From Bacteroidota bacterium (GTDB lineage: Bacteria; Bacteroidota; Bacteroidia; Flavobacteriales; Flavobacteriaceae): a stretch of 64,000 nucleotides of DNA. The stretch lies in contig CANFJB010000003.1 in the NCBI GenBank assembly GCA_947447375.1, positions 1-64,000 of the forward strand. The letters run 5' to 3'. Within the stretch, counting starts at the first letter, position 1, and each line of letters opens with the position of its first letter. This document shows positions 1-64,000 of the stretch, one piece after another. The translations under genes were made by a program, and so were the position numbers. The notes beneath the pieces were generated by a model. The model worked only from the letters and a program-made list of their open reading frames with translations. It was not told the DNA's origin and did no database searches.

Positions 1-1995
1 ACCGTAACGGATGCTATTGCACCAGTAATTACAGCACCAGCTTCAATTACTGCTAATGCAGGAGCTAGTTGTACTGCAACGATTGTCTTAACTGCCCCAG
101 CGGTAGCAGACAACTGTACAGCACCGAATGCAATTACATTAACAAACAATGCACCAGCGGGTGGTATCTTCCCAATCGGAACTACAACCGTAACATGGAC
201 TGCAACGGATGCTAGTGGTAATGTTTCAACAAGAACACAGTTAATCACTGTAATCGATGTAACCGTTCCAACGTTAACTACACCAGTGGCAATGACTGCA
301 ACAGCAGGAACTGGATGTACAGCAACTATCACGTTAACAGCGCCAACAGCTGCTGACAACTGTAACGGAGTAACATTAACTAACAATGCCCCAGCGGGAG
401 GAATCTTCCCAATAGGAGACACGGTAGTTACATGGACTGCAACGGATGCGGCTGGTAATATCACTACTAAAACACAATTAGTAACAGTGAGAGATACTAC
501 AGCACCTACAATCACTACACCAGTTGCAATGACTGCAACAGCAGGAGCAAGCTGTAGTGCAGCGGTAGTATTAACAATACCAACAGCTACTGATAACTGT
601 ACTAGTCCAGTAACGTTGACTAACAATGCGCCAACTAGTGGATTGTACTTAGTAGGAGTTACTACAGTAACTTGGACTGCAACGGATGCTTATGGAAATA
701 GTTCAACAAGAACGCAAACAGTAACCGTAACGGATACTGTAGCACCGGTAATTCCAATTTTAGCACCAATTACTGCCAACGCAGGAGCTAACTGTACTGC
801 AATAATTGCTTTAAATGCTCCGGCAGCGACTGATAATTGCACGAGTTCAGTAGTAATAACGAACAATGCACCAGCGGGTGGTATCTTCCCAATCGGAACT
901 ACAACCGTAACATGGACAGCAACAGATTCTAGTGGTAATACTTCAACAAGAACACAGTTAATTACTGTAGTTGATGTAACAGGACCAGTATTTGGCCCAC
1001 TACCAATAATAAATCTAAGTCCAGGAAACAATTGTATTGCTGTGTTTACAATTCCAAGACCAACGGTAACTGACAACTGTACAAGCGTTGTAACTTTAAC
1101 TAGTAATGCTCCAGCAAATGGTATTTATCCTGCCGGCACAACAGTAGTTACTTGGATTGCTACTGATACTGCAGGTAACACGACTACAGCGGTTCAACAA
1201 GTTGAAGTTTCTGATACAACACCTCCAGTAGTTATTGCTCAAAACATTACAGTAGCTCTTGATGCAAATGGTCTAGCAGTTATAACGGCTTCAGCATTGA
1301 ATAATGGTTCTACTGACAACTGCGGTATTCAAAGTATTACTGCTAGTCAATTAACATTCAATTGTGGATCTGTAGGAACTAATACAGTAGTGTTAACAGT
1401 TACTGATATTCATGGAAATGTTTCAACTGCCAATGTTGTAGTAACTGTTGTAAATAACTTCCGTGATAACGATAATGACGGAATAAAAGACAACTGTGAC
1501 GATGACGATGATAACGACGGAATTTTAGACATCAATGATAACTGTCCATTTACTCCAAACGTAGGCCAAGAAGATGCTGACCATGACGGAATAGGTGATG
1601 CATGTGATGACGATAATGATAATGATGGAATATTAAATGCATTAGACAATTGTCCATTCACTTATAATCCATTACAAGAAGATCGTGATCATGACGGAAT
1701 AGGTGATGTTTGTGATTTAGTAGAAATTAATGTATCTCAAGCGATTACTCCAAATGGAGATGGAATTAATGATACATGGATGATTTACAATATCCAACAA
1801 TATCCAAAATCAGTAGTTCGTGTTTATAACAAATGGGGATCTGAAGTATTCTTCGCCAAAAATTATAAAAACGATTGGAATGGATACTATAAAAACGAAA
1901 CCGAGCCATTACCAGAAGGTTCTTACTATTACCAAATTGATTTAGAAGGTGATGGTAAACTTGAAAATGATGGATGGATTTACATTACCCGTTAA
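1..1995 (+). CDS. HYR-repeat surface protein with type B T9SS sorting domain (5' end missing)
   Basis: The frame is open from the first base, so the N-terminus lies outside the window; 664 codons are visible. Five to six HYR/Ig-like repeats of about 83 residues come first, sharing motifs such as [10 protein letters not shown] and [12 protein letters not shown] with conserved Cys. A calcium-binding thrombospondin type 3-like region follows (about residues 485-570, DxDxDGIxD repeats). The last 90 residues begin [12 protein letters not shown] and match the gliding-motility CHU_C / type B T9SS sorting domain. Known for the family: such proteins are secreted by T9SS and held on the cell surface, often as adhesins. 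The PorP/SprF gene 19 bases downstream is the usual partner. Repeats are very similar in DNA, with a 56-base exact copy at 145-200 and 862-917. Confidence 0.9.
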
Positions 1996-2014
1996 TAAAT
2001 AAAAAACAATATCA

Positions 2015-2935
2015 ATGAAAAAGATTAATTATATTATAACAGGAGCACTACTATTATTTAGTAGTGCCCTTTTCTCCCAACAAGAAAGTCTCTTTACGGA
2101 ATATAGGTATCATATGAATGTTTTTAACCCTGCTTATGCTGGAGTTGATAATGAAACAATTATTACAAGCTCTATTCGTAAACAATGGGTTGGGATAAAG
2201 GACGCCCCAGAAAGTCAAGCTTTTTCATTCGGGACAAATTGGAAAAAGAATGTTGGGATAGGAGCTACGTTAGTAAGTGATCGCACTTTCATTGAAAAAC
2301 AAGTGTCATATGGAATTGATTTTTCTTATAAAGTAAAACTAAGCGCTACAGTTGACATGTATTTAGGGTTAAAAGTAGGTGGAAATGTATACGATGTTAA
2401 CACTTCAGGTTTAGAAACGTATAATATTATTTCTGATCCAGCTTTGATCACGATTCATCATTTTGACCCAAACATGGGGGTAGGGATGTTACTTAAAAAA
2501 GGAAAATTCTTTTATTCTTTATCAGTTCCAAAAATACTAAATACAGATAGAGCTAAGTTAGAAAGAGGTTTTGCGACTGTTGCTTCTGACAGGCCACATC
2601 TATATATGAGTAGCGGTTATGATTTTGATTTAAATGACACCAAAACGTTTGTATTTAAACCATCATTTTTGATGCGTTATGTAACTGGCGCTCCAATGTC
2701 TCTAGATTTTAATGGAATGTTGATCATGCACAATTTTGTTGAATTAGGAGCTACCTATAGAACGGATAATGCTCAAACTAGAGATGAATTATTTCCGATG
2801 AATACGGTTGCAGGAATGATTAATTTATACATTAGTAAAAATATGTGCGTTGGATTTGTATATGAAACCAGTTCTAGAGAAGAGTTAGCTAGTGCTAAAA
2901 ACACGAATGAATTTTTCTTAAGATATAAGTTCTAA
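2015..2935 (+). CDS. PorP/SprF family type IX secretion membrane protein
   Basis: 306 residues with a signal peptide (MKKINYIITGALLLFSSALF, cleavage near SQ) and an N-terminal signature seen in PorP/SprF proteins (ESLFTEYRYHMNVFNPAYAG). The rest alternates as expected for an outer-membrane beta-barrel and ends in an aromatic-containing strand (FFLRYKF). SprF-like proteins are known to be needed for secretion or surface attachment of type B CTD proteins such as SprB. The gene follows the HYR protein by 19 bases and precedes a terminator, so the two likely form a dedicated client-partner operon. Confidence 0.9.
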   Translation: MKKINYIITGALLLFSSALFSQQESLFTEYRYHMNVFNPAYAGVDNETIITSSIRKQWVGIKDAPESQAFSFGTNWKKNVGIGATLVSDRTFIEKQVSYGIDFSYKVKLSATVDMYLGLKVGGNVYDVNTSGLETYNIISDPALITIHHFDPNMGVGMLLKKGKFFYSLSVPKILNTDRAKLERGFATVASDRPHLYMSSGYDFDLNDTKTFVFKPSFLMRYVTGAPMSLDFNGMLIMHNFVELGATYRTDNAQTRDELFPMNTVAGMINLYISKNMCVGFVYETSSREELASAKNTNEFFLRYKF

Positions 2936-2975
2936 AAACTATTTAAGCTTGTAAAAGCTTAATTATTTAAAATTT

Positions 2976-3005
2976 AAAAAGCAACCTCAACGGGTTGCTT
3001 TTTTG
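2976..3005 (+). terminator. Rho-independent terminator after the PorP/SprF gene
   Basis: Stem GCAACC / GGTTGC, extended by an A-run and T-run, followed by TTTTTTG. It closes the HYR-PorP operon. Confidence 0.8.
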
Positions 3006-3059
3006 TTTGATTTTTTTTAACAAGTCTCTTCATTGAATATTGCAACGTACTAGAATTAA

Positions 3060-3179
3060 AAGCAATTGAAATTATTAGAGTCTCCAAAAGGAATTCTGTA
3101 TAATTTTCACTCGGTTAACTTGTACAAAGACGGTCAAAAAACATTTGTAAACGAATATTTTAGATTTTTAGAAGATTAA
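3060..3179 (+). pseudogene. Possible gene-end relic
   Basis: About 39 codons are open here and read like a protein C-terminus (QLKLLESPKGILYNFHSVN, then FVNEYFRFLED and stop). The frame is closed by a TAA immediately upstream and there is no start codon. I do not recognise the parent family. It may be a decayed remnant of a lost gene or chance; confidence is low. Confidence 0.25.
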
Positions 3180-3223
3180 TTTGTGACTTTTGCCTTTTCT
3201 TTATTTCTTTTGTGGTGAAAAGT

Positions 3224-4006
3224 TTAAAGGCCTTTTAGAAAACCAATAATAACTTTTTCCAAATCTTCCTTATTTTCAATGTGGCTCATATGACCATCAG
3301 GGAAAGTAATTAATTCGGTATTGGTATTTTCAATTTGTGCTATATTGTCTTTGTATAATAATACGCCATCTTTTTCTCCAAGAATTAACATTTTAGGAAA
3401 ATCAGTTTCTTTAAGAATATATTGTCTGTCTTTTCTAATTTTCATTCCCTCCAACGAAGCAACTATTCCTTGCAAAGGGGTTTTTAAAGCCTCTAATTTT
3501 ACGTTTTCAATTTCATTTTCTAGTCGGTCACGGTTGTTTTCGCTAAATAAATTAGCAATCGACATTCTAACAAAATTGATATAATTCTGTTTTACAGCTT
3601 TAATCGCTCGATCCCGATTTATTTTTCTTTCTTCACTATCTTCCTTAGAAGTTGAATTCATTAACACCAATCCTTTTACAGCATTAGGAAATAATTCGGC
3701 AAACGCCAATGCAACATATCCTCCCATGGAATGCCCTATAATTATAGCTTTTCTAATTTTTAGATTGGATAAAATAGCTTTTACTATTTCAGCATTCTCT
3801 TCCATTGAATGAACATAACCAAGACAATCGGATTGCCCATGACCCAATAAATCAATTGAAATCACCCTATTTTTTTCAGCTAATTTAGGAGCCAAATCCT
3901 TCCACATGGTTTTGTTTTCCAAAAAACCGTGAAGTAAAACTACAGCAGTTCCTGTTCCAATATCGGAATAAGAAATGGCAGTGTTTTTATAGATAATTTG
4001 TTTCAT
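3224..4006 (-). CDS. Alpha/beta hydrolase
   Basis: 260 residues with an alpha/beta-hydrolase layout: oxyanion motif LLHGF (residues 24-28), LGHGQSD (54-60), nucleophile elbow GHSMGG with Ser93, an acid in the ILGEKDG region, and a C-terminal His in DGHMSH. It has no signal peptide, so it is probably cytosolic. The substrate cannot be read from sequence; carboxylesters or a small-molecule ester are typical of the family. The gene is monocistronic and separated from pepP by a terminator. Confidence 0.85.
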   Translation of the reverse strand: MKQIIYKNTAISYSDIGTGTAVVLLHGFLENKTMWKDLAPKLAEKNRVISIDLLGHGQSDCLGYVHSMEENAEIVKAILSNLKIRKAIIIGHSMGGYVALAFAELFPNAVKGLVLMNSTSKEDSEERKINRDRAIKAVKQNYINFVRMSIANLFSENNRDRLENEIENVKLEALKTPLQGIVASLEGMKIRKDRQYILKETDFPKMLILGEKDGVLLYKDNIAQIENTNTELITFPDGHMSHIENKEDLEKVIIGFLKGL

Positions 4007-4048
4007 TGATATATTTCGTGCAAAAATAAGGCTAAAATTTCTACAAAA

Positions 4049-4079
4049 TAAAAAACGGTTTACATTTCTGCAAACCGTC
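4049..4079 (-). terminator. Terminator after the aminopeptidase P gene
   Basis: Read on the minus strand, stem ACGGTTTGC / GTAAACCGT with loop AGAAAT is followed by TTTTTTA. It separates the aminopeptidase gene from the downstream hydrolase. Confidence 0.7.
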
Positions 4080-4113
4080 TATTATCTATTTGTCTAAATT
4101 CTTTTTATCTAAA

Positions 4114-5406
4114 TTATGCATTCATGATCGTTTCAATTTCTTCAATTTCAATTGGAATATTCTGCATCAAATTAAAAGGATTTCCTTTTTCTTGAATAAC
4201 TACATTATCTTCTAATCGAATTCCAAAACCTTCCTCTGGAATATAAATTCCTGGCTCAACTGTAAACACCATATTGGCTTGCATTGGCTCAGTCAAAATT
4301 CCATAATCGTGAGTGTCTAAGCCCAAATGGTGCGAAGTTCCATGCATGAAATATTTTTTATACGCAGGCCATTCAGGGTTTTCATTTTGAACATCGGCCT
4401 TGTCAATTAATCCTAAACCTAATAATTCTGAAGTCATTAATTTACCAACTTCAACATGATATTGTTTCCAATTTGTTCCAGGAGTTAGCATTTTTGTAGC
4501 TTCATTTTTCACATTCAAAACAGCATTATAAACTGCTTTTTGTCTTTCAGAAAAACGCCCAGATACAGGAATCATACGCGTCATATCACTAGAATAATTA
4601 GCATATTCAGCAGCAACATCCAATAATATCAAATCCCCAGCTTTACAAACTTGGTTATTCTCTATATAATGTAAAACATTGGCATTATTTCCTGAAGCAA
4701 TTATTGGCGTATAGGCAAAACCTTTTGATCTATTTCGAATAAATTCGTGAATAAATTCGGCCTCAATTTCATATTCAGTAACATTTGGTTTTACAAATGA
4801 CAATACTCTTCGAAATCCTTTTTCGGTAATATTACAAGCATTCTGAATTAATTCAATTTCCTCTTTTTCCTTTACTGATCGAATGCGTTGCAAAATCGGA
4901 TTACTTTTTGCAACTGCATGAGCAGGATATTTCTCTTTCCACCATTTTACAAAACGGGCCTCACGAGTTTCTGTTTCTACAGTCGCACGGTAATGCTCAT
5001 TAGTATTGATATAAATAGTTTCGGAATGGGTCATTAATTCGAATAAAATTTTCTCGAAATCTTGAAGCCAATAAACCGTTTTTATTCCTGAAACCTCAAA
5101 TGCACGATCTTTAGAAAGTTTTTCGCCTTCCCAAATCGCAATGTGATCGTTGGTTTCTTTTAAGAATAATATTTCTCTTTGGTGCTCGTATGGTGCATCT
5201 GGGAATAGTAACAAAATACTCTCTTCTTGATCTACTCCCGACAAATAAAAGATGTCGCGGTGTTGTGCAAATGGCAAAGTGCTATCGGCAGAAACCGGGT
5301 AGATATCATTAGAATTAAAAACCGCCACACTTTTAGGCTTCATCTGAGCCGTAAATTTCGAACGATTTTTTACAAATAAATTACGGTCAATTTGATGGTA
5401 TTTCAT
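4114..5406 (-). CDS. pepP: Aminopeptidase P family protein (M24B)
   Basis: 430 residues. An N-terminal AMP_N-type domain (about 1-130) precedes a pita-bread M24 domain. Metal ligands are visible: Asp in ILLDVAAE, Asp in SSDMTRM, His in MHGTSHHLG, Glu in TVEPGIY and Glu in IRLEDNV. The family removes the N-terminal residue from X-Pro peptides using two Mn2+ ions. Its length is normal for the family and there is no signal peptide. It starts 24 bases downstream of mvaS on the same strand, so the two are probably co-transcribed. Confidence 0.9.
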   Translation of the reverse strand: MKYHQIDRNLFVKNRSKFTAQMKPKSVAVFNSNDIYPVSADSTLPFAQHRDIFYLSGVDQEESILLLFPDAPYEHQREILFLKETNDHIAIWEGEKLSKDRAFEVSGIKTVYWLQDFEKILFELMTHSETIYINTNEHYRATVETETREARFVKWWKEKYPAHAVAKSNPILQRIRSVKEKEEIELIQNACNITEKGFRRVLSFVKPNVTEYEIEAEFIHEFIRNRSKGFAYTPIIASGNNANVLHYIENNQVCKAGDLILLDVAAEYANYSSDMTRMIPVSGRFSERQKAVYNAVLNVKNEATKMLTPGTNWKQYHVEVGKLMTSELLGLGLIDKADVQNENPEWPAYKKYFMHGTSHHLGLDTHDYGILTEPMQANMVFTVEPGIYIPEEGFGIRLEDNVVIQEKGNPFNLMQNIPIEIEEIETIMNA

Positions 5407-5430
5407 AATGCAATAAATTAGATTACAAAT

Positions 5431-6801
5431 CTAATCAATCCATTTGTAATATCTAGCACCTATTAGGTTAGGATTTTCATTTTCTATTTTATCCAATATC
5501 CACTCACTTTTTGGCGACTGAACACTCGATTTTTGCTCTTTTTTGTGCAATTTTTCATACGTTTCAAATCCAATTTCATGACTTTTTTCTAATGTTTGAA
5601 ACAAATTAACATTCGAAATTGCCGATGCCCAATTGGGTTGAATTGTTCCTTCAAACACTTTGGATTTTGAACCGCTTCCGTAGGCTAGGAAACCAAACTT
5701 TTGATTTGAAAGATCTGTTTTTGATTCATAAAAATGAGCTAAAGTCGATAGAAATCCCATAAAAATTGAACCTGTATATAAATTACCAATTAACGAAGAA
5801 GCAATTTCTGCAGGTTGCAATTTTTCGTTTACAAAGTTTCGGTATTCCTCTGATTTGCTGATTTCTTTCAGTTTATTTTGGTATTCTGAAGCGTCTTCAT
5901 TTCCATTAATAATTTTGTTTTCATGATCCAAACAATAGATTTCCGACAACATTCTTCTTCCTTGAAAAGAGTAAGGAAGGTGCATAATTATACTTTTCCA
6001 AGAATTATAAACTGAATCTTCGGAACCACTTTCTTTTTTAAACGAAAAGTAAGCATTTCTAGTTCTATCCATATAACATTGATTGGAATATTGCCCTTCA
6101 AAAACCGGTTGGTCTTTGTGAATTTCAATTTCAGCTTCTAAATTATCGAACCAATTTTCGTTATTAGAATTTCCGGTAATTGCTTCTTTAGAAATTGAGC
6201 GATAAGGTTTGAAAAAATCAAAAACTCCTTTTGTACTAGTTGCCCAATTATTTTCAAATGCTATGATTCTAGGATTTTGAGAAATTAATAAAGCTACTGC
6301 TCCTGCCCCTTGAGTGTACTCTCCAGTTGAATTTAAATCGTATTTAGCAATGTCAGATGTGACTACAATTGCTTTTTTATTTGGATTTAATTTTACAAAA
6401 TCAATACAATTTTGCATTGCATCAACACCGCCAATACATGCAAATGTAAAATCAACAACGTCGCATTCTGCCAATCGGTTTTCACCAAATTTTTGCTCCA
6501 TTAGTGTAACTAAAAAGGAAGCAATAGGTTTTGAACTGTCGATTGCGCTTTCGGTTCCAACATAAATTCGAGAAATATCCTCTAAGTTAATTGCATTATC
6601 TACAATCAATTTAGTCAATGCGTTAGCACCAAAAACCACCGTATCTTGATGGGTATCAGGCAATGTCATTTTCAGTAATCCCAATCCTTTTTCCAATTTT
6701 TCAGGATCGATATTTCTATTATTTGCCAATGTATTTATTGGTAAATGTATTTTTGCAACATCAAATGCGATAGCGTCTATTCCGAAATTCATTGTAGTCA
6801 A
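5431..6801 (-). CDS. mvaS: Hydroxymethylglutaryl-CoA synthase
   Basis: 456 residues. The N-terminal thiolase-fold half carries the active-site Cys122 in FACIGGVDAM, corresponding to NACYGG in the family. The acid-containing segment YVGTESAIDSSKP and the GEYTQGAGAVALLI segment are also present. The enzyme condenses acetoacetyl-CoA with acetyl-CoA to give HMG-CoA, the entry to the mevalonate route to isoprenoids, which many Flavobacteria use. The sequence around the Cys differs from classical enzymes (Ile for Tyr), so the assignment rests on overall pattern. It is upstream of pepP in the same direction. Confidence 0.85.
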   Translation of the reverse strand: MTTMNFGIDAIAFDVAKIHLPINTLANNRNIDPEKLEKGLGLLKMTLPDTHQDTVVFGANALTKLIVDNAINLEDISRIYVGTESAIDSSKPIASFLVTLMEQKFGENRLAECDVVDFTFACIGGVDAMQNCIDFVKLNPNKKAIVVTSDIAKYDLNSTGEYTQGAGAVALLISQNPRIIAFENNWATSTKGVFDFFKPYRSISKEAITGNSNNENWFDNLEAEIEIHKDQPVFEGQYSNQCYMDRTRNAYFSFKKESGSEDSVYNSWKSIIMHLPYSFQGRRMLSEIYCLDHENKIINGNEDASEYQNKLKEISKSEEYRNFVNEKLQPAEIASSLIGNLYTGSIFMGFLSTLAHFYESKTDLSNQKFGFLAYGSGSKSKVFEGTIQPNWASAISNVNLFQTLEKSHEIGFETYEKLHKKEQKSSVQSPKSEWILDKIENENPNLIGARYYKWID

Positions 6802-6987
6802 TTTTTTGTAAAATTACAAAGTGGTATTGATGTTTAATAGAATTTAACTCTTAAAAATGCCTTCGTAATTAATTTTTACGATATTTAAAACAAACAGGAA
6901 GTTCTAATAGGAATTTAATAATTTTATAATCATTCCTGCACAATTTTATTTAATTTAGCAGAAATAATATTTTAACAACTGTTTTTT

Positions 6988-7839
6988 ATGAAGTCACTTT
7001 TCTTAATTTTATTTTCAAGTTTTTTTCTCTTTTCAAATGCTCAAAATAAGCCTTCGTATTTTATTTATGATCAAAATGGAAAGCAAGCAAGTTATAAAGA
7101 TATCATAAACAATTCACAAAAAGCAGAGGTGCTTTTATTTGGAGAATACCACGACAATTCTGTGGCGCATTGGCTTGAATTAGAAATAACTAAAGATTTA
7201 TTTGGAAAAAAAGGATTGGTTTTAGGAGCTGAAATGTTGGAGGCTGACAATCAAAAACAAGTAAATCAATATTTAAATGGCGAAATCAATCAGAAAAAAT
7301 TAGATAGTACCGCAAGACTTTGGCCCAACTATAAAACGGATTACAAACCACTAGTAGATTTTGCAAAGGAAAATAAGGTTGATTTTATTGCTACTAATAT
7401 TCCTCGAAGATTTGCAAGTTTAGTTTTTAAAAACGGTTTTGAAGCATTAGATAAATTGTCAATTGAAGAAAAATCTTGGATTGCGCCGTTGCCTATATTA
7501 TACGATTCAAACCTGCCTGGATACAATAAAATGGCACAAGAAATGGGAGGTCATGGGGGAGAGAATTTGCCTAAAGCACAAGCTTCAAAAGATGCTACAA
7601 TGGCTCATTTTATTATTAAAAATCGAAAAGAAAACTCTTTATTTATTCATTACAACGGTTCCTACCATAGTGATAATTTTGAAGGAATTAATTGGTATTT
7701 AAAACAGGAAAATCCTACAATAAAAATTGTTACCATTGCGACCGTTTCTCAAAAAGACATCTCAAAACTAGAGCCTGAATATTTGGGTAAAGCCAATTTT
7801 ATTATTGTAATTGATGAAGACGTAACCAAAACGTATTAA
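6988..7839 (+). CDS. ChaN family (haem-binding-type) exported protein
   Basis: 283 residues with a signal peptide (MKSLFLILFSSFFLFSNA, then QNKP). The motif VLLFGEYHDNSVAHWLELE is the hallmark of the ChaN/DUF399 (Cofac_haem_bdg) family, and the HYNGSYHSDNFEGI segment near residue 215 is the second conserved block. ChaN of Campylobacter binds haem and is linked to iron uptake. A periplasmic or lipoprotein-like role in haem/iron handling is inferred. There is no lipobox Cys here. It stands alone, divergent from mvaS. Confidence 0.8.
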   Translation: MKSLFLILFSSFFLFSNAQNKPSYFIYDQNGKQASYKDIINNSQKAEVLLFGEYHDNSVAHWLELEITKDLFGKKGLVLGAEMLEADNQKQVNQYLNGEINQKKLDSTARLWPNYKTDYKPLVDFAKENKVDFIATNIPRRFASLVFKNGFEALDKLSIEEKSWIAPLPILYDSNLPGYNKMAQEMGGHGGENLPKAQASKDATMAHFIIKNRKENSLFIHYNGSYHSDNFEGINWYLKQENPTIKIVTIATVSQKDISKLEPEYLGKANFIIVIDEDVTKTY

Positions 7840-7967
7840 TTGAACAAAATGAAATTTCATTTTTTGCATATTATTCAAAATTTCATTGAATTATTTTAAT
7901 CGGATTCAACAATAATTAAACAATTGTCAAAATCGCCTTAAAATCATTATAAATTACAACGAAAAGG

Positions 7968-7998
7968 TTGTAGTATGTTTTTTTAATGATTATTTTTG
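7968..7998 (+). promoter_or_regulatory. Promoter of the sdhCAB operon
   Basis: TTG at 7968-7970, 20 bases, then TATTTTTG at 7991-7998, matching the Flavobacterium consensus TTG-N19-TANNTTTG. It lies 33 bases before the sdhC start. Confidence 0.6.
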
Positions 7999-8030
7999 TG
8001 CATTATTAAAAAATAAAAATTGAATTTATC

Positions 8031-8699
8031 ATGGCCAATTCTTCATTTCTAAAGTCTTCAATTGCAAAGAAAGTTGCAATGGCGCTTTCGGGACTTTTTT
8101 TAATTTCCTTTTTATCACTTCATTTTTTCATCAATTTAACATCAATTTTCAGTGAAGATGTTTTTAATATGATGTCACATTTTATGGGTTACAATCCGAT
8201 AATTCAATTTGTAATGCAGCCAATTTTGGTTGCAGGAGTTGTTTTTCACTTTGTAATGGGAATGATTTTAGAATTAAAAAACAGAAGTTCTAGACCTGTA
8301 TCTTATGCTAATTATAATGGAGCGGCCAATTCCTCCTGGGTATCAAGAAATATGATTGTTTCTGGATTAGTGGTTCTAGCTTTTCTAGGATTGCACTTTT
8401 ACGATTTTTGGGTTCAAGAAATTACTTATAAATACATTAACGTAAACGAAATTAATCCAACAAGATATTACGAAGAATTAAACCATAAATTCGAAAGTCC
8501 AGTTCGAACAGGATTGTATGCTTTAGCATTTATTTTATTATCAATGCACTTATGGCACGGTTTCAACTCGTCTTTCCAATCGGTTGGATTTAATAATAAA
8601 TATTCAAAAGCACTTCATAAATTAGGATATGCATTTGCAATTATTGTTCCTTTAGGATTTATAGTTATTGCGTTATTCCATCATTTTAATCAAATTTAA
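8031..8699 (+). CDS. sdhC: Succinate dehydrogenase cytochrome b subunit
   Basis: 222 residues with five hydrophobic helices and His residues within them (for example SLHFFI, FHFVMGM, GLHFYDF, MHLWHGF, FHHF), typical of the single-polypeptide, two-haem membrane anchor of type B SQR. It anchors SdhA and SdhB in the inner membrane and passes electrons to menaquinone. It is the first gene of sdhCAB, 11 bases before sdhA, behind a recognisable promoter. Confidence 0.95.
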
Positions 8700-8710
8700 T
8701 TCAATTTATA

Positions 8711-10711
8711 ATGGCATTAGATTCAAAAATACCAGAAGGTTCAATTTCGGACAAATGGACAAATTATAAAGATCATATTAATTTAGTAAACCCTGCAAAC
8801 AAGCGTAATTTAGATGTTATTGTTGTGGGAACTGGATTGGCTGGTGGTTCTGCCGCTGCAACTTTAGCAGAGTTAGGCTACAATGTAAAAGCATTTTGTT
8901 TTCAAGATTCACCTCGTCGTGCACACTCAATTGCTGCTCAAGGAGGAATTAATGCTGCCAAGAATTATCAAGGTGACGGAGATTCAACTTTCCGTTTATT
9001 CTACGATACTGTAAAAGGTGGAGATTATCGTGCTCGTGAAGCCAATGTACACCGTTTAGCCGAAGTTTCAACTAATATTATCGACCAATGTGTGGCTCAA
9101 GGGGTACCTTTTGCTCGTGAATATGGAGGTTTATTAGACAATCGTTCTTTTGGAGGAACTTTGGTTTCTAGAACTTTTTATGCTAAAGGACAAACAGGAC
9201 AACAATTATTATTAGGAGCGTATTCAGCAATGAACCGTCAAATAGGTCGTGGTAAAATAAAAATGTTCAACCGTCACGAAATGCTTGATATAGTTATCGT
9301 GGATGGAAAAGCAAGAGGTATTATAGCGCGCGATTTAGTTTCAGGAAAAATCGAAAGACACTCTGCCCACGCCGTAGTTATTGCTTCTGGAGGATATGGA
9401 AATGTATTTTTCCTTTCTACAAATGCAATGGGAAGTAACGTTACAGCTGCTTGGAAAGTCCATAAAAGAGGCGCTTATTTTGCAAATCCTTGTTATACAC
9501 AAATTCACCCAACATGTATTCCAGTTTCTGGAGATCACCAAGCAAAACTGACATTAATGTCGGAATCTTTGCGTAATGATGGGCGTATTTGGGTACCAGC
9601 AAAATTAGAAGATGCAAAAGCCATTCGAGAAGGAAAATTGAAACCTACACAAATAGCTGAAGCCGATAGAGATTATTATTTAGAAAGACGCTACCCCGCT
9701 TTTGGAAATTTAGTACCACGTGATATTGCTTCTCGTGCCGCTAAAGAAAGATGCGATGCTGGTTTTGGTGTCAATAAAACTGGTGAAGCGGTCTATTTAG
9801 ATTTTGCAGCAGCAATTCAAAGATACGGAGTAGATCAAGCGCGATTAAAACATTTAGATGAGAACGATAGCACTGTAGTTACTAAATTAGGAACTGAAGT
9901 GGTGGCTAATAAATACGGGAACTTATTTCAAATGTATGAGAAAATCGTCGACGAAGATCCATACACTACACCAATGATGATTTACCCTGCGGTTCACTAT
10001 ACAATGGGTGGAGTTTGGGTTGATTATAACTTACAAACAACTATTCCTGGTTGTTTTGCAATTGGAGAAGCTAATTTTTCTGATCACGGAGCAAACAGAC
10101 TAGGAGCATCTGCATTGATGCAAGGATTAGCTGACGGATATTTTGTTTTACCATATACAATTGGTGATTATTTAGCACCAGATATCAAAATGGGAACTAT
10201 TTCTACAGATTTACCAGAATTTGAAGTAGCAGAAAAAAATGTAGTTGCCCAAATAGATAAACTAATGAATAATGGCGGTTCTAAACCAGCAGATTATTTC
10301 CATAAGAAATTAGGAAAAATCATGTGGGATAAAGTTGGAATGGCTCGTAATGAAAAAGGGTTAATTGAAGCGCAAGCCGAAATCGCACAAATCAGAGAAG
10401 AATTCTATAAAGAAGTAAAAATTCCTGGAACTGCTGATAGCTTCAACCCTGAATTAGCAAAAGCACTTCGTGTTGCCGACTTCCTAGAATTAGGAGAATT
10501 ATTCGCTAAAGATGCTTTACACAGAAACGAATCTTGTGGAGGTCACTTCCGTGAAGAATACCAAACTCCAGAAGGAGAAGCACAACGTGATGATGAGAAT
10601 TTTGCATACGTAGCGGCTTGGGAATACAAAGGAAATCCAAGTGACGCCGTGCTTCACAAAGAAGAATTGAAATTTGAAAACGTTAAATTAGTTCAAAGAA
10701 GTTATAAATAA
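8711..10711 (+). CDS. sdhA: Succinate dehydrogenase flavoprotein subunit
   Basis: 666 residues. The Rossmann FAD motif [15 protein letters not shown] is followed by His72 in [12 protein letters not shown], the covalent FAD attachment residue of the family. The substrate-site HTMGG-type motif appears as [10 protein letters not shown], and the catalytic Arg block as [12 protein letters not shown]. The C-terminal helical domain is present. It oxidises succinate to fumarate in the TCA cycle, on the cytoplasmic face of the membrane. Length fits Bacteroidota SdhA. Confidence 0.97.
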
Positions 10712-10717
10712 TAATTT

Positions 10718-10766
10718 GTCAAATGTCTAACGTCCAAATGTCCAACGACTTTAGACCTTAAGACCT
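10718..10766. repeat. Short word repeats between sdhA and sdhB
   Basis: The gap holds near-repeated words (AATGTCTAACGTC then AATGTCCAACG; GACCTTAAGACCTT). No hairpin with a T-run is seen, so it probably does not stop transcription between the two subunits. Confidence 0.4.
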
Positions 10767-10780
10767 TCAATCGAAATAAT

Positions 10781-11527
10781 ATGAAATTAAATTTGAAAAT
10801 ATGGCGTCAAGAAAACGCTAAAGCTGCCGGGAAAATGGTAGATTATACAGTTGATCACATTGAACCAGACATGTCATTTCTTGAAATGCTTGACATTTTA
10901 AACGATCAATTAATTGTTAAAGGACAAGATACTGTAGCTTTTGACCACGATTGCCGCGAAGGAATTTGCGGAATGTGCTCTCTATATATCAACGGAGAAG
11001 CGCACGGGCCAGACCGTTTGGTGACGACTTGTCAATTACACATGCGTAAATTTAAAGACGGCGATACCATATATATCGAACCTTTTAGAGCAAAAGCATT
11101 CCCAGTAATTAAAGATTTAGTGGTGGATAGAAGCGCATTCGACAGAATCCAACAATCTGGCGGATTTGTATCTGTAAATACTTCTGGAAACACAATTGAT
11201 GCGAATTCTATTCCAATTCCTAAAGCCGATGCCGACAGAGCTTTTGATGCCGCAACTTGCATAGGATGTGGTGCTTGTGTAGCAACTTGTAAAAACTCAT
11301 CAGCAATGTTATTTGTATCTGCAAAAGTGTCTCAATTTGCATTATTGCCTCAAGGAAAAGTGGAAGCTACCGACAGAGTATTGAACATGGTCTCCCAAAT
11401 GGATGCCGAAGGTTTTGGTAATTGTACCAATACCGGAGCTTGTGAAGTTGAATGTCCAAAAGGAATTTCCCTTGACTATATCGCTCAAATGAACAGAGAA
11501 TATTTAGCCGCAAGCTTAAAAGGATAG
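10781..11527 (+). CDS. sdhB: Succinate dehydrogenase iron-sulfur subunit
   Basis: 248 residues. The N-terminal ferredoxin domain carries the [2Fe-2S] ligands (CREGICGMC plus a later Cys in TTCQL). The C-terminal domain has [15 protein letters not shown] and [14 protein letters not shown] for the [4Fe-4S] and [3Fe-4S] clusters. It relays electrons from the SdhA flavin to SdhC haem. It is the third gene of the operon, 69 bases after sdhA, and is followed by a terminator. Confidence 0.97.
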
Positions 11528-11550
11528 TAATTTTTTTACAATAATAATAA

Positions 11551-11580
11551 AAGACTGTTCAATTGAGCAGTCTTTTTTGT
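11551..11580 (+). terminator. Terminator of sdhCAB
   Basis: Stem AAGACTG / CAGTCTT followed by TTTTTTG, 23 bases after the sdhB stop. Confidence 0.8.
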
Positions 11581-11621
11581 TTTCTTGAAGCACACGTTTT
11601 GTATTTCTTTCACTATTCCTC

Positions 11622-11698
11622 CCGCCATGCGCTATATCTCTTGTGGCGTCCCGAAGTGTCGGGATGCCACAAGAGGATGCCGCTACTGTCGGGGCTAG
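11622..11698. repeat. Dispersed repeat with long hairpin
   Basis: A 17-base arm at 11638-11654 pairs with 11659-11675 around the loop AGTG, with one G:T-type mismatch (arm CTCTTGTGGCGTCCCGA). Flanks GCCATGCGCTATAT and GGATGCCGCTACTG, then CGGGGCTAG, are GC-richer than the surroundings. From memory, similar flanked hairpins recur in Flavobacterium intergenic regions; copy number cannot be checked here. A degenerate relative may lie at 44246-44315. Confidence 0.65.
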
Positions 11699-11943
11699 AA
11701 ATTGAGTTTTGTTTTATAAATCACAACCAAAAAGTATTTTGTGTGGCTTTGAGTATTCTTTGGGCACTTTGTGAAATAGTTAATTAATATTTTTAGGCAA
11801 GCTCGCATCGTTCAATTAATGAGTAGCTCTTTTGTTATAACTATTTAATAATTACCCTAATTTTAAAATAGCAACATTAGAAACAAATGATTAAATTTGC
11901 TACTTAATCTTAAAATTAATTTTAGATTTATAAAAATTACAAT

Positions 11944-13215
11944 ATGTTACAAATAGGATTTATTAGAGAAAATCAGGAAAAAGTAATCAAAGCGTTGGCC
12001 AAGAGAAATATCGATGCCAAAGCTACCGTTGACGAAGTAGTTCAATTAGATGAAAAACGACGTTCTACGCAAGTAGAATTGGATAACATCTTATCTGAAT
12101 CTAATAAATTATCAAAAGATATTGGTGATTTAATGAAAGCCGGAGAGAAATCAAAAGCTACAATTCTAAAAGAAAAAACAGTAATTCTTAAAGAAAAAAG
12201 TAAAGATTTAGCCGAAAAAGCAGATGCTTTGGCAAATGAATTACTTGAAAAATTATATACACTTCCTAATCTTCCTGCAGATATAGTTCCTGAAGGTAAA
12301 ACCCCTGAAGAAAATGTAAATGTATTTCAAGAAGGTACAATTCCTGTTTTACATGAAGGAGCACAGCCTCATTGGGAATTGGTTAAAAAATACGACATCA
12401 TCGATTTTGAATTAGGAAATAAAATCACAGGCGCAGGTTTCCCAGTTTATAAAGGAAAAGGAGCCAAATTACAACGCGCTTTAATCACTTATTTCTTAGA
12501 TAAAAATACCGATGCAGGTTATAAAGAATATCAAGTTCCACATCTTGTAAATGAAGCTTCAGCTTATGGAACGGGGCAATTACCAGATAAAGACGGTCAG
12601 ATGTATCACGACGCAACGGATAATTTATATTTAATTCCTACTGCTGAGGTTCCAGTAACCAACTTATTTCGCGATGTGATTTTGAATGAAAATGAATTGC
12701 CAGTTTTAGCAACAGGATACACTCCTTGTTTCCGAAGAGAAGCTGGTTCTTATGGCGCTCACGTTCGTGGATTGAACCGTTTGCATCAATTTGATAAAGT
12801 AGAAATCGTGAGAATTGAGCATCCTGAAAAATCTTATGAAGCTTTGGAAGGAATGGTAGAACACGTAAAAACGATACTTCAAGAATTGAAATTACCATAC
12901 AGAATTCTACGCCTTTGTGGAGGAGATATGGGATTCACTTCTGCATTAACCTACGATTTTGAAGTGTTTTCAACCGCCCAAGATCGTTGGTTAGAAATTT
13001 CATCAGTATCGAACTTTGAAACTTTTCAAGCCAATCGTTTAAAATTACGATTTAAAGATAAAGACGGTAAAAACCAATTGGCGCACACCTTAAACGGAAG
13101 TTCATTGGCTTTGCCAAGAGTTTTAGCCGGAATATTAGAAAACTATCAAACGCCTGAAGGAATAGTAATTCCAGAAGTTTTGAGAAAATATACAGGTTTT
13201 GATTTGATTGACTAA
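11944..13215 (+). CDS. serS: Seryl-tRNA synthetase
   Basis: 423 residues. An N-terminal long antiparallel coiled-coil arm (about 30-105) binds the tRNA-Ser variable arm. The class II catalytic core follows, with motif 2 in FRREAGSYGAHVRGLNRLHQF and motif 3 in NGSSLALPRVLAGILENYQT split across the usual positions. It charges tRNA-Ser, and tRNA-Sec where present. Full length and normal. The start matches the family MLQIGFIRENQE-type beginning. Confidence 0.97.
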   Translation: MLQIGFIRENQEKVIKALAKRNIDAKATVDEVVQLDEKRRSTQVELDNILSESNKLSKDIGDLMKAGEKSKATILKEKTVILKEKSKDLAEKADALANELLEKLYTLPNLPADIVPEGKTPEENVNVFQEGTIPVLHEGAQPHWELVKKYDIIDFELGNKITGAGFPVYKGKGAKLQRALITYFLDKNTDAGYKEYQVPHLVNEASAYGTGQLPDKDGQMYHDATDNLYLIPTAEVPVTNLFRDVILNENELPVLATGYTPCFRREAGSYGAHVRGLNRLHQFDKVEIVRIEHPEKSYEALEGMVEHVKTILQELKLPYRILRLCGGDMGFTSALTYDFEVFSTAQDRWLEISSVSNFETFQANRLKLRFKDKDGKNQLAHTLNGSSLALPRVLAGILENYQTPEGIVIPEVLRKYTGFDLID

Positions 13216-13299
13216 AAATTAGTTTGTCACTGAAAATAATGTACTAATATGACACAAAAAGGGTTGTTTTAGTACATTGTTTTTTTAACACATTTTGAA

Positions 13300-15078
13300 A
13301 TGAAAAAAATAATTTTCCTTTTTTCTCTGCTTTATTCTCTAATTGGTTTCTCTCAAAACGACCAATTGGCGATGAACTATTTTGACAAAGGAGAATTTGA
13401 AAAAGCGCTCGTTTCATTCCAGGATTTATTAACTTCTCAACCAGGAAATGGATTTTATTTCCAAAAAGCAATAGAATGCTACCAACAATTAAAACAATAC
13501 GATGTTGCTGAAAAAGCAATTTTAGATCGTTTCAATAAATACAAACAAGCCTACCTTTTAGTCGAATTAGGCGCCAACTACCAGCTACAAAAAGACGAAA
13601 GTAAAGCCAAAAAATATTTTGAGCAAGCGCTAGATAAAATCAAAAAAAATCCTTCAGAAGTATATGGAATTGCCGCTGTTTTTGAAAGAAAAGTATTGAT
13701 TGATTATGCATTACAATCCTATGAAATTGCATTGGAAATTGATTTGAATATGAATTTTAATTTTCAAATGGCAGTTTTATACGGGCAAAAAGGGGAAACC
13801 GATAAAATGATCGAAAAGTTCTTAGAGGAATCCTATAAAAACCCTCAAAATCTGATTTTAATTCAAAATCAATTCACCCGATTTATGACTGAAAATGCGG
13901 ATGTGACTTTCAACGAGGCACTTCGTAAAGCACTATTAATCAGAATTCAAAAGAATCAAGATGTCTTTTGGAATCAATATTTGAGTTGGTTTTATGTTCA
14001 ACAAAAAGAATTTGGGAAAGCATTCATACAAGAAAAAGCCATTTATAAAAGAAATCCAGAATCACTTTCTAACATTGTGAATTTAGCTCAAATTTCTATT
14101 GAAGAAGACGAAAAAGAAACCGCAAAAGAAATTCTTGCCTTCATTTTAGAAAATTCAAAAGACACCGATTTACAAATGCAGGCACATTATTTTCTAATTG
14201 AAATGAAAATAAATGATCCTGCAATCAAAGATTATTCTGAAATTGAAAAAGACTTGGTTTCCTTATTAAATCAATATGGAATTACTCCCTATTCAATAAA
14301 ATTACAAATATTGAAAGCGCACTTTAATACTTTTCAAATGAAGAATCCCACACAGGGGAAAGCGATTTTGAAAACCGCTTTGGAGTTGCCAATTAATGAA
14401 TATCAAAAAGCAGATGTGAAAATGGAATTGGCAGACATCTTTTTATTTGAAGAGAAATTCAATCAAGCTTCCTTGTATTATTCTCAAATTGAAGAAGACC
14501 TAAAAAACGATGTTGTTGGCCACGAAGCCACTTTAAAATCCGCCAAAACAAGTTATTTCAAAGGTGATTTTGTTTGGGCTTTGAAACAATTTAAAGAATT
14601 AAAAACGGTTTCTTCGCAATTAATTGCAAATGATGCTTTAGAGTATTTCCTATTAATAAATGACAATACCGTTGCAGATTCTACTCAAACGGCTTTAAAA
14701 CAATTTGCTCGAGGTGATTATTTGATTTATCAAAACAAACCCCAAGAAGCGTTATTGCAATTTCAAGATATTTTGAATAATTTTAAAGGAAAGGAAATTG
14801 AAAGTGTTACTTTATATCGATTAGGTAAAATTTATGAAAAATTAGGCGATTACCAATCGGCTTTAAGCCAATATCAAAAAATTATAGACCATCATTCCGA
14901 AGAAATTTACATTGATGAAGCCTTGTTTTTTACAGCCGAGATTTACAACAAAAAACTTATTGATATTGAAAAGGCGAAGTCGTTTTATGAAAAATTGGTA
15001 TTTCATCATCAAGACAGTATTTATTTTGTAGATGCTAGAAAAAAATACAGGGAACTTAGAGGAGATCTTGCCCCCTAA
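13300..15078 (+). CDS. Exported tetratricopeptide-repeat protein
   Basis: 592 residues with signal peptide MKKIIFLFSLLYSLIGFS then Q. Multiple TPR units lie throughout, clearest at 20-120 and in the last 150 residues (for example YRLGKIYEKLGDYQSALSQY). It is probably a periplasmic or outer-membrane-associated scaffold, with no enzymatic motif. The TPR, DUF4286, rsmA and mgtE genes all run in one direction. The last residues, RGDLAP, and the TAA stop are read from the GC-rich repeat that starts at about 15069, so the natural C-terminus may have been altered by repeat insertion. Confidence 0.8.
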   Translation: MKKIIFLFSLLYSLIGFSQNDQLAMNYFDKGEFEKALVSFQDLLTSQPGNGFYFQKAIECYQQLKQYDVAEKAILDRFNKYKQAYLLVELGANYQLQKDESKAKKYFEQALDKIKKNPSEVYGIAAVFERKVLIDYALQSYEIALEIDLNMNFNFQMAVLYGQKGETDKMIEKFLEESYKNPQNLILIQNQFTRFMTENADVTFNEALRKALLIRIQKNQDVFWNQYLSWFYVQQKEFGKAFIQEKAIYKRNPESLSNIVNLAQISIEEDEKETAKEILAFILENSKDTDLQMQAHYFLIEMKINDPAIKDYSEIEKDLVSLLNQYGITPYSIKLQILKAHFNTFQMKNPTQGKAILKTALELPINEYQKADVKMELADIFLFEEKFNQASLYYSQIEEDLKNDVVGHEATLKSAKTSYFKGDFVWALKQFKELKTVSSQLIANDALEYFLLINDNTVADSTQTALKQFARGDYLIYQNKPQEALLQFQDILNNFKGKEIESVTLYRLGKIYEKLGDYQSALSQYQKIIDHHSEEIYIDEALFFTAEIYNKKLIDIEKAKSFYEKLVFHHQDSIYFVDARKKYRELRGDLAP

Positions 15079-15182
15079 CCCCCAAAAGGGGAACAAAAGA
15101 AACGATATTAGATTTTAATAAAATAAATTAATGATATTCACTTTCGGCTCCCTTTCCTTTGGAGAGGGTTGGGGAGAGGATT
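15069..15182. repeat. Inverted pair of GC-rich repeats (MITE-like)
   Basis: The left unit at 15069-15092 contains CCCCCTAACCCCCAAAAGGGG-type sequence, itself a hairpin. The right unit at 15146-15182 is 37 bases and matches the repeat at 42092-42128 at about 33 of 37 positions by eye. The two units face each other with about 55 bases of AT-rich noncoding DNA between them. This resembles an internally deleted form of the element inside the addA-like gene. The left unit includes the stop codon of the TPR gene. Confidence 0.7.
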
Positions 15183-15193
15183 AAATAATAAAA

Positions 15194-15505
15194 ATGATAA
15201 TTTACAACGTAACAATTAATATTCACGAAAGTGTTCACGACCAATGGATGACTTGGATGCAACAAAAACACATAAATGATGTTTTGGCAACCGGGAAATT
15301 CACGTCTGCAAGAATGGTAAAAGTGCTTATTGAGGAAGAAATGGGAGGAGTTACCTATTCCATTCAATATACTACAGAAAATAAAGAGCTGCTACAAAGA
15401 TATTACGAAGAAGACGCGCCAAGATTGAGAGAAGAAGGAGCGGCATTATTTGGCGATAAAATGTTGGCTTTCAGAACAGAATTGGAATTAATTTCTGAAC
15501 ATTAA
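15194..15505 (+). CDS. DUF4286 family protein
   Basis: 103 residues, ferredoxin-like small protein beginning MIIYNVTINIHESVHDQW, matching the DUF4286 family common in Bacteroidota. Function unknown. It has no signal peptide or membrane segment. It starts 12 bases after the GC-rich repeat. In related genomes DUF4286 is usually close to rsmA; here the ORF6N gene intervenes. Confidence 0.85.
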   Translation: MIIYNVTINIHESVHDQWMTWMQQKHINDVLATGKFTSARMVKVLIEEEMGGVTYSIQYTTENKELLQRYYEEDAPRLREEGAALFGDKMLAFRTELELISEH

Positions 15506-15521
15506 TAAATATTTCTATAGC

Positions 15522-15595
15522 AACTTGAAGTCGCAATTTAAGACTTCAAAATTGAATAAAATACAATTGGAGATCACAATTTGTGACCTTCAAAT
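15522..15595. promoter_or_regulatory. Two palindromes upstream of the ORF6N gene
   Basis: The first palindrome is TTGAAGTC ... GACTTCAA (15525-15549). The second has the core TCACAATTTGTGA (about 15572-15586) with weaker flanking arms. The sequence AACTTGAAGTCGCAATTT at 15522-15539 recurs exactly inside the gene at 15823-15840. These could be operator sites for the encoded DNA-binding protein; that is inference. Confidence 0.5.
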
Positions 15596-15621
15596 TAAAA
15601 TATAACCCAAAAAATACAATT

Positions 15622-16146
15622 ATGAGCACCGAAATTTCGTTAATTCCAGATGATGTTGTAATAAACAAAATTTACTTTATCAGAAATCAAAAAGTAATGT
15701 TAGATCGAGATTTGGCAGAACTTTATAGCGTTGAAACTAAAAGATTAAACGAGCAAGTCAAAAGGAATTTATCCAGATTTCCCGAAGATTTTATGTTTCA
15801 ACTAAGTGAAATTGAATTTCAAAACTTGAAGTCGCAATTTGCGACATCAAGTTGGGGAGGAATTAGAAAGTTACCTTATGTTTTTACTGAACACGGAGTA
15901 TTGATGCTTTCGAGTGTATTGAACAGTGAAAAAGCCATTCAAACCAATATTCAAATTATTAGAATATTTACAAAAATTAGGCAAATGCTTGTTGATACAA
16001 CCGAACTAAGTTTGGACGTGGAAAAAATTAAAAAGAAAATTGATAATCAGGGTAAAAATATTGAACTGGTTTTTCAATATCTTGACGAATTACTCGAAAA
16101 GAAGGATACGAAAAAAGAAAGAGAAAAAATCGGATATAAAAAATAG
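15622..16146 (+). CDS. ORF6N domain DNA-binding protein
   Basis: 174 residues from ATG at 15622, preferred over the upstream GTG at 15583 because the latter lies inside the upstream palindrome and adds a non-family leader. The ORF6N (KilA-N-associated) domain spans about 10-100: KIYFIRNQKVMLDRDLAELY, RFPEDFMFQLS, LPYVFTEHGVLMLSSVL. A coiled-coil, Lys/Glu-rich C-terminus follows. ORF6N proteins are found in phages and as chromosomal accessory genes, and are presumed to bind DNA. It sits between DUF4286 and rsmA and is probably an acquired insertion there. A 31-base palindrome lies inside the coding sequence (15823-15853). Confidence 0.85.
   Translation: MSTEISLIPDDVVINKIYFIRNQKVMLDRDLAELYSVETKRLNEQVKRNLSRFPEDFMFQLSEIEFQNLKSQFATSSWGGIRKLPYVFTEHGVLMLSSVLNSEKAIQTNIQIIRIFTKIRQMLVDTTELSLDVEKIKKKIDNQGKNIELVFQYLDELLEKKDTKKEREKIGYKK
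15823..15853. repeat. Palindrome inside the ORF6N coding sequence
   Basis: Arms AACTTGAAGTCGCAA and TTGCGACATCAAGTT pair around a single T with one mismatched position. Its left 18 bases are repeated upstream of the gene (15522-15539). It encodes NLKSQFATSS in the protein. Confidence 0.75.
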
Positions 16147-16169
16147 GCTGAAATTACCTTAAAAGAATT

Positions 16170-16949
16170 ATGGAAAAAGTAAAAGCAAAAAAACACCTAG
16201 GGCAGCATTTTTTAAATGATGAAAGTATTGCTGCTGCAATTGCTGCTACTTTGAACTTTGAAGGTTACGAGGAAGTTTTAGAAATTGGTCCTGGAATGGG
16301 GGTTTTGACAAAATATTTATTAGAAAAACCAATTACAACCTATGTGATTGAAATCGATACCGAATCGGTGACGTATTTAGAAAACAATTTCCCAAAATTG
16401 AAAGGAAAAATAATTTCTAAAGATTTTTTGAAATACGATATAAACGAAACTTTTGGAGGAAAACAATTCGGGATAATTGGAAACTTTCCCTATAATATTT
16501 CTACGCAAATTGTATTCCGAATGTTGGAATATAGAAACCAAATTCCGGAATTTTCTGGGATGTTTCAAAAGGAAGTAGCTGAGAGAATTTGTGAAAAAAA
16601 AGGAACAAAAGCTTACGGGATTTTATCCGTTTTAGTACAAGCGTTCTATCATGCAGATTACCTATTTACGGTTGACGAACATGTTTTCAATCCGCCACCA
16701 AAAGTAAAATCGGGAGTATTGAGATTAAGACGAAAAGACGATTTTAGTTTGCCTTGCGGAGAAAAATTATTCTTCACGGTCGTAAAAACTGCCTTTCAAC
16801 AACGTAGAAAAACATTGCGAAATAGTTTAAAAACACTAAATTTGTCGGATAATTTGCGAGAAGACACTATCTTTGACCTTCGTCCAGAGCAGTTGAACGT
16901 GCAACAATTCATTGAACTCACTCAAAAAATAGAAGCCGATGCAGTTTAA
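16170..16949 (+). CDS. rsmA: 16S rRNA dimethyladenosine transferase
   Basis: 259 residues. [11 protein letters not shown] near the N-terminus, the SAM-binding motif [10 protein letters not shown] and the catalytic motif GNFPYNIS identify KsgA/RsmA. It dimethylates two adjacent adenines in the 3' hairpin of 16S rRNA during 30S assembly. It overlaps mgtE by 11 bases, implying translational coupling. Confidence 0.96.
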
Positions 16950-18288
16950 AATCAGTAAAGAGCTTATAGTTCAAATAGAAGAACTAATCAAAAGTAAGGA
17001 CGACCACCAACTCGAATCCTTGCTTAATGATTTGCACCATGCTGATATTGCCGAAATTCTTGACGAGTTAGATTTTAACGAAGCCACCTACATTTTCAAG
17101 GTATTAGACAGTGATAAAACTGCCGAAATTCTTCTTGAATTAGATGACGATTTAAGAGAAAATATCTTAAGCCGATTGTCACCAAAAGAAATCGCAGAAG
17201 AGCTTGACGAATTAGATACTAACGATGCTGCCGATATTATCGCCGAACTTTCTCAAAGTAAAAAACAAGAAGTAATCTCGGAACTTCAAGACGTTGAGCA
17301 CGCAAAAGACATTGTCGATTTATTACGTTACGACGAAAATACCGCCGGGGGATTAATGCACAAGGAGTTGGTTAAAGTGAATGAAAATTGGAACGTACTC
17401 ACTTGCGTTAAAGAAATGCGTATCCAAGCCGAAAACATATCACGAGTTCATTCCATTTATGTAGTTGATGATCAAGATAAATTATTGGGAAGACTTTCTC
17501 TTAAAGATTTATTGACAACGTCAACCAAAACGCCAATTAGCAACGTCTATATTCGAAAATTAAATTCAGTAAATGTTGATGTTGAAGATGTTGAAGTAGC
17601 AAGAATCATGCAAAAATATGACTTGGAGGCCATTCCAGTTACCGACGAATTAGGCCGATTGTTAGGTAGAATTACCATCGATGATATCGTGGATGTAATC
17701 AAAGATGAAGCCGATAAAGATTACCAATTAGCTGCCGGTATTACCCAAGACGTAGAAGCAAAAGACAGTGTTTTCGAATTAACCAAAGCGCGCTTGCCTT
17801 GGCTAATCATTGGAATGTTAATAGAAATTGTGGCCTCAATTGTTTTAAAACACAACGAAAATGCCTTTCAAAAATATACAACACTATTCATATTCGTTCC
17901 GTTACTTTCTGCAACAGCAGGAAATATTGGTGTGCAGGCCTCTGCAATCGTGGTTCAAGGTTTGGCAAACGGTTCCTTAAAAGAATTCAACAGAAATTAT
18001 TTAAGCAAAGAATTGACCGTTGCCATGATTTCTGGAACCATAATATCCCTGTTTTTATTAGGTTATCACTCCTTAATGTATGGGCAATATCAAGTAGGAT
18101 TAGCCATTTCAATATCCATAATTGTAGTAATTTTGTTTGCAGCAACCTTAGGAACTTTGGTGCCGTTATTCCTTCATAAAAACAAAATTGATCCCGCAAT
18201 TGCAACAGGCCCATTTATTACCACCACCAATGACGTATTTGGAATTATTCTGTATTTTGGAATTGCACAATTAATTCTAGGTTACTAA
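16939..18288 (+). CDS. mgtE: Magnesium transporter MgtE
   Basis: 449 residues. The N-terminal MgtE_N superhelix (about 1-130, repeated LDELD-type segments) is followed by two CBS domains (about 135-260) that sense Mg2+. Five transmembrane helices (about 280-449) include the pore segment with [13 protein letters not shown]. It is an inner-membrane Mg2+ channel/transporter. The start ATG lies inside the end of rsmA. Confidence 0.95.
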
Positions 18289-18504
18289 ACCTTTCTTACT
18301 ACTTTAATAAAGGAATTTATCGAATGTCGGTGTTATACTATTTCACAAAAAAACACAAAGTTGATACAAAAATTCTCAAATAATTTTAAAGGGAATTTTC
18401 TTCAATAGAGGTGTTTTTTATTAAAAATGACTATAGAAATCTTAACGAATTTCAGAGTAATAGCATCCAAAATTAATATTCTACAAATTTGTTTTAAATG
18501 CTAT

Positions 18505-19560
18505 TTATTTGGGCATTTCCCAAATGACAACCGTACTTTTATTGAAATGGCTTTCAATACACGCTTCGATAATTCTCATGGTATTAATTCCGTCTTGAGC
18601 AGTAACTGGTTCTACCAAATTATTAGCAATAGATTGGTAAACACCGTCAAAATAATCGTAGTAATTTCCTAATTGCGTTGGTACTTTTTTCCTAATTATT
18701 TCACCATTGATTTCTGTGTGTAGCAAACCTTCATTTCCTTCATTTTCCGATTTCCAAGTGATTCGGTTTGGCTTTTCGCCAATTTTTAGAGCGTCTTCTT
18801 GAAGATCACCTCGATGTTTTAAAAACGAACCCTTTTCGCCATGAAGAACAAATGCCGGATTTGCTTCTCGAACAAAAAAACCAGATTTTAAACGAACTCT
18901 GAATTGAGGGTAAAACAATAAAATATCGATGTAATCATCAACTACAGATTCTTTCCTAGTGATTCTTATATCGGCAAAAACTTGCTCTGGCATTCCAAAT
19001 AAATGTAACGCTTGATCGATCAAATGCGGTCCTAAATCTTTCAAAATTCCAGATCCTGAATTGATAGTTTCTTTATGTGACTTTGGGCTTAAGACAGGAT
19101 TATAACGATCAAAATGAAATTCGGCTTCAACAATATTGCCTAAAATTCCTTCCTGAAAAATACTTTTTACAGTTTTAAAATCGCTATCCCAACGGCGGTT
19201 TTGGAATACAGACAATTTCAAATTATTTGCTTCAGCAATAGCTTTCAACTCTTTTGCTTCAGCAACAGTAGTGGTAAAAGCCTTCTCTACAATAATGTGT
19301 TTTCCTGCCAATAAGGCTATTTTAGCATATTCAAAATGAGTTGCAGTAGGAGTATTTATGATCACCAATTCAATGTCATCTTGTAAAAGTTCCTCAAAAG
19401 AAGAGTAACTTTTAACGTTTGGATAATCCAATTGAATTAATTTTTGATTTCTTTCCCAAGAACCTACGAGCTCAAATCCTTCATGTAATTCTAAAAAAGG
19501 CGCATGGAATACTTTTCCCGACATTCCATAAGAGAGCAAAGCAGTTTTTATTTTTCTCAT
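18505..19560 (-). CDS. Gfo/Idh/MocA family oxidoreductase
   Basis: 351 residues. The N-terminal nucleotide-binding fold starts KTALLSYGMSGKVFHAPFL, and the EKAFTTT motif corresponds to the family EKP-type catalytic Lys region, with Ala in place of Pro. The C-terminal GFO_IDH_MocA_C domain spans about 130-340. It is probably an NAD(P)-dependent dehydrogenase on a sugar or cyclitol, substrate unknown. Convergent with mgtE. The 216-base gap to mgtE holds no recognisable gene. Confidence 0.85.
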   Translation of the reverse strand: MRKIKTALLSYGMSGKVFHAPFLELHEGFELVGSWERNQKLIQLDYPNVKSYSSFEELLQDDIELVIINTPTATHFEYAKIALLAGKHIIVEKAFTTTVAEAKELKAIAEANNLKLSVFQNRRWDSDFKTVKSIFQEGILGNIVEAEFHFDRYNPVLSPKSHKETINSGSGILKDLGPHLIDQALHLFGMPEQVFADIRITRKESVVDDYIDILLFYPQFRVRLKSGFFVREANPAFVLHGEKGSFLKHRGDLQEDALKIGEKPNRITWKSENEGNEGLLHTEINGEIIRKKVPTQLGNYYDYFDGVYQSIANNLVEPVTAQDGINTMRIIEACIESHFNKSTVVIWEMPK

Positions 19561-19646
19561 TATATCAAATTGAATTGTAAAAATACTTCCATTTTATGGA
19601 AATATAAATAATTAACAAATTTTTAAAAGCCCAGACGAAATAAAAA

Positions 19647-19678
19647 TTGAAAAATTACTATTTAATACCTTACTTTTG
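19647..19678 (+). promoter_or_regulatory. Probable rseP promoter
   Basis: TTG at 19647-19649, 21 bases, then TACTTTTG at 19671-19678. The -7 box is a perfect match to TANNTTTG; the spacer is slightly long. Confidence 0.5.
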
Positions 19679-19707
19679 TTTGTTATAAAAAATACGAAAA
19701 TTATATA

Positions 19708-21054
19708 ATGGAAATAGTTATCAAATTAGGTCAGTTTTTAATGAGTTTGTCATTGCTGATTGTACTTCATGAATTAGGACATTTTATTCCTGCCAAATTA
19801 TTCAAAACTAGAGTAGAGAAATTCTATTTATTTTTTGATATCAAATATTCCTTACTAAAAAAGACTATTGGTGGTACAGAATACGGAATTGGGTGGTTGC
19901 CGCTTGGTGGTTACGTGAAAATTTCAGGTATGATCGATGAAAGTATGGACAAGGAACAAATGGCATTGCCACCTCAACCATGGGAATTCAGATCGAAACC
20001 GGCATGGCAACGTTTAATAATAATGCTTGGTGGGGTGACAGTAAATTTCATTTTAGCTTTTATTATTTATATCGGGATGACCTTCTTTTACGGAGAATTA
20101 TACATTTCCAATAGCGATATTAAAGACGGTGTTTGGGTTACTAATCCTGTAATTGAAAAATCAGGTTTAAAAACTGGAGATAAAATTATTTCAGTTGATG
20201 GAGTTAAAATTAATCGCTACAATGAAATAAATGAGAAAATCCTTCTTGGAAAACAAGTAATTGTTGAAAGAAATGGCGCTGAACAAAAAGTAGATTTGCC
20301 TGTAGATTTCATTAACCAATTGATGAATGGCAAAAAAATATCAGTTGTTGAACTTCGTTTGCCATTTATTGTTTCGGGGGTAGAAGAAAATTCTGCAAAT
20401 AAAAATTCCGTTCATGAAAAAGACATTATCACTAGTTTTAATGGTATTCCTGTTCAATATGCTGACCAAGTGGTTGCCGCTGTAAAAGAGTTGAAAGGGA
20501 AAACAGTTCCAGCAATTATTAAAAGAGACAATCAAGAAGTTGCAGTTTCAATTGTAGTTAACGATAGCGCAAAAATGGGAATTCATTATGCTAGTAAGCT
20601 TCCAATTGATAATTTAGAGAAATTAGGATTGTATCCAATTCGTAAACAAACTTATGGCTTTTTTGAGTCGATTCCTGTGGGAATTGAGCGAGGAAAAGAC
20701 CAGCTAGTTGGATATTGGAAACAATTACAAATGATATTTACACCAAGTACAGGTGCCTATAAAGGAGTTGGAGGATTCAAAGCAATTTTCGATATTTTCC
20801 CTGCCTATTGGAGTTGGGAAGCGTTTTGGAGCATTACCGCTTTGTTGTCAATTATGCTTGGAGTGATGAATTTATTGCCTATTCCTGCTTTGGATGGAGG
20901 TCATGTACTGTTTTTATTATATGAAATAATTAGCCGTAGAAAACCGAGTGATAAATTCATGGAAAACGCCCAAATGGTTGGTTTTGTATTACTTATCTCG
21001 TTATTGCTTTTTGCAAATGGGAACGATATTTATAAGGCAATTGTTGGGAAGTAA
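19708..21054 (+). CDS. rseP: RIP metalloprotease RseP (site-2 protease)
   Basis: 448 residues. The zinc motif HELGH lies in the first transmembrane helix (about residues 20-25). Periplasmic PDZ-like domains span about 130-330, and the LNLLPIPALDGGH motif in the later helix supplies the third zinc ligand Asp. It cleaves membrane-embedded anti-sigma factors or signal-peptide remnants within the inner membrane. Length and topology are normal. Confidence 0.93.
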   Translation: MEIVIKLGQFLMSLSLLIVLHELGHFIPAKLFKTRVEKFYLFFDIKYSLLKKTIGGTEYGIGWLPLGGYVKISGMIDESMDKEQMALPPQPWEFRSKPAWQRLIIMLGGVTVNFILAFIIYIGMTFFYGELYISNSDIKDGVWVTNPVIEKSGLKTGDKIISVDGVKINRYNEINEKILLGKQVIVERNGAEQKVDLPVDFINQLMNGKKISVVELRLPFIVSGVEENSANKNSVHEKDIITSFNGIPVQYADQVVAAVKELKGKTVPAIIKRDNQEVAVSIVVNDSAKMGIHYASKLPIDNLEKLGLYPIRKQTYGFFESIPVGIERGKDQLVGYWKQLQMIFTPSTGAYKGVGGFKAIFDIFPAYWSWEAFWSITALLSIMLGVMNLLPIPALDGGHVLFLLYEIISRRKPSDKFMENAQMVGFVLLISLLLFANGNDIYKAIVGK

Positions 21055-21082
21055 TTTTTTTTAGAATTTTATTTCAAATTAT

Positions 21083-21112
21083 TTGCAAAAAAGATTATTT
21101 ACCTTATATTTG
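21083..21112 (+). promoter_or_regulatory. tRNA-Asn promoter
   Basis: TTG at 21083-21085, exactly 19 bases, then TATATTTG at 21105-21112: a perfect fit to the Flavobacterium consensus, 26 bases before the tRNA. Confidence 0.75.
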
Positions 21113-21138
21113 CAACCGCTTTAAAAGGCAACCCGCCT

Positions 21139-21212
21139 TCCTCCTTAGCTCAGTTGGTTAGAGCATCTGACTGTTAATCAGAGGGTCCTTGGTTCGAGCC
21201 CAAGAGGGGGAG
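21139..21212 (+). tRNA. tRNA-Asn (GTT)
   Basis: A 74-base cloverleaf. Acceptor TCCTCCT pairs with AGGGGGA, discriminator G. The D-arm contains AGCTCAGTTGGTTAGAGC. The anticodon stem-loop TCTGACTGTTAATCAGA has anticodon GTT. The T-arm is CTTGG-TTCGAGC-CCAAG. CCA is not encoded. Confidence 0.96.
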
Positions 21213-21252
21213 CAAAACAAAACCCGATACGAAAGTGTCGGGTTTTTTTGTG
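21205..21252 (+). repeat. 48-bp direct repeat, copy 1 (tRNA-Asn tail plus terminator)
   Basis: Begins with the last eight bases of the tRNA (AGGGGGAG) and runs through the terminator. Exactly repeated at 21646-21693, 441 bp away, with the small membrane-protein gene between the copies. Confidence 0.9.
21219..21250 (+). terminator. Terminator after tRNA-Asn
   Basis: Stem AACCCGATAC / GTGTCGGGTT with loop GAAA, then a T-run. It forms part of the 48-base repeat copied at 21646-21693. Confidence 0.85.
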
Positions 21253-21312
21253 TTTAATCGTTTGCAAAATTAACGCCTATTAATTATTTTTGATAAACTA
21301 ATACACATAACT

Positions 21313-21555
21313 ATGAAAACACCTTTTAACAAATTTCTTTACATTGGATTTTTACTTTTAGGATTGTTCCAGGCATTTTTCTCTAAAGATTATATGCAAG
21401 CTACAGCTTCATTAGGTATTGGATTGGCATTTGACCCATTCGACCAAGAACAAAAGTGGAATGACAGACCAACTTGGCAAAAAGCCGTCTTAATCATTCA
21501 TCTAGGATTAGTAGCCGCTATGTTTGGTTTCGGAATTGGGCAGAATGACAAGTAA
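21313..21555 (+). CDS. Small two-helix membrane protein, copy 1
   Basis: 80 residues: Met-Lys-Thr start, hydrophobic helix about 9-23 (LYIGFLLLGLFQAFF), a conserved polar middle with DPF, EQKWNDRPTWQKA, a second helix about 58-76, and a short charged tail. No family is recognised. A second copy at 29056-29298 matches at 69 of 80 residues by my count, which shows that the protein is real and under selection. The gene lies between two exact copies of the tRNA tail/terminator. Its upstream TTAATTATTTTTGATAAAC is shared with the other copy and may be the promoter region. Confidence 0.8.
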   Translation: MKTPFNKFLYIGFLLLGLFQAFFSKDYMQATASLGIGLAFDPFDQEQKWNDRPTWQKAVLIIHLGLVAAMFGFGIGQNDK

Positions 21556-22077
21556 ACATCCTGCAAATTGACACGAAGCCTATCTGTTTAATTTCAAAAT
21601 AATTGAATAAGCATTCATCGCATTAAAATTATAACTTTCACCAATAGGGGGAGCAAAACAAAACCCGATACGAAAGTGTCGGGTTTTTTTGTGGACATTC
21701 TTGGGCGAATACTTTATCCCGAAGTAACGAAGCGAAAGCGGGAAGCCCAATAGGGAACTAAAAGGCCAGCAGCAATGTTGGACTTTTTTTGTTTAACCAA
21801 ATTAAACAAAGTTTAGATAATAATTAAAATCACATAATATTAATTCTAAATCCATGAATAAAGTGTAAACAAAAAGTTAAACCTATATAAAATTTAGAAT
21901 TATAAAATTAAAACTTTACAATTATTTAAACCATTAAATTACAATAAACTAACTTAAATAAAGATAAAGCAGAAATAATGTCTTCTTTAAAATTAATTAA
22001 AATTATTAAATCATTATGCTATAGTAAATAGTTATTTTTTTAATAGCTCTACTTTTAAATTTGTGAAAATTATAGTG
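21556..22077. other. Intergenic region before the TonB receptor
   Basis: Contains the second 48-bp repeat (21646-21693), another terminator-like hairpin with T-run near 21760-21790 preceded by CCCAATAGGGAACT, and then about 280 bases of very AT-rich DNA with no reading frame of note. A box TAAATTTG at 22056-22063 lies too close to the start to be a confident promoter. Confidence 0.6.
21646..21693 (+). repeat. 48-bp direct repeat, copy 2
   Basis: Exact copy of 21205-21252, including eight bases of tRNA end and the terminator, but with no tRNA in front of it. The bases just before it (TTTCACCAAT) only loosely resemble a T-arm. Confidence 0.9.
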
Positions 22078-24864
22078 ATGCAAACTAAAAATAATTTTCT
22101 ACTTTCTATAGTACTTGTAATTTTTCCTTTTTTTAGCCTTATTTATGCTGGTGAAATAAAAGGGAAAGTAATTGATAGCTCTACAAATGAACCCGTAATT
22201 GGCGCTAAAGTTTTTATAACAAACAAATTTTTTGGCTTTTCTGGCTTTGATGGTAGTTATTCTATAAAGAATGTTCCAGATGGAACGTATAAAGTTGTTT
22301 GTAGCAATATGGGATTTTCTAATCAAGAAAAATCGGTTGTTTTAAATTCTTCAGTCGTGTTATTAAATTTCAATATTCAGGAAAATCAAACCTCTCTTAG
22401 AGAAGTGTTGATAGCTGTCAAGCAAAATAAAGAAGGAGAAAAATATTCGATGGAAAGAGAAAAAAATTCTCAAAATATTTTAAACGCCATTAGCGCAAAA
22501 ACCATTCAATTATTGCCAGACATTACTACTGCAGGAGTTTTGCAACGAATGTCAGGGGTGTCATTAGAGCGAACTAGTACTGGTGAAGCTAGATTTGCTA
22601 TTATAAGAGGGATGGATAAAAGGTACAATTACACACTTGTAAATGGGATAAAAATTCCAAGTCCGGATGATAAGTTTCGTTATGTTCCAATGGATATGTT
22701 TCCTGCCGATTTATTGGAACGATTAGAAGTAATTAAAGCATTAACTCCAGCTATGGAAGGGGATGCTATAGGAGGAGCAATGGATTTAATAATGAAAAAT
22801 GCGCCAGATAAATTGACTATAACTGCAAATGTTGCTGCAGGATTCAGTCAATTTATTAACGAAAATGGCTATGAAAATTTTGATAAAAAAGTAATTAATA
22901 GTAGATCCCCAGCACAAATTAATGGTTCAAATTATATTGCTACGCCCAATGATTTTACCTATAAAAACTTTAATTATATTAGAAAAAGTTTGCCATTAAA
23001 TACGAGTATTGGATTTTCTGTAGGAAATCGTTTTTTAAAAGATAAAAAACTAGGCTTTATTGTAGCAACTAGTTATCAAAATCAATATAAAGGATCGAAT
23101 AGCACTTGGTTTAAACCAGAAAATCAGCCTTCACCAGGAAATGTTCCTGCGTTTACAGATCTTTATTCTAGAAAGTACAACACAGAACAAACTCGTTATG
23201 GGATACATTCTAAGTTAGATTTTATTTTAAATAATAGAAATAAAATAATTCTTTATAATGTGTATTTAAATTCCGAAGAAACTCAAAATCGAAAATCGAT
23301 TGATACTAGTTTATCAATTGGAAGATCAGGAGTTGGTACAGGAAACACTTATAAAATATACCGGTCTAGATATGTCAATCAAAGTATTTACAATAGTACT
23401 TTGCAAGGGGAACATATATTAAATGATCATCTAAACCTTGATTGGTCTGCGGTATATTCTTTAGCCAAAAGTGCTACGCCAGATTGGTCTGAATACCAAA
23501 CAGTAGAACGAGTTGGGTTTGACATCAATCACAACCAAACGGTTACACCACCAGTTTTAAATATTCCATTTTACAGAATCTGGATGGCTAACTCGGACAG
23601 AGACCAAGCAGGCTACTTAAATTTAAAATATAAAAGAGAAATATTTAACAAACCAATGGTTCTATCCACCGGAGGACTTTATAGAAGTAAATCAAGAAGT
23701 AATAATTATGATGAATATAATTTAATTCCTAATTCATCATCTACTGGTGAAGCAATTCCTTTTGATGGTAATTTAACTCCTGATAAATTTCATTTTAATG
23801 GCAATTCAGCAGCACAAGGAAGTCCGAATAATGCTTTAAATTATACAGCAACCGAAAAAATCGCTGCTTATTATATTCAAGGTGATATTCAATTTAATGA
23901 TGCTCTTTCGATTTTAAGTGGGTTCCGAATAGAAAACACAACACAAACATGGAAAACAGCTCAAGACGCAACAATAATTGCTGGAGCGATTGGATCAAAA
24001 ACGTATACAGATATTCTTCCAAGTTTACATATTAAATACAAACTGAGCGACAAAGAGAATCTGAGGTTTTCCTATTTCGGAGCCATAAATAGACCCGGAT
24101 TCTACGAATATATTCCCTTTAAAATAGATGACGAAGACTTTAATTTGAGTGGAAATCCAGATTTGAAACACGCAATAGCGTCTAACTTTGATTTTAGATA
24201 CGAACTTTTCCCAAAAGGATTAAATCAATTATTGATAGGAGGTTTTTATAAAAACATACAAAACCCAATTGAATCTGCAATTTCATTTTCAGGAACTTCT
24301 AGCGCTACTTTAAAACCATTAAATTTTGGTACTGCTACAAATTATGGGATTGAGGTAAATATGGCCAAGTATTTTGGAAAATTTGGAGTAAGTGCTAATT
24401 ACACCTATACTAATTCAAAAATTACAACTAGTAAATTATTTTACAACAGTTCCTATGTTAGCGAAGAAACAACGCAATCAAGACCACTACAAGGGCAATC
24501 GCCACATATTGGTAACGTGTCATTATTGTATAAAAATCAAAAAATAGGTTTTGATATTCAATTAGCTTATGTCTATACAGGTGAAAAAATTGTATTGGTT
24601 TCTCCGTATAAAGATCTAGATTATTGGCAAAAAGGAATGTCTCAGCTTGATTTTTCATTAGAAAAAAGGGCTTTTAACTATTTTACTTTTTATAGCAAAA
24701 TAACCAATATTTTGAATACTCCTATAATAGTTCAAATTTTGAAGCCGAATATTTATACCACAGGAAATTTTGCGTTGCCAAATCAAACCGATTCTAATAG
24801 AGTTACGGTACAAAAAGATTTGTATGGGCAAAATTTCACTTTTGGGATGCGTTATAAATTTTAA
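22078..24864 (+). CDS. TonB-dependent receptor with carboxypeptidase-like regulatory domain
   Basis: 928 residues from ATG 22078, preferred to the GTG codons at 22063 and 22075 because it gives a compact signal peptide (MQTKNNFLLSIVLVIFPFFS). A CarboxypepD_reg-like domain (GKVIDSSTNEPVIGAKVFIT) follows. The plug domain lies at about 125-240 (GVLQRMSGVSLERTSTGEAR), and then a long beta-barrel ending FTFGMRYKF. It imports a substrate across the outer membrane using TonB energy. It is not followed by a SusD gene; instead a beta-helix lipoprotein follows 33 bases later. Substrate unknown. Confidence 0.9.
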   Translation: MQTKNNFLLSIVLVIFPFFSLIYAGEIKGKVIDSSTNEPVIGAKVFITNKFFGFSGFDGSYSIKNVPDGTYKVVCSNMGFSNQEKSVVLNSSVVLLNFNIQENQTSLREVLIAVKQNKEGEKYSMEREKNSQNILNAISAKTIQLLPDITTAGVLQRMSGVSLERTSTGEARFAIIRGMDKRYNYTLVNGIKIPSPDDKFRYVPMDMFPADLLERLEVIKALTPAMEGDAIGGAMDLIMKNAPDKLTITANVAAGFSQFINENGYENFDKKVINSRSPAQINGSNYIATPNDFTYKNFNYIRKSLPLNTSIGFSVGNRFLKDKKLGFIVATSYQNQYKGSNSTWFKPENQPSPGNVPAFTDLYSRKYNTEQTRYGIHSKLDFILNNRNKIILYNVYLNSEETQNRKSIDTSLSIGRSGVGTGNTYKIYRSRYVNQSIYNSTLQGEHILNDHLNLDWSAVYSLAKSATPDWSEYQTVERVGFDINHNQTVTPPVLNIPFYRIWMANSDRDQAGYLNLKYKREIFNKPMVLSTGGLYRSKSRSNNYDEYNLIPNSSSTGEAIPFDGNLTPDKFHFNGNSAAQGSPNNALNYTATEKIAAYYIQGDIQFNDALSILSGFRIENTTQTWKTAQDATIIAGAIGSKTYTDILPSLHIKYKLSDKENLRFSYFGAINRPGFYEYIPFKIDDEDFNLSGNPDLKHAIASNFDFRYELFPKGLNQLLIGGFYKNIQNPIESAISFSGTSSATLKPLNFGTATNYGIEVNMAKYFGKFGVSANYTYTNSKITTSKLFYNSSYVSEETTQSRPLQGQSPHIGNVSLLYKNQKIGFDIQLAYVYTGEKIVLVSPYKDLDYWQKGMSQLDFSLEKRAFNYFTFYSKITNILNTPIIVQILKPNIYTTGNFALPNQTDSNRVTVQKDLYGQNFTFGMRYKF

Positions 24865-24897
24865 TAATTAACAATTAACCTTTAAATAAATCAAACA

Positions 24898-26310
24898 ATG
24901 AAAAACAAATTAAATTTAGGAATAATTGCTTTAGCGGTAATCGCTTTATCCTCTTGTAGTAATAAAGATGAAGTGTCAACACCAGAATTTAAAGCAGGAG
25001 CAATTATTACAGGGCAAACACTTTCAGGAAGTGTAAAAGGAACAATGGAATCTGGTAAAACGTATTATTTTGATTCAAAAGTAACTATTAATGCTAATGA
25101 TACTTTGGTAATGCAAAGTGGTGTTAAATTATTAGCAACAAATCCAGCGGCAGAGCTGATTGTAAAAGGAGTTTTTATTTCTTTGGGAACAAAACAAAGA
25201 CCAAATTGGATTACAGGTCAAGCAGCAGATTTAAATCCTGGTGCTTATAAATTGACGACATTGCAAGATCCTAATACTGATCCAGGTTTAATGCCAACTG
25301 GAAAATTGTGGGGAGGAATTCAATGTGAATCTACTTGCTCTTTATTAGATATCAAATGGACTCATTTAGATTTTGCAGGAGGAACTGCTGACGCATTAAA
25401 TGTGAACCAAGGGTATGTTGTAGGAGCTCTATTATTCAATATTATGTTTCAAAATCCTAATGGAATTCTAATTTTAGAAGATTCTTGGATTTATGGAACT
25501 TCGTCGGATGCTGTTCGTGTCAATGGAGGAAAAGTTCACATTATGAGAAATACAGTTGAAAAACTGGCTTACAACGATGGTGATGGCTTCAATGTAAAAA
25601 ATTCAAGTGTTGGTGATATGGCTTATAACTTAATCATAGGAACTGCTAAAGGGGGTACTAAAGTGTCTAACAAAGGGACTTATGGAAGTGTACAAACTCA
25701 AATACATATGTATAACAATACTTATGTTTCTGGAGGTTTTAGAAGTATCGATCCAGATCGTGGAGCTAATGCAAATATTGAGCAAGGGGCCAAAGGTAAA
25801 GTATACAATAATCTTTTTGTTAACTGTAGAACGGGATTGCGTATCCTAGAAAATCCTGCTGCCGACTTTGCTAATTGTTTTTATGGTAATAACTTAAGCT
25901 ATGGTGATACTGCAGCTATTGTAAATGAGTTTTATCCAGCAACTCATGCTACAGCTCCTCAAACTACAGATATTCCTAATCCAACATCATTTTATCCTGG
26001 ATTTCCAAGTACTTACACTTTAGGTCAAGTTTATTCAGCACCACAGTTAGTTGGTCAAAATAATCCAAAATTTGTTAATTTTCCTTTGCCGGTTCCTGTT
26101 ATAGGTAGTTTGTCATTGTATAACTTTCAAGGATCTTATGACTTTCATTTAGCTGCAGACTCACCAGCTATTGGAAAAGGAAACACGAATTTTTCTGCTA
26201 TAAATGCAACAGCTTCATTAACAAATCAGTATTTAAAAGCAACTGTTACGCCTCCAAGTGTTGACTTAGGTGCTTTTCCTAAAGACGGTACAGGAAACCA
26301 ACACAACTAA
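24898..26310 (+). CDS. Lipoprotein with right-handed parallel beta-helix
   Basis: 470 residues. The lipobox LSSCS follows a hydrophobic signal (about residues 6-20), so it is a lipoprotein, perhaps surface exposed. From about residue 70 onwards short repeating beta-strand segments (for example GVKLLATNPAAELIVKGVF, NTVEKLAYNDGDGFNVKN) match right-handed parallel beta-helix proteins. No clear lyase or hydrolase residues are identified. It sits 33 bases after the TonB receptor and is presumably its partner, capturing or processing the substrate. A strong hairpin follows it. Confidence 0.75.
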   Translation: MKNKLNLGIIALAVIALSSCSNKDEVSTPEFKAGAIITGQTLSGSVKGTMESGKTYYFDSKVTINANDTLVMQSGVKLLATNPAAELIVKGVFISLGTKQRPNWITGQAADLNPGAYKLTTLQDPNTDPGLMPTGKLWGGIQCESTCSLLDIKWTHLDFAGGTADALNVNQGYVVGALLFNIMFQNPNGILILEDSWIYGTSSDAVRVNGGKVHIMRNTVEKLAYNDGDGFNVKNSSVGDMAYNLIIGTAKGGTKVSNKGTYGSVQTQIHMYNNTYVSGGFRSIDPDRGANANIEQGAKGKVYNNLFVNCRTGLRILENPAADFANCFYGNNLSYGDTAAIVNEFYPATHATAPQTTDIPNPTSFYPGFPSTYTLGQVYSAPQLVGQNNPKFVNFPLPVPVIGSLSLYNFQGSYDFHLAADSPAIGKGNTNFSAINATASLTNQYLKATVTPPSVDLGAFPKDGTGNQHN

Positions 26311-26330
26311 TAAATTAAGTTAAGTTTTTT

Positions 26331-26371
26331 AAAATACTATCAAGGAAAGTCTATTTCCATGATAGTATTTT
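26331..26371 (+). terminator. Hairpin between the beta-helix and phosphoesterase genes
   Basis: Arms AAAATACTATCA / TGATAGTATTTT with an inner GGAAA / TTTCC stem. Near-perfect, followed by AATTTATAG rather than a long T-run; may be a terminator or an mRNA-processing hairpin. Confidence 0.6.
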
Positions 26372-26405
26372 AATTTATAGTCATTCCATCTTTTTTAATT
26401 TTTTT

Positions 26406-27578
26406 ATGAAAAATATAAGTAAAAAAGTCAACTTTTCGTACAGAAATTTAATTAAAATTATACCATTACTTTTTTTAACGGTTAGTATTAGTTCGTGTAA
26501 AGTTAGAGAGAAAGACATAGTGCATTTTATCTATACTTCAGACCCCCATTTTGGGACAACTATTCCTGAATTTAGAGGAAATGTAAATGTTTCTGCAAAA
26601 ATTGTTAATCAAGCAATGGTAGAAAAAATGAATACATTACCAACACTTAAATTTTCTAATGATGATGGAGTAAACGCTGGGAAAATTATTAGTTCCGTAG
26701 ATTATTTAATAATTACTGGAGACATTGCCAATCGGGAAGAAAAAGGAATACAAAATGCTAAAAAATCGTGGAATGAATTTGTAGAAACGTATTTGAATGG
26801 CATCACTTTAAAAAATAAAAGTGGAGAAAAAACCCAATTTCTCCTTTTACCAGGAAACCATGATGTGTCTAATGCCATAGGTCATTTTAAAATAAATGCT
26901 CCAATTGATAATACATCAATGGTCGAAATTTATAATTATATGTTTCCAAATTCGCCTAAAAACTCAGCAACATTTAATTACAAAACAGACAAAATCCATT
27001 ATTCAAAGGATATTCAAGGCATTCATTTTGCATTTATTAATATTTGGCTAGATTCTGAAGAGCGAATCTGGTTAGAAAATGATTTAAAATCAGTTAGTAG
27101 TTCAACACCCGTGCTTTTGTTTGTCCATGATCAACCTGAGGTAGAATCTAAACATTTTACAAATCCTAATGGTAATCACGACATCAACAGCATTGATAAA
27201 TTTGAAAATCTTTTGGTCGATGAATTTAAAGACGGGAAAAATATTAAAGATGAAAGTGTAATAGAGCAACGAGAATTTGTCGATTTTTTAAAGTTACATA
27301 AAAATATAAAAGTCTATTTTCACGGAAATGACAACGAAAATAGATATTTTGAATATCAAGGCCCTGATAAAGATATTAACTTGAAGATAATTCAGGTAGA
27401 CTCGCCTATGAAAGGTAATTTTTCGAGAACTAATGAGAAATTATTATCCTTTCAGTTTGTTTCTATTAACACCAAAATGAAGATAATAACAGTTCGGGAA
27501 TGTCTTTGGAATACCGATTTAGAAAATCCAAACAGTCCTATTGTTTTTGGAAAAAGCACGACTTTCAGTTTAAAATGA
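26406..27578 (+). CDS. Metallophosphoesterase lipoprotein
   Basis: 390 residues with a lipobox-like SSC after a hydrophobic segment (IPLLFLTVSISSC). Calcineurin-type metal motifs in order: SDPHFG, ITGDIANR, PGNHDVSN, VHDQPE and FHGNDNEN. The last motif, normally GH-x-H, reads HGND here, so one ligand is atypical. It is probably an exported phosphomonoesterase or phosphodiesterase. Its position behind a TonB receptor and beta-helix lipoprotein suggests use of a phosphorylated substrate; that is inference. The gene ends in a terminator. Confidence 0.8.
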   Translation: MKNISKKVNFSYRNLIKIIPLLFLTVSISSCKVREKDIVHFIYTSDPHFGTTIPEFRGNVNVSAKIVNQAMVEKMNTLPTLKFSNDDGVNAGKIISSVDYLIITGDIANREEKGIQNAKKSWNEFVETYLNGITLKNKSGEKTQFLLLPGNHDVSNAIGHFKINAPIDNTSMVEIYNYMFPNSPKNSATFNYKTDKIHYSKDIQGIHFAFINIWLDSEERIWLENDLKSVSSSTPVLLFVHDQPEVESKHFTNPNGNHDINSIDKFENLLVDEFKDGKNIKDESVIEQREFVDFLKLHKNIKVYFHGNDNENRYFEYQGPDKDINLKIIQVDSPMKGNFSRTNEKLLSFQFVSINTKMKIITVRECLWNTDLENPNSPIVFGKSTTFSLK

Positions 27579-27608
27579 AACCCGATACGAAATTATCGGG
27601 GTTTTTTG
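27577..27608 (+). terminator. Terminator after the metallophosphoesterase gene
   Basis: Stem CCCGATA / TATCGGG followed by GTTTTTTG. Its sequence is close to the terminator in the 48-bp tRNA-tail repeat. Confidence 0.8.
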
Positions 27609-27624
27609 TGTTTATTTGAAAACA

Positions 27625-28032
27625 CTATTTCTCAACATAAAACTTAAAATTATCTAAAATCATTTGCCACCCTTTTTTTTGAAGTTCTAAAGGATTTTCC
27701 GTTTCGGGGTCAAATTTTTCTGTTATTATAGTTTCGTTGTCTAAAAATTCAAATATTACCGCCATTTTTCTTCCATCGCCCAATACTATTTGAAGATATC
27801 TTCCTTTTTCAATATTCACATAAGTCCCCCAAAAATCAAAGCTGAAACTTTCGTCTTTTGCTGACATCAAATAATGAAATTCTCCTCCAATTACTAAATT
27901 ATTTTCTGCTTTTGGACAATGCCAATCATTACTTGCAAAATTCCAATTGACAATGTGGTTCGGAGAAGTCCAACATTCCCAAACTTTACTTATTGGAGCT
28001 TTAATGATTGATTTAACTTCTATTTGTTGCAT
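27625..28032 (-). CDS. SRPBCC / AHSA1-type domain protein
   Basis: 135 residues from the ATG at 28032, preferred over the upstream start (28104) because the family begins MQQIEVKSIIKAPISKVWE; the 24 residues before it are hydrophobic and unlike the family. Typical START-like features are PISKVWECWTSPNHIVNWN, GGEFHYLMSAKD and FEFLDNETIITEKFD. Small cytosolic ligand-binding domain, ligand unknown. Convergent with the phosphoesterase gene. Confidence 0.8.
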   Translation of the reverse strand: MQQIEVKSIIKAPISKVWECWTSPNHIVNWNFASNDWHCPKAENNLVIGGEFHYLMSAKDESFSFDFWGTYVNIEKGRYLQIVLGDGRKMAVIFEFLDNETIITEKFDPETENPLELQKKGWQMILDNFKFYVEK

Positions 28033-28249
28033 TTTTATATAATTATTTGATACAAATCTATTAAATATGACAATAATAATCAAAATGTTTTTTATTGTAA
28101 TCATGTTAGTTTAGTGCAGTTTTTCTTATGGTTACATAAATTATCATCTCATCAAATTTGTAAATTTCTCCAATAGTTGGTACAAAAGTCATTCATAAAT
28201 GCTAGACTTTTTTTGTTTATATTTGTGATTATCTTAAAATTTAATCCAC

Positions 28250-28840
28250 ATGAAAATAGCAATTATTATTATTTCAATTTTATTATTAATTGTAATAGTG
28301 CAAATTTATTTGTCCAGAAGCACTAAGCTAACAGAACAACACAATTACAAGGTAATTAAGAAATTTGACAAATTTGAAATAAGAAAATATGATGCCGCCT
28401 TGTTTTCAAGTGTAAAACTCAACAAGAAAGGATATAAAGAAAGCTCAAGCGAGGGTTTTAGAATATTGGCTGGGTATATTTTTGGAGATAATGACGCCAA
28501 GGAAAAAATCGCAATGACATCACCCGTAGTTATGGGACTAGGAGATTCTTCTAAAATGATGTTTATGGTTCCAAAAAATTATAATTTGAAAAATTTACCA
28601 AATCCTAATAACAATAAAATAGTTTTTGAAAAAGAAGAAGTAAAAATTATTGCCGCTATTCGCTTTGATGGGTGGGCAGATGATGAAAAAATAGAAAAAT
28701 ATAAGACTATTTTAATGAATGAATTAGCCAATGAAAAATTAAATTTTATCAATAAATTTTCTTTTCTAGGGTACAACCCCCCATATGAAGTTATGAATAG
28801 ACGAAATGAAATTGTTGTTGAGTTAATTAACTACAACTAG
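28250..28840 (+). CDS. SOUL-family haem-binding protein
   Basis: 196 residues. An N-terminal hydrophobic helix (about 3-22) serves as signal anchor. The SOUL domain follows with FDKFEIRKYDAALFSSV, KIAMTSPVV and MMFMVPKNY motifs, the usual blocks of the family. SOUL proteins bind haem or related tetrapyrroles; a periplasmic or membrane-anchored location is likely. It stands alone between repeat-rich segments. Confidence 0.88.
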   Translation: MKIAIIIISILLLIVIVQIYLSRSTKLTEQHNYKVIKKFDKFEIRKYDAALFSSVKLNKKGYKESSSEGFRILAGYIFGDNDAKEKIAMTSPVVMGLGDSSKMMFMVPKNYNLKNLPNPNNNKIVFEKEEVKIIAAIRFDGWADDEKIEKYKTILMNELANEKLNFINKFSFLGYNPPYEVMNRRNEIVVELINYN

Positions 28841-28930
28841 TAATTCAACAAAAACCACTTAATAGTTTTTGACCATTACTTCATTGATATTAAGATAATT
28901 GAACAGGCAACCAAATAATTAAATTTTAGC

Positions 28931-28997
28931 TTCCTTTAATAGGGGCAGGGGAGCTACTAAAGTAAAGCCTTTACAAAAAGTAGCGGCTTTTTGTGAT
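28931..28997 (+). terminator. Terminator-like hairpin with tRNA-tail-like flank
   Basis: AATAGGGGCAGGGGAGCTAC is followed by AAAGCC ... GGCTTTTTG. It resembles the tail-plus-terminator arrangement before copy 1 of the small membrane-protein gene, but the sequence is not identical. Confidence 0.45.
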
Positions 28998-29055
28998 TAT
29001 AGTTCTTGTAAAATTAAGTTTTGTTAATTATTTTTGATAAACAATTGATGCCCCT

Positions 29056-29298
29056 ATGAAAACCCCTTTTAACAAATTTCTTTACATCGGATTTTTACTT
29101 TTAGGATTGTTCCAAGCATTTTATTCTAATGATTATATGCAGGCTACAGCCTCTTTAGGAATTGCATTGGCATTTGATCCATTTAATCCTGAACAAAAAT
29201 GGAACGATCGTCCAACTTGGCAAAAAACAATTTTGATAATTCACCTTGCTTTGGTAGTGGCACTGTTTGGTTTTGGGATTGGTATGAATGATAAATAA
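29056..29298 (+). CDS. Small two-helix membrane protein, copy 2
   Basis: 80 residues, matching copy 1 (21313-21555) at 69 of 80 positions by my count, with both hydrophobic helices and the NDRPTWQK centre conserved. The upstream TTAATTATTTTTGATAAAC is also shared. Family and function not recognised. Like copy 1, it follows a terminator with a short G-rich tRNA-tail-like segment. Confidence 0.8.
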   Translation: MKTPFNKFLYIGFLLLGLFQAFYSNDYMQATASLGIALAFDPFNPEQKWNDRPTWQKTILIIHLALVVALFGFGIGMNDK

Positions 29299-29507
29299 AT
29301 AGTAAAATTCCTGTTTAATTATTAACAACCCTTCCCGTTTATAATACATGAATTTCTTAAATTCATGCTGACGAACACTATGTAAAATCACAAAAACATA
29401 GTAAAAAAATATAGTATTAATTAAATATTAAGTCAAATAAATTGTTTTTTAATGAGATAATTTTAATATTCGTTAATTATTTAATTATCAATTTAACAAA
29501 TCCCTCA

Positions 29508-32500
29508 ATGTTAAAAAACAATTTATATAAAAAGAAAAATCAAGCATTTATAATTGCTTTAATAGTAATAGTTCAATTTTGTTTTGCAATTGACCCTATT
29601 GTTCTTCCGGTTAAATCTAGTAATAAAAAAACCAAGGACTTAGTAAAGCCAAAAGCGAAAATCATTGACGAACACGACCACGAGCGCGCCAATGTTGCCT
29701 ATCCATTAATGACTTCTGGAAATTGTGTGTCTGGAACGGTTAATAGATTCTCGGGTTCTTATCATTCGAATTTATATATCGGAAATAGCAATGGGTCAAA
29801 TGTACTATTAGGATGGGGACAAAACATGGCCTTATACACTACTGGAAGCGGAACTAATATTACCTCGCCATCAGAAGTTTTATCGTCAAGTTATGGTAAT
29901 GGAATTCCTTATGAGGTTAGATCTGCAAGCACAGGAGGGGCTGGAGGAGAAAGTGCATTAGCATTAAGAACTTCAAATAAATTATTTGTGTTTGGTACAA
30001 CTGCCAATTATCAAGCAATTACTTCAATATCTAACTTTGGAGGCACTTCTTTAATAGATTCAAATAGTGATGTGACTAGTAAATTGCCTAACGGCATAGC
30101 CATTACTGATATTTCTCAAATGGCAATTACAAATAATGCATTTGCATTAGTAACTAATACTGGGGAAGTTTGGATGCTTTCTAAAAACAAGAATTTAGTT
30201 GGAGAAAAATATAATTCTACCTCATCAACAAGTGTATTAATTGCAAATACAGGTTCTAAAACTTTCACAATTGAAACTGGTTTGCCCTGGGGGAATGGGG
30301 ATATTATGACATTATCAAGTACTGCCAATAGTACAAATAATATGACTCTAACTGTTACAGCCTATAATTCAAGCACTGGAGTAATAACAGCAACAGCTAC
30401 TGCTAAATCCGGTTCTGGAACTTTTACATCTTGGAATGCTACTCTTTCAAGCAGTAATAACATTTCAACTAAGTGGCATAAAGTAAAATTATCTGATGGA
30501 GTTACAGCTCTTTCAGGAGTAACTAAATTCTCATTGTCAAGTTCTGGGGCATTTGCATTAACATCGACAGGAAAAATATATTATTGGGGATATCCTGCTA
30601 ATGTAAATGGAATTATTAATACAACTACAAGTTATGACTATGCTTATGATATGTCAGCACAAATCCCTAGTGGCACCAATGTTAACGATTTAGTTTGTTT
30701 AGGAAAAACAGGAAGCACTCTTTTTTTATTATGTAGTAACAATAAAGTATATGGTTGTGGATTAAATACAAATGGAGTATTAGGTATTAATAATTCAACT
30801 TACACCACTAATCAAGTTACTTTCCAACCTGTAAAAGGTATTGACGGAACAACAGATTTATCAGACATTGTTCGTATAGACGGAGATACAGAAGCCGATA
30901 TTTTTACAATGGGTGCAATGACTAGCGATGGAAAAATTTATGGCTGGGGTGATGATCAAATGAGTATGCTTGGATATAATAGTGGGCATTCAAGTGCTGG
31001 AACAAGCTATCCCACACCAAAAACTGTTCAATTGTTTAGTTCAGGTACAGCTCCTACATCAGGATATGCGGATTTTTCAATTGCTGGACACTTTACAATT
31101 GCTTTTTATCATACAGAAACTGTTGGAGCTACACAAGGTGTGGATCAATATTGGTATTTAGGACATAATTCAGGATCTTCATTAGGAAAAGTAGTGAGTG
31201 GGACAAATATATATAATACAATAGCCGCATACCTTAATTCTTCAGCAGGTGTAACCTTTGATTGTTCAAATACTCAACCAACTATTACTGTAACAGGGAC
31301 TCTATCAGCATTTAATTCTTGTAACGGTTTGGCATCTCCAACACAAACTTTATCTGTTTCAGGCGCTAATTTATCTGATAATATTACCATTACTGCTCCA
31401 TCAGGATTTGAAGTTTCAACATCGTCTGGTAGTGGGTTTGGAACAACTGCAACTTTAACTCAATCAAGTAGTACTGTAAGCGCTACAACTGTTTATGTTA
31501 GAATAACCAGTTCTGCTTCAGGAACTCCTTCAGGGAATATTAGTTGTACTTCCACAGGTGCAACCACAGTTACGGTGGCGGTCTCTGGAACTGTAAATTC
31601 TTTACCAACAGTAACTTCAACAACTGGAGCATCAAGAACTGGAACTGGTATTTTAACTTTAACAGGTATTGCATCCACTAGTGCAACTTTAGATTGGTAT
31701 GCCAATTCAACAGGTGGTTCTGTATTATCAGGAGGAACTGGGACATTAAGTTTTATTACCCCTTCAATTTCAGTTACTACTAATTATTTTGCACAAGCAA
31801 GAAATACATCAACGGGTTGTGTTTCGTCAGCTAGAACTCTTACAACAGCAACTATAAATGGTTCCTTTGCTGCAGGTACAATCGGTTTTGATCAGTCAAT
31901 TTGTAACGGGGCAACCCCAAGTGGTTTTACTTCAGTTGCAGATGCTACCGGCGGAACAGGTTCTATTTCTTACCAATGGCAATCTTCAATCGATAATACT
32001 ACATTTAATAATATCTCTGGCGCTACATTAGCAACCTATACTCCTTTAACAGGAATAACACAAACTACCTATTATAGAAGAGCGGCATCTACTTCTACAG
32101 ATTCTGCAGTTTATTCATCAGTAATAACTATAACTGTAACTGCATTACCAACTGCTTCTTCACCTGTAGATAATAGCAGAACTGGTGCTGGTCCAGTAAT
32201 TATTAGTGCGACGGCATCTGCTGGAGCAACTTTAGATTGGTATGCAAATTCAACCGGTGGATCTGTTTTATCTGGAGGAAATGGAGTATTAACCTTTACT
32301 ACGCCTTCTATTTCAACAACTACAACCTATTTTGCACAAGCTAGAAATACTACTACTGGTTGTTTATCTTCAAGTAGAATTGCTGTTTTAGCTACAATCA
32401 ATGGTTCTTTTTCTGCAGGATCAATATCTGCAGATCAAACCATTTGTAGCGGATCTACTCCTTCTGGATTAACATCAGTTACAGATGCTAGTGGAGGGAC

Positions 32501-34865
32501 TGGAACAAGAACTTACCAATGGCAAGTTTCTACATCTTCATCTACTTCTGGTTTTAATGATATTTCTGGAGCTACATCTGCTACTTATAATCCCTCTTCA
32601 TTATCAACTACAACGTATTATAAAAGAGGGGTAACTACAATTACAGACAGAACTATTTATTCTAATGTAATTACTATTACAGTAAATCCGCTACCATCGA
32701 GTCCTACTGGAACAAATGGTTCAAGTTCTGGTACTGGAACTGTAGCAATTAGTGGTTCTGTTAATGCAGGCGAAACCATCGACTGGTATGCTAATTCAAC
32801 TGGTGGTAGTCCTCTCTCAGGAGGAACAGGAACTACTAGTTTTACAACACCTTCAATTTCATCAACTACAATTTATTATGCACAAGCAAGAAACACAAGT
32901 ACAGGTTGTGTTTCTGCCTCAAGAACAGCTGTAACCGCATCTATTTCTGCAAATGCAACACCTACAATAACAACTTCAGGAACGCTTAACGCTTTCACTT
33001 CGTGTTTAGGTTTTGTTTCGTCAGAACAAAGTTTTTCAGTTTCGGGAATAGATTTAGTTGCAGATATTGTGGTAACAGCTCCATCTGGATATGAATTATC
33101 ACTAACATCAGGCGGTTCGTTTACAAACGCTATAACTTTAACACAAACTTCTTCTACTGTTGGAGCTACAACCATATATGTACGATTAAAAAGTGATGCT
33201 ACCAGTGGTGCTTCTGGAAATATTTTTTGTTCTTCTACTAATGCTAGTTCAATAGATATTAGTACTGGAACTGCTACAATTGGCGCTACTAATTACGTTG
33301 TTTCTAACGCATTAAATTTTGACGGGAGTAATGATTATATTATTAATAATTTAGATGCAAATGGCCTCAATGTTTTTTCTATAGAAATGTATATAAAACC
33401 AAATAACAGTCAAAGTGGTGTTGGCCTATTTCAATGGGGGAATCAATTAGGCACCGGAATTCCGATGGTTCTTTTTCAACAAAGAGGGAATTCTTTGCAT
33501 GCATATGTAAATTCAGGTTATAATTTAAATACAACAATCCCAATTGGTAGTTGGAGCCATATTGCTTTGACTTATAACGGAACCCTATATAAACTATACC
33601 TTAATGGAGCCCTAGTTATGTCCTATACAGGATCGATTTCTTTCCAAAATACAGCAACTAATTTGTATTTTGGTAATGGTTATAACGGTTTTTGGAATGG
33701 AAGTATGGATGAAGTTCGTGTATGGAATTCCGAAAGAACGCAAGCGCAAATTCAAGAATTCATGAACTCTGAATTATCGGGCTCAGAAAGTGGATTATTA
33801 ACTTACTTTAATTTTAATCAAGGGACAGCCAACGCAAACAATACCTCAATTTCTTCTTTGACAGATAATTCAGGAAGTAATCACCCAGCAAGTTTTAATA
33901 ACATGATATTAAATGGCAATAGCTCAAATTTTGTTACAGGAGTAATTACCAATAATTCTATTTCTGCATTAGTTCAAAATATTTGTGTAAATGGTTCCGC
34001 TATCGCCCTTTCATCAAGCCTTAGTGGTCCCGGAATAACTTACCAATGGTATACTAATACTACATCTAGCAACACTGGAGGAACATTAATTGCCAATGCA
34101 AATTCTAGAAGTTATACTCCACCAACAAATGCTGTAGGAACTAATTATTATTATGTAGTAGTTACTAATGCCTTTGGCTGCGAATCTAGTAGCTCTGTAT
34201 CTGGCGCTGTAAATGTGAACGCAATTCCTACAATAGCATTATCAAGCAGCACAACTGATGTAAGCAATAATGTAAATAGTCAAAACACTTCTATTAGCTA
34301 TAGCGGGACCACTGGCAATCCTACAAACTATAGTATTACTTGGAATTCATCACCAATTAATAGTTTTGCTGCTATTTCAGATGCGAGTTTGATAAGCAGC
34401 CCTATTTCAATTGCAATTCCTGCTGGCGCCAATGTTGGAACTTATACAGGAACATTAACAGTTAAAAACGCATCTGATTGTACAAGTTCAAATAATAATT
34501 TCACATTGAAAATAAACAGTTCGGATAACATTCCTCCTACTATTACTCACCCGATTTCACAAACTATTTCGGACAATTGTTCTATTATGTTATCGGAAAA
34601 CACATCCTATGTTACAACTTACACAGCTAATGAAACAGTAACCTGGTCTATTACTGGAGGAATTGAATCAAGCTTATTTAACATAGATGCAACTACTGGG
34701 ATATTAACATTTAATTCTCCTTATCCTCAGTATGCAAATCCAACTGATTCAACCCCTACTAATAGTTACATTGTAGAAGTTACCGCTACAGATAACGGCG
34801 GAAATGCTACAAATCAATTATTAACCGTTAATATTAGTCCATTTTGCGGTAATTGGGGAAATTAA
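29508..34865 (+). CDS. Giant surface protein with RCC1-like, Ig-like and LamG domains
   Basis: 1785 residues from ATG 29508, chosen over an upstream ATG (29442) because it gives a normal signal peptide (MLKNNLYKKKNQAFIIALIV). RCC1-like beta-propeller repeats lie at about 70-560 (VLLGWGQNMALYTTG, KIYGWGDDQMSMLG). Ig-like and bacterial surface repeats follow at about 570-1260 (TLDWYANSTGGSVLSGG occurs three times in variants). A LamG/concanavalin-like domain is at about 1265-1470, then more Ig/cadherin-like repeats. No type A or type B T9SS sorting domain is seen: it ends NISPFCGNWGN. Secretion without a CTD would be unusual. Confidence 0.85.
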   Translation: MLKNNLYKKKNQAFIIALIVIVQFCFAIDPIVLPVKSSNKKTKDLVKPKAKIIDEHDHERANVAYPLMTSGNCVSGTVNRFSGSYHSNLYIGNSNGSNVLLGWGQNMALYTTGSGTNITSPSEVLSSSYGNGIPYEVRSASTGGAGGESALALRTSNKLFVFGTTANYQAITSISNFGGTSLIDSNSDVTSKLPNGIAITDISQMAITNNAFALVTNTGEVWMLSKNKNLVGEKYNSTSSTSVLIANTGSKTFTIETGLPWGNGDIMTLSSTANSTNNMTLTVTAYNSSTGVITATATAKSGSGTFTSWNATLSSSNNISTKWHKVKLSDGVTALSGVTKFSLSSSGAFALTSTGKIYYWGYPANVNGIINTTTSYDYAYDMSAQIPSGTNVNDLVCLGKTGSTLFLLCSNNKVYGCGLNTNGVLGINNSTYTTNQVTFQPVKGIDGTTDLSDIVRIDGDTEADIFTMGAMTSDGKIYGWGDDQMSMLGYNSGHSSAGTSYPTPKTVQLFSSGTAPTSGYADFSIAGHFTIAFYHTETVGATQGVDQYWYLGHNSGSSLGKVVSGTNIYNTIAAYLNSSAGVTFDCSNTQPTITVTGTLSAFNSCNGLASPTQTLSVSGANLSDNITITAPSGFEVSTSSGSGFGTTATLTQSSSTVSATTVYVRITSSASGTPSGNISCTSTGATTVTVAVSGTVNSLPTVTSTTGASRTGTGILTLTGIASTSATLDWYANSTGGSVLSGGTGTLSFITPSISVTTNYFAQARNTSTGCVSSARTLTTATINGSFAAGTIGFDQSICNGATPSGFTSVADATGGTGSISYQWQSSIDNTTFNNISGATLATYTPLTGITQTTYYRRAASTSTDSAVYSSVITITVTALPTASSPVDNSRTGAGPVIISATASAGATLDWYANSTGGSVLSGGNGVLTFTTPSISTTTTYFAQARNTTTGCLSSSRIAVLATINGSFSAGSISADQTICSGSTPSGLTSVTDASGGTGTRTYQWQVSTSSSTSGFNDISGATSATYNPSSLSTTTYYKRGVTTITDRTIYSNVITITVNPLPSSPTGTNGSSSGTGTVAISGSVNAGETIDWYANSTGGSPLSGGTGTTSFTTPSISSTTIYYAQARNTSTGCVSASRTAVTASISANATPTITTSGTLNAFTSCLGFVSSEQSFSVSGIDLVADIVVTAPSGYELSLTSGGSFTNAITLTQTSSTVGATTIYVRLKSDATSGASGNIFCSSTNASSIDISTGTATIGATNYVVSNALNFDGSNDYIINNLDANGLNVFSIEMYIKPNNSQSGVGLFQWGNQLGTGIPMVLFQQRGNSLHAYVNSGYNLNTTIPIGSWSHIALTYNGTLYKLYLNGALVMSYTGSISFQNTATNLYFGNGYNGFWNGSMDEVRVWNSERTQAQIQEFMNSELSGSESGLLTYFNFNQGTANANNTSISSLTDNSGSNHPASFNNMILNGNSSNFVTGVITNNSISALVQNICVNGSAIALSSSLSGPGITYQWYTNTTSSNTGGTLIANANSRSYTPPTNAVGTNYYYVVVTNAFGCESSSSVSGAVNVNAIPTIALSSSTTDVSNNVNSQNTSISYSGTTGNPTNYSITWNSSPINSFAAISDASLISSPISIAIPAGANVGTYTGTLTVKNASDCTSSNNNFTLKINSSDNIPPTITHPISQTISDNCSIMLSENTSYVTTYTANETVTWSITGGIESSLFNIDATTGILTFNSPYPQYANPTDSTPTNSYIVEVTATDNGGNATNQLLTVNISPFCGNWGN

Positions 34866-34884
34866 TTCTAGATTAAAATTTAAT

Positions 34885-34912
34885 AAAACTCAGGATATTT
34901 CCTGAGTTTTTT
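34885..34912 (+). terminator. Terminator after the giant surface protein gene
   Basis: Stem AAAACTCAGG / CCTGAGTTTT with loop ATATTT, followed by TTATG. Confidence 0.8.
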
Positions 34913-34956
34913 ATGAGAAGTGAATAAATTCTTTTGATTCTTTTATGGTAAAAAAC

Positions 34957-37728
34957 CTAAACTTTCTCCTCAAAAGGAATATTTTCATCTAAAATTTCAA
35001 CCAATAAAATAGTAATTTGCTCTAAATACTGATCGATTGTTTCTTTACTTATTATTGTATTAAGTTCTTTCCCTTCTTTAAATGTAAATGGTAAAAATCC
35101 AGATTTTAAATTCTTGAAGGAAATAATACCCGCTTCCATCGGTTGATCAATTGCCAATTCCTCACAAGCAAAAGCATAGGCTAATATTTGTATGATTTTC
35201 TCGTTGACAATGTCTTTAGTTAAATCTGTCCATGTGGATAATGTCACCGTTCCTTTATCAACTTTTCCGGTTTTATAATCAATAATTCTAAGAACCCCAT
35301 TTCGCAATTCAATTCTATCTACTGAACCTCCAATTTTAACCGGATATGGCAAACTTGGATGCTCAAATATTCTCTCAAATCGTTGTTCAAGTGTGATTAT
35401 TTTAACAGCATCGCCTGAAACGATAGATTCCAATTCCACTTTTAAGAAATTATATACATTGCGTTTTACCACTTCAAAGGTTAGTAAATTTTTACCTTTT
35501 TTGATTTCCCCCTCTTTATAAACATTTTTGAATTGGTTCAACACTTCTGAATCAATTTGCTTAATACAATTTAGAATATCACTTTCGGAAATAAATTTTC
35601 CTATAAAAGGTAAATAAAGAGCTTCCAAAGTTTCATGAATAATTATCCCTAATGTCTTTCCAGCAATATTCTCTTCCACTTCATCTACTCCGCCTATCGA
35701 TAAAATTTTGTCATAGTAAAATTGTATTGGATTCCGAATGTAACTCGTTAAAGCAGTAGGTGAAAATCCAGATTCAGCAATTTCTTTTAAACGTACCATC
35801 ACTGATTCTGATTTTGGAATAACCATTGGATGATTTGCTTTTTCAGGCACTACCGCATTATAAATTGAAGGATTTATATTATGGATATCTTTATCTTTAT
35901 ATTCAACTTGTAACTGTGTAATAAATCGGCTTTTTTCTCCAGCATCCATTCCATCACTTTCAGTATTATAAAGTAAGAACACGTTTTTTGCACGTTGTAA
36001 CAAATGATAAAAGTGATAGGTATAAATTGCGTCTTTCTCTTTGAAAGTAGGCAGTTCTAATTCTCGTTTAACATCATAAGGAATGAAAGAATTTTGCGAC
36101 TTTCCTGCTGGTAATTTACCTTCGTTCAAAGAAGTAATAATAACCGTTTCAAAGTCTAAAACACGACTTTCCAATACGCCCATAATTTGCAATCCTTTTA
36201 ATGGTTCTCCTTCAAATGAAACCTCAGCAAGATCAATTACTTGTTTGTAAATCGCGTAAAGCGTTTCAATAGTATTGATGTGATCGTATTTAGAATAATA
36301 ACTTATGAGTTTATTAATGACTTTAAAGATTGAAAAAACAAATGCTTTTGTGATTTTTTCCTCTTCATTATCATTACTTAAATTTCCTTTTATGGTTTGC
36401 AATAATTGTGAAATCCCTTCCAGTGCTTTTAAACTCCCTTCCTCCCATTTCCCAAATAATAAAAGGAATAAATTACTAGGATTAGGGTTTAACTCCATTA
36501 TTTTTTGATGCGTAATGAAGGTATAATTGAATTCAATTATAGTTTTTACTAATACATTTGTATTTGAGTAGGGTTCAATTAATGGGTGAGTTAATATTCC
36601 AAGTACGTCTTTATAATAAAATACATAGTTCTTGCCGTTTCGTGATAAAGCGGCCGTATGCATTTTAAATAACTTAGAAATTAATATTTGTGCAGGATTG
36701 TTCTTACTTGAAAAACCCATTGTAATATTAAGTGATCCAACACTTGACGGAAGGGAATAAAGCAATGGAATTAGCAGGTTTTCATCACCTAAAACTATTG
36801 CTACTTTTTCCAAAGAAATAGTTGGATCATTAGCAATTAAATCATCAATTATACCTCCGGCAATTTTTGCTTGACCAATAGATTTTGGTGTCCCAATAAT
36901 ATTGATGTTCTTTTTGTTTTTCAAAAAATCATCGGCAATCCATTCAAAGGGATTGGACTTATAATGGGACCATTTTTCTTTAAATCTTCGAATAAATAAT
37001 CCAGCATCATGATAAGGATCATTTAAAAATGCTTGGTCTATATCCCAATAAATTTTTGCTTGATTGGACGCTAATAAACTTTGAACAATTTTTTCTTCAG
37101 CAGCATTCAGGGCATTAAAGCCAGCAATAATATATTTTGTGTCTGGGACAGATTTAGAAAATGCACTTATTTTATTTACAGCTTCTCGATAAATTAATCC
37201 TTGATATCCAATTCCTTTTTTTAATAAATGATTGTAAAGCGTTTGGTAGTAATTAGGTAGTAATTTCCAAAAATCGATATAATTTTCTAATAATTTTGTT
37301 TTGTTTTCAACTTCAATCCCCCATTTTTTTATGTCTTCAATATCTTTTAAATAAGAAAGCACATGATTTGAATCTAATAAATATCGGTCTATTTCATTAA
37401 AATCTTGTAAAAGCATTTTTGCCCAATTGGCAAATAAATCGAATGATTGTTGGCTTTTTACATCGGTTAATTTTAAATACACCTCATAAAATTCGAATAC
37501 CAATTCTATTGAGTCGATAGATCTAATTGCTGAAATTTCCTGAATAAAATCCTCAATACTTATAATTTTAGGACAAATAATATTATTCTTGATTTGATTC
37601 TTTAAAGCTTCAATCAAAAATATTTTTGCTCTTTTATTCGGTAAGATCACAACAGTATTGGAAAGATTATCAGAATAATCTCTAATTATTACTTGAGCTA
37701 TTTTATCTAAAAAAGTTTCTTCTATCAT
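34957..37728 (-). CDS. addB: AddB-like PD-(D/E)XK nuclease / inactive helicase subunit
   Basis: 923 residues. The N-terminal region resembles the AddB/RecC-like inactive helicase (starts NTVVILPNKRAKIFLIEAL), with ESRVLDFETVIITSLNEGKLP in the middle. The C-terminal RecB-family nuclease domain (about 660-900) has HETLEALY, GGSVDRIEL and RIIDYKTGK, giving the Asp and Glu/Lys catalytic pattern. It is expected to pair with the AddA-like helicase at 40514-44188 for double-strand end resection and Chi-type recombination. The two genes run in the same direction but are separated by kbl and the OmpA-family gene. Confidence 0.8.
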   Translation of the reverse strand: MIEETFLDKIAQVIIRDYSDNLSNTVVILPNKRAKIFLIEALKNQIKNNIICPKIISIEDFIQEISAIRSIDSIELVFEFYEVYLKLTDVKSQQSFDLFANWAKMLLQDFNEIDRYLLDSNHVLSYLKDIEDIKKWGIEVENKTKLLENYIDFWKLLPNYYQTLYNHLLKKGIGYQGLIYREAVNKISAFSKSVPDTKYIIAGFNALNAAEEKIVQSLLASNQAKIYWDIDQAFLNDPYHDAGLFIRRFKEKWSHYKSNPFEWIADDFLKNKKNINIIGTPKSIGQAKIAGGIIDDLIANDPTISLEKVAIVLGDENLLIPLLYSLPSSVGSLNITMGFSSKNNPAQILISKLFKMHTAALSRNGKNYVFYYKDVLGILTHPLIEPYSNTNVLVKTIIEFNYTFITHQKIMELNPNPSNLFLLLFGKWEEGSLKALEGISQLLQTIKGNLSNDNEEEKITKAFVFSIFKVINKLISYYSKYDHINTIETLYAIYKQVIDLAEVSFEGEPLKGLQIMGVLESRVLDFETVIITSLNEGKLPAGKSQNSFIPYDVKRELELPTFKEKDAIYTYHFYHLLQRAKNVFLLYNTESDGMDAGEKSRFITQLQVEYKDKDIHNINPSIYNAVVPEKANHPMVIPKSESVMVRLKEIAESGFSPTALTSYIRNPIQFYYDKILSIGGVDEVEENIAGKTLGIIIHETLEALYLPFIGKFISESDILNCIKQIDSEVLNQFKNVYKEGEIKKGKNLLTFEVVKRNVYNFLKVELESIVSGDAVKIITLEQRFERIFEHPSLPYPVKIGGSVDRIELRNGVLRIIDYKTGKVDKGTVTLSTWTDLTKDIVNEKIIQILAYAFACEELAIDQPMEAGIISFKNLKSGFLPFTFKEGKELNTIISKETIDQYLEQITILLVEILDENIPFEEKV

Positions 37729-37740
37729 TCTATAAATATA

Positions 37741-37772
37741 AAAAAAACGCCCCGATAAATCGAGGCGTTTTT
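37741..37772. terminator. Bidirectional terminator, OmpA-family gene and addB
   Basis: Stem AAAAACGCC / GGCGTTTTT around CCGATAAATCGA. It lies just after the OmpA-family gene on the minus strand, with T-runs in both directions. Confidence 0.8.
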
Positions 37773-37790
37773 AAAAATATTATAAGTGAA

Positions 37791-39191
37791 TTATTTAACG
37801 TATTTCACTTCTACTCTTCTGTTACTAGCTCTTCCTTCTTCAGTGCTATTATCTCCAATTGGTTGAGTATCTCCAAAACCTTTAGAACTCAATCTATCTA
37901 CAGCTATTCCATTAGAAACTAAGTAATTTTTTACAGCAGCAGCTCTTTCATTTGAAAGCACCATGTTTGATGCTGGATTACCAATTATATCCGTATGACC
38001 TGAAATATTAAATTTAGCAGTTGGATTTTCTTTTAAAATTGCAGTAATAGAAACTAAAACTGGTAAAGTTTGTTTTTGGAAAGATGCTTTTCCAGTATTA
38101 AACAAGATTGTTTTTGCATATCCATCTAATGAATTCATAGCCGCTTGAGAAATTTCTGGACAACCATTGTTAGCAACAGTTCCTTTTTCAGTTGGACATT
38201 TATCATCTTTATCTAAAACTGAGTCTCCATCGGTATCTGGCCAAGGGCAACCTGCATTTTCTTTAGGTCCTTTAATATTTGGACATTTATCAGCTTTATC
38301 TGTAGTTCCGTCTCCGTCTGTATCAGGACATCCTTTTAACGCTTTTAAACCAGCAACTTCAGGACAATCATCATCTTTATCAGCAACTCCATCGCCGTCA
38401 GTATCAGGACAACCATTCATCGCAACAGTTCCTGCAGCCTCTGGACAAGCATCACTAGCATCTACAATTCCGTCACCGTCAGTATCAGGACAACCTTTGA
38501 ATTCTTTTAAACCAGCAACTTCTGGACAAGCATCATCTCTATCGTAAATTCCGTCGCCGTCAGTATCTTTTCCTCCAAATTTGAAGATTAGACCTGCAAA
38601 ATGTTGCATGTGAGACGGTACGTCTACACCTGGTATTCTAGCATCATCAAATGAATGTTTGTAAGTAGATTGAACTGAAAGACCTACTAATTCAGTCATC
38701 CAATAAGTTAATCCTAAACCAGCGTTCATTGTTCCTGAGCTAACAGTTCCTAAGAAAGTGTAACCTCCACCAACATGCGCAGATGGTTCAAATGACTTAG
38801 AACCAATCATTTTCATGAAGCTATATTTAATGTCTAAATCTACAGCATAATAATTTAAATCACCTGGATTTGTTACTACGTAATCACCAGATGCAGTTTT
38901 ATTATTTACAAATTTTGACATTTTGTTAATAGACCCAGAAAGTCCAAATGAAAAATTATCTCCAGCAAATTTTGTTAAATTTAAATAAGATAATGAAGGC
39001 AATACATTCCAGTTATCTTTTTTATTAAAATAGTTAGAGAATTGATCTTGGATGCTTGAAGCCGCACTAACTCTTGTGTCAACAGCATTTGTTCCAAAAG
39101 ATATAGCCCATGTGTTGTTTACGTCTTGAGCTTGAGATAATAATCCCACTAAAAGCACAACAGCCGTAATTAATTTGTTTAAATGTTTCAT
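37791..39191 (-). CDS. OmpA-family outer-membrane protein with thrombospondin type 3 repeats
   Basis: 466 residues from ATG 39191, which opens a normal signal peptide ([20 protein letters not shown], then AQ); the in-frame ATG at 39227 adds a non-signal leader. An N-terminal beta-barrel (about 20-205) is followed by five or six calcium-binding TSP3 repeats (DTDGDGIxDxxDxCPExxG, about 210-345). The C-terminal OmpA peptidoglycan-binding domain carries [15 protein letters not shown] and RRVEVKY. It probably links outer membrane to cell wall and is an abundant porin-like protein. It has a clear promoter. Confidence 0.93.
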
Positions 39192-39224
39192 ATTTGTTTG
39201 TTTTAATTTTGAATGAATCTTTCG

Positions 39225-39254
39225 CAAAAGTAATATCTTATTATTTAACTACAA
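39225..39254 (-). promoter_or_regulatory. Promoter of the OmpA-family gene
   Basis: On the minus strand, TTG (39254-39252), 19 bases, TACTTTTG (39232-39225). A perfect match to the Flavobacterium consensus, about 34 bases from the start codon. Confidence 0.75.
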
Positions 39255-39298
39255 AGAGTTTTGTTAAAAATCTGATTAAAAGGGCATTATTTGTTAAT

Positions 39299-40489
39299 TT
39301 AAATCACATTTAAATGTTTTCCCACCTCTATAAAAGCGGCTATTGCTTTGTCTAAATGTGCTTTAGTATGGGCAGCCGATAATTGCACTCTTATTCTTGC
39401 CTTTTCCTTTGGTACCACTGGGAAAAAGAAACCTATTACATAAATTCCTTTCTTCAATAATTCATCAGCCATCACTTGGGCTAACTTTGCATCATATAAC
39501 ATTACAGGTACAATTGCTGAATCGCCATCAACGATATCAAATCCCGCATTTTTCATTCCCGATTTGAAATAATTAGTATTTTCTTCTAATTGATCTCTTA
39601 AAGTGGTGTCTTTTTCTAGAAGTTCAAATACCTTAATTGAGGCTCCAACAATTGCTGGAGCTAAAGAATTTGAAAATAAATAAGGGCGAGAACGCTGTCT
39701 TAATATTTCGATAATTTCTTTTTTAGCAGTGGTATAACCTCCCATTGCTCCCCCAAGGGCTTTCCCTAAAGTTCCAGTGATAATGTCCACACGGCCCATA
39801 ACCCCTTTTGCTTCAAGCGTCCCCTTTCCTGTTGCGCCAATAAATCCAGCGGCATGACACTCGTCAACCATAACCATTGCATCATATTTATCGGCTAAAT
39901 CACAAATTTTATCTAGCGGAGCTACAACACCATCCATTGAGAAAACACCATCGGTAACAATTAATTTAAAACGCGTTCCAGCTTCTGTAGCCTTAATTAA
40001 TTGCGCCTCTAAATCTTCCATATTGCTATTTTCATAACGATAACGAGCGGCTTTACACAATCGAACGCCATCAATAATTGAAGCGTGATTCAAACTATCA
40101 GAAATTATGCAATCTTGTTCACCTAATAAAGGTTCGAAAACTCCACCATTGGCATCAAATGCCGCAGCATATAAAATCGTGTCTTCTGTTCCATAAAATT
40201 CAGCGATTTTTCTTTCCAATGTTTTGTGAATATCTTGGGTTCCACAGATAAATCTAACCGATGACATTCCAAATCCGTGAGAATCCAAAGTGTCTTTTGC
40301 AGCTTGAATAACCTCTGGATGGGAAGAAAGTCCCAAATAGTTGTTGGCACAAAAATTCAATACCGTTTCACCATTAACCGTTATTTCCGCTCCTTGTGTA
40401 GAAGTTATTATTCGCTCTTTTTTAAATATCCCGTTTTCTTCAATTGTTGCTAATTCTGATTGAAGAAATTGTTGAATTTTACCGTACAT
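39299..40489 (-). CDS. kbl: Glycine C-acetyltransferase (2-amino-3-ketobutyrate CoA ligase)
   Basis: 396 residues of the alpha-oxoamine synthase, fold type I PLP family. Recognisable blocks are [39 protein letters not shown] and the PLP-lysine motif [10 protein letters not shown]. Known role: conversion of 2-amino-3-oxobutyrate plus CoA to glycine and acetyl-CoA in threonine breakdown. Near-homologues act in biotin and haem synthesis, but the length and motifs favour Kbl. It starts 24 bases downstream of the addA-like gene. Confidence 0.92.
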
Positions 40490-40513
40490 TTTTATAATTT
40501 TAGTTTTAGTTTT

Positions 40514-43500
40514 TTACAAATTTACAACGTTAATTTCTTCTCCAATATAAACTAACGCTTTTTTAGTGACTATTAATCCCATTTTTTCAATAGCATTTTG
40601 GTAATTTTCCAATTGGAGTTGGTACTTTTGATTGTGAGTTCCTGTTTTATAATCTAATAAATATACTTCCTTATTTTTGGTCAAAACCATTCGGTCTGGC
40701 TTTATCGTTTTTCCTTCTTTTTGAATTATTGCTTGCTCATTTAAGATTTCATTTCCATGTGAAAAATAACTTTCAAGTTCTTTATTATTTACAATTTCTT
40801 GAATACTTTTCAGAACAACTTCCTTTTGATTTAAGGTAATTAACCCATTTTCAATTGCATTTTGTATTGCTAAATCTATATCGGATGCCGTTTTTACAAA
40901 TGATAAAATTTCATGAATTATGTTTCCATATTCAATTGCTTTTTGCTGATTTGTTCCCCACATTAATGCTTCGCGTCGGGCAATTTTAATGTCTTTAGGG
41001 TCCAATACACTACTAATTGTTGGGATAGTATTGGTTTCATCATTGAATGAAATTGCTTTCGATAACTTTACTTTGTTTCCAAATTCGTATTCTAAAATAC
41101 TTGGATTATAAACTTCAATCGCAATTAAATATTCAATAAAAAACGACGCCGTATTATAAGGATATTGCCCTTCTTTATTTGGTTCTAAATATTGCGAAAT
41201 TACATACAATTGTTCCTCGGCACGAGTTAATGCAACATATAAAACATTGATATTATCAAGCAACTCCTCTTGTTTTTTTTCATGAAATACCGCTGCAGCT
41301 TCCTCTCCAAAATTTTCTACAGAGCTACTATTGTCTATTAATACTTTTGGTAAACCAAAGGTTTCTTCTTCGGCATCAAGCCACAATTTATCTTTTGGTT
41401 TTCGAACATAATCTTCATCAGCAAAAGGCATAATTACCACCGGAAATTCTAATCCTTTTGATTTGTGAATGGTCATAATCCGAATTGCATTTTTCCCTTC
41501 CGGAGATGGAATGCTGAATTTATCGTTATTTTTATCCCAATAGCTTAAAAAATCTGCAATTCCAGCTTGATTTCTTATATCACGTTCTAAAACTATATCG
41601 ATGAAATATTGAACGTAGGCATTCCCCGCCCCAACCCTCCCCGAAGGGGAGGGAGACGAAACCGATAAATCGAATTGTTGCTCTTTCTCTTGATTTTTTA
41701 ATTCTGATTTAATTTTATCTAAAACTGTTGAGATAGTTCCAGTAACTTCTTCATTTTTAAAGCGAATTACTTTATATCCTAATTCATTAAGAATACGAGT
41801 TCGATCTGCATCTAATTGAATTTGTTCCTCAGTAAAATGATATTCGCCATCAACTTCGATTATTTTTTTTTTTGATAAACAGACAAAATCAACTATGAAA
41901 TCATTTATTAAATGCTGTTGTCTGAATTTATATTCTAAAGATTTCGATTTTAACTCCGACCATAATATCTTTTCAGCATCAGTTGGTGTTTTTCGCATTT
42001 CTTGCGCTTTTTCTATAGACAAATGAGAATATTTTCCTCCGGTTAAATATCCTAATTTCTGTCCTTTTTCACCTGCATGATTTTCCGTAATGTCTCCCTT
42101 TCCTTTGGAAAGGGTTGGGGATAGGAATTTACTCACAATTATTTCTACCGCCTCATACAAAGATTTTTTCCTAATGTCTTGAAATGAAAGTGAAATATCA
42201 AACTCCGATAACCACAATTCAAACTCATTTTCTTTTACTTTTTCTTTCCCTTTGGCGATGAAATCATGAACAGCCATATTGGTTTGAAACTGATTTGCAA
42301 TATAAAGTAAGAATCCTGCTTTGGCTTTAATGTCAGAGTTATTGTGTAAATATCTTAAAACATTGATTATCATTTGAACGTCGGTTGAATTCTTAATCAT
42401 CAACGTTTCAGAAGAAATAATTGGAATGTTATTCTCAATTAGATAATTGGCTAAAGCAATTCCCTGCGCCCTTTTTCGGGTTAGAATTACAATTTCTTGG
42501 TAGTCAAATCCTTCGTTTTTTACTTTTTCAATTGTCTTTAAAGTTGCCTTTAAGTACATTTCTATTTTATCCAATGACTCTTCTTCCTCTGAAGTGTTTT
42601 CCATTTTTGGAAGGAATGAAATGTTCACATACCCTCCTTTTTTACTATTTTCTTCTTGGCGACTGTGATTTTCGTATAAATCTTTGTAATCTGCATTGTT
42701 AAATTCAGTTGATAAATAGTAAAAAAACTTATTATTAAAATCGATTACTTGAGAATAACTTCTGTAATTGGTATCTAATGTAAATAATTGTTTGTCAGGA
42801 TTATTGAACGGATTTTTATCTTTACTCAATTCGATAAATTGCTCCGCTTTTCCGCCACGCCATCTGTAAATAGATTGTTTAGGATCGCCCACAATCATCA
42901 AAGTTCCTTTTTCACCTTCTATTTCGCTTGAAGTGGCATTGTCAATTAGAGGAATTAAATTCTGCCATTGCATTTCGGAGGTGTCTTGAAATTCATCTAT
43001 AAAAAAATGGCGGTAACGTTCCCCTAATCTTTCATAAATAAACGGCGCCGGTTGGTATTGAATTTCATTATAAATAATCGCATTGAACTCGGCTATAGAA
43101 AGTACATTTTGCTCTTTCTGGATTTTTGCCAATTCGTTACTAACGGTATTTAACAAAGAAAGTGGCGTAATGTTTTTTAGGAAAGCATTATAAAATTCTC
43201 TTTTTTCAAATTTGGTATAAATCGTTTCTAAAACACTTAAAAGTTCCGGAATTATAGCTTCTATTTCTAATTTGTCTTTCGCAGTTTTATTGATTTTAAT
43301 ATCATCAAATTCATGGTAAGTTTTATTGTTTGGATTGAATTTTTCGACAGCTATATTGTTCAAATGATTGGGAAAGTGTCCTGCAGAAAACGATTTTATA
43401 TCGATTCCATTTTTTTCAATTAAAGCCAACAAGCTTTTTGCTAATTCTGAATTTTCTTTATTGATAACCTGACAAGCTTCGGCAACTTTATTTTTTATTT

Positions 43501-44188
43501 CGATGAATTCTGAAATGGATTTATCTTGAAAATGAGTTATTTCTTCCCGATTATTCTCATTTAAAAGCAAGCGCCCCGTATCTAAAATTTCACGTGAAAT
43601 ATCCCAACTTTTATCTTCGTCGGTTTTTTGCATGGTGAAATCGATGAGTAGTTTGGTTAATACATCGTCTTCGCCGGCTTGAGCGATTATGGCATCAACG
43701 GCTTCTGTTAAAAGATTTTCAGTGTCCAAAGTCACTTCAAATGTCATCGGCAAATTTAAATCGTGGGCAAAAGCACGGATTACTTTGTGCGTGAATTTAT
43801 CGATGGTTGAAATATCAAAAGCGGCATAATTATGAATAATATGCTTTATGATTTGTTGCGCTTTGGTTTGTATTTGAATAATCGAAAGCCCAATTGGTTC
43901 GTCTTGCCATTCTTGAGGATTGTCTTTTTTTCGCCTTCCATTTGACAGAATATCCATTAATTCTGCTGCTTTTGGATCGGGAATTTTCTCTGCAAACTCT
44001 GATAAATTCCACACAATTCGGCTTTTCATTTCGTGAACCGCTTTGTTGGTAAACGTTATGGCGAGGATGTTTCTATAGGCGTCGTTTTTCTTGGAGACCA
44101 AAATAATTTTCAGGTATTCTTTAACCAGCGCATAAGTTTTTCCTGAGCCTGCCGATGCGTCGTATATGGAGAATGATGGTCTTTGCAT
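40514..44188 (-). CDS. addA: AddA-like UvrD helicase-nuclease interrupted in frame by a DUF559 domain
   Basis: 1224 residues. Walker A is DASAGSGKTYALVKEY near the N-terminus; helicase motifs include FIDEFQDTSEMQW, IVGDPKQSIYRWRGG and MTIHKSKGLEFPVV. The C-terminal PD-(D/E)XK nuclease has DRMVL and LLDYKTG. Residues about 688-856 are foreign to the family: a complete DUF559 (Vsr-like) domain with FIVDFVCL and IIEVDGEYH, bordered by SPTLSKGKGD and SSPSPSGRVGAGN, which are translations of GC-rich inverted repeats. Without this segment the protein would be about 1055 residues, the usual size for the family. The reading frame is intact, so the fusion may be functional. Probable partner of the AddB-like protein. 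Confidence 0.85.
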   Translation of the reverse strand: MQRPSFSIYDASAGSGKTYALVKEYLKIILVSKKNDAYRNILAITFTNKAVHEMKSRIVWNLSEFAEKIPDPKAAELMDILSNGRRKKDNPQEWQDEPIGLSIIQIQTKAQQIIKHIIHNYAAFDISTIDKFTHKVIRAFAHDLNLPMTFEVTLDTENLLTEAVDAIIAQAGEDDVLTKLLIDFTMQKTDEDKSWDISREILDTGRLLLNENNREEITHFQDKSISEFIEIKNKVAEACQVINKENSELAKSLLALIEKNGIDIKSFSAGHFPNHLNNIAVEKFNPNNKTYHEFDDIKINKTAKDKLEIEAIIPELLSVLETIYTKFEKREFYNAFLKNITPLSLLNTVSNELAKIQKEQNVLSIAEFNAIIYNEIQYQPAPFIYERLGERYRHFFIDEFQDTSEMQWQNLIPLIDNATSSEIEGEKGTLMIVGDPKQSIYRWRGGKAEQFIELSKDKNPFNNPDKQLFTLDTNYRSYSQVIDFNNKFFYYLSTEFNNADYKDLYENHSRQEENSKKGGYVNISFLPKMENTSEEEESLDKIEMYLKATLKTIEKVKNEGFDYQEIVILTRKRAQGIALANYLIENNIPIISSETLMIKNSTDVQMIINVLRYLHNNSDIKAKAGFLLYIANQFQTNMAVHDFIAKGKEKVKENEFELWLSEFDISLSFQDIRKKSLYEAVEIIVSKFLSPTLSKGKGDITENHAGEKGQKLGYLTGGKYSHLSIEKAQEMRKTPTDAEKILWSELKSKSLEYKFRQQHLINDFIVDFVCLSKKKIIEVDGEYHFTEEQIQLDADRTRILNELGYKVIRFKNEEVTGTISTVLDKIKSELKNQEKEQQFDLSVSSPSPSGRVGAGNAYVQYFIDIVLERDIRNQAGIADFLSYWDKNNDKFSIPSPEGKNAIRIMTIHKSKGLEFPVVIMPFADEDYVRKPKDKLWLDAEEETFGLPKVLIDNSSSVENFGEEAAAVFHEKKQEELLDNINVLYVALTRAEEQLYVISQYLEPNKEGQYPYNTASFFIEYLIAIEVYNPSILEYEFGNKVKLSKAISFNDETNTIPTISSVLDPKDIKIARREALMWGTNQQKAIEYGNIIHEILSFVKTASDIDLAIQNAIENGLITLNQKEVVLKSIQEIVNNKELESYFSHGNEILNEQAIIQKEGKTIKPDRMVLTKNKEVYLLDYKTGTHNQKYQLQLENYQNAIEKMGLIVTKKALVYIGEEINVVNL
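41621..42128 (-). mobile_element. DUF559 element with terminal inverted repeats, inserted in addA
   Basis: Bounded by 37-base inverted repeats at 41621-41657 and 42092-42128, identical at 29 of 37 positions by direct alignment. Each repeat can itself fold into a hairpin. The interior codes in frame, in the same direction as addA, for a DUF559 endonuclease-like domain (about 120 residues). No transposase and no clear target-site duplication are visible, although TAGGCATT and TAGGAATT sit at the two edges. Mobility is inferred from the structure and from related repeats elsewhere in the window. Confidence 0.75.
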
Positions 44189-44450
44189 TTAGATTTCTGA
44201 TTTTAGATTTCTGATTTTAGATTAAATCTACAATTTCCCAAATGTCCTAGCCCTGATTGAAGGGAAAATCCTCGCCTTTTTTTGCGAGATTTGGAATGAA
44301 AGCAGGAAATAGCTCCAAAAAATTCCGTTCCTGTAATGACAATTGAACTATAGATTTATTTGATAGGAAAATAACAAAATAGAATTTTCATTTCCAAAGT
44401 TAATTGTTTATTTTTGAAATAAATATAATTAACAAATAAACTATACTATT
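44189..44450. other. Intergenic region between addA and sod
   Basis: Starts with two and a half copies of ATTTCTGATTTTAG (44192-44223). A GC-richer segment with hairpin CTCGCC ... GGCGAG-type arms, flanked by CTAGCCCTGATTGAAG and AATGAAAGCAGGAAATAGCT, follows at 44246-44315. A -7-like box TATTTTTG (44409-44416) precedes sod but has no good TTG partner. Confidence 0.5.
44246..44315 (-). repeat. Degenerate relative of the hairpin repeat
   Basis: Read on the minus strand it gives AGCTATTTCCTGC, a hairpin beginning TCTCGC and ending GCGAGGAT, and then CAGGGCTAG. The order of landmarks matches the repeat at 11622-11698 (GCGCTATATCTC, hairpin, GAGGATGCCGC, CGGGGCTAG). Confidence 0.4.
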
Positions 44451-45059
44451 ATGGCATTTGAATTACCACAATTACCTTACGCGTATGACGCTTTGGAACC
44501 ACATATTGATGCTCGCACGATGGAAATTCACCATTCGAAACATCATAATGCTTACACAACCAATTTGAATGTAGCAATTGCTGGAACAGATTTGGAAGGT
44601 AAAACGATTGAAAATATTTTAATAAATCTTGATATGAAAAACGCGGCTGTTCGAAATAATGGCGGTGGTTTTTACAATCATAATTTGTTTTGGACGGTGA
44701 TGTCTCCAAATGGTGGCGGACTTCCAACTGGAGATTTATTAGCGGCTATTGAAAGTGCTTTTGGAACTTTTGAAGAGTTTAAAGCTAAATTTGCTAAAGC
44801 GGGAGCGACTCAATTTGGTTCAGGATGGGCTTGGCTTTGCGTTCACAAAGGTGGAAAATTAGACGTTTGTGGAACTCCAAATCAGGACAATACTTTGATG
44901 CCTGGTGTGGGTTGCGGCGGAACTCCAATTTTAGGAATGGATGTTTGGGAGCATGCTTATTATTTAAACTATCAAAACAGAAGACCGGATTATATTGAAG
45001 CTTTTTTCAATGTAATTAACTGGGTGGAAGTTTCAAGAAGATATGCTTTAGAGAAATAG
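44451..45059 (+). CDS. sodA: Superoxide dismutase (Fe/Mn)
   Basis: 202 residues. The N-terminal [16 protein letters not shown] and metal ligands His in [12 protein letters not shown], His in FYNHNLFW, and Asp and His in [13 protein letters not shown] are all present. It dismutates superoxide to H2O2 and O2 in the cytosol. Whether the metal is Fe or Mn cannot be decided with confidence; [15 protein letters not shown] fits both. It is a single gene whose stop codon abuts a GC-rich repeat. Confidence 0.95.
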
Positions 45060-45083
45060 TCCCCCTAGCCCCCGAAGGGGGAA
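45060..45083. repeat. Solo GC-rich hairpin repeat after sod
   Basis: CCCCCTAGCCCCCGAAGGGGG forms a hairpin and resembles the left unit at 15069-15092 and the terminal repeat of the addA insertion. It directly abuts the sod stop codon. No inverted partner is seen nearby. Confidence 0.65.
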
Positions 45084-45099
45084 TTTCTAGAGAAAATAA

Positions 45100-45142
45100 A
45101 AAAAATGCAATTTTGATTTAATTATCAAAATTGCATTTTTTA
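45100..45142 (+). terminator. Terminator after sod
   Basis: Perfect arms AAATGCAATTTTGAT / ATCAAAATTGCATTT with loop TTAATT and a following T-run; it could also work on the opposite strand. Confidence 0.85.
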
Positions 45143-45159
45143 TTATTAATCTGTTGGTT

Positions 45160-45203
45160 TTTTTGCCGCAGATTATCACAGATTTAAAGGATTTTATCTG
45201 ATT
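45160..45203. repeat. Possible dispersed repeat (GCCGCAGATTA type)
   Basis: TTTTTTTGCCGCAGATTATC then ACAGATTTAAAGGATTTTAT. From memory this wording recurs in Flavobacterium intergenic DNA. No second copy with the same wording is seen in the window; the element at 48867 starts similarly. Confidence 0.3.
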
Positions 45204-45234
45204 CAATAATTCCTTCAGCAATCAAATAAAATCA

Positions 45235-47133
45235 TTAATACGCTCTTGCGTCTTTTCCTTCGTAGAAATTCATAAAGGCTCGATTTACTACTCGGTTTCC
45301 GCCAGGCGTAGGATAATCACCTGTAAAATACCAATCTCCTAGGTTTTTAGGACATGCAATATGTAAATTTTCAACGGTTTGGAAAATAATTTTAACGTCG
45401 GCTTTTACAGAAGAGTCTTTTAGCATTTGCGCAATTTTATCTGATATTTCTTGTGGCTCAAATGGTGCATAAATTTCAGTAACAAAATTCACGACTTCGC
45501 TGTCTTTGAAGTTTTCTTGCGCTTTACATTTTTCATAAACCGAATCGACAATTCCGTATAAATTTCTTTCTTTTAATAATTCTAATGCCGCTTGGAAAGC
45601 TATTAATCCTTCTAGTTTTGCCATGTCGATTCCGTAGCAATCGGGATATCTAATTTGAGGCGCTGCTGAAACTATCACAATACTTTTTGGATTTAGACGG
45701 TCCATCATTTTTATAATACTCAGCTTTAAGGTAGTTCCTCGAACGATACTGTCATCAATGATTACCAAATTGTCTGTTGGTTTTATTACTCCATAAGTAA
45801 CATCATAGATATGTGCAACCAAATCGTTTCGGCTACTGTCTTCGGTAATAAACGTTCTAAGTTTAGCATCTTTAATTGCTACTTTTTCGGTTCTAATTTT
45901 TACTGAAAGTAATTCCTGCAGGCTTTCTTTTGTTAGTGTATTTCTATTTTCAAGAATGAAATTATTTTTTCTTTGATTTAAAAAATCTTGAGCCGCTTCT
46001 ACAATTCCGTAAAATGAAGTTTCGGCAGTATTTGGTATGTAAGAAAAAACGGTGTTATCGGTATCGTTATCGATAGCTTCTAAAACAGCTGGTAAAATTA
46101 ATTTTCCAAGATTTTTACGCTCTTGATATATTTCAGCATCGCTTCCTCTTGAGAAATAAATTCTCTCGAATGAACATGCTTTTTTTACAGTTGGAACAAT
46201 AATTTCTTCTTCGGTAACCTTTCCGTTTTTCTTAATAATCAAGGCGTTTCCAGGTGTCAATTCTTGAACTTTGTCAAAGTCGACATTAAAAACTGTTTGA
46301 ATTACGGGACGTTCAGAAGCAACGACTACAATTTCATCGTCTTGATAAAAATAGGCTGGTCGGATTCCGGCTGGATCTCTAAATACAAATGCGTCTCCGT
46401 GTCCTAATAGTCCTGCCATTGCATAGCCACCATCCCAGCCTTTTGAGGCGCGACGAAGAATTTTTGAGATTTCTAATTTTTCAGCAATAACTGGTGAAGC
46501 TTCTCTTTTAGACAAGCCATTGTTTTTACATTCTAGATATAAATCGGTTACTTCGTCATCCAGGAAATGTCCGATTTTTTCCATAATTGTTACGGTATCG
46601 GCCATTTCTTTTGGGTGTTGCCCTAATTCAATTAAGCTAGAGAAAAGTTCCTTTACATTGGTCATGTTAAAATTTCCTGCAACAATTAAATTACGATGCA
46701 TCCAATTGTTTTGACGAAGAAATGGGTGAACGCTTTCAATACTGTTTTTCCCAAAAGTTCCGTATCGAACGTGTCCTAAAAACACTTCTCCTATATATGG
46801 AATGTTCTTTTTTTGGAGCGCTACATTATTGGTGTATTCTGGATGGGACGCCATTTCATCATTGATACGATCGTTTATTTGTGAAAACACATCTTGAATG
46901 GCTTGAGGATCATTGGAACGAACCCTGCTGATGTATCTTTCACCAGGTTCCATGTCTAATTTTATACTTGCAAAACCAGCTCCGTCTTGTCCACGATTGT
47001 GCTGTTTTTCCATTAGGAGATACATTTTTTGAATGCCATAAAAAGCCGTTCCGTATTTCTCCTTGTAAAATTCAAGCGGTTTTAAAAGTCTTAAAAATGC
47101 TATTCCACATTCGTGTTGTAACGCGTCGCTCAT
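45235..47133 (-). CDS. purF: Amidophosphoribosyltransferase
   Basis: 632 residues. A class II glutamine amidotransferase domain comes first; its nucleophile is Cys9 (HECGIAFLRLL), so an eight-residue leader must presumably be removed to expose the catalytic N-terminal Cys, as in other PurF precursors. Other GATase blocks are KQHNRGQDGAGF, HVRYGTFG and GNFNMTN. The phosphoribosyltransferase domain has the PRPP motif VIIDDSIVRGTT. It makes phosphoribosylamine, the first committed step of purine synthesis. It is longer than typical PurF (about 480-500), with a C-terminal extension common in Bacteroidota. Confidence 0.88.
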   Translation of the reverse strand: MSDALQHECGIAFLRLLKPLEFYKEKYGTAFYGIQKMYLLMEKQHNRGQDGAGFASIKLDMEPGERYISRVRSNDPQAIQDVFSQINDRINDEMASHPEYTNNVALQKKNIPYIGEVFLGHVRYGTFGKNSIESVHPFLRQNNWMHRNLIVAGNFNMTNVKELFSSLIELGQHPKEMADTVTIMEKIGHFLDDEVTDLYLECKNNGLSKREASPVIAEKLEISKILRRASKGWDGGYAMAGLLGHGDAFVFRDPAGIRPAYFYQDDEIVVVASERPVIQTVFNVDFDKVQELTPGNALIIKKNGKVTEEEIIVPTVKKACSFERIYFSRGSDAEIYQERKNLGKLILPAVLEAIDNDTDNTVFSYIPNTAETSFYGIVEAAQDFLNQRKNNFILENRNTLTKESLQELLSVKIRTEKVAIKDAKLRTFITEDSSRNDLVAHIYDVTYGVIKPTDNLVIIDDSIVRGTTLKLSIIKMMDRLNPKSIVIVSAAPQIRYPDCYGIDMAKLEGLIAFQAALELLKERNLYGIVDSVYEKCKAQENFKDSEVVNFVTEIYAPFEPQEISDKIAQMLKDSSVKADVKIIFQTVENLHIACPKNLGDWYFTGDYPTPGGNRVVNRAFMNFYEGKDARAY

Positions 47134-47162
47134 TGTAGTTGTAGTTGTATTGTAGTTATGTA

Positions 47163-47195
47163 AAAATAAAAAAAGCCCCGAAATTTCGAGGCATA
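47163..47195 (-). terminator. Terminator after the PfkB kinase gene
   Basis: On the minus strand GCCTCGAAATTTCGGGGC is followed by a T-run. It separates the kinase gene from purF, which therefore needs its own promoter. Confidence 0.75.
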
Positions 47196-47198
47196 ATT

Positions 47199-48125
47199 TT
47201 ATTGTATTTCTATATCAAATTGTGTTAATGATTTGAATTGTTGTAATCTGGCATTTACCTCATCGCTTTTAATCCCCACCATTCTTTCAGTTCCAAATTT
47301 CTCCACACAAAAAGATGCTAAATTGGAACCGTAGATAATTGCGCTTTTCATATTTTCAAAAGTCACATTTTCACTTTGAGTAATAAATCCTGCAAATCCA
47401 CCTGCAAATGTATCTCCAGCTCCTGTAGGATCAAAAACTTCTTCTAATGGTAATGCTGGCGCAAAGAAAACGTCTTTATTATGAAACAATAAAGCTCCGT
47501 GTTCTCCTTTTTTAATCACAACATATTTAGGCCCCATTGTATGAATTTTTGCCGCAGCTTTCACTAATGAATATTCTCCTGACAATTGACGTGCTTCTTC
47601 ATCATTTATGGTAATTACATCGACTCTTTTGATCACGCTTAATAATTCTTCCAACGCACAATCCATCCAGAAATTCATAGTATCTAAAACAACCAGTTTA
47701 GGTTTTCCTTCCATTTGGTCTAAAACGCTGCTTTGAACTAACGGATGCAAATTCCCTAACATAACTACGTCAGCATTTTTAAAATTCTGAGGTACTTTTG
47801 GTTGGAAATCAGCCAATACATTTAACTGGGTATCAAGTGTATCTCTTGAATTTAAATCGTTGTGATAGTGACCACTCCAAAAGAATGTTTTTCCACCTTT
47901 AACTACTTCAAGCCCTGAAATATCAATATTTCGATCTGATAATAAATCTAAATATTCTTGTGGAAAATCGTCGCCAACAACAGAAACTATTGCAGATTGT
48001 AAGTTAAAATGAGAAGCAGAAAGCCCAATATAGGTTCCGGCTCCACCTAAAATTTTATCTGTTTTTCCAAATGGGGTTTCAATTGCGTCGAAAGCCACGG
48101 TTCCAACAATCAATAATTTATTCAT
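47199..48125 (-). CDS. PfkB family carbohydrate/nucleoside kinase
   Basis: 308 residues. Ribokinase fold with the N-terminal GG block (KILGGAGTYIGLSASHF) and the catalytic motif DPTGAGDTFAGGFAGF, in which the second Asp is the base. It phosphorylates a sugar or nucleoside using ATP; the substrate is not determined, but its position next to purF and purN may point to ribose or nucleoside salvage (inference). It has its own promoter and terminator. Confidence 0.85.
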   Translation of the reverse strand: MNKLLIVGTVAFDAIETPFGKTDKILGGAGTYIGLSASHFNLQSAIVSVVGDDFPQEYLDLLSDRNIDISGLEVVKGGKTFFWSGHYHNDLNSRDTLDTQLNVLADFQPKVPQNFKNADVVMLGNLHPLVQSSVLDQMEGKPKLVVLDTMNFWMDCALEELLSVIKRVDVITINDEEARQLSGEYSLVKAAAKIHTMGPKYVVIKKGEHGALLFHNKDVFFAPALPLEEVFDPTGAGDTFAGGFAGFITQSENVTFENMKSAIIYGSNLASFCVEKFGTERMVGIKSDEVNARLQQFKSLTQFDIEIQ

Positions 48126-48167
48126 ATTTTGTCATTAGGAGATTTGAAGTAATCTCAAATTAAGAGG

Positions 48168-48198
48168 CAAAGATAAGTTTTTTGTTGCAGAGTTGCAA
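48168..48198 (-). promoter_or_regulatory. Promoter of the PfkB kinase gene
   Basis: On the minus strand TTG (48198-48196), 20 bases, TATCTTTG (48175-48168), close to the Flavobacterium consensus. Confidence 0.65.
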
Positions 48199-48230
48199 AG
48201 GGATTTGATGGCAATATTTAGAAAAGTTTG

Positions 48231-48264
48231 TCGTCTTCTTTTTCGTAAAAAGTGTCTGTAGAAA
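48231..48264 (-). repeat. 34-bp direct repeat, left copy (displaced rnhA 3' end)
   Basis: Exact match to 49029-49062. Read on the minus strand it encodes STDTFYEKEDDKLF and a stop just beyond the repeat, almost the same tail as intact rnhA (STDTFYEKEDETLF). It is separated from rnhA by the toxin-antitoxin pair. Confidence 0.9.
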
Positions 48265-48275
48265 ACCGTATTATA

Positions 48276-48575
48276 TTATTTTAACCAACTTTTATCAGGA
48301 TTTAAATAGGTTGATAGTACTGCATAAATGTGGATAATTTTATTTTCTTCATCAATTCTAAAATGAAGCATGTACTTAAATGTTTTCAATGGCAAACAAT
48401 GAACATCTTTGTATCTAATTTGAAAATTTGGCGTTTTTTGTATGAGTTTCAATGTGGCAACATATTCTGACAAGAACTTTTTTCCAAACCCAGCTCTTCT
48501 TGAATTTAGAAAATCTCGAGCTTCTATTAAATCATACTTAACTTTTGGGTCTGCAATTATTTCGTTATAAATCAA
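48276..48575 (-). CDS. RelE/ParE-type toxin
   Basis: 99 residues of the ParE/RelE fold: EARDFLNSRRAGFGKKFLSE in the helical half and YMLHFRIDEENKIIHIYAVL in the sheet, the typical R-x-x-L/Y-F core. It presumably targets translation or DNA gyrase; which one is not clear from sequence. It lies 3 bases after the antitoxin gene, giving a standard two-gene type II module. Confidence 0.8.
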   Translation of the reverse strand: MIYNEIIADPKVKYDLIEARDFLNSRRAGFGKKFLSEYVATLKLIQKTPNFQIRYKDVHCLPLKTFKYMLHFRIDEENKIIHIYAVLSTYLNPDKSWLK

Positions 48576-48578
48576 TGG

Positions 48579-48797
48579 TTATTCTTCCAAATTGTCAATC
48601 ATATCAAATGCATTAACTGGCTTTTGATTTAATTTGATTCGTCTGAAAACCTCTTCTTTATGCCATTGAGGAATTGGATTAGACTCTTGAGAATGTTTAA
48701 ATGCTAAAAAATCTATATAACTTTCTACTTCATTTATTAAGCTGTCTGGTAACTTTTTCAATTTATTGTTAACCTGTTTTAATGCTGTTGCTGTCAT
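48579..48797 (-). CDS. Antitoxin partner of the RelE/ParE toxin
   Basis: 72 residues. The N-terminal helical part (LKQVNNKLKKLPDSLINEVESYIDFLAF) resembles DUF2281-type antitoxins, which are found next to RelE/ParE toxins. The acidic C-terminus (AFDMIDNLEE) probably wraps the toxin. It is first in the pair and co-transcribed with the toxin. Confidence 0.75.
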   Translation of the reverse strand: MTATALKQVNNKLKKLPDSLINEVESYIDFLAFKHSQESNPIPQWHKEEVFRRIKLNQKPVNAFDMIDNLEE

Positions 48798-48866
48798 AAT
48801 AAATTAGAATAAATAATATAGTAAATGTAACCTTTGGGCGTAATTCTTAAAATCGTTATTAATTTT

Positions 48867-48964
48867 TTTTTGCCACGAATTCTCGAATATCTAAGAAAAT
48901 CTGGCGCAAAAATTAGTTCATCTTTGATGAAAATTCGAATAAAATCGAAAATTCGCGGTAAAAT
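48867..48964. repeat. MITE-like element with imperfect terminal inverted repeats
   Basis: The left end TTTTGCCACGAATTCTCGAA pairs imperfectly with the right end (about 48944-48964), 16 of 21 bases by eye. It is about 98 bases, with no coding content, between the antitoxin and rnhA. Confidence 0.5.
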
Positions 48965-49015
48965 TATTTATTATTTAATTACACCCGACGGTATAAATGT
49001 ATAAAAAATATAAAT

Positions 49016-49495
49016 TTAAAACAACGTCTCGTCTTCTTTTTCGTAAAAAGTGTCTGTAGAAAGTGTATTTTGATTTGACGCCATAACGGCCAATTCATCG
49101 CAACGCTCATTTTGAGGGTGATTATTATGTCCTTTAATCCATTTAAAATCGACTTGGTGTTTTCGGAATACAACTAGAAATCGTTTCCATAAATCGGGAT
49201 TTTTCTTGCCAACGTATCCTTTTTTCTCCCAACCAAAAACCCATTTTTTCAAAACAGAATCAACCACATATTTAGAATCCGAAATCACTAAGACTTTCGT
49301 GTTTTCAGTTTTTAATTTTTCAAGACCTACTATAACCGCCAACAATTCCATTCTATTATTAGTTGTATGTCTAAATCCTTCGAAAAATTCTTTGCGGTAA
49401 GGTTTTCCAACCCATTCCATTACAATCCCATAACCTCCTGGGCCCGGATTGCCTTTTGCGGCACCATCGGTATAAATATGTACTTGATGTTCCAT
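49016..49495 (-). CDS. rnhA: Ribonuclease HI
   Basis: 159 residues. All catalytic acidic residues can be placed: Asp in YTDGAAKGNPGPGGYG, Glu in NNRMELLAV, Asp in VISDSKYVVDS and Asp in ERCDELA. It cuts the RNA strand of RNA-DNA hybrids. It follows purN by 13 bases on the same strand. The last residues (STDTFYEKEDETLF) lie in a 34-bp repeat copied 798 bp away beyond the toxin-antitoxin module. Confidence 0.95.
   Translation of the reverse strand: MEHQVHIYTDGAAKGNPGPGGYGIVMEWVGKPYRKEFFEGFRHTTNNRMELLAVIVGLEKLKTENTKVLVISDSKYVVDSVLKKWVFGWEKKGYVGKKNPDLWKRFLVVFRKHQVDFKWIKGHNNHPQNERCDELAVMASNQNTLSTDTFYEKEDETLF
49029..49062 (-). repeat. 34-bp direct repeat, right copy (end of rnhA)
   Basis: Exact copy of 48231-48264, within the 3' end of rnhA. 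Confidence 0.9.
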
Positions 49496-49508
49496 TTAGG
49501 AATTTAGA

Positions 49509-50072
49509 TTATTGGTTTAAGATTTTTTCGATAATTAATGGAAAATGCATTTGTTCAAGCTCGTGAATTTTATCGGCTACTTCTTCAGGTGATTCTGTTC
49601 CTGTTAAATTTACGCTTTCTTGAAAAATGATATTTCCTTCATCGTAATTTTCATTTACATAATGAATTGTAATTCCCGTTTCTGATTCTTTATTTTCCAC
49701 TACAGCGCGGTGAACATGCATTCCATACATTCCTTTTCCGCCATATTTTGGTAAAAGTGCTGGATGGATATTAATAATTTTGTTTGGAAATGCTTCGACG
49801 CAATTACTTGGAAATTTTAATAAAAATCCAGCTAAAACGATTAAATCAGGTTGAATTTCATTTAAATTATTCAGTAAAACATCCGAATTTAAGTCGTCTT
49901 TGGATATAATTTTTGTTGGAACAGATAAATTTTGAGCTTTTTCTATGACTTTTGCGTTAGCATTATTCGAAAAAATATGAAATTGATGTAATTTTGAGGA
50001 GTTATTAAAGTGAAGTACAATGTTTTGGGCATTTGTCCCCATACCAGAAGCAAAAATCACTATTTTTTTCAT
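49509..50072 (-). CDS. purN: Phosphoribosylglycinamide formyltransferase
   Basis: 187 residues from ATG 50072 (MKKIVIFASGMGTNAQN); an upstream ATG adds an atypical eight-residue leader. The family active-site block INIHPALLPKYGGKGMYG and TIHYVNENYDEGNII are present (Asn, His and Asp catalytic residues). It transfers a formyl group from 10-formyl-THF to GAR in purine synthesis. Divergent from acpP; upstream of rnhA. Confidence 0.93.
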   Translation of the reverse strand: MKKIVIFASGMGTNAQNIVLHFNNSSKLHQFHIFSNNANAKVIEKAQNLSVPTKIISKDDLNSDVLLNNLNEIQPDLIVLAGFLLKFPSNCVEAFPNKIINIHPALLPKYGGKGMYGMHVHRAVVENKESETGITIHYVNENYDEGNIIFQESVNLTGTESPEEVADKIHELEQMHFPLIIEKILNQ

Positions 50073-50244
50073 GTTGTACTGTTTAATTTGACACAAAAAA
50101 AAGAATAAAAAACGATAAATAATAGAAAATTAGCGTCTTTATTAAAATATTTTTTTAATTTCGCCCCTTATTTATTAACTAATGCGTGGAATTAAAATAA
50201 AGTTTTTTATTTTTGCCATCAATTAAATTTTAAAATTAAAGATT

Positions 50245-50481
50245 ATGTCAGACATTGCATCAAGAGTAAAAGCGATTATCGTAGACAAATTAGGCGTTGA
50301 CGAAAACGAAGTTGTAACCGAAGCAAGCTTCACTAATGATTTAGGAGCAGATTCTTTAGATACAGTTGAGCTAATTATGGAATTTGAAAAAGAATTTGAT
50401 ATTCAAATCCCAGACGATCAAGCAGAAAACATTGCTACTGTAGGTCAAGCTATTTCATACATTGAAGAAGCTAAAAAATAA
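50245..50481 (+). CDS. acpP: Acyl carrier protein
   Basis: 78 residues, acidic, with the phosphopantetheine attachment site Ser37 in [10 protein letters not shown]. It carries acyl chains in type II fatty-acid synthesis. It is followed by a terminator and then fabF, the usual order in this group. Confidence 0.97.
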
Positions 50482-50487
50482 AAAATT

Positions 50488-50520
50488 ACACCCGTAATCT
50501 AATCCATTTCGGGTGTTTTT
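50488..50520 (+). terminator. Terminator after acpP
   Basis: Arms ACACCCG / CGGGTGT followed by TTTTTG. It may allow higher acpP transcript levels than those of downstream fabF. Confidence 0.75.
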
Positions 50521-50653
50521 GTTTTTAATTAAAAATTCAGATTGTTTGTTCAATCCAAAATAATATTATTGTAATACCTATGACTTTTTTTATGATTTTT
50601 GCATAGAAGAAAGCATAGGTATTGTTTTTTAAATTCATAACTATAATTATACT

Positions 50654-51907
50654 ATGGAATTAAGGCGAGTTGTAGTAACAGGATTAGGAGCGCTTACTCC
50701 TATTGGAAATACAGTTGAAGAATATTGGAACGGTTTAATTAATGGCGTTAGTGGTGCTGCACCAATAACCTATTTTGACGCTTTAAAATTCAAAACTCAA
50801 TTTGCTTGCGAGTTGAAAAATTTCAATGTTGAGAATTTTATCGACAGAAAAGAAGCTCGTAAAATGGATCGTTATACGCAATATGCTATGGTTGCTGCTG
50901 ATGAAGCGGTTAGAGACGCCAACTTCGATTTGGATAATTTAGATAAAGATAGAGTTGGAGTTATTTGGGGTTCAGGAATTGGTGGATTAGAAACTTTTCA
51001 AATTGAAATGTTAGAATTTGCCAAAGGCGATGGAACTCCTAGATTCAATCCTTTTTTTATTCCAAAGATGATTTCTGATATTGCTTGTGGTCATATTTCT
51101 ATAAAATATGGTTTCAGAGGGCCAAATTTTGCTACCGTTTCTGCTTGTGCTTCTTCTACAAATGCAATTATCGATGCTTTCAATTACATTCGTTTAGGTC
51201 ATGCCGATGCAATGATTACTGGTGGTTCTGAAGCTGCTGTAAGTATTGCAGGAATGGGTGGTTTTAACGCAATGCATGCTTTATCAACTAGAAATGATGA
51301 TCCAAAAACTGCTTCTCGTCCAATGGATAAAGATCGTGACGGATTTGTTTTAGGTGAAGGTGCCGGAGCATTAATTTTAGAAGAATACGAACATGCAATT
51401 GCGCGTGGAGCAACTATATATTGTGAAATTGGTGGAGGCGGAATGTCAGCTGATGCACACCACATTACTGCACCTCATCCAGAAGGATTGGGAGCTAAAA
51501 ATGTAATGATCAACTGCTTGAGAGACGCTGGATTAAAACCAACGGATGTTGATGGTGTAAACATGCACGGAACTTCAACTCCGCTTGGAGATATTGCTGA
51601 AAGTAAAGCAATTCTTCATGTTTTTGGTGATCACGCCTATACTATGAATTTGAATTCTACAAAATCAATGACAGGTCATTTACTTGGAGCAGCTGGCGCA
51701 GTTGAAACCATTTCTTCAATCCTTTCTATAAAATACGGAATTGTTCCTCCTACTATTAATCATTTTACTGATGATGAAGGAATTGACTCAAAATTAAATT
51801 TCACCTTCAATAAAGCTCAAAAAAGAGATGTAAAAGTATTGATGAGTAATACCTTTGGTTTTGGTGGTCACAATGCATGTGTATTAGTAAAAAAATTGGA
51901 ACTTTAA
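50654..51907 (+). CDS. fabF: 3-oxoacyl-ACP synthase II
   Basis: 417 residues with the Cys-His-His triad: Cys165 in SACASSTNAI, His in MHGTSTPLGD and His in TGHLLGAAG. The N-terminal RRVVVTGLGALTPIGN is typical. It elongates acyl-ACP with malonyl-ACP. It follows acpP by 172 bases and precedes rnc by 9 bases. Confidence 0.97.
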   Translation: MELRRVVVTGLGALTPIGNTVEEYWNGLINGVSGAAPITYFDALKFKTQFACELKNFNVENFIDRKEARKMDRYTQYAMVAADEAVRDANFDLDNLDKDRVGVIWGSGIGGLETFQIEMLEFAKGDGTPRFNPFFIPKMISDIACGHISIKYGFRGPNFATVSACASSTNAIIDAFNYIRLGHADAMITGGSEAAVSIAGMGGFNAMHALSTRNDDPKTASRPMDKDRDGFVLGEGAGALILEEYEHAIARGATIYCEIGGGGMSADAHHITAPHPEGLGAKNVMINCLRDAGLKPTDVDGVNMHGTSTPLGDIAESKAILHVFGDHAYTMNLNSTKSMTGHLLGAAGAVETISSILSIKYGIVPPTINHFTDDEGIDSKLNFTFNKAQKRDVKVLMSNTFGFGGHNACVLVKKLEL

Positions 51908-51916
51908 TTTCCTTAG

Positions 51917-52657
51917 ATGAATATTATCAAGAAAATATTTCAAAAATCCCGATCTAAAGAAGACGGGATTTTTTTTGATAAAATTCAAAAAATAATAGGT
52001 TTCTCCCCAATAGAATTGGATTTTTACAAAAAAGCTTTCATTCATCGTTCCTCAAGTAAAACCGATATTGACGGAAATCCGATGAATTATGAACGACTAG
52101 AATTTCTTGGAGATTCTATGTTAAGCTCAATTATTGCAGCGTTTTTATACAATATTTCACCTTCTGGCGATGAAGGATATTTGACAAAAATGCGTTCGAA
52201 AATTGTAAGTCGTGAACATTTAAACGAACTCGGAAGAGATTTAAATTTGTTACAATTTTTAGACAGTAAAGTCCCATCACAACATTTTGGTGAAAACATT
52301 CACGGCAACCTTTTTGAAGCGTTAGTGGGAGCAATATACTTAGATCAAGGGTATTCCTATTGTGAAAAATTCATCGAAAAACGAGTGATTATTCCTTATG
52401 TAGATATTTCAAAATTGGAAGGTAAAATTATTAGTTACAAAAGCCTTTTGATTGAATGGTGTCAAAAAGAGAAAAAGACATTTCATTTTGATACTTTTGA
52501 AGACAACGATTCCGATGGAGAACGCCTTTTTGGAGTTAAATTCAGCATCGATAATAAAGTGATTGCAAAAGCAAGAGCAACTTCAAAAAAGAAAGCAGAA
52601 GAAAAAGCATGTCAAAGAGCTTATTTTGCATTTCAAGATAAAATCGATAAAAAATAA
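51917..52657 (+). CDS. rnc: Ribonuclease III
   Basis: 246 residues. The signature NYERLEFLGDSML contains the metal-binding acids, and GNLFEALVGAIYLDQG the second set. A C-terminal double-stranded RNA-binding domain spans about 175-245. It processes rRNA precursors and other duplex RNA. Its start lies 9 bases after fabF, an order conserved in Bacteroidota. Confidence 0.95.
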   Translation: MNIIKKIFQKSRSKEDGIFFDKIQKIIGFSPIELDFYKKAFIHRSSSKTDIDGNPMNYERLEFLGDSMLSSIIAAFLYNISPSGDEGYLTKMRSKIVSREHLNELGRDLNLLQFLDSKVPSQHFGENIHGNLFEALVGAIYLDQGYSYCEKFIEKRVIIPYVDISKLEGKIISYKSLLIEWCQKEKKTFHFDTFEDNDSDGERLFGVKFSIDNKVIAKARATSKKKAEEKACQRAYFAFQDKIDKK

Positions 52658-52772
52658 TACCTTATTTTATCAAATCTACAACGATTTCGTTAGTAAAATA
52701 AAGGAAACATATCCATTTAGTAACTTTTTAATTGCTTATAAATAGTATATTTACACCATTATTTAAACGATT

Positions 52773-53252
52773 ATGGCAATTCATAAATTACATATCGATG
52801 AATTTGATGAAGTTGATTATGAACTCATTGCAATTCACACTTCTTTAGAAGATTATCGATTGGCTTATTTTTTGAATCAAAAATTGCCCATATTATTAAG
52901 TAAAAGCAAAAATGAAATTCAGATAAATATTAAAGAAGGAGTTACCTTTTTTTCGAGATTTATTTATGAAAATACCAACACCGATTGTTGTTGGAGTTTG
53001 GTTCAAAATAAAAACGAGGTAACCACTTTATCAACTAATAATCAGAATTTGTTTGGCGATTCAAGTTTTGAAGTAGCTACAAAAGCGTTTCTTTTACCAG
53101 AATTGAAAAAGGTAGATTACTTCTTGAAAATTGAAAATAATGATGCCGAACTAGATGAAATAATTGCATCGATGAATACGATTTCTAAAATAGCAACCGT
53201 TTATTCAGTTGATTCAAATAGCATAAAGTCAAAAAATAATTTAATTTTTTAA
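52773..53252 (+). CDS. IPExxxVDY family protein
   Basis: 159 residues. The family motif appears as LPELKKVDYF near residue 107; the N-terminus has EYRLAYFLNQ-like segments. Function unknown. It is placed between rnc and pyk as in other Flavobacteria and starts 7 bases before pyk, so it is likely co-expressed with pyk. Confidence 0.85.
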   Translation: MAIHKLHIDEFDEVDYELIAIHTSLEDYRLAYFLNQKLPILLSKSKNEIQINIKEGVTFFSRFIYENTNTDCCWSLVQNKNEVTTLSTNNQNLFGDSSFEVATKAFLLPELKKVDYFLKIENNDAELDEIIASMNTISKIATVYSVDSNSIKSKNNLIF

Positions 53253-53259
53253 TATAAAA

Positions 53260-54690
53260 ATGACAACAAACAAAAAAACTAAAATTGTAGCAACATTAGG
53301 ACCTGCTTGTAGCACAAAAGAAGTCTTGAAAGCAATGATTGAGGCAGGAGTGAACGTTTTTAGAGTTAATTTTTCCCACGCCGATTACACTGATGTTAAA
53401 GCAAAAATAGATTTAATTAGAAGTATCAACGAAGAATTTGGTTATACCGCAGCAATTTTGGGAGATTTACAAGGGCCTAAACTACGTGTTGGTGTGATGA
53501 ATGAAGAAGTAATTGTAAACCCTGGTGACATCATTACTTTTCAAACTGCCGAAGATGTTCCTGGAACTAAGGAGCGCGTTTACATGAACTACAAAGAGTT
53601 TCCAAACGATGTGAATCCAGGAGAAAACATCTTGCTTGACGATGGAAAATTGATGTTTGAAGTGGTGGCTACCAATAAATCTACCGAAGTCGTTGCTAAA
53701 GTAATTCAAGGTGGTCCATTGAAATCTAAAAAAGGAGTAAATCTTCCAAATACGAAAGTTTCATTACCTGCATTAACTGAAAAAGATGTTCGCGATGCTA
53801 TTTTTGCAATCGAGCAAAAAGTAGATTGGATTGCGCTTTCATTCGTTAGAACTTCTGAAGATTTAGTAGAATTACAAGAATTAATTGCAAAACATTCAGA
53901 GCACAAAATTCCAATTATAGCTAAAATTGAAAAACCAGAAGGGGTTGCCAATATCGATTCAATTATCGCACATTGTGATGGTTTAATGGTAGCTCGTGGA
54001 GATCTAGGTGTTGAAGTTCCTGCGCACGAAGTTCCATTGATTCAGAAAAAATTAGTTAACAAAGCTAAAACAGCTAGAATTCCTGTAATTATCGCTACGC
54101 AAATGATGGAAACGATGATTACAAGCTTAACACCAACAAGAGCTGAAGTGAACGACGTTGCCAACTCAGTGATGGACGGTGCCGATGCTGTAATGCTTTC
54201 AGGAGAAACTTCTGTAGGAAATTATCCTGTGCAAGTAATCCAACAAATGACTCAAATTATTGAAGCTGTTGAAGATTCACCGCTTATCCAAGTTCCTCAA
54301 AATACACCACAAATTAAAACTAATCGATACATTACTAAAACCATTTGTCAGCATGCGGCAAATATGGCCAATGCAATTAAAGCCAAAGCAATTTGTACTT
54401 TAACAAATAGTGGTTATACAGCATTTCAAATTTCAGCATGGAGACCACAAGCGGATATTTTAGTATTTACTTCGAACAAAGTGATTTTAACGCAGTTGAA
54501 TTTAATTTGGGGAGTAAAAACTTTTTACTACGATAAATTTGTTAGTACAGATGATACCATTGACGATATCAACAAAATTGCTGCCGAAAAAGGATTGGTT
54601 ACTAAAGGCGATATGCTAATTAATTTAGCTGCGATGCCAATTGCAAATAAAGGAATGGTAAATACGTTGAGAATTACAGAAATTGAGTAA
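53260..54690 (+). CDS. pyk: Pyruvate kinase
   Basis: 476 residues. TKIVATLGPACSTKE, the metal and substrate block VARGDLGVEVP, and ATQMMETMITSLTPTRAEV identify the enzyme, with the B domain at about 70-165 and a C-terminal allosteric domain from about 350. It makes pyruvate and ATP from phosphoenolpyruvate in glycolysis. A strong terminator follows. Confidence 0.97.
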   Translation: MTTNKKTKIVATLGPACSTKEVLKAMIEAGVNVFRVNFSHADYTDVKAKIDLIRSINEEFGYTAAILGDLQGPKLRVGVMNEEVIVNPGDIITFQTAEDVPGTKERVYMNYKEFPNDVNPGENILLDDGKLMFEVVATNKSTEVVAKVIQGGPLKSKKGVNLPNTKVSLPALTEKDVRDAIFAIEQKVDWIALSFVRTSEDLVELQELIAKHSEHKIPIIAKIEKPEGVANIDSIIAHCDGLMVARGDLGVEVPAHEVPLIQKKLVNKAKTARIPVIIATQMMETMITSLTPTRAEVNDVANSVMDGADAVMLSGETSVGNYPVQVIQQMTQIIEAVEDSPLIQVPQNTPQIKTNRYITKTICQHAANMANAIKAKAICTLTNSGYTAFQISAWRPQADILVFTSNKVILTQLNLIWGVKTFYYDKFVSTDDTIDDINKIAAEKGLVTKGDMLINLAAMPIANKGMVNTLRITEIE

Positions 54691-54709
54691 ATCTTAATTT
54701 ATTTTATAA

Positions 54710-54741
54710 AAAAAGGGCTGGATAATTTCCAGCCCTTTTTG
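54710..54741 (+). terminator. Terminator after pyk
   Basis: Arms AAAGGGCTGG / CCAGCCCTTT around ATAATTT, followed by TTTTG. Confidence 0.85.
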
Positions 54742-54750
54742 TTTTGGAGG

Positions 54751-55044
54751 TTAATTTAAGAGTTCGATATTAAAATTAATTTTAGCATTTAAAGCCTTAA
54801 AAACTTTCAATATAGTTTCAAATCTTGCGTCTGTTAAGCTATTTTCAATTTTTGAAATTTGAGCTTTTTTAACACCAACTAATTGTCCTAATTCCTCTTG
54901 AGTCAAATTTCTATTTTTTCTAATTTGCTTGATTTTCTGACCAATAAGTTCTAATTTCAATTCATTTTCAAAGGCATCTCTATTTTGAGTTCCTTTAGTG
55001 CCAACGAATTTATCTGTTACCTCATCTAAACTATACGTTTTCAT
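54751..55044 (-). CDS. XRE-family antitoxin (HigA-like)
   Basis: 97 residues. A helix-turn-helix of the Cro/C1 type spans about 35-90 (IRKNRNLTQEELGQLVGVKK, then AQISKIENS). It lies 4 bases downstream of the toxin gene, the toxin-first order typical of HigBA. It presumably binds the toxin and represses the pair. Confidence 0.85.
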   Translation of the reverse strand: MKTYSLDEVTDKFVGTKGTQNRDAFENELKLELIGQKIKQIRKNRNLTQEELGQLVGVKKAQISKIENSLTDARFETILKVFKALNAKINFNIELLN

Positions 55045-55048
55045 AATT

Positions 55049-55387
55049 TCATTTTTTTTCGTTAAAATACTTTATTCTCAATGCTTCCGCTTTTTCAATT
55101 TCCGAATTTGGGGTTTTACCCGTCTTCTTTAATAATCCATTTGTAGAAATTACAATTGTTTCTTTTTTATCAGATTTATCCCAAAATGCGAATAACCTAA
55201 TGTATTGTTTATTGTATAAAGTTCTAAATTCCCATATTTCACCCTTTAGTTTTTTAAATAATTCGTCATCATTAACACTTCTTGATTTCCAAATAGTATA
55301 AAGGACTTTCTCTCTTGATTTAGAATCTAAACTTTCTAAAAATTCTATGGCTGGTTCGAGAAATTTAACATTGAATTTATATTGCAT
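55049..55387 (-). CDS. RelE/HigB-type toxin (Gp49-like)
   Basis: 112 residues, with the HigB/Gp49 pattern EIWEFRTLYNKQYIRLFAFW and a basic core; ALRIKYFNEKK at the C-terminus. Presumably a ribosome-dependent mRNA endonuclease, by family. It is first in the toxin-antitoxin pair. Confidence 0.85.
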   Translation of the reverse strand: MQYKFNVKFLEPAIEFLESLDSKSREKVLYTIWKSRSVNDDELFKKLKGEIWEFRTLYNKQYIRLFAFWDKSDKKETIVISTNGLLKKTGKTPNSEIEKAEALRIKYFNEKK

Positions 55388-55555
55388 TGATTGGCTTTTA
55401 ATATAACAGTAGCAAAAGTAAAGGTTTCCTTTTTAGGAAACAAATATTAAATAAAATAATTTTAGTTTGTATTAAATGCAATTAGCGTAATTATTCTCAA
55501 ATTTAATGTTTATTTAAATCCGAATTTTTTAAAAAACATTTATTTATATAACCCC

Positions 55556-57508
55556 CTAAAACTCTTCTACAAAAGTAGTGTCAACTTGGATCGTGTCTTT
55601 GACTTCAAACTTTAAAAAGGAGCGCGCGTTTCCAGTTATTGCCATCGGAATATGTTGACCAATGGTGTCGTCGGGCATAATTAATCCACGGCGTAGCATT
55701 AAATTACTAATGAAGGCTTGCTTTTTATTTTCAATGGCTTTCAGGAATCCATCGGGGTTAAATTCGTACATGAATTTTTTTGGTTTTGGAACTATCGAAG
55801 CCAAAAACAAGCATTCTTTTAAGGTTAAATCAGCTGGTTTTTTACTGAAATAAAAATTGGCCGCTTCCCCTATTCCATATACATTTGGACCCCATTCTAT
55901 GACGTTGAAATAGACTTCAAGCATTCGCTGTTTGCTAGAAATGTGGTTGTTTTCTAATATGTAAACCAATAAAATTTCTTCCAATTTTCGGGACAATGTT
56001 TTTTCGCGAGTTAGAAATACATTTTTCACCAATTGCATGCTAATCGTACTTGCTCCTCGGGAGAATTTCTTGGTTTTAAGATTCTTGATAATGGACTGCT
56101 TGAAGGCATCGTTAATGAAACCTCGGTGGGAGAAAAATGAAGGATCTTCACAAGTCAAAACCGCCTTCTGTAAAAAGGGCGAAATTTGATCTATCGGGGT
56201 GTAATTTGGATTGGAAGGGCCCACAAGAATTGGTCGCTGTGGCACTCCGTTTTCCATCGCTCGATAGGTAAATTCTGAATTTAATTTGGATAAATTGGCT
56301 TCCCCGTATTTCAATATTCTTAGATTCTCCTTGGTCAATTTACTTTCGAAAACCAATTGGTTTGGTTTGTGTTTTACAAATTTATAATCCAATTTATATT
56401 CGAAATTCCCTTGGGTTTCCATTCCCTCAAAATGTGAAAATAAGCCTTTAGGCAAAGACGTGATAAACTGCTGCGCTTTCATTTTTGGAATGGCAACTCG
56501 GAGTTTGTAAACGGTGTCTTCCTCGGTGTTGTACTCTGCAAAAGGATGCATTTTTACGTCGTTCATTTGAATGGTAGAACTACTATCAATGGCCATAAAA
56601 TGTTCGCCAAAAAGAAAACGATAATCGAATAGTGCTTTTTTAACTACCACTTCTTTAGAAGCAATTTTAGGATGGCTTAGAGTTAAATTAGCAATTGATG
56701 AAAACCCGTCAATGTGCAATTCTCCGCTTTCCATTTCTATTTTTGCAATATTCAAATGGATGCTGTCGAAGCTGGAAAGCAAACCGAAACGCTCGTTTAA
56801 ATAGGGTACAATAATTTTAGAATTATCGCTATTGAAAAACTTCAAATCGGCAGTTTTATCTCTAGGATTTGCCGTTCCTTTGATATTCCATTTTTGATTA
56901 ATGGAATTGGTTTTTACGTCAATTGTGGTGGAAAGAATCTCATCTTGCAATTGCAAATGGTTCATCGTTAAAGCTACTTTTCTTCCCATATCGTCCATTC
57001 GGAAAGACAGGTTTTCAAGCTGCATTTCTGTTGGAATTAAATTCAATACTCTAGAAAGTAATCGATAGGCAGATTTAGCATAATTGCTATTTTCGGAAGG
57101 AGAATCATCTTCTTTATTGCGTTTTAGAAAAGCATCAAAATTGCGACCGTTTTTGTTTTTTACCAATTGGATAAAACCATTTTTCATTTCTAATTTTTCC
57201 AATTGGATGGTTCCAAATAATAACTTGAACAAGTTAATTTTGGTGTTTACTTTTTCAACAGAAAAAAGAGTGTCGGCATTATTCGGAACTACATATATTT
57301 TTTGAAATTGAACCGCAGAAATTCCATCAAAACTTGCTTTTTCGATGGTTAATTTGGTATCATAATCGTTCGCCATTTTATTTTCAATTTTGGCGATTGC
57401 TGTTTGCAATAATGAATCTCTAAATACAAAAAGCAGCACGATACAAATTGTGATTATTACGGCAAATATTTTTAAAAAAAGTACGGCTTTTTGTTTTCTA
57501 TTTCTCAT
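55556..57508 (-). CDS. Transglycosylase (GT51) domain protein
   Basis: 650 residues. An N-terminal membrane helix (about 8-28) is followed by a large region without recognised motifs (about 30-410). The GT51 peptidoglycan glycosyltransferase domain spans about 435-620, with EDPSFFSHRG (catalytic Glu), RGASTISMQLVKN and YFNVIEWGPNVYGIGEAA. There is no penicillin-binding transpeptidase domain. It polymerises lipid II into glycan strands in the periplasm. It is the last gene of the panC-to-transglycosylase cluster, 2 bases after radA. Confidence 0.88.
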   Translation of the reverse strand: MRNRKQKAVLFLKIFAVIITICIVLLFVFRDSLLQTAIAKIENKMANDYDTKLTIEKASFDGISAVQFQKIYVVPNNADTLFSVEKVNTKINLFKLLFGTIQLEKLEMKNGFIQLVKNKNGRNFDAFLKRNKEDDSPSENSNYAKSAYRLLSRVLNLIPTEMQLENLSFRMDDMGRKVALTMNHLQLQDEILSTTIDVKTNSINQKWNIKGTANPRDKTADLKFFNSDNSKIIVPYLNERFGLLSSFDSIHLNIAKIEMESGELHIDGFSSIANLTLSHPKIASKEVVVKKALFDYRFLFGEHFMAIDSSSTIQMNDVKMHPFAEYNTEEDTVYKLRVAIPKMKAQQFITSLPKGLFSHFEGMETQGNFEYKLDYKFVKHKPNQLVFESKLTKENLRILKYGEANLSKLNSEFTYRAMENGVPQRPILVGPSNPNYTPIDQISPFLQKAVLTCEDPSFFSHRGFINDAFKQSIIKNLKTKKFSRGASTISMQLVKNVFLTREKTLSRKLEEILLVYILENNHISSKQRMLEVYFNVIEWGPNVYGIGEAANFYFSKKPADLTLKECLFLASIVPKPKKFMYEFNPDGFLKAIENKKQAFISNLMLRRGLIMPDDTIGQHIPMAITGNARSFLKFEVKDTIQVDTTFVEEF

Positions 57509-57510
57509 GA

Positions 57511-58872
57511 TTATCCGAATAATTCGCTTACAATATCTTCAATTTTGGCTACTAATCTAATTTTTATAAAGGTATTTTTAAGTGCAATTTTATTGTATTT
57601 GGATACAAATATGGTTGAAAAGCCTAACTTTTCGGCTTCCTGAATTCGTTGCTCAATTCGGTTTACAGGGCGAATTTCTCCCGAAAGTCCAACTTCACCA
57701 GCAAAACAAAAATCTTTTTCGATAGCAATATCTTCATTAGAAGATAAAATGGCGGCAACCACTGCAAGATCAATTGCAGGATCATCAACTGAAAGTCCGC
57801 CGGTAACATTTAGAAAAACATCTTTCGAACCCAAATGAAAACCTGCTCTTTTTTCTAGAACAGCCAAAATCATATTCAGTCTTTTGGCATTGTAACCCGT
57901 AGTACTTCGTTGCGGAGTTCCATAAACGGCGCTGCTCACCAACGCTTGAATTTCAATCATCAAGGGGCGCATTCCTTCCAAAGTAGTTGCAATTGCAGTT
58001 CCCGATAAAGTCGCATCATTATGAGAAATCAATATTTCTGATGGATTGGCCACTTCGCGCAATCCTGTTCCTTGCATTTCATAAATTCCAATTTCAGCGG
58101 TGGAACCAAACCTGTTTTTTAGAGAACGTAATATTCTATAGACGTGATTTCTATCGCCTTCAAATTGCAAAACGGTATCCACCATGTGCTCCAAAATTTT
58201 TGGCCCGGCGATATTTCCATCTTTGGTAATATGACCAATTAAAATTACAGGGACATTTGTTTCTTTAGCAAATTTTATCAATTCGGCGGTAGTTTCACGA
58301 ATTTGAGAAATGCTTCCCGCCGCCGATTCTATATAATCGGTATGCAGCGTTTGAATGGAATCGATGATTACGATTTCAGGTTGGATTTCCTCAATTTGAC
58401 GGAAAATATTTTGTGTTTTTGTTTCGGTTAGAATGTAACAATTGTCGCCGTTTGGCGTAATTCTCTCCGCACGCATTTTAATTTGTTTCTGACTTTCTTC
58501 ACCCGAAACATAAAGCGTTTTATAAGGTAATTTTAATGATATTTGTAATAACAAAGTACTTTTCCCAATTCCTGGTTCACCGCCCAAAAGAATTAAAGAT
58601 CCTGGTACAATTCCGCCTCCCAAAACACGATTCAATTCGTTATCGCAAGTGTCCATTCGGATTTCAAGCGTAGAATCTATTTCTTTAATTTTAAGTGGTT
58701 TTGCGGCTTTTTTAACTTCAGAAGTTGACGGTTTCCAAGCTACTTTTTCTTCTTTTTGGATAATTTCTTCTACAATAGTATTCCATTCTTTGCACGCATT
58801 ACATTGCCCCTGCCATTTAGAATATTGAGAGCCACAACTTTGACAAAAAAACGAGGTTTTAACTTTAGTCAT
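57511..58872 (-). CDS. radA: DNA repair protein RadA
   Basis: 453 residues. An N-terminal Cys4 zinc finger (CQSCGSQYSKWQGQCNAC), Walker A GGEPGIGKSTLL, the RadA KNRFG motif and a Lon-protease-like C-terminal domain (about 280-450). It promotes branch migration in homologous recombination. It is 2 bases from genes on both sides. Confidence 0.97.
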   Translation of the reverse strand: MTKVKTSFFCQSCGSQYSKWQGQCNACKEWNTIVEEIIQKEEKVAWKPSTSEVKKAAKPLKIKEIDSTLEIRMDTCDNELNRVLGGGIVPGSLILLGGEPGIGKSTLLLQISLKLPYKTLYVSGEESQKQIKMRAERITPNGDNCYILTETKTQNIFRQIEEIQPEIVIIDSIQTLHTDYIESAAGSISQIRETTAELIKFAKETNVPVILIGHITKDGNIAGPKILEHMVDTVLQFEGDRNHVYRILRSLKNRFGSTAEIGIYEMQGTGLREVANPSEILISHNDATLSGTAIATTLEGMRPLMIEIQALVSSAVYGTPQRSTTGYNAKRLNMILAVLEKRAGFHLGSKDVFLNVTGGLSVDDPAIDLAVVAAILSSNEDIAIEKDFCFAGEVGLSGEIRPVNRIEQRIQEAEKLGFSTIFVSKYNKIALKNTFIKIRLVAKIEDIVSELFG

Positions 58873-58874
58873 AT

Positions 58875-60074
58875 TTATGGTTTTTGTTCTGGAGTTGGAG
58901 TTTCAGCAGGAGTTTCTGTTGAAGCTGGAGCTTTTGCATTTTTCATTTTCTCCATTTTATCAAACATCATGTCTTGAGTAAGATTTCCAATTTCTTCTCT
59001 TTCGTAAGCTGCTTGATAGTATTTTCTAGCCTTTTGAAAATCTCCTGTATATTCATACATTAAAGCCAATTCATAATTCGCAAGCATACTTTTTGGATAT
59101 TGTTTTTCGGCTAAATTAGAGAGTTCCCCAAATTCATCGTAGGCTTTATTTTTTATGATTGCAGCTTCAATTGCTTTGAAATCATTAAAACGAATACGCG
59201 TTTTTAATGCTAATAATTTCTCGATGGTTTCGTATTTTTTATTCAGATAATCAACGTAACCTGAAGGCAAAGCAGCGATTTTTTCATTGTATTCATTGAC
59301 TGAAATTGGCTGATAAATTCCAAAAATATGATACAAAGCATTTGGAATTGCATATAAAACTAGAGAATAATGCGATGCGTTCGGAAAATTGTCAAAATGA
59401 TAATTTAGGTTTGGCTTTTTTAATTCTGCTACAGCAGCATCTAACTTAATTGTCTTTTCTTTAATAGATTTAATATCTCCTTCGGCAGTTGCCTGATAAT
59501 AAAATAATTGTTGGTTTAATGCTGAAAATCTATCTGGAATTGTTTCTTCCATTGCAACAGGAAATTGAGGACTTAAAGAAATATAAGCGTTAAAAATAGG
59601 TTGGTCTTTGTATAAAAAGAAATTCAGATATCCTGCAGTAACATCGTGACCAGCAATAATTTTAAAGGGAGCAATTCTGTAACTTTTTTCTAAAAACGGC
59701 ATTAATTCTTGGCCGATAAATTCATAGAAAAGTTCTCCTTTTGAGTCGGGCAATCCTGATTCTGGATCAACACCACAATCGGTGAAACGTTCGTCTTTTT
59801 GATTTTGAGAAATTCCAACAATGATTACTTCTGGAATATCATCCCAATAACCGCCGTAAGTTAATGCACCATGAAAAGGATCAAATAGATAATCGCCATC
59901 TAATAAAAGTAAAATTGGGTATTTCTTAGTTTTATTTGTGGCATACGATTCTGGCAACGATATTCTGAATTCTCTATCTTCTTTTAATTTTTGAGAAAAA
60001 ATAGTGTCTTTAGAAGTTTGTGAAAATGCAATACTTGGAAAAATAAAAATAAAAAGAAGAAGAAATTTTCTCAT
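58875..60074 (-). CDS. Exported esterase-fold protein lacking the usual nucleophile, with TPR tail
   Basis: 399 residues with signal peptide MRKFLLLFIFIFPSIAFS, then Q. Residues about 25-260 match the alpha/beta hydrolase (esterase D-like, PF00756) fold: KYPILLLLDGDYLF, VIIVGISQNQ. The nucleophile elbow, normally GHSxGG, reads GHDVTAGY, so Ser is replaced by Asp144; the protein is probably not a conventional serine hydrolase. A TPR-like helical part follows (ANYELALMYEYTGDFQKAR), then a Pro/Thr/Glu-rich tail. It is 2 bases from radA. Confidence 0.8.
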   Translation of the reverse strand: MRKFLLLFIFIFPSIAFSQTSKDTIFSQKLKEDREFRISLPESYATNKTKKYPILLLLDGDYLFDPFHGALTYGGYWDDIPEVIIVGISQNQKDERFTDCGVDPESGLPDSKGELFYEFIGQELMPFLEKSYRIAPFKIIAGHDVTAGYLNFFLYKDQPIFNAYISLSPQFPVAMEETIPDRFSALNQQLFYYQATAEGDIKSIKEKTIKLDAAVAELKKPNLNYHFDNFPNASHYSLVLYAIPNALYHIFGIYQPISVNEYNEKIAALPSGYVDYLNKKYETIEKLLALKTRIRFNDFKAIEAAIIKNKAYDEFGELSNLAEKQYPKSMLANYELALMYEYTGDFQKARKYYQAAYEREEIGNLTQDMMFDKMEKMKNAKAPASTETPAETPTPEQKP

Positions 60075-60132
60075 CGTTTATAGCGTTTGTTGATAATCTG
60101 AAGCCTATGAAAAGGCAGAGCAATATAATAAT

Positions 60133-61095
60133 TTATTTGCTTCTATTCAATACCGGCAAAAGTAAAAATGAAAGTGCTCCTAAAAATACTAATAACAGCA
60201 TTTGAGAAGTCCAAATTATCCATCCAAAAGCGCTTCCTGCTGTCTCAGAAATGTGGTAAAAAAGTAGAATTTTTGCCATTAAAAAAGGGTAAGATCCGAA
60301 GCCGCTATTGGTAAATGCAATCGCAACACTTCCCACAATAAAGGAAGTAATAACAGCACCTAACGGTAGAGTGCTTGTTTCAGAAATTACTAATAATCCT
60401 ATGTAAAACATATAAATATAGGAGAACCAAATGAAAATAGTGTGCCCTAAATACGACCACTTTTTCTCCATGTGAAATATACTCAATATCCCTTCTTTTA
60501 GTCCAGTTATTTTCTCTTTTATTTTTAAAATGAATTTTATCTTAGAATAGGCATAAAGGAGAATAAAAGTGATGAAAAGTACGAAACCAATTACCAATAA
60601 TAGAATTAGGTTTTGAAGCGGTACTTTATCTAAAACAAAAGTTTTTAAAACATCATATTGAACAAAAAAAGCAACAATAATTAGTCCTAATAAAATTACC
60701 ATATCAACAATTCTTTCGGCTATTATTGACCCAAAAGCCTTGTCAAATGGAACGTTATTGTATTTTTTTAAAACTAAAGCTCTTGATATTTCGCCAGATC
60801 TTGGAACCGTCATGTTCATTAGATAACCAATAGAAACTGCCATAAAATTATTGGCAAATGAAGTTTTATAACCCATTTGATCCAACACGTATTTCCATCT
60901 GTAGGCGCGAGAGGCGCTTCCTAAAAAAGCGATAAATATGGAAAAATTGAGGTAATAATAATTGGCATTTTTAAAGTGCTTTTTAATTTCCTCGATATCT
61001 TTTTCAGAAAATTGATTGTAGGAATAATATATTAGAAAAATTCCCAGAAAAAGTGGGAGTATTATAGAAAGCCATTTGCCAATTTTTGCTTTCAA
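60133..61095 (-). CDS. Lysylphosphatidylglycerol synthase-type (flippase-like) membrane protein
   Basis: 320 residues with about eight membrane helices. The NxxxPRSGEISRALVLKKY motif near residue 100 is the hallmark of the UPF0104 / LPG_synthase_TM family. It is likely an inner-membrane lipid or lipid-linked substrate flippase; substrate unknown. It is 3 bases downstream of panD and co-transcribed with panC-panD. Confidence 0.85.
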   Translation of the reverse strand: MKAKIGKWLSIILPLFLGIFLIYYSYNQFSEKDIEEIKKHFKNANYYYLNFSIFIAFLGSASRAYRWKYVLDQMGYKTSFANNFMAVSIGYLMNMTVPRSGEISRALVLKKYNNVPFDKAFGSIIAERIVDMVILLGLIIVAFFVQYDVLKTFVLDKVPLQNLILLLVIGFVLFITFILLYAYSKIKFILKIKEKITGLKEGILSIFHMEKKWSYLGHTIFIWFSYIYMFYIGLLVISETSTLPLGAVITSFIVGSVAIAFTNSGFGSYPFLMAKILLFYHISETAGSAFGWIIWTSQMLLLVFLGALSFLLLPVLNRSK

Positions 61096-61098
61096 AAT

Positions 61099-61449
61099 CT
61101 AGGTTAAAGAGTTGTCATTTTCATTAGGGAAAACCAAAGAAGGTTTGAAGGTTTTAGCCTCTTCAAAATCCATGATTCCGTATGAAATGATAATAATAAT
61201 ATCTCCTTTTTGAACTTTTCTAGCTGCAGGTCCGTTCAGTGTAATTTCACCAGAATTTCTGTTTCCTTTGATAACATAAGTTTCTAGACGTTCTCCATTG
61301 TTAATGTTTACAATTGAAACTTTTTCACCTTCAATTAGGTTTGAGGCTTCCATTAAAGCTTCATCAATAGTAATACTTCCGATATAATTTAAATCGGCTC
61401 CCGTTACTTTTACACGGTGTATTTTAGATTTTACAACTTGGATTTGCAT
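61099..61449 (-). CDS. panD: Aspartate 1-decarboxylase proenzyme
   Basis: 116 residues, ending [14 protein letters not shown]. The self-cleavage site Gly24-Ser25 (NYIGSITID) creates the pyruvoyl cofactor. It converts aspartate to beta-alanine for pantothenate synthesis. The next gene upstream is panC (13 bases). Confidence 0.96.
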
Positions 61450-61462
61450 GCGGCAAAGATAA

Positions 61463-62311
61463 TTAATTTAATGAAATGGTATCTATCAATCGGATATTGT
61501 TAACAAAAACTGCTATAAAAGCGCGGCATTTTTGGTTAGGATTTTTAGTTTCACAGGATTGCAAAGTAGTTTCATCGGCAATTTCGAAATAATCCAATTT
61601 AAAATCGGGTTGGTTTTCAAAAACTTGGTTCACCCAAAGTGCTATTTCTGACAATGTTTCTGATGAAAATTTATGTTTGACTTCCAAAAGTGTTTTGTAT
61701 ATAATTGCAGCCGCATTTCTATCATTTGGCGAAAGCCTTTCATTTCTAGAGCTCATTGCAAGTCCGTTTTCTTCTCTAAAAATGGGACATTCGACTATAT
61801 TTATCGCGAAATTTTCTTTTTCAACTAATTTTTTGATGATTTGTAACTGTTGGAAATCTTTTTCACCAAAATATGCATTGGTAGGATTTACAATTTCAAA
61901 TAATCTTTTTACAATTGTTCCAACGCCTTCAAAATGTCCTGGTCGAAATTTTCCTTCCATTTGATTTTCTAAACCATCAAAATAGAATGATTTTGAAGTT
62001 GTATTTCCTTCATAAATATCATCGACAGAAGGAGCATAAATAATCACATTGTCGCTAACGGTTTGAAGTTTGGCAATATCGCTTTCTAAATTTCTAGGAT
62101 ATTTTTCTAAATCTTCGGGGTTATTAAACTGAGTAGGATTAACAAAAATACTCACAATAGTTAGGTCGTTATTTTGCAACGACTTTTCTACTAGCGATAA
62201 ATGACCTTGGTGTAAAGCGCCCATTGTAGGAACAAAACCAAGGGTCGTTTTTGAATTAGAATTTTCTTTTAAATGCTCTATTAAAGCTAGTTGTGTCTCG
62301 AAAATGAGCAT
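61463..62311 (-). CDS. panC: Pantoate-beta-alanine ligase
   Basis: 282 residues. The HIGH-like motif [13 protein letters not shown] and the KMSKS-like MSSRNERL are present, with the [15 protein letters not shown] segment. It joins pantoate and beta-alanine using ATP. It is the first gene of the minus-strand cluster and is divergent from the glycogen synthase gene, an arrangement typical of the group. Confidence 0.97.
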
Positions 62312-62418
62312 GCTGTTTTATTGAAATATTGTGCAAACTTAAGATTTTAGTTATTAACTGCATAAATTTTTGTAAATTTGCATGTTTTTTATTTACAAAA
62401 GTAATACTGAATTTTAAT

Positions 62419-63222
62419 ATGGAAGATAAGAGGATATTGTATGTATCATCTGAAGTAGTGCCCTACTTAGCTGAAAACGAGGTTTCTCTAATGTCTTATG
62501 ACGTGCCAAAAATGGTAAATGATCAAGGCGGACAGATTAGAATTTTCATGCCTAGATATGGCAATATCAATGAGAGAAGACATCAATTGCACGAAGTAAT
62601 TAGATTGTCGGGGATGAATTTAGTGGTTAATGATTTGGATATGCCTTTGATTATCAAGGTAGCTTCTATTCCAAAAGAGAGAATTCAGGTTTATTTTATC
62701 GACAACGATGAATATTTTAAACGCAAAGCCACTTTTACTGATGAAGAAGGGACTTTGTTTCCAGATAACGATGAGCGCGCCATATTTTTCGCAAAAGGGG
62801 TAGTTGAAACCGTTAAAAAATTAAATTGGGTTCCAGATATTATTCATGTTCACGGTTGGATGGCTGCAATGTTGCCTATTTATTTGAAGCATTATTATAA
62901 AGATGAAGCTTTATTTTCGGATACAAAAATCATTACTTCGGTTTACGGTCAGTCTTTTGATGGTAGTTTAAACGTTGAAATGATCAACAAAGTTAAATTT
63001 GACGGAGTTCCAGCAGCTTCAATTTCAAATTTAGAAACTCCTGATTATGAAAATATTATCTTGGCAACGCTAAATCATTCTGATGGAATAATAATTGCAT
63101 CTGAAAACCTGTCTCCAAGTTTAACAAAATTTATAGAAACTTCGGGAAAACCTTTTTTACCTTTCACCTCGAAAGATAAATTCGCGGAGGTATACACTAA
63201 CTTCTACAAGAATTTAGTTTAA
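62419..63222 (+). CDS. Short glycogen/starch synthase-like protein (GT5 N-terminal domain)
   Basis: 267 residues from ATG 62419 (MEDKRILYVSSEVVPYLAEN); an earlier GTG adds an atypical leader. It matches the N-terminal catalytic domain of GT5 glycogen synthases (SEVVPY..., IHVHGWMAAMLPIYL), but the nucleotide-binding second domain of full-length GlgA (about 480 residues) is absent. The N-terminal KxGGL motif of active GlgA is replaced by ENEVSLMSYDVPK. It may be a regulatory or non-catalytic relative; such short forms are common in Flavobacteria beside panC. A TAAATTTG box (62373-62380) may be its -7 promoter element. Confidence 0.8.
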   Translation: MEDKRILYVSSEVVPYLAENEVSLMSYDVPKMVNDQGGQIRIFMPRYGNINERRHQLHEVIRLSGMNLVVNDLDMPLIIKVASIPKERIQVYFIDNDEYFKRKATFTDEEGTLFPDNDERAIFFAKGVVETVKKLNWVPDIIHVHGWMAAMLPIYLKHYYKDEALFSDTKIITSVYGQSFDGSLNVEMINKVKFDGVPAASISNLETPDYENIILATLNHSDGIIIASENLSPSLTKFIETSGKPFLPFTSKDKFAEVYTNFYKNLV

Positions 63223-63241
63223 TAATATTATTTAAATATAT

Positions 63242-64000
63242 ATGCAAAATAAATCCATTTATAAATTACTTTTTTTAGTTGGTATCATTGCTTTTTTTAC
63301 TGCTTGTGACAAAGATTTTAATGAGATCGGTTCAGACGTTATTGGGGATGACCATTTCGGATTAATTAAAGATGATTCGCAAACTGTTCTGGCTTATAAT
63401 ACGGCTACAGGTCAAGTTGAAACGAGTAACCAACCAATAAATTCTTTAGGTTATTACAACAATCCATTTTTTGGTAAAACAAAAGCAAGTGTAGTTTCTC
63501 AGGTATTATTAGATACTGTAAATCAAACTATTGGAACCAATCCAATAGTTACAAAAGTAGAACTTTCATTGCCTTATTTTAGTCATTTAATTTCTAAAGA
63601 TGCAACTTCAGGTGATAGTACTTATGAGTTGGATTCTGTTCAAGGTTTTAGTATTGCCAATGATAAAAAAGTATTCAATAAGTTTAAATTGAGTGTTTAC
63701 GAAAATAACTATACATTACGTGATTTGGATGCTGCACTTAACTTTTTAGATGTTCAACGGTATTATTCAGGAGAAACAGCTGTTTTTGATGCTTATAAAA
63801 CTCCAAATCGTTTGAATGACGATGCAGATGTAACACAAAACGATGAATTTATTTACAGTTCTGCTGAAATTAAAACCTATAAAACGGTAGATGGCGCTCA
63901 AGTTGTTGATACTAGATCGGCACCCGGAATGCGAATTAAATTAAGAAATGACTTTTTTCAAGCCAAATTATTTGGAACTGGAGCTGCAGGGAAATTATTT
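63242..64000 (+). CDS. DUF4270 lipoprotein (3' end missing)
   Basis: 253 codons to the window end without a stop. Hydrophobic signal followed by TACDKDF, a lipobox Cys at about residue 22. The EIGSDVIGDDHFG and VVSQVLLD segments match DUF4270 lipoproteins of Bacteroidota, function unknown. It follows the short glycogen synthase by 19 bases, as in related genomes. Confidence 0.8.
   Translation, partial: MQNKSIYKLLFLVGIIAFFTACDKDFNEIGSDVIGDDHFGLIKDDSQTVLAYNTATGQVETSNQPINSLGYYNNPFFGKTKASVVSQVLLDTVNQTIGTNPIVTKVELSLPYFSHLISKDATSGDSTYELDSVQGFSIANDKKVFNKFKLSVYENNYTLRDLDAALNFLDVQRYYSGETAVFDAYKTPNRLNDDADVTQNDEFIYSSAEIKTYKTVDGAQVVDTRSAPGMRIKLRNDFFQAKLFGTGAAGKLF

Follow-up and report, generated by a model that had tools for sequence, protein, structure and literature searches.

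How does a complete DUF559 nuclease domain come to lie, in frame and between two inverted repeats, in the middle of a DNA-repair gene? The question was raised by a 64,000-nt stretch of DNA from a member of the Flavobacteriaceae (assembly GCA_947447375.1, contig CANFJB010000003.1, positions 1 to 64,000), referred to here as the window. An earlier note, made from the sequence alone, had proposed that the insert in an AddA-like helicase was a mobile element without a transposase of its own, comparable in outcome to Rickettsia palindromic elements (RPEs) or inteins, and that it might use its nuclease to create the break it inserts into or be moved by the recombination of the host. We first re-examined the locus and then asked whether the insert is present in related genomes and in other genes.

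An in-frame insert in a RecB/AddA-like helicase

The locus was found to contain the following features:

40514..44188 (-), host ORF of 1224 aa, a RecB/AddA-like helicase-nuclease that carries the insert in frame
42092..42128 (-), left end of the cassette (5' in the coding sense), an outer C-rich arm plus a hairpin at 42096-42114, translated FLSPTLSKGKGD
42014..42052 (-), cassette-specific N-terminal stretch GYLTGGKYSHLSI, shared with LeuRS inserts (GYMTGGNNSHLLL) and weakly with MetH and RecG inserts
41699..42013 (-), DUF559 (PF04480) PD-(D/E)XK nuclease domain, aa 726-830, complete, with the probable catalytic residues present
41621..41657 (-), right end of the cassette, a hairpin at 41635-41653 plus an outer arm, translated SPSPSGRVGAGN

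The two 37-nt inverted repeats match at 29 of 37 positions, and a repeat search extended them to 48 nt at 73% identity. In the surrounding 1 kb the best 37-nt inverted pair scored 29, whereas 150 mononucleotide shuffles reached at most 26 and 82 other real 1-kb windows at most 28. Each arm contains its own C-rich hairpin (CCCTCCCC-GAA-GGGGAGGG at 41635-41653 and CCCTTTCC-TTT-GGAAAGGG at 42096-42114). The first of these, with up to 3 mismatches, occurs at that one place in the window and in 0 of 100 shuffles. The Pfam DUF559 match (positions 5-108 of 109, E 2e-31) lies between helicase parts, and without it the protein would be about the size of the closest empty orthologue, 1058 aa. The helicase is closest to NCBIfam "RecB-like helicase" models, with AddA models scoring lower and all of them below cut-off.

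Filled and empty alleles

To test whether the domain had been inserted, we compared the helicase in 61 genomes of the genus (Flavobacterium, judged from named relatives). All 61 had a helicase match. In 5 the match ran through the insert or a version of it, in open frames of 1224-1286 aa, while the others were mostly 1045-1104 aa. In one genome (G226) the helicase is split between two contigs (C83 and C50) at the insertion site and was left undecided; an insert there may have broken the assembly. The site was read in 30 loci, of which 5 were filled and 25 were not; 18 of the latter had a linker segment of at most 162 nt and 7 a longer one. The closest relative of the window gene (genome G233, 86% and 89% identical in the two halves) is empty, with the linker KFL-SKVNSS-NAYVQ. 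One site (locus L066) holds a solo palindrome translated SPTLSKGEG, and two (L059, L067) hold palindromic ends without the nuclease. The insert replaces a short variable linker. No target-site duplication was visible and the linker residues differ, so the exact ends are uncertain by a few bases.

Presence of the insert is scattered on the host tree. On a quick tree of the helicase (39 rows, including 9 of 15 named helicase loci), presence requires 8 changes, 7 of them forced by starred branches, and a single clade of filled genes is rejected (AU p 1.5e-5). Eight rows of this tree had non-filled linkers over 160 nt; a palindrome is visible in L066, L059 and L067, but not clearly in L068 or L080.

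Related cassettes in other genes

A PF04480 search of 199 genomes of the family found matches in 89. Of 51 loci examined, 35 lie in open frames of 300 aa or more, although about half of the last 20 had been picked for long frames. In an unpicked sample, the 61 genus genomes, 22 of 36 matches with E below 1e-20 lie in frames of 700 aa or more. A profile of in-gene inserts was then used to collect 80 named Bacteroidota loci (the best 80 of 571), all 80 in frames of 300 aa or more: 45 leucyl-tRNA synthetase (LeuRS), 1 valyl-tRNA synthetase (ValRS), 15 of the window's helicase, 14 RecG and 5 others. By Pfam and NCBIfam matches, the hosts of related cassettes with palindromic ends are this helicase, LeuRS, ValRS, RecG, MetH, PurL and an NAD-dependent epimerase, in which the cassette is internal, and HemD, guanylate kinase (Gmk), a threonine-dehydratase-like enzyme and histidinol dehydrogenase (HisD), in which it is terminal. 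One MetH locus is a shortened frame, and the host of one long in-frame hit was not identified. A model of the helicase with the insert was of too low confidence to be used (845 aa, mean pLDDT 43.6), and the placement of the inserts in loops therefore rests on sequence alignment and on the presumed domain organization of LeuRS, RecG and MetH.

In the LeuRS loci that were read, the site lies between NWIGRSxGAxVxF and IxVFTTRPDT, at the editing domain. The cassette is present at this one site in 16 of 196 genomes with a match, of which one draft has a broken frame and two have a decayed nuclease. Two LeuRS inserts (L092, L093) have no visible palindromic ends and have lost the ExDG motif, yet persist, and are possibly domesticated remnants. 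In another LeuRS locus (L095), a second stretch with palindromic ends but no nuclease lies directly behind the cassette. One LeuRS ORF of 1386 aa from the Flavobacterium group (genome G214, contig C58) carries two DUF559 cassettes at two different sites.

Transfer of the cassette between homologous sites

A tree was calculated from 95 DUF559 domains (44 of the 80 named loci, 37 of the 51 loci above and 14 of 27 others). The labels fall into one lineage per host as far as possible (14 labels, 13 changes, the minimum, compared to a shuffled mean of 60). The helicase lineage lies within LeuRS-type cassettes, and HemD cassettes lie within solitary ones, but with supports of only 82-93, not starred; the alignment has few columns, and 45 of 92 forks are open.

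We next compared synonymous divergence (dS) between cassette and host gene. Of 1128 same-site pairs, 65 had host dS between 0.1 and 1.1. Four of these had cassettes significantly younger and seven significantly older than the host gene (p below 0.01; less than one expected), although pairs share rows and several of the older cases are saturated. The remaining 54 did not differ by the thresholds used, so much of the inheritance may be vertical with loss. The clearest case is a pair of Dokdonia LeuRS loci (L135/L139), with a cassette dS of 0.047 and a host dS of 0.76 (p 2e-11), and near-identity from the left palindrome to the right palindrome with divergence on both sides. A pair of Tenacibaculum RecG loci (L172/L176) is similar but less sharp. 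So in these cases the cassette moved between homologous sites almost alone. A search for phages as carriers found weak relatives at E 1e-5 in only 3 of 50,697 records.

The DUF559 domain

Twenty columns are invariant in the 62 cassette rows aligned (of 81 at hand), including D63, E74, D76 and H80, which are the probable catalytic residues of a PD-(D/E)XK enzyme. The cassette dN/dS is mostly near 0.1, and below 0.3 in 18 of 19 pairs chosen by kinship, indicating purifying selection. The predicted model of the domain (mean pLDDT 84) is closest to 3HRL, a Neisseria DUF559 protein (E 1e-6), and to the catalytic domain of the homing endonuclease I-Bth0305I (PDB 3R3P, E 5e-5). Weaker matches are Toxoplasma mitoribosomal proteins and Vsr (E 0.013), and the modification-dependent nucleases PvuRts1I and AbaSI were listed at weak E-values. 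A profile search gave the same first two.

The palindromic ends belong to a dispersed repeat family

The palindrome CCCTYYCCNNNGGRRAGGG occurs 17 times exactly in the window's genome, two of them the cassette's own ends, against 0 for the reversed pattern. Copies lie between genes, as inverted pairs 74-212 bp apart without DUF559 (three loci), and inside ORFs in frame. A solo copy (CCCTTTCCTTTGGAGAGGGTTGGGGAGAGG) lies at window positions 15150-15168, outside any ORF of 100 aa or more. Six near-identical palindromes with the same orientation lie within 3 kb of contig C10 (positions 2760-5700 of locus L214), and the same palindrome is found at about 100-140 bp (about position 103-141) from three contig ends, where it may lie at a repeat that breaks the assembly. 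One copy entered hemC alone (about 3019-3054 of locus L208, contig C2). This is an in-frame insertion absent from G233 (95% identical); of 30 loci read, the window's genome and two relatives have it and 27 lack it. Further in-frame palindromes occur near position 3000-3060 of three loci, in a 3-hydroxyacyl-CoA dehydrogenase-like ORF, a MurG-like N-terminus and a dihydrolipoamide acyltransferase-like ORF (named by eye). The right end of the window's cassette is open in all six frames and the left end in five, while only 0.7% of random 37-mers of the window lack any stop triplet.

Among 199 family genomes, the palindrome goes with a strong DUF559 match (E below 1e-9) in 23 of 29 genomes against 45 of 170 (p 9e-8), and with Y1_Tnp in 19 of 29 against 54 of 170 (p 6e-4). 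(Two genomes whose only listed palindromes lie at DUF559 were dropped.) The Y1_Tnp effect was not significant within DUF559-positive and DUF559-negative genomes (p 0.19 and 0.63). In the genus, 11 of 12 genomes with five or more copies have DUF559, compared to 13 of 49 others (p 5e-5), without subtraction of the copies within cassettes. Because the genomes are related, these p values are too small.

DUF559 and C-rich palindromes outside Bacteroidota

To determine whether the association is wider, we started from 39 plasmid-collection records with a DUF559 relative and 44 found with a second query, and retrieved 27 loci in Pseudomonadota, Deinococcota and Cyanobacteriota, one or a few per genus. 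Some of these, such as the two Azospirillum and two of the Sinorhizobium loci, are not independent. An inverted-repeat score between the flanks of 24 loci was mostly near the null and proved a poor measure, and hairpins were counted instead. A C-rich hairpin lies within about 300 bp upstream in 19 of 27 and downstream in 19 of 27, against 11 of 270 control windows; pooled, this corresponds to 38 of 54 flanks against 5 of 99 flanks of other ORFs in the same loci. For 26 solitary Flavobacteriaceae loci the figures were 31 of 52 against 6 of 224. Two of the 27 and 8 of the 26 loci have no hairpin on either side. By comparison, nine Y1_Tnp loci (of 10 retrieved) had such a hairpin in 1 of 18 flanks. 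The ends point tail-outward in genes (64 out, 5 in, 71 unclear) and weakly so outside Bacteroidota (19 against 7), but not in solitary Flavobacteriaceae loci (10 out, 9 in, 23 unclear).

Several of these DUF559 genes sit inside operons. One lies between sufB and sufC, one inside a transhydrogenase operon and one between paaD and paaZ, each with C-rich hairpins on both sides. In three Deinococcus species, a DUF559 gene sits at different junctions of the hpa (4-hydroxyphenylacetate) gene cluster.

Comparison with known elements

The nearest element in behaviour is the ShiLan domain of a phage DNA methylase (PMC11855218), which has an intein-like distribution, no stop when read in the host frame and no splicing domain, encodes a nuclease and is described as homing. 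There, however, the HNH nuclease is out of frame with the host, while here a PD-(D/E)XK nuclease is in frame, bounded by REP-like palindromes, in many bacterial hosts. REPtrons (PMC3733652, PMC6006769) likewise consist of a gene flanked by palindromes whose solo copies are dispersed in the genome, some of them in frame inside genes, but their enzyme is the HUH transposase RAYT (TnpA_REP), whereas the only domain found between the ends here is DUF559. The palindromes could not be filed as CGTC-tagged REPs. The window's right end has CGTC, but the CGTC/TGTC tag is not general: it was found in 11 of 54 hairpins versus 18 of 216 shifted controls outside Bacteroidota, where it is above control, and in 2 of 48 versus 6 of 192 in Flavobacteriaceae. 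Read by eye, the stems are C-rich and the tails TTGGGG-like, which does not fit the AT at the first stem positions and the CCA tail described for that group (PMC3733652).

RPEs are also palindromic DNA inserted in frame in unrelated proteins, and PMC3733652 places RPE-4 and RPE-6 among CGTC repeats, but they appear to carry no nuclease. I-Bth0305I matches in fold and profile, but 3R3P is named a "mobile intron protein", and no intron or intein was detected here. Free-standing DUF559 genes such as NGO0050 (3HRL) belong to the same domain family, and PMC4027163 compares PvuRts1I with NGO0050, but no function, palindrome flanks or in-frame insertion is described for them in the material consulted. 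The insert also does not resemble an insertion sequence, as it has no transposase domain and no visible target-site duplication. No named family for the cassette, and no description of the association of DUF559 with such palindromes, was found in the papers searched, which were screened mostly by title and the start of the abstract.

A homing-like cassette

Taken together, the observations support the core proposal of the earlier note, that this is a mobile element without a transposase that spreads inside genes while keeping the frame open. Two points go differently. The note had remarked that the element sits in a recombination gene, but this is incidental (hosts include LeuRS, MetH, PurL and HemD), and the finding is wider than Flavobacteria. 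That the nuclease makes the break into which the cassette inserts, as the note suggested it may, is still inference.

We consider it most likely, with moderate confidence, that the insert is one copy of a class of cassettes in which two REP-like C-rich palindromes in inverted orientation enclose a Vsr-fold DUF559 nuclease, homing into fixed sites and sometimes new ones, without splicing. Inside a gene the cassette lies in frame in a variable loop or linker, and the simplest reading is that it is translated as part of the host protein and not removed. In the proposed cycle, the nuclease, made as part of the fusion or from a solitary cassette, would nick or cut the empty allele at a fixed site, and repair on the filled copy would install the cassette with very little co-conversion. 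Transfer of the cassette alone is shown by sequence in a few pairs, but cleavage and homing are inferred. Rarely, the cassette would enter a new site and found a new site-specific lineage, consistent with the tree showing one lineage per host site. Probably only insertions that keep the frame and fall in tolerant loops survive, which the nearly stop-free palindromic ends would favour. Finally, cassettes decay or are lost, some sites then holding short palindromic remnants; these alleles are observed, but the direction of change is inferred.

A more far-reaching possibility, which we put forward only tentatively, is that DUF559 is the dedicated mobilising enzyme of a cross-phylum superfamily of C-rich REP-like palindromes, the counterpart of RAYT for palindromes that have no known transposase. 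It would then recognise or cut the palindromes, move solo repeats as well as whole palindrome-DUF559-palindrome cassettes, and in Bacteroidota have turned housekeeping genes into fixed in-frame homing sites. The homing-like reading would give a function to a family called "unknown function", add an unspliced class of homing-type element that lives as extra domains of essential enzymes, and offer a testable answer to a related open question: one REP superfamily (CGTC) seems to lack a dedicated transposase (PMC3733652). It also warns that extra domains in LeuRS, RecG, MetH and others can be parasites and not functional fusions.

Alternative explanations

We considered the possibility that the palindromes are ordinary REPs moved in trans by a RAYT/TnpA_REP (Y1, HUH) transposase, with DUF559 only a passenger trapped between two REPs. 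RAYTs of Bacteroidetes and Cyanobacteria are known, and REPs in frame inside tnpAREP genes have been described (PMC6006769), which keeps this explanation alive. The solo insertion in hemC, the inverted pairs without DUF559 and the co-occurrence of the palindrome with Y1_Tnp are also in its favour. However, the palindrome associates more strongly with DUF559 than with Y1_Tnp, C-rich hairpins are rare beside the nine Y1_Tnp loci read, and the window's genome has one weak Y1_Tnp hit, without such hairpins within 3 kb. Furthermore, the probable catalytic residues of DUF559 are kept under purifying selection. We regard this explanation as unlikely, with the reservation that the genomes are not independent of each other.

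Less likely still, the nuclease could serve another purpose, such as phage defence or repair, with the cassette spreading only passively by homologous or palindrome-mediated recombination and natural transformation. The transferred tracts could be ordinary recombination, and the fold search also lists the modification-dependent nucleases PvuRts1I and AbaSI at weak E-values. However, the Dokdonia tract begins and ends at the cassette ends instead of running into the flanks, and the closest functionally named structure besides 3HRL is a homing endonuclease.

It is very unlikely that DUF559 is a native accessory domain, inherited vertically and lost many times. Cassettes do cluster by host gene, two LeuRS copies look domesticated and most pairs show no decoupling from the host, but related cassettes with palindromic ends are found in 11 different host proteins (LeuRS and ValRS being related to each other), at the window's site in only 5 of 61 genomes and twice in one LeuRS, and some are younger than their hosts.

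Although in-frame inserts in essential genes with hairpins at both ends invite the idea of an atypical intein, intron or translational bypass element removed before the mature protein forms, this can be all but dismissed, as the helicase has no intein domain at E 0.001, there is no Rfam match at E 0.1 over 40514-44188, and no conserved splice residues were seen by eye at the ends. An intein-splicing match together with such a nuclease is recognizable elsewhere: an ORF at 4566-6716 (-) of locus L043 has an intein-splicing match below cut-off (PF14890, E 2e-6) and a DUF559-like domain (PF04480, E 5e-13), suggesting that the same nuclease family is probably used inside an intein.
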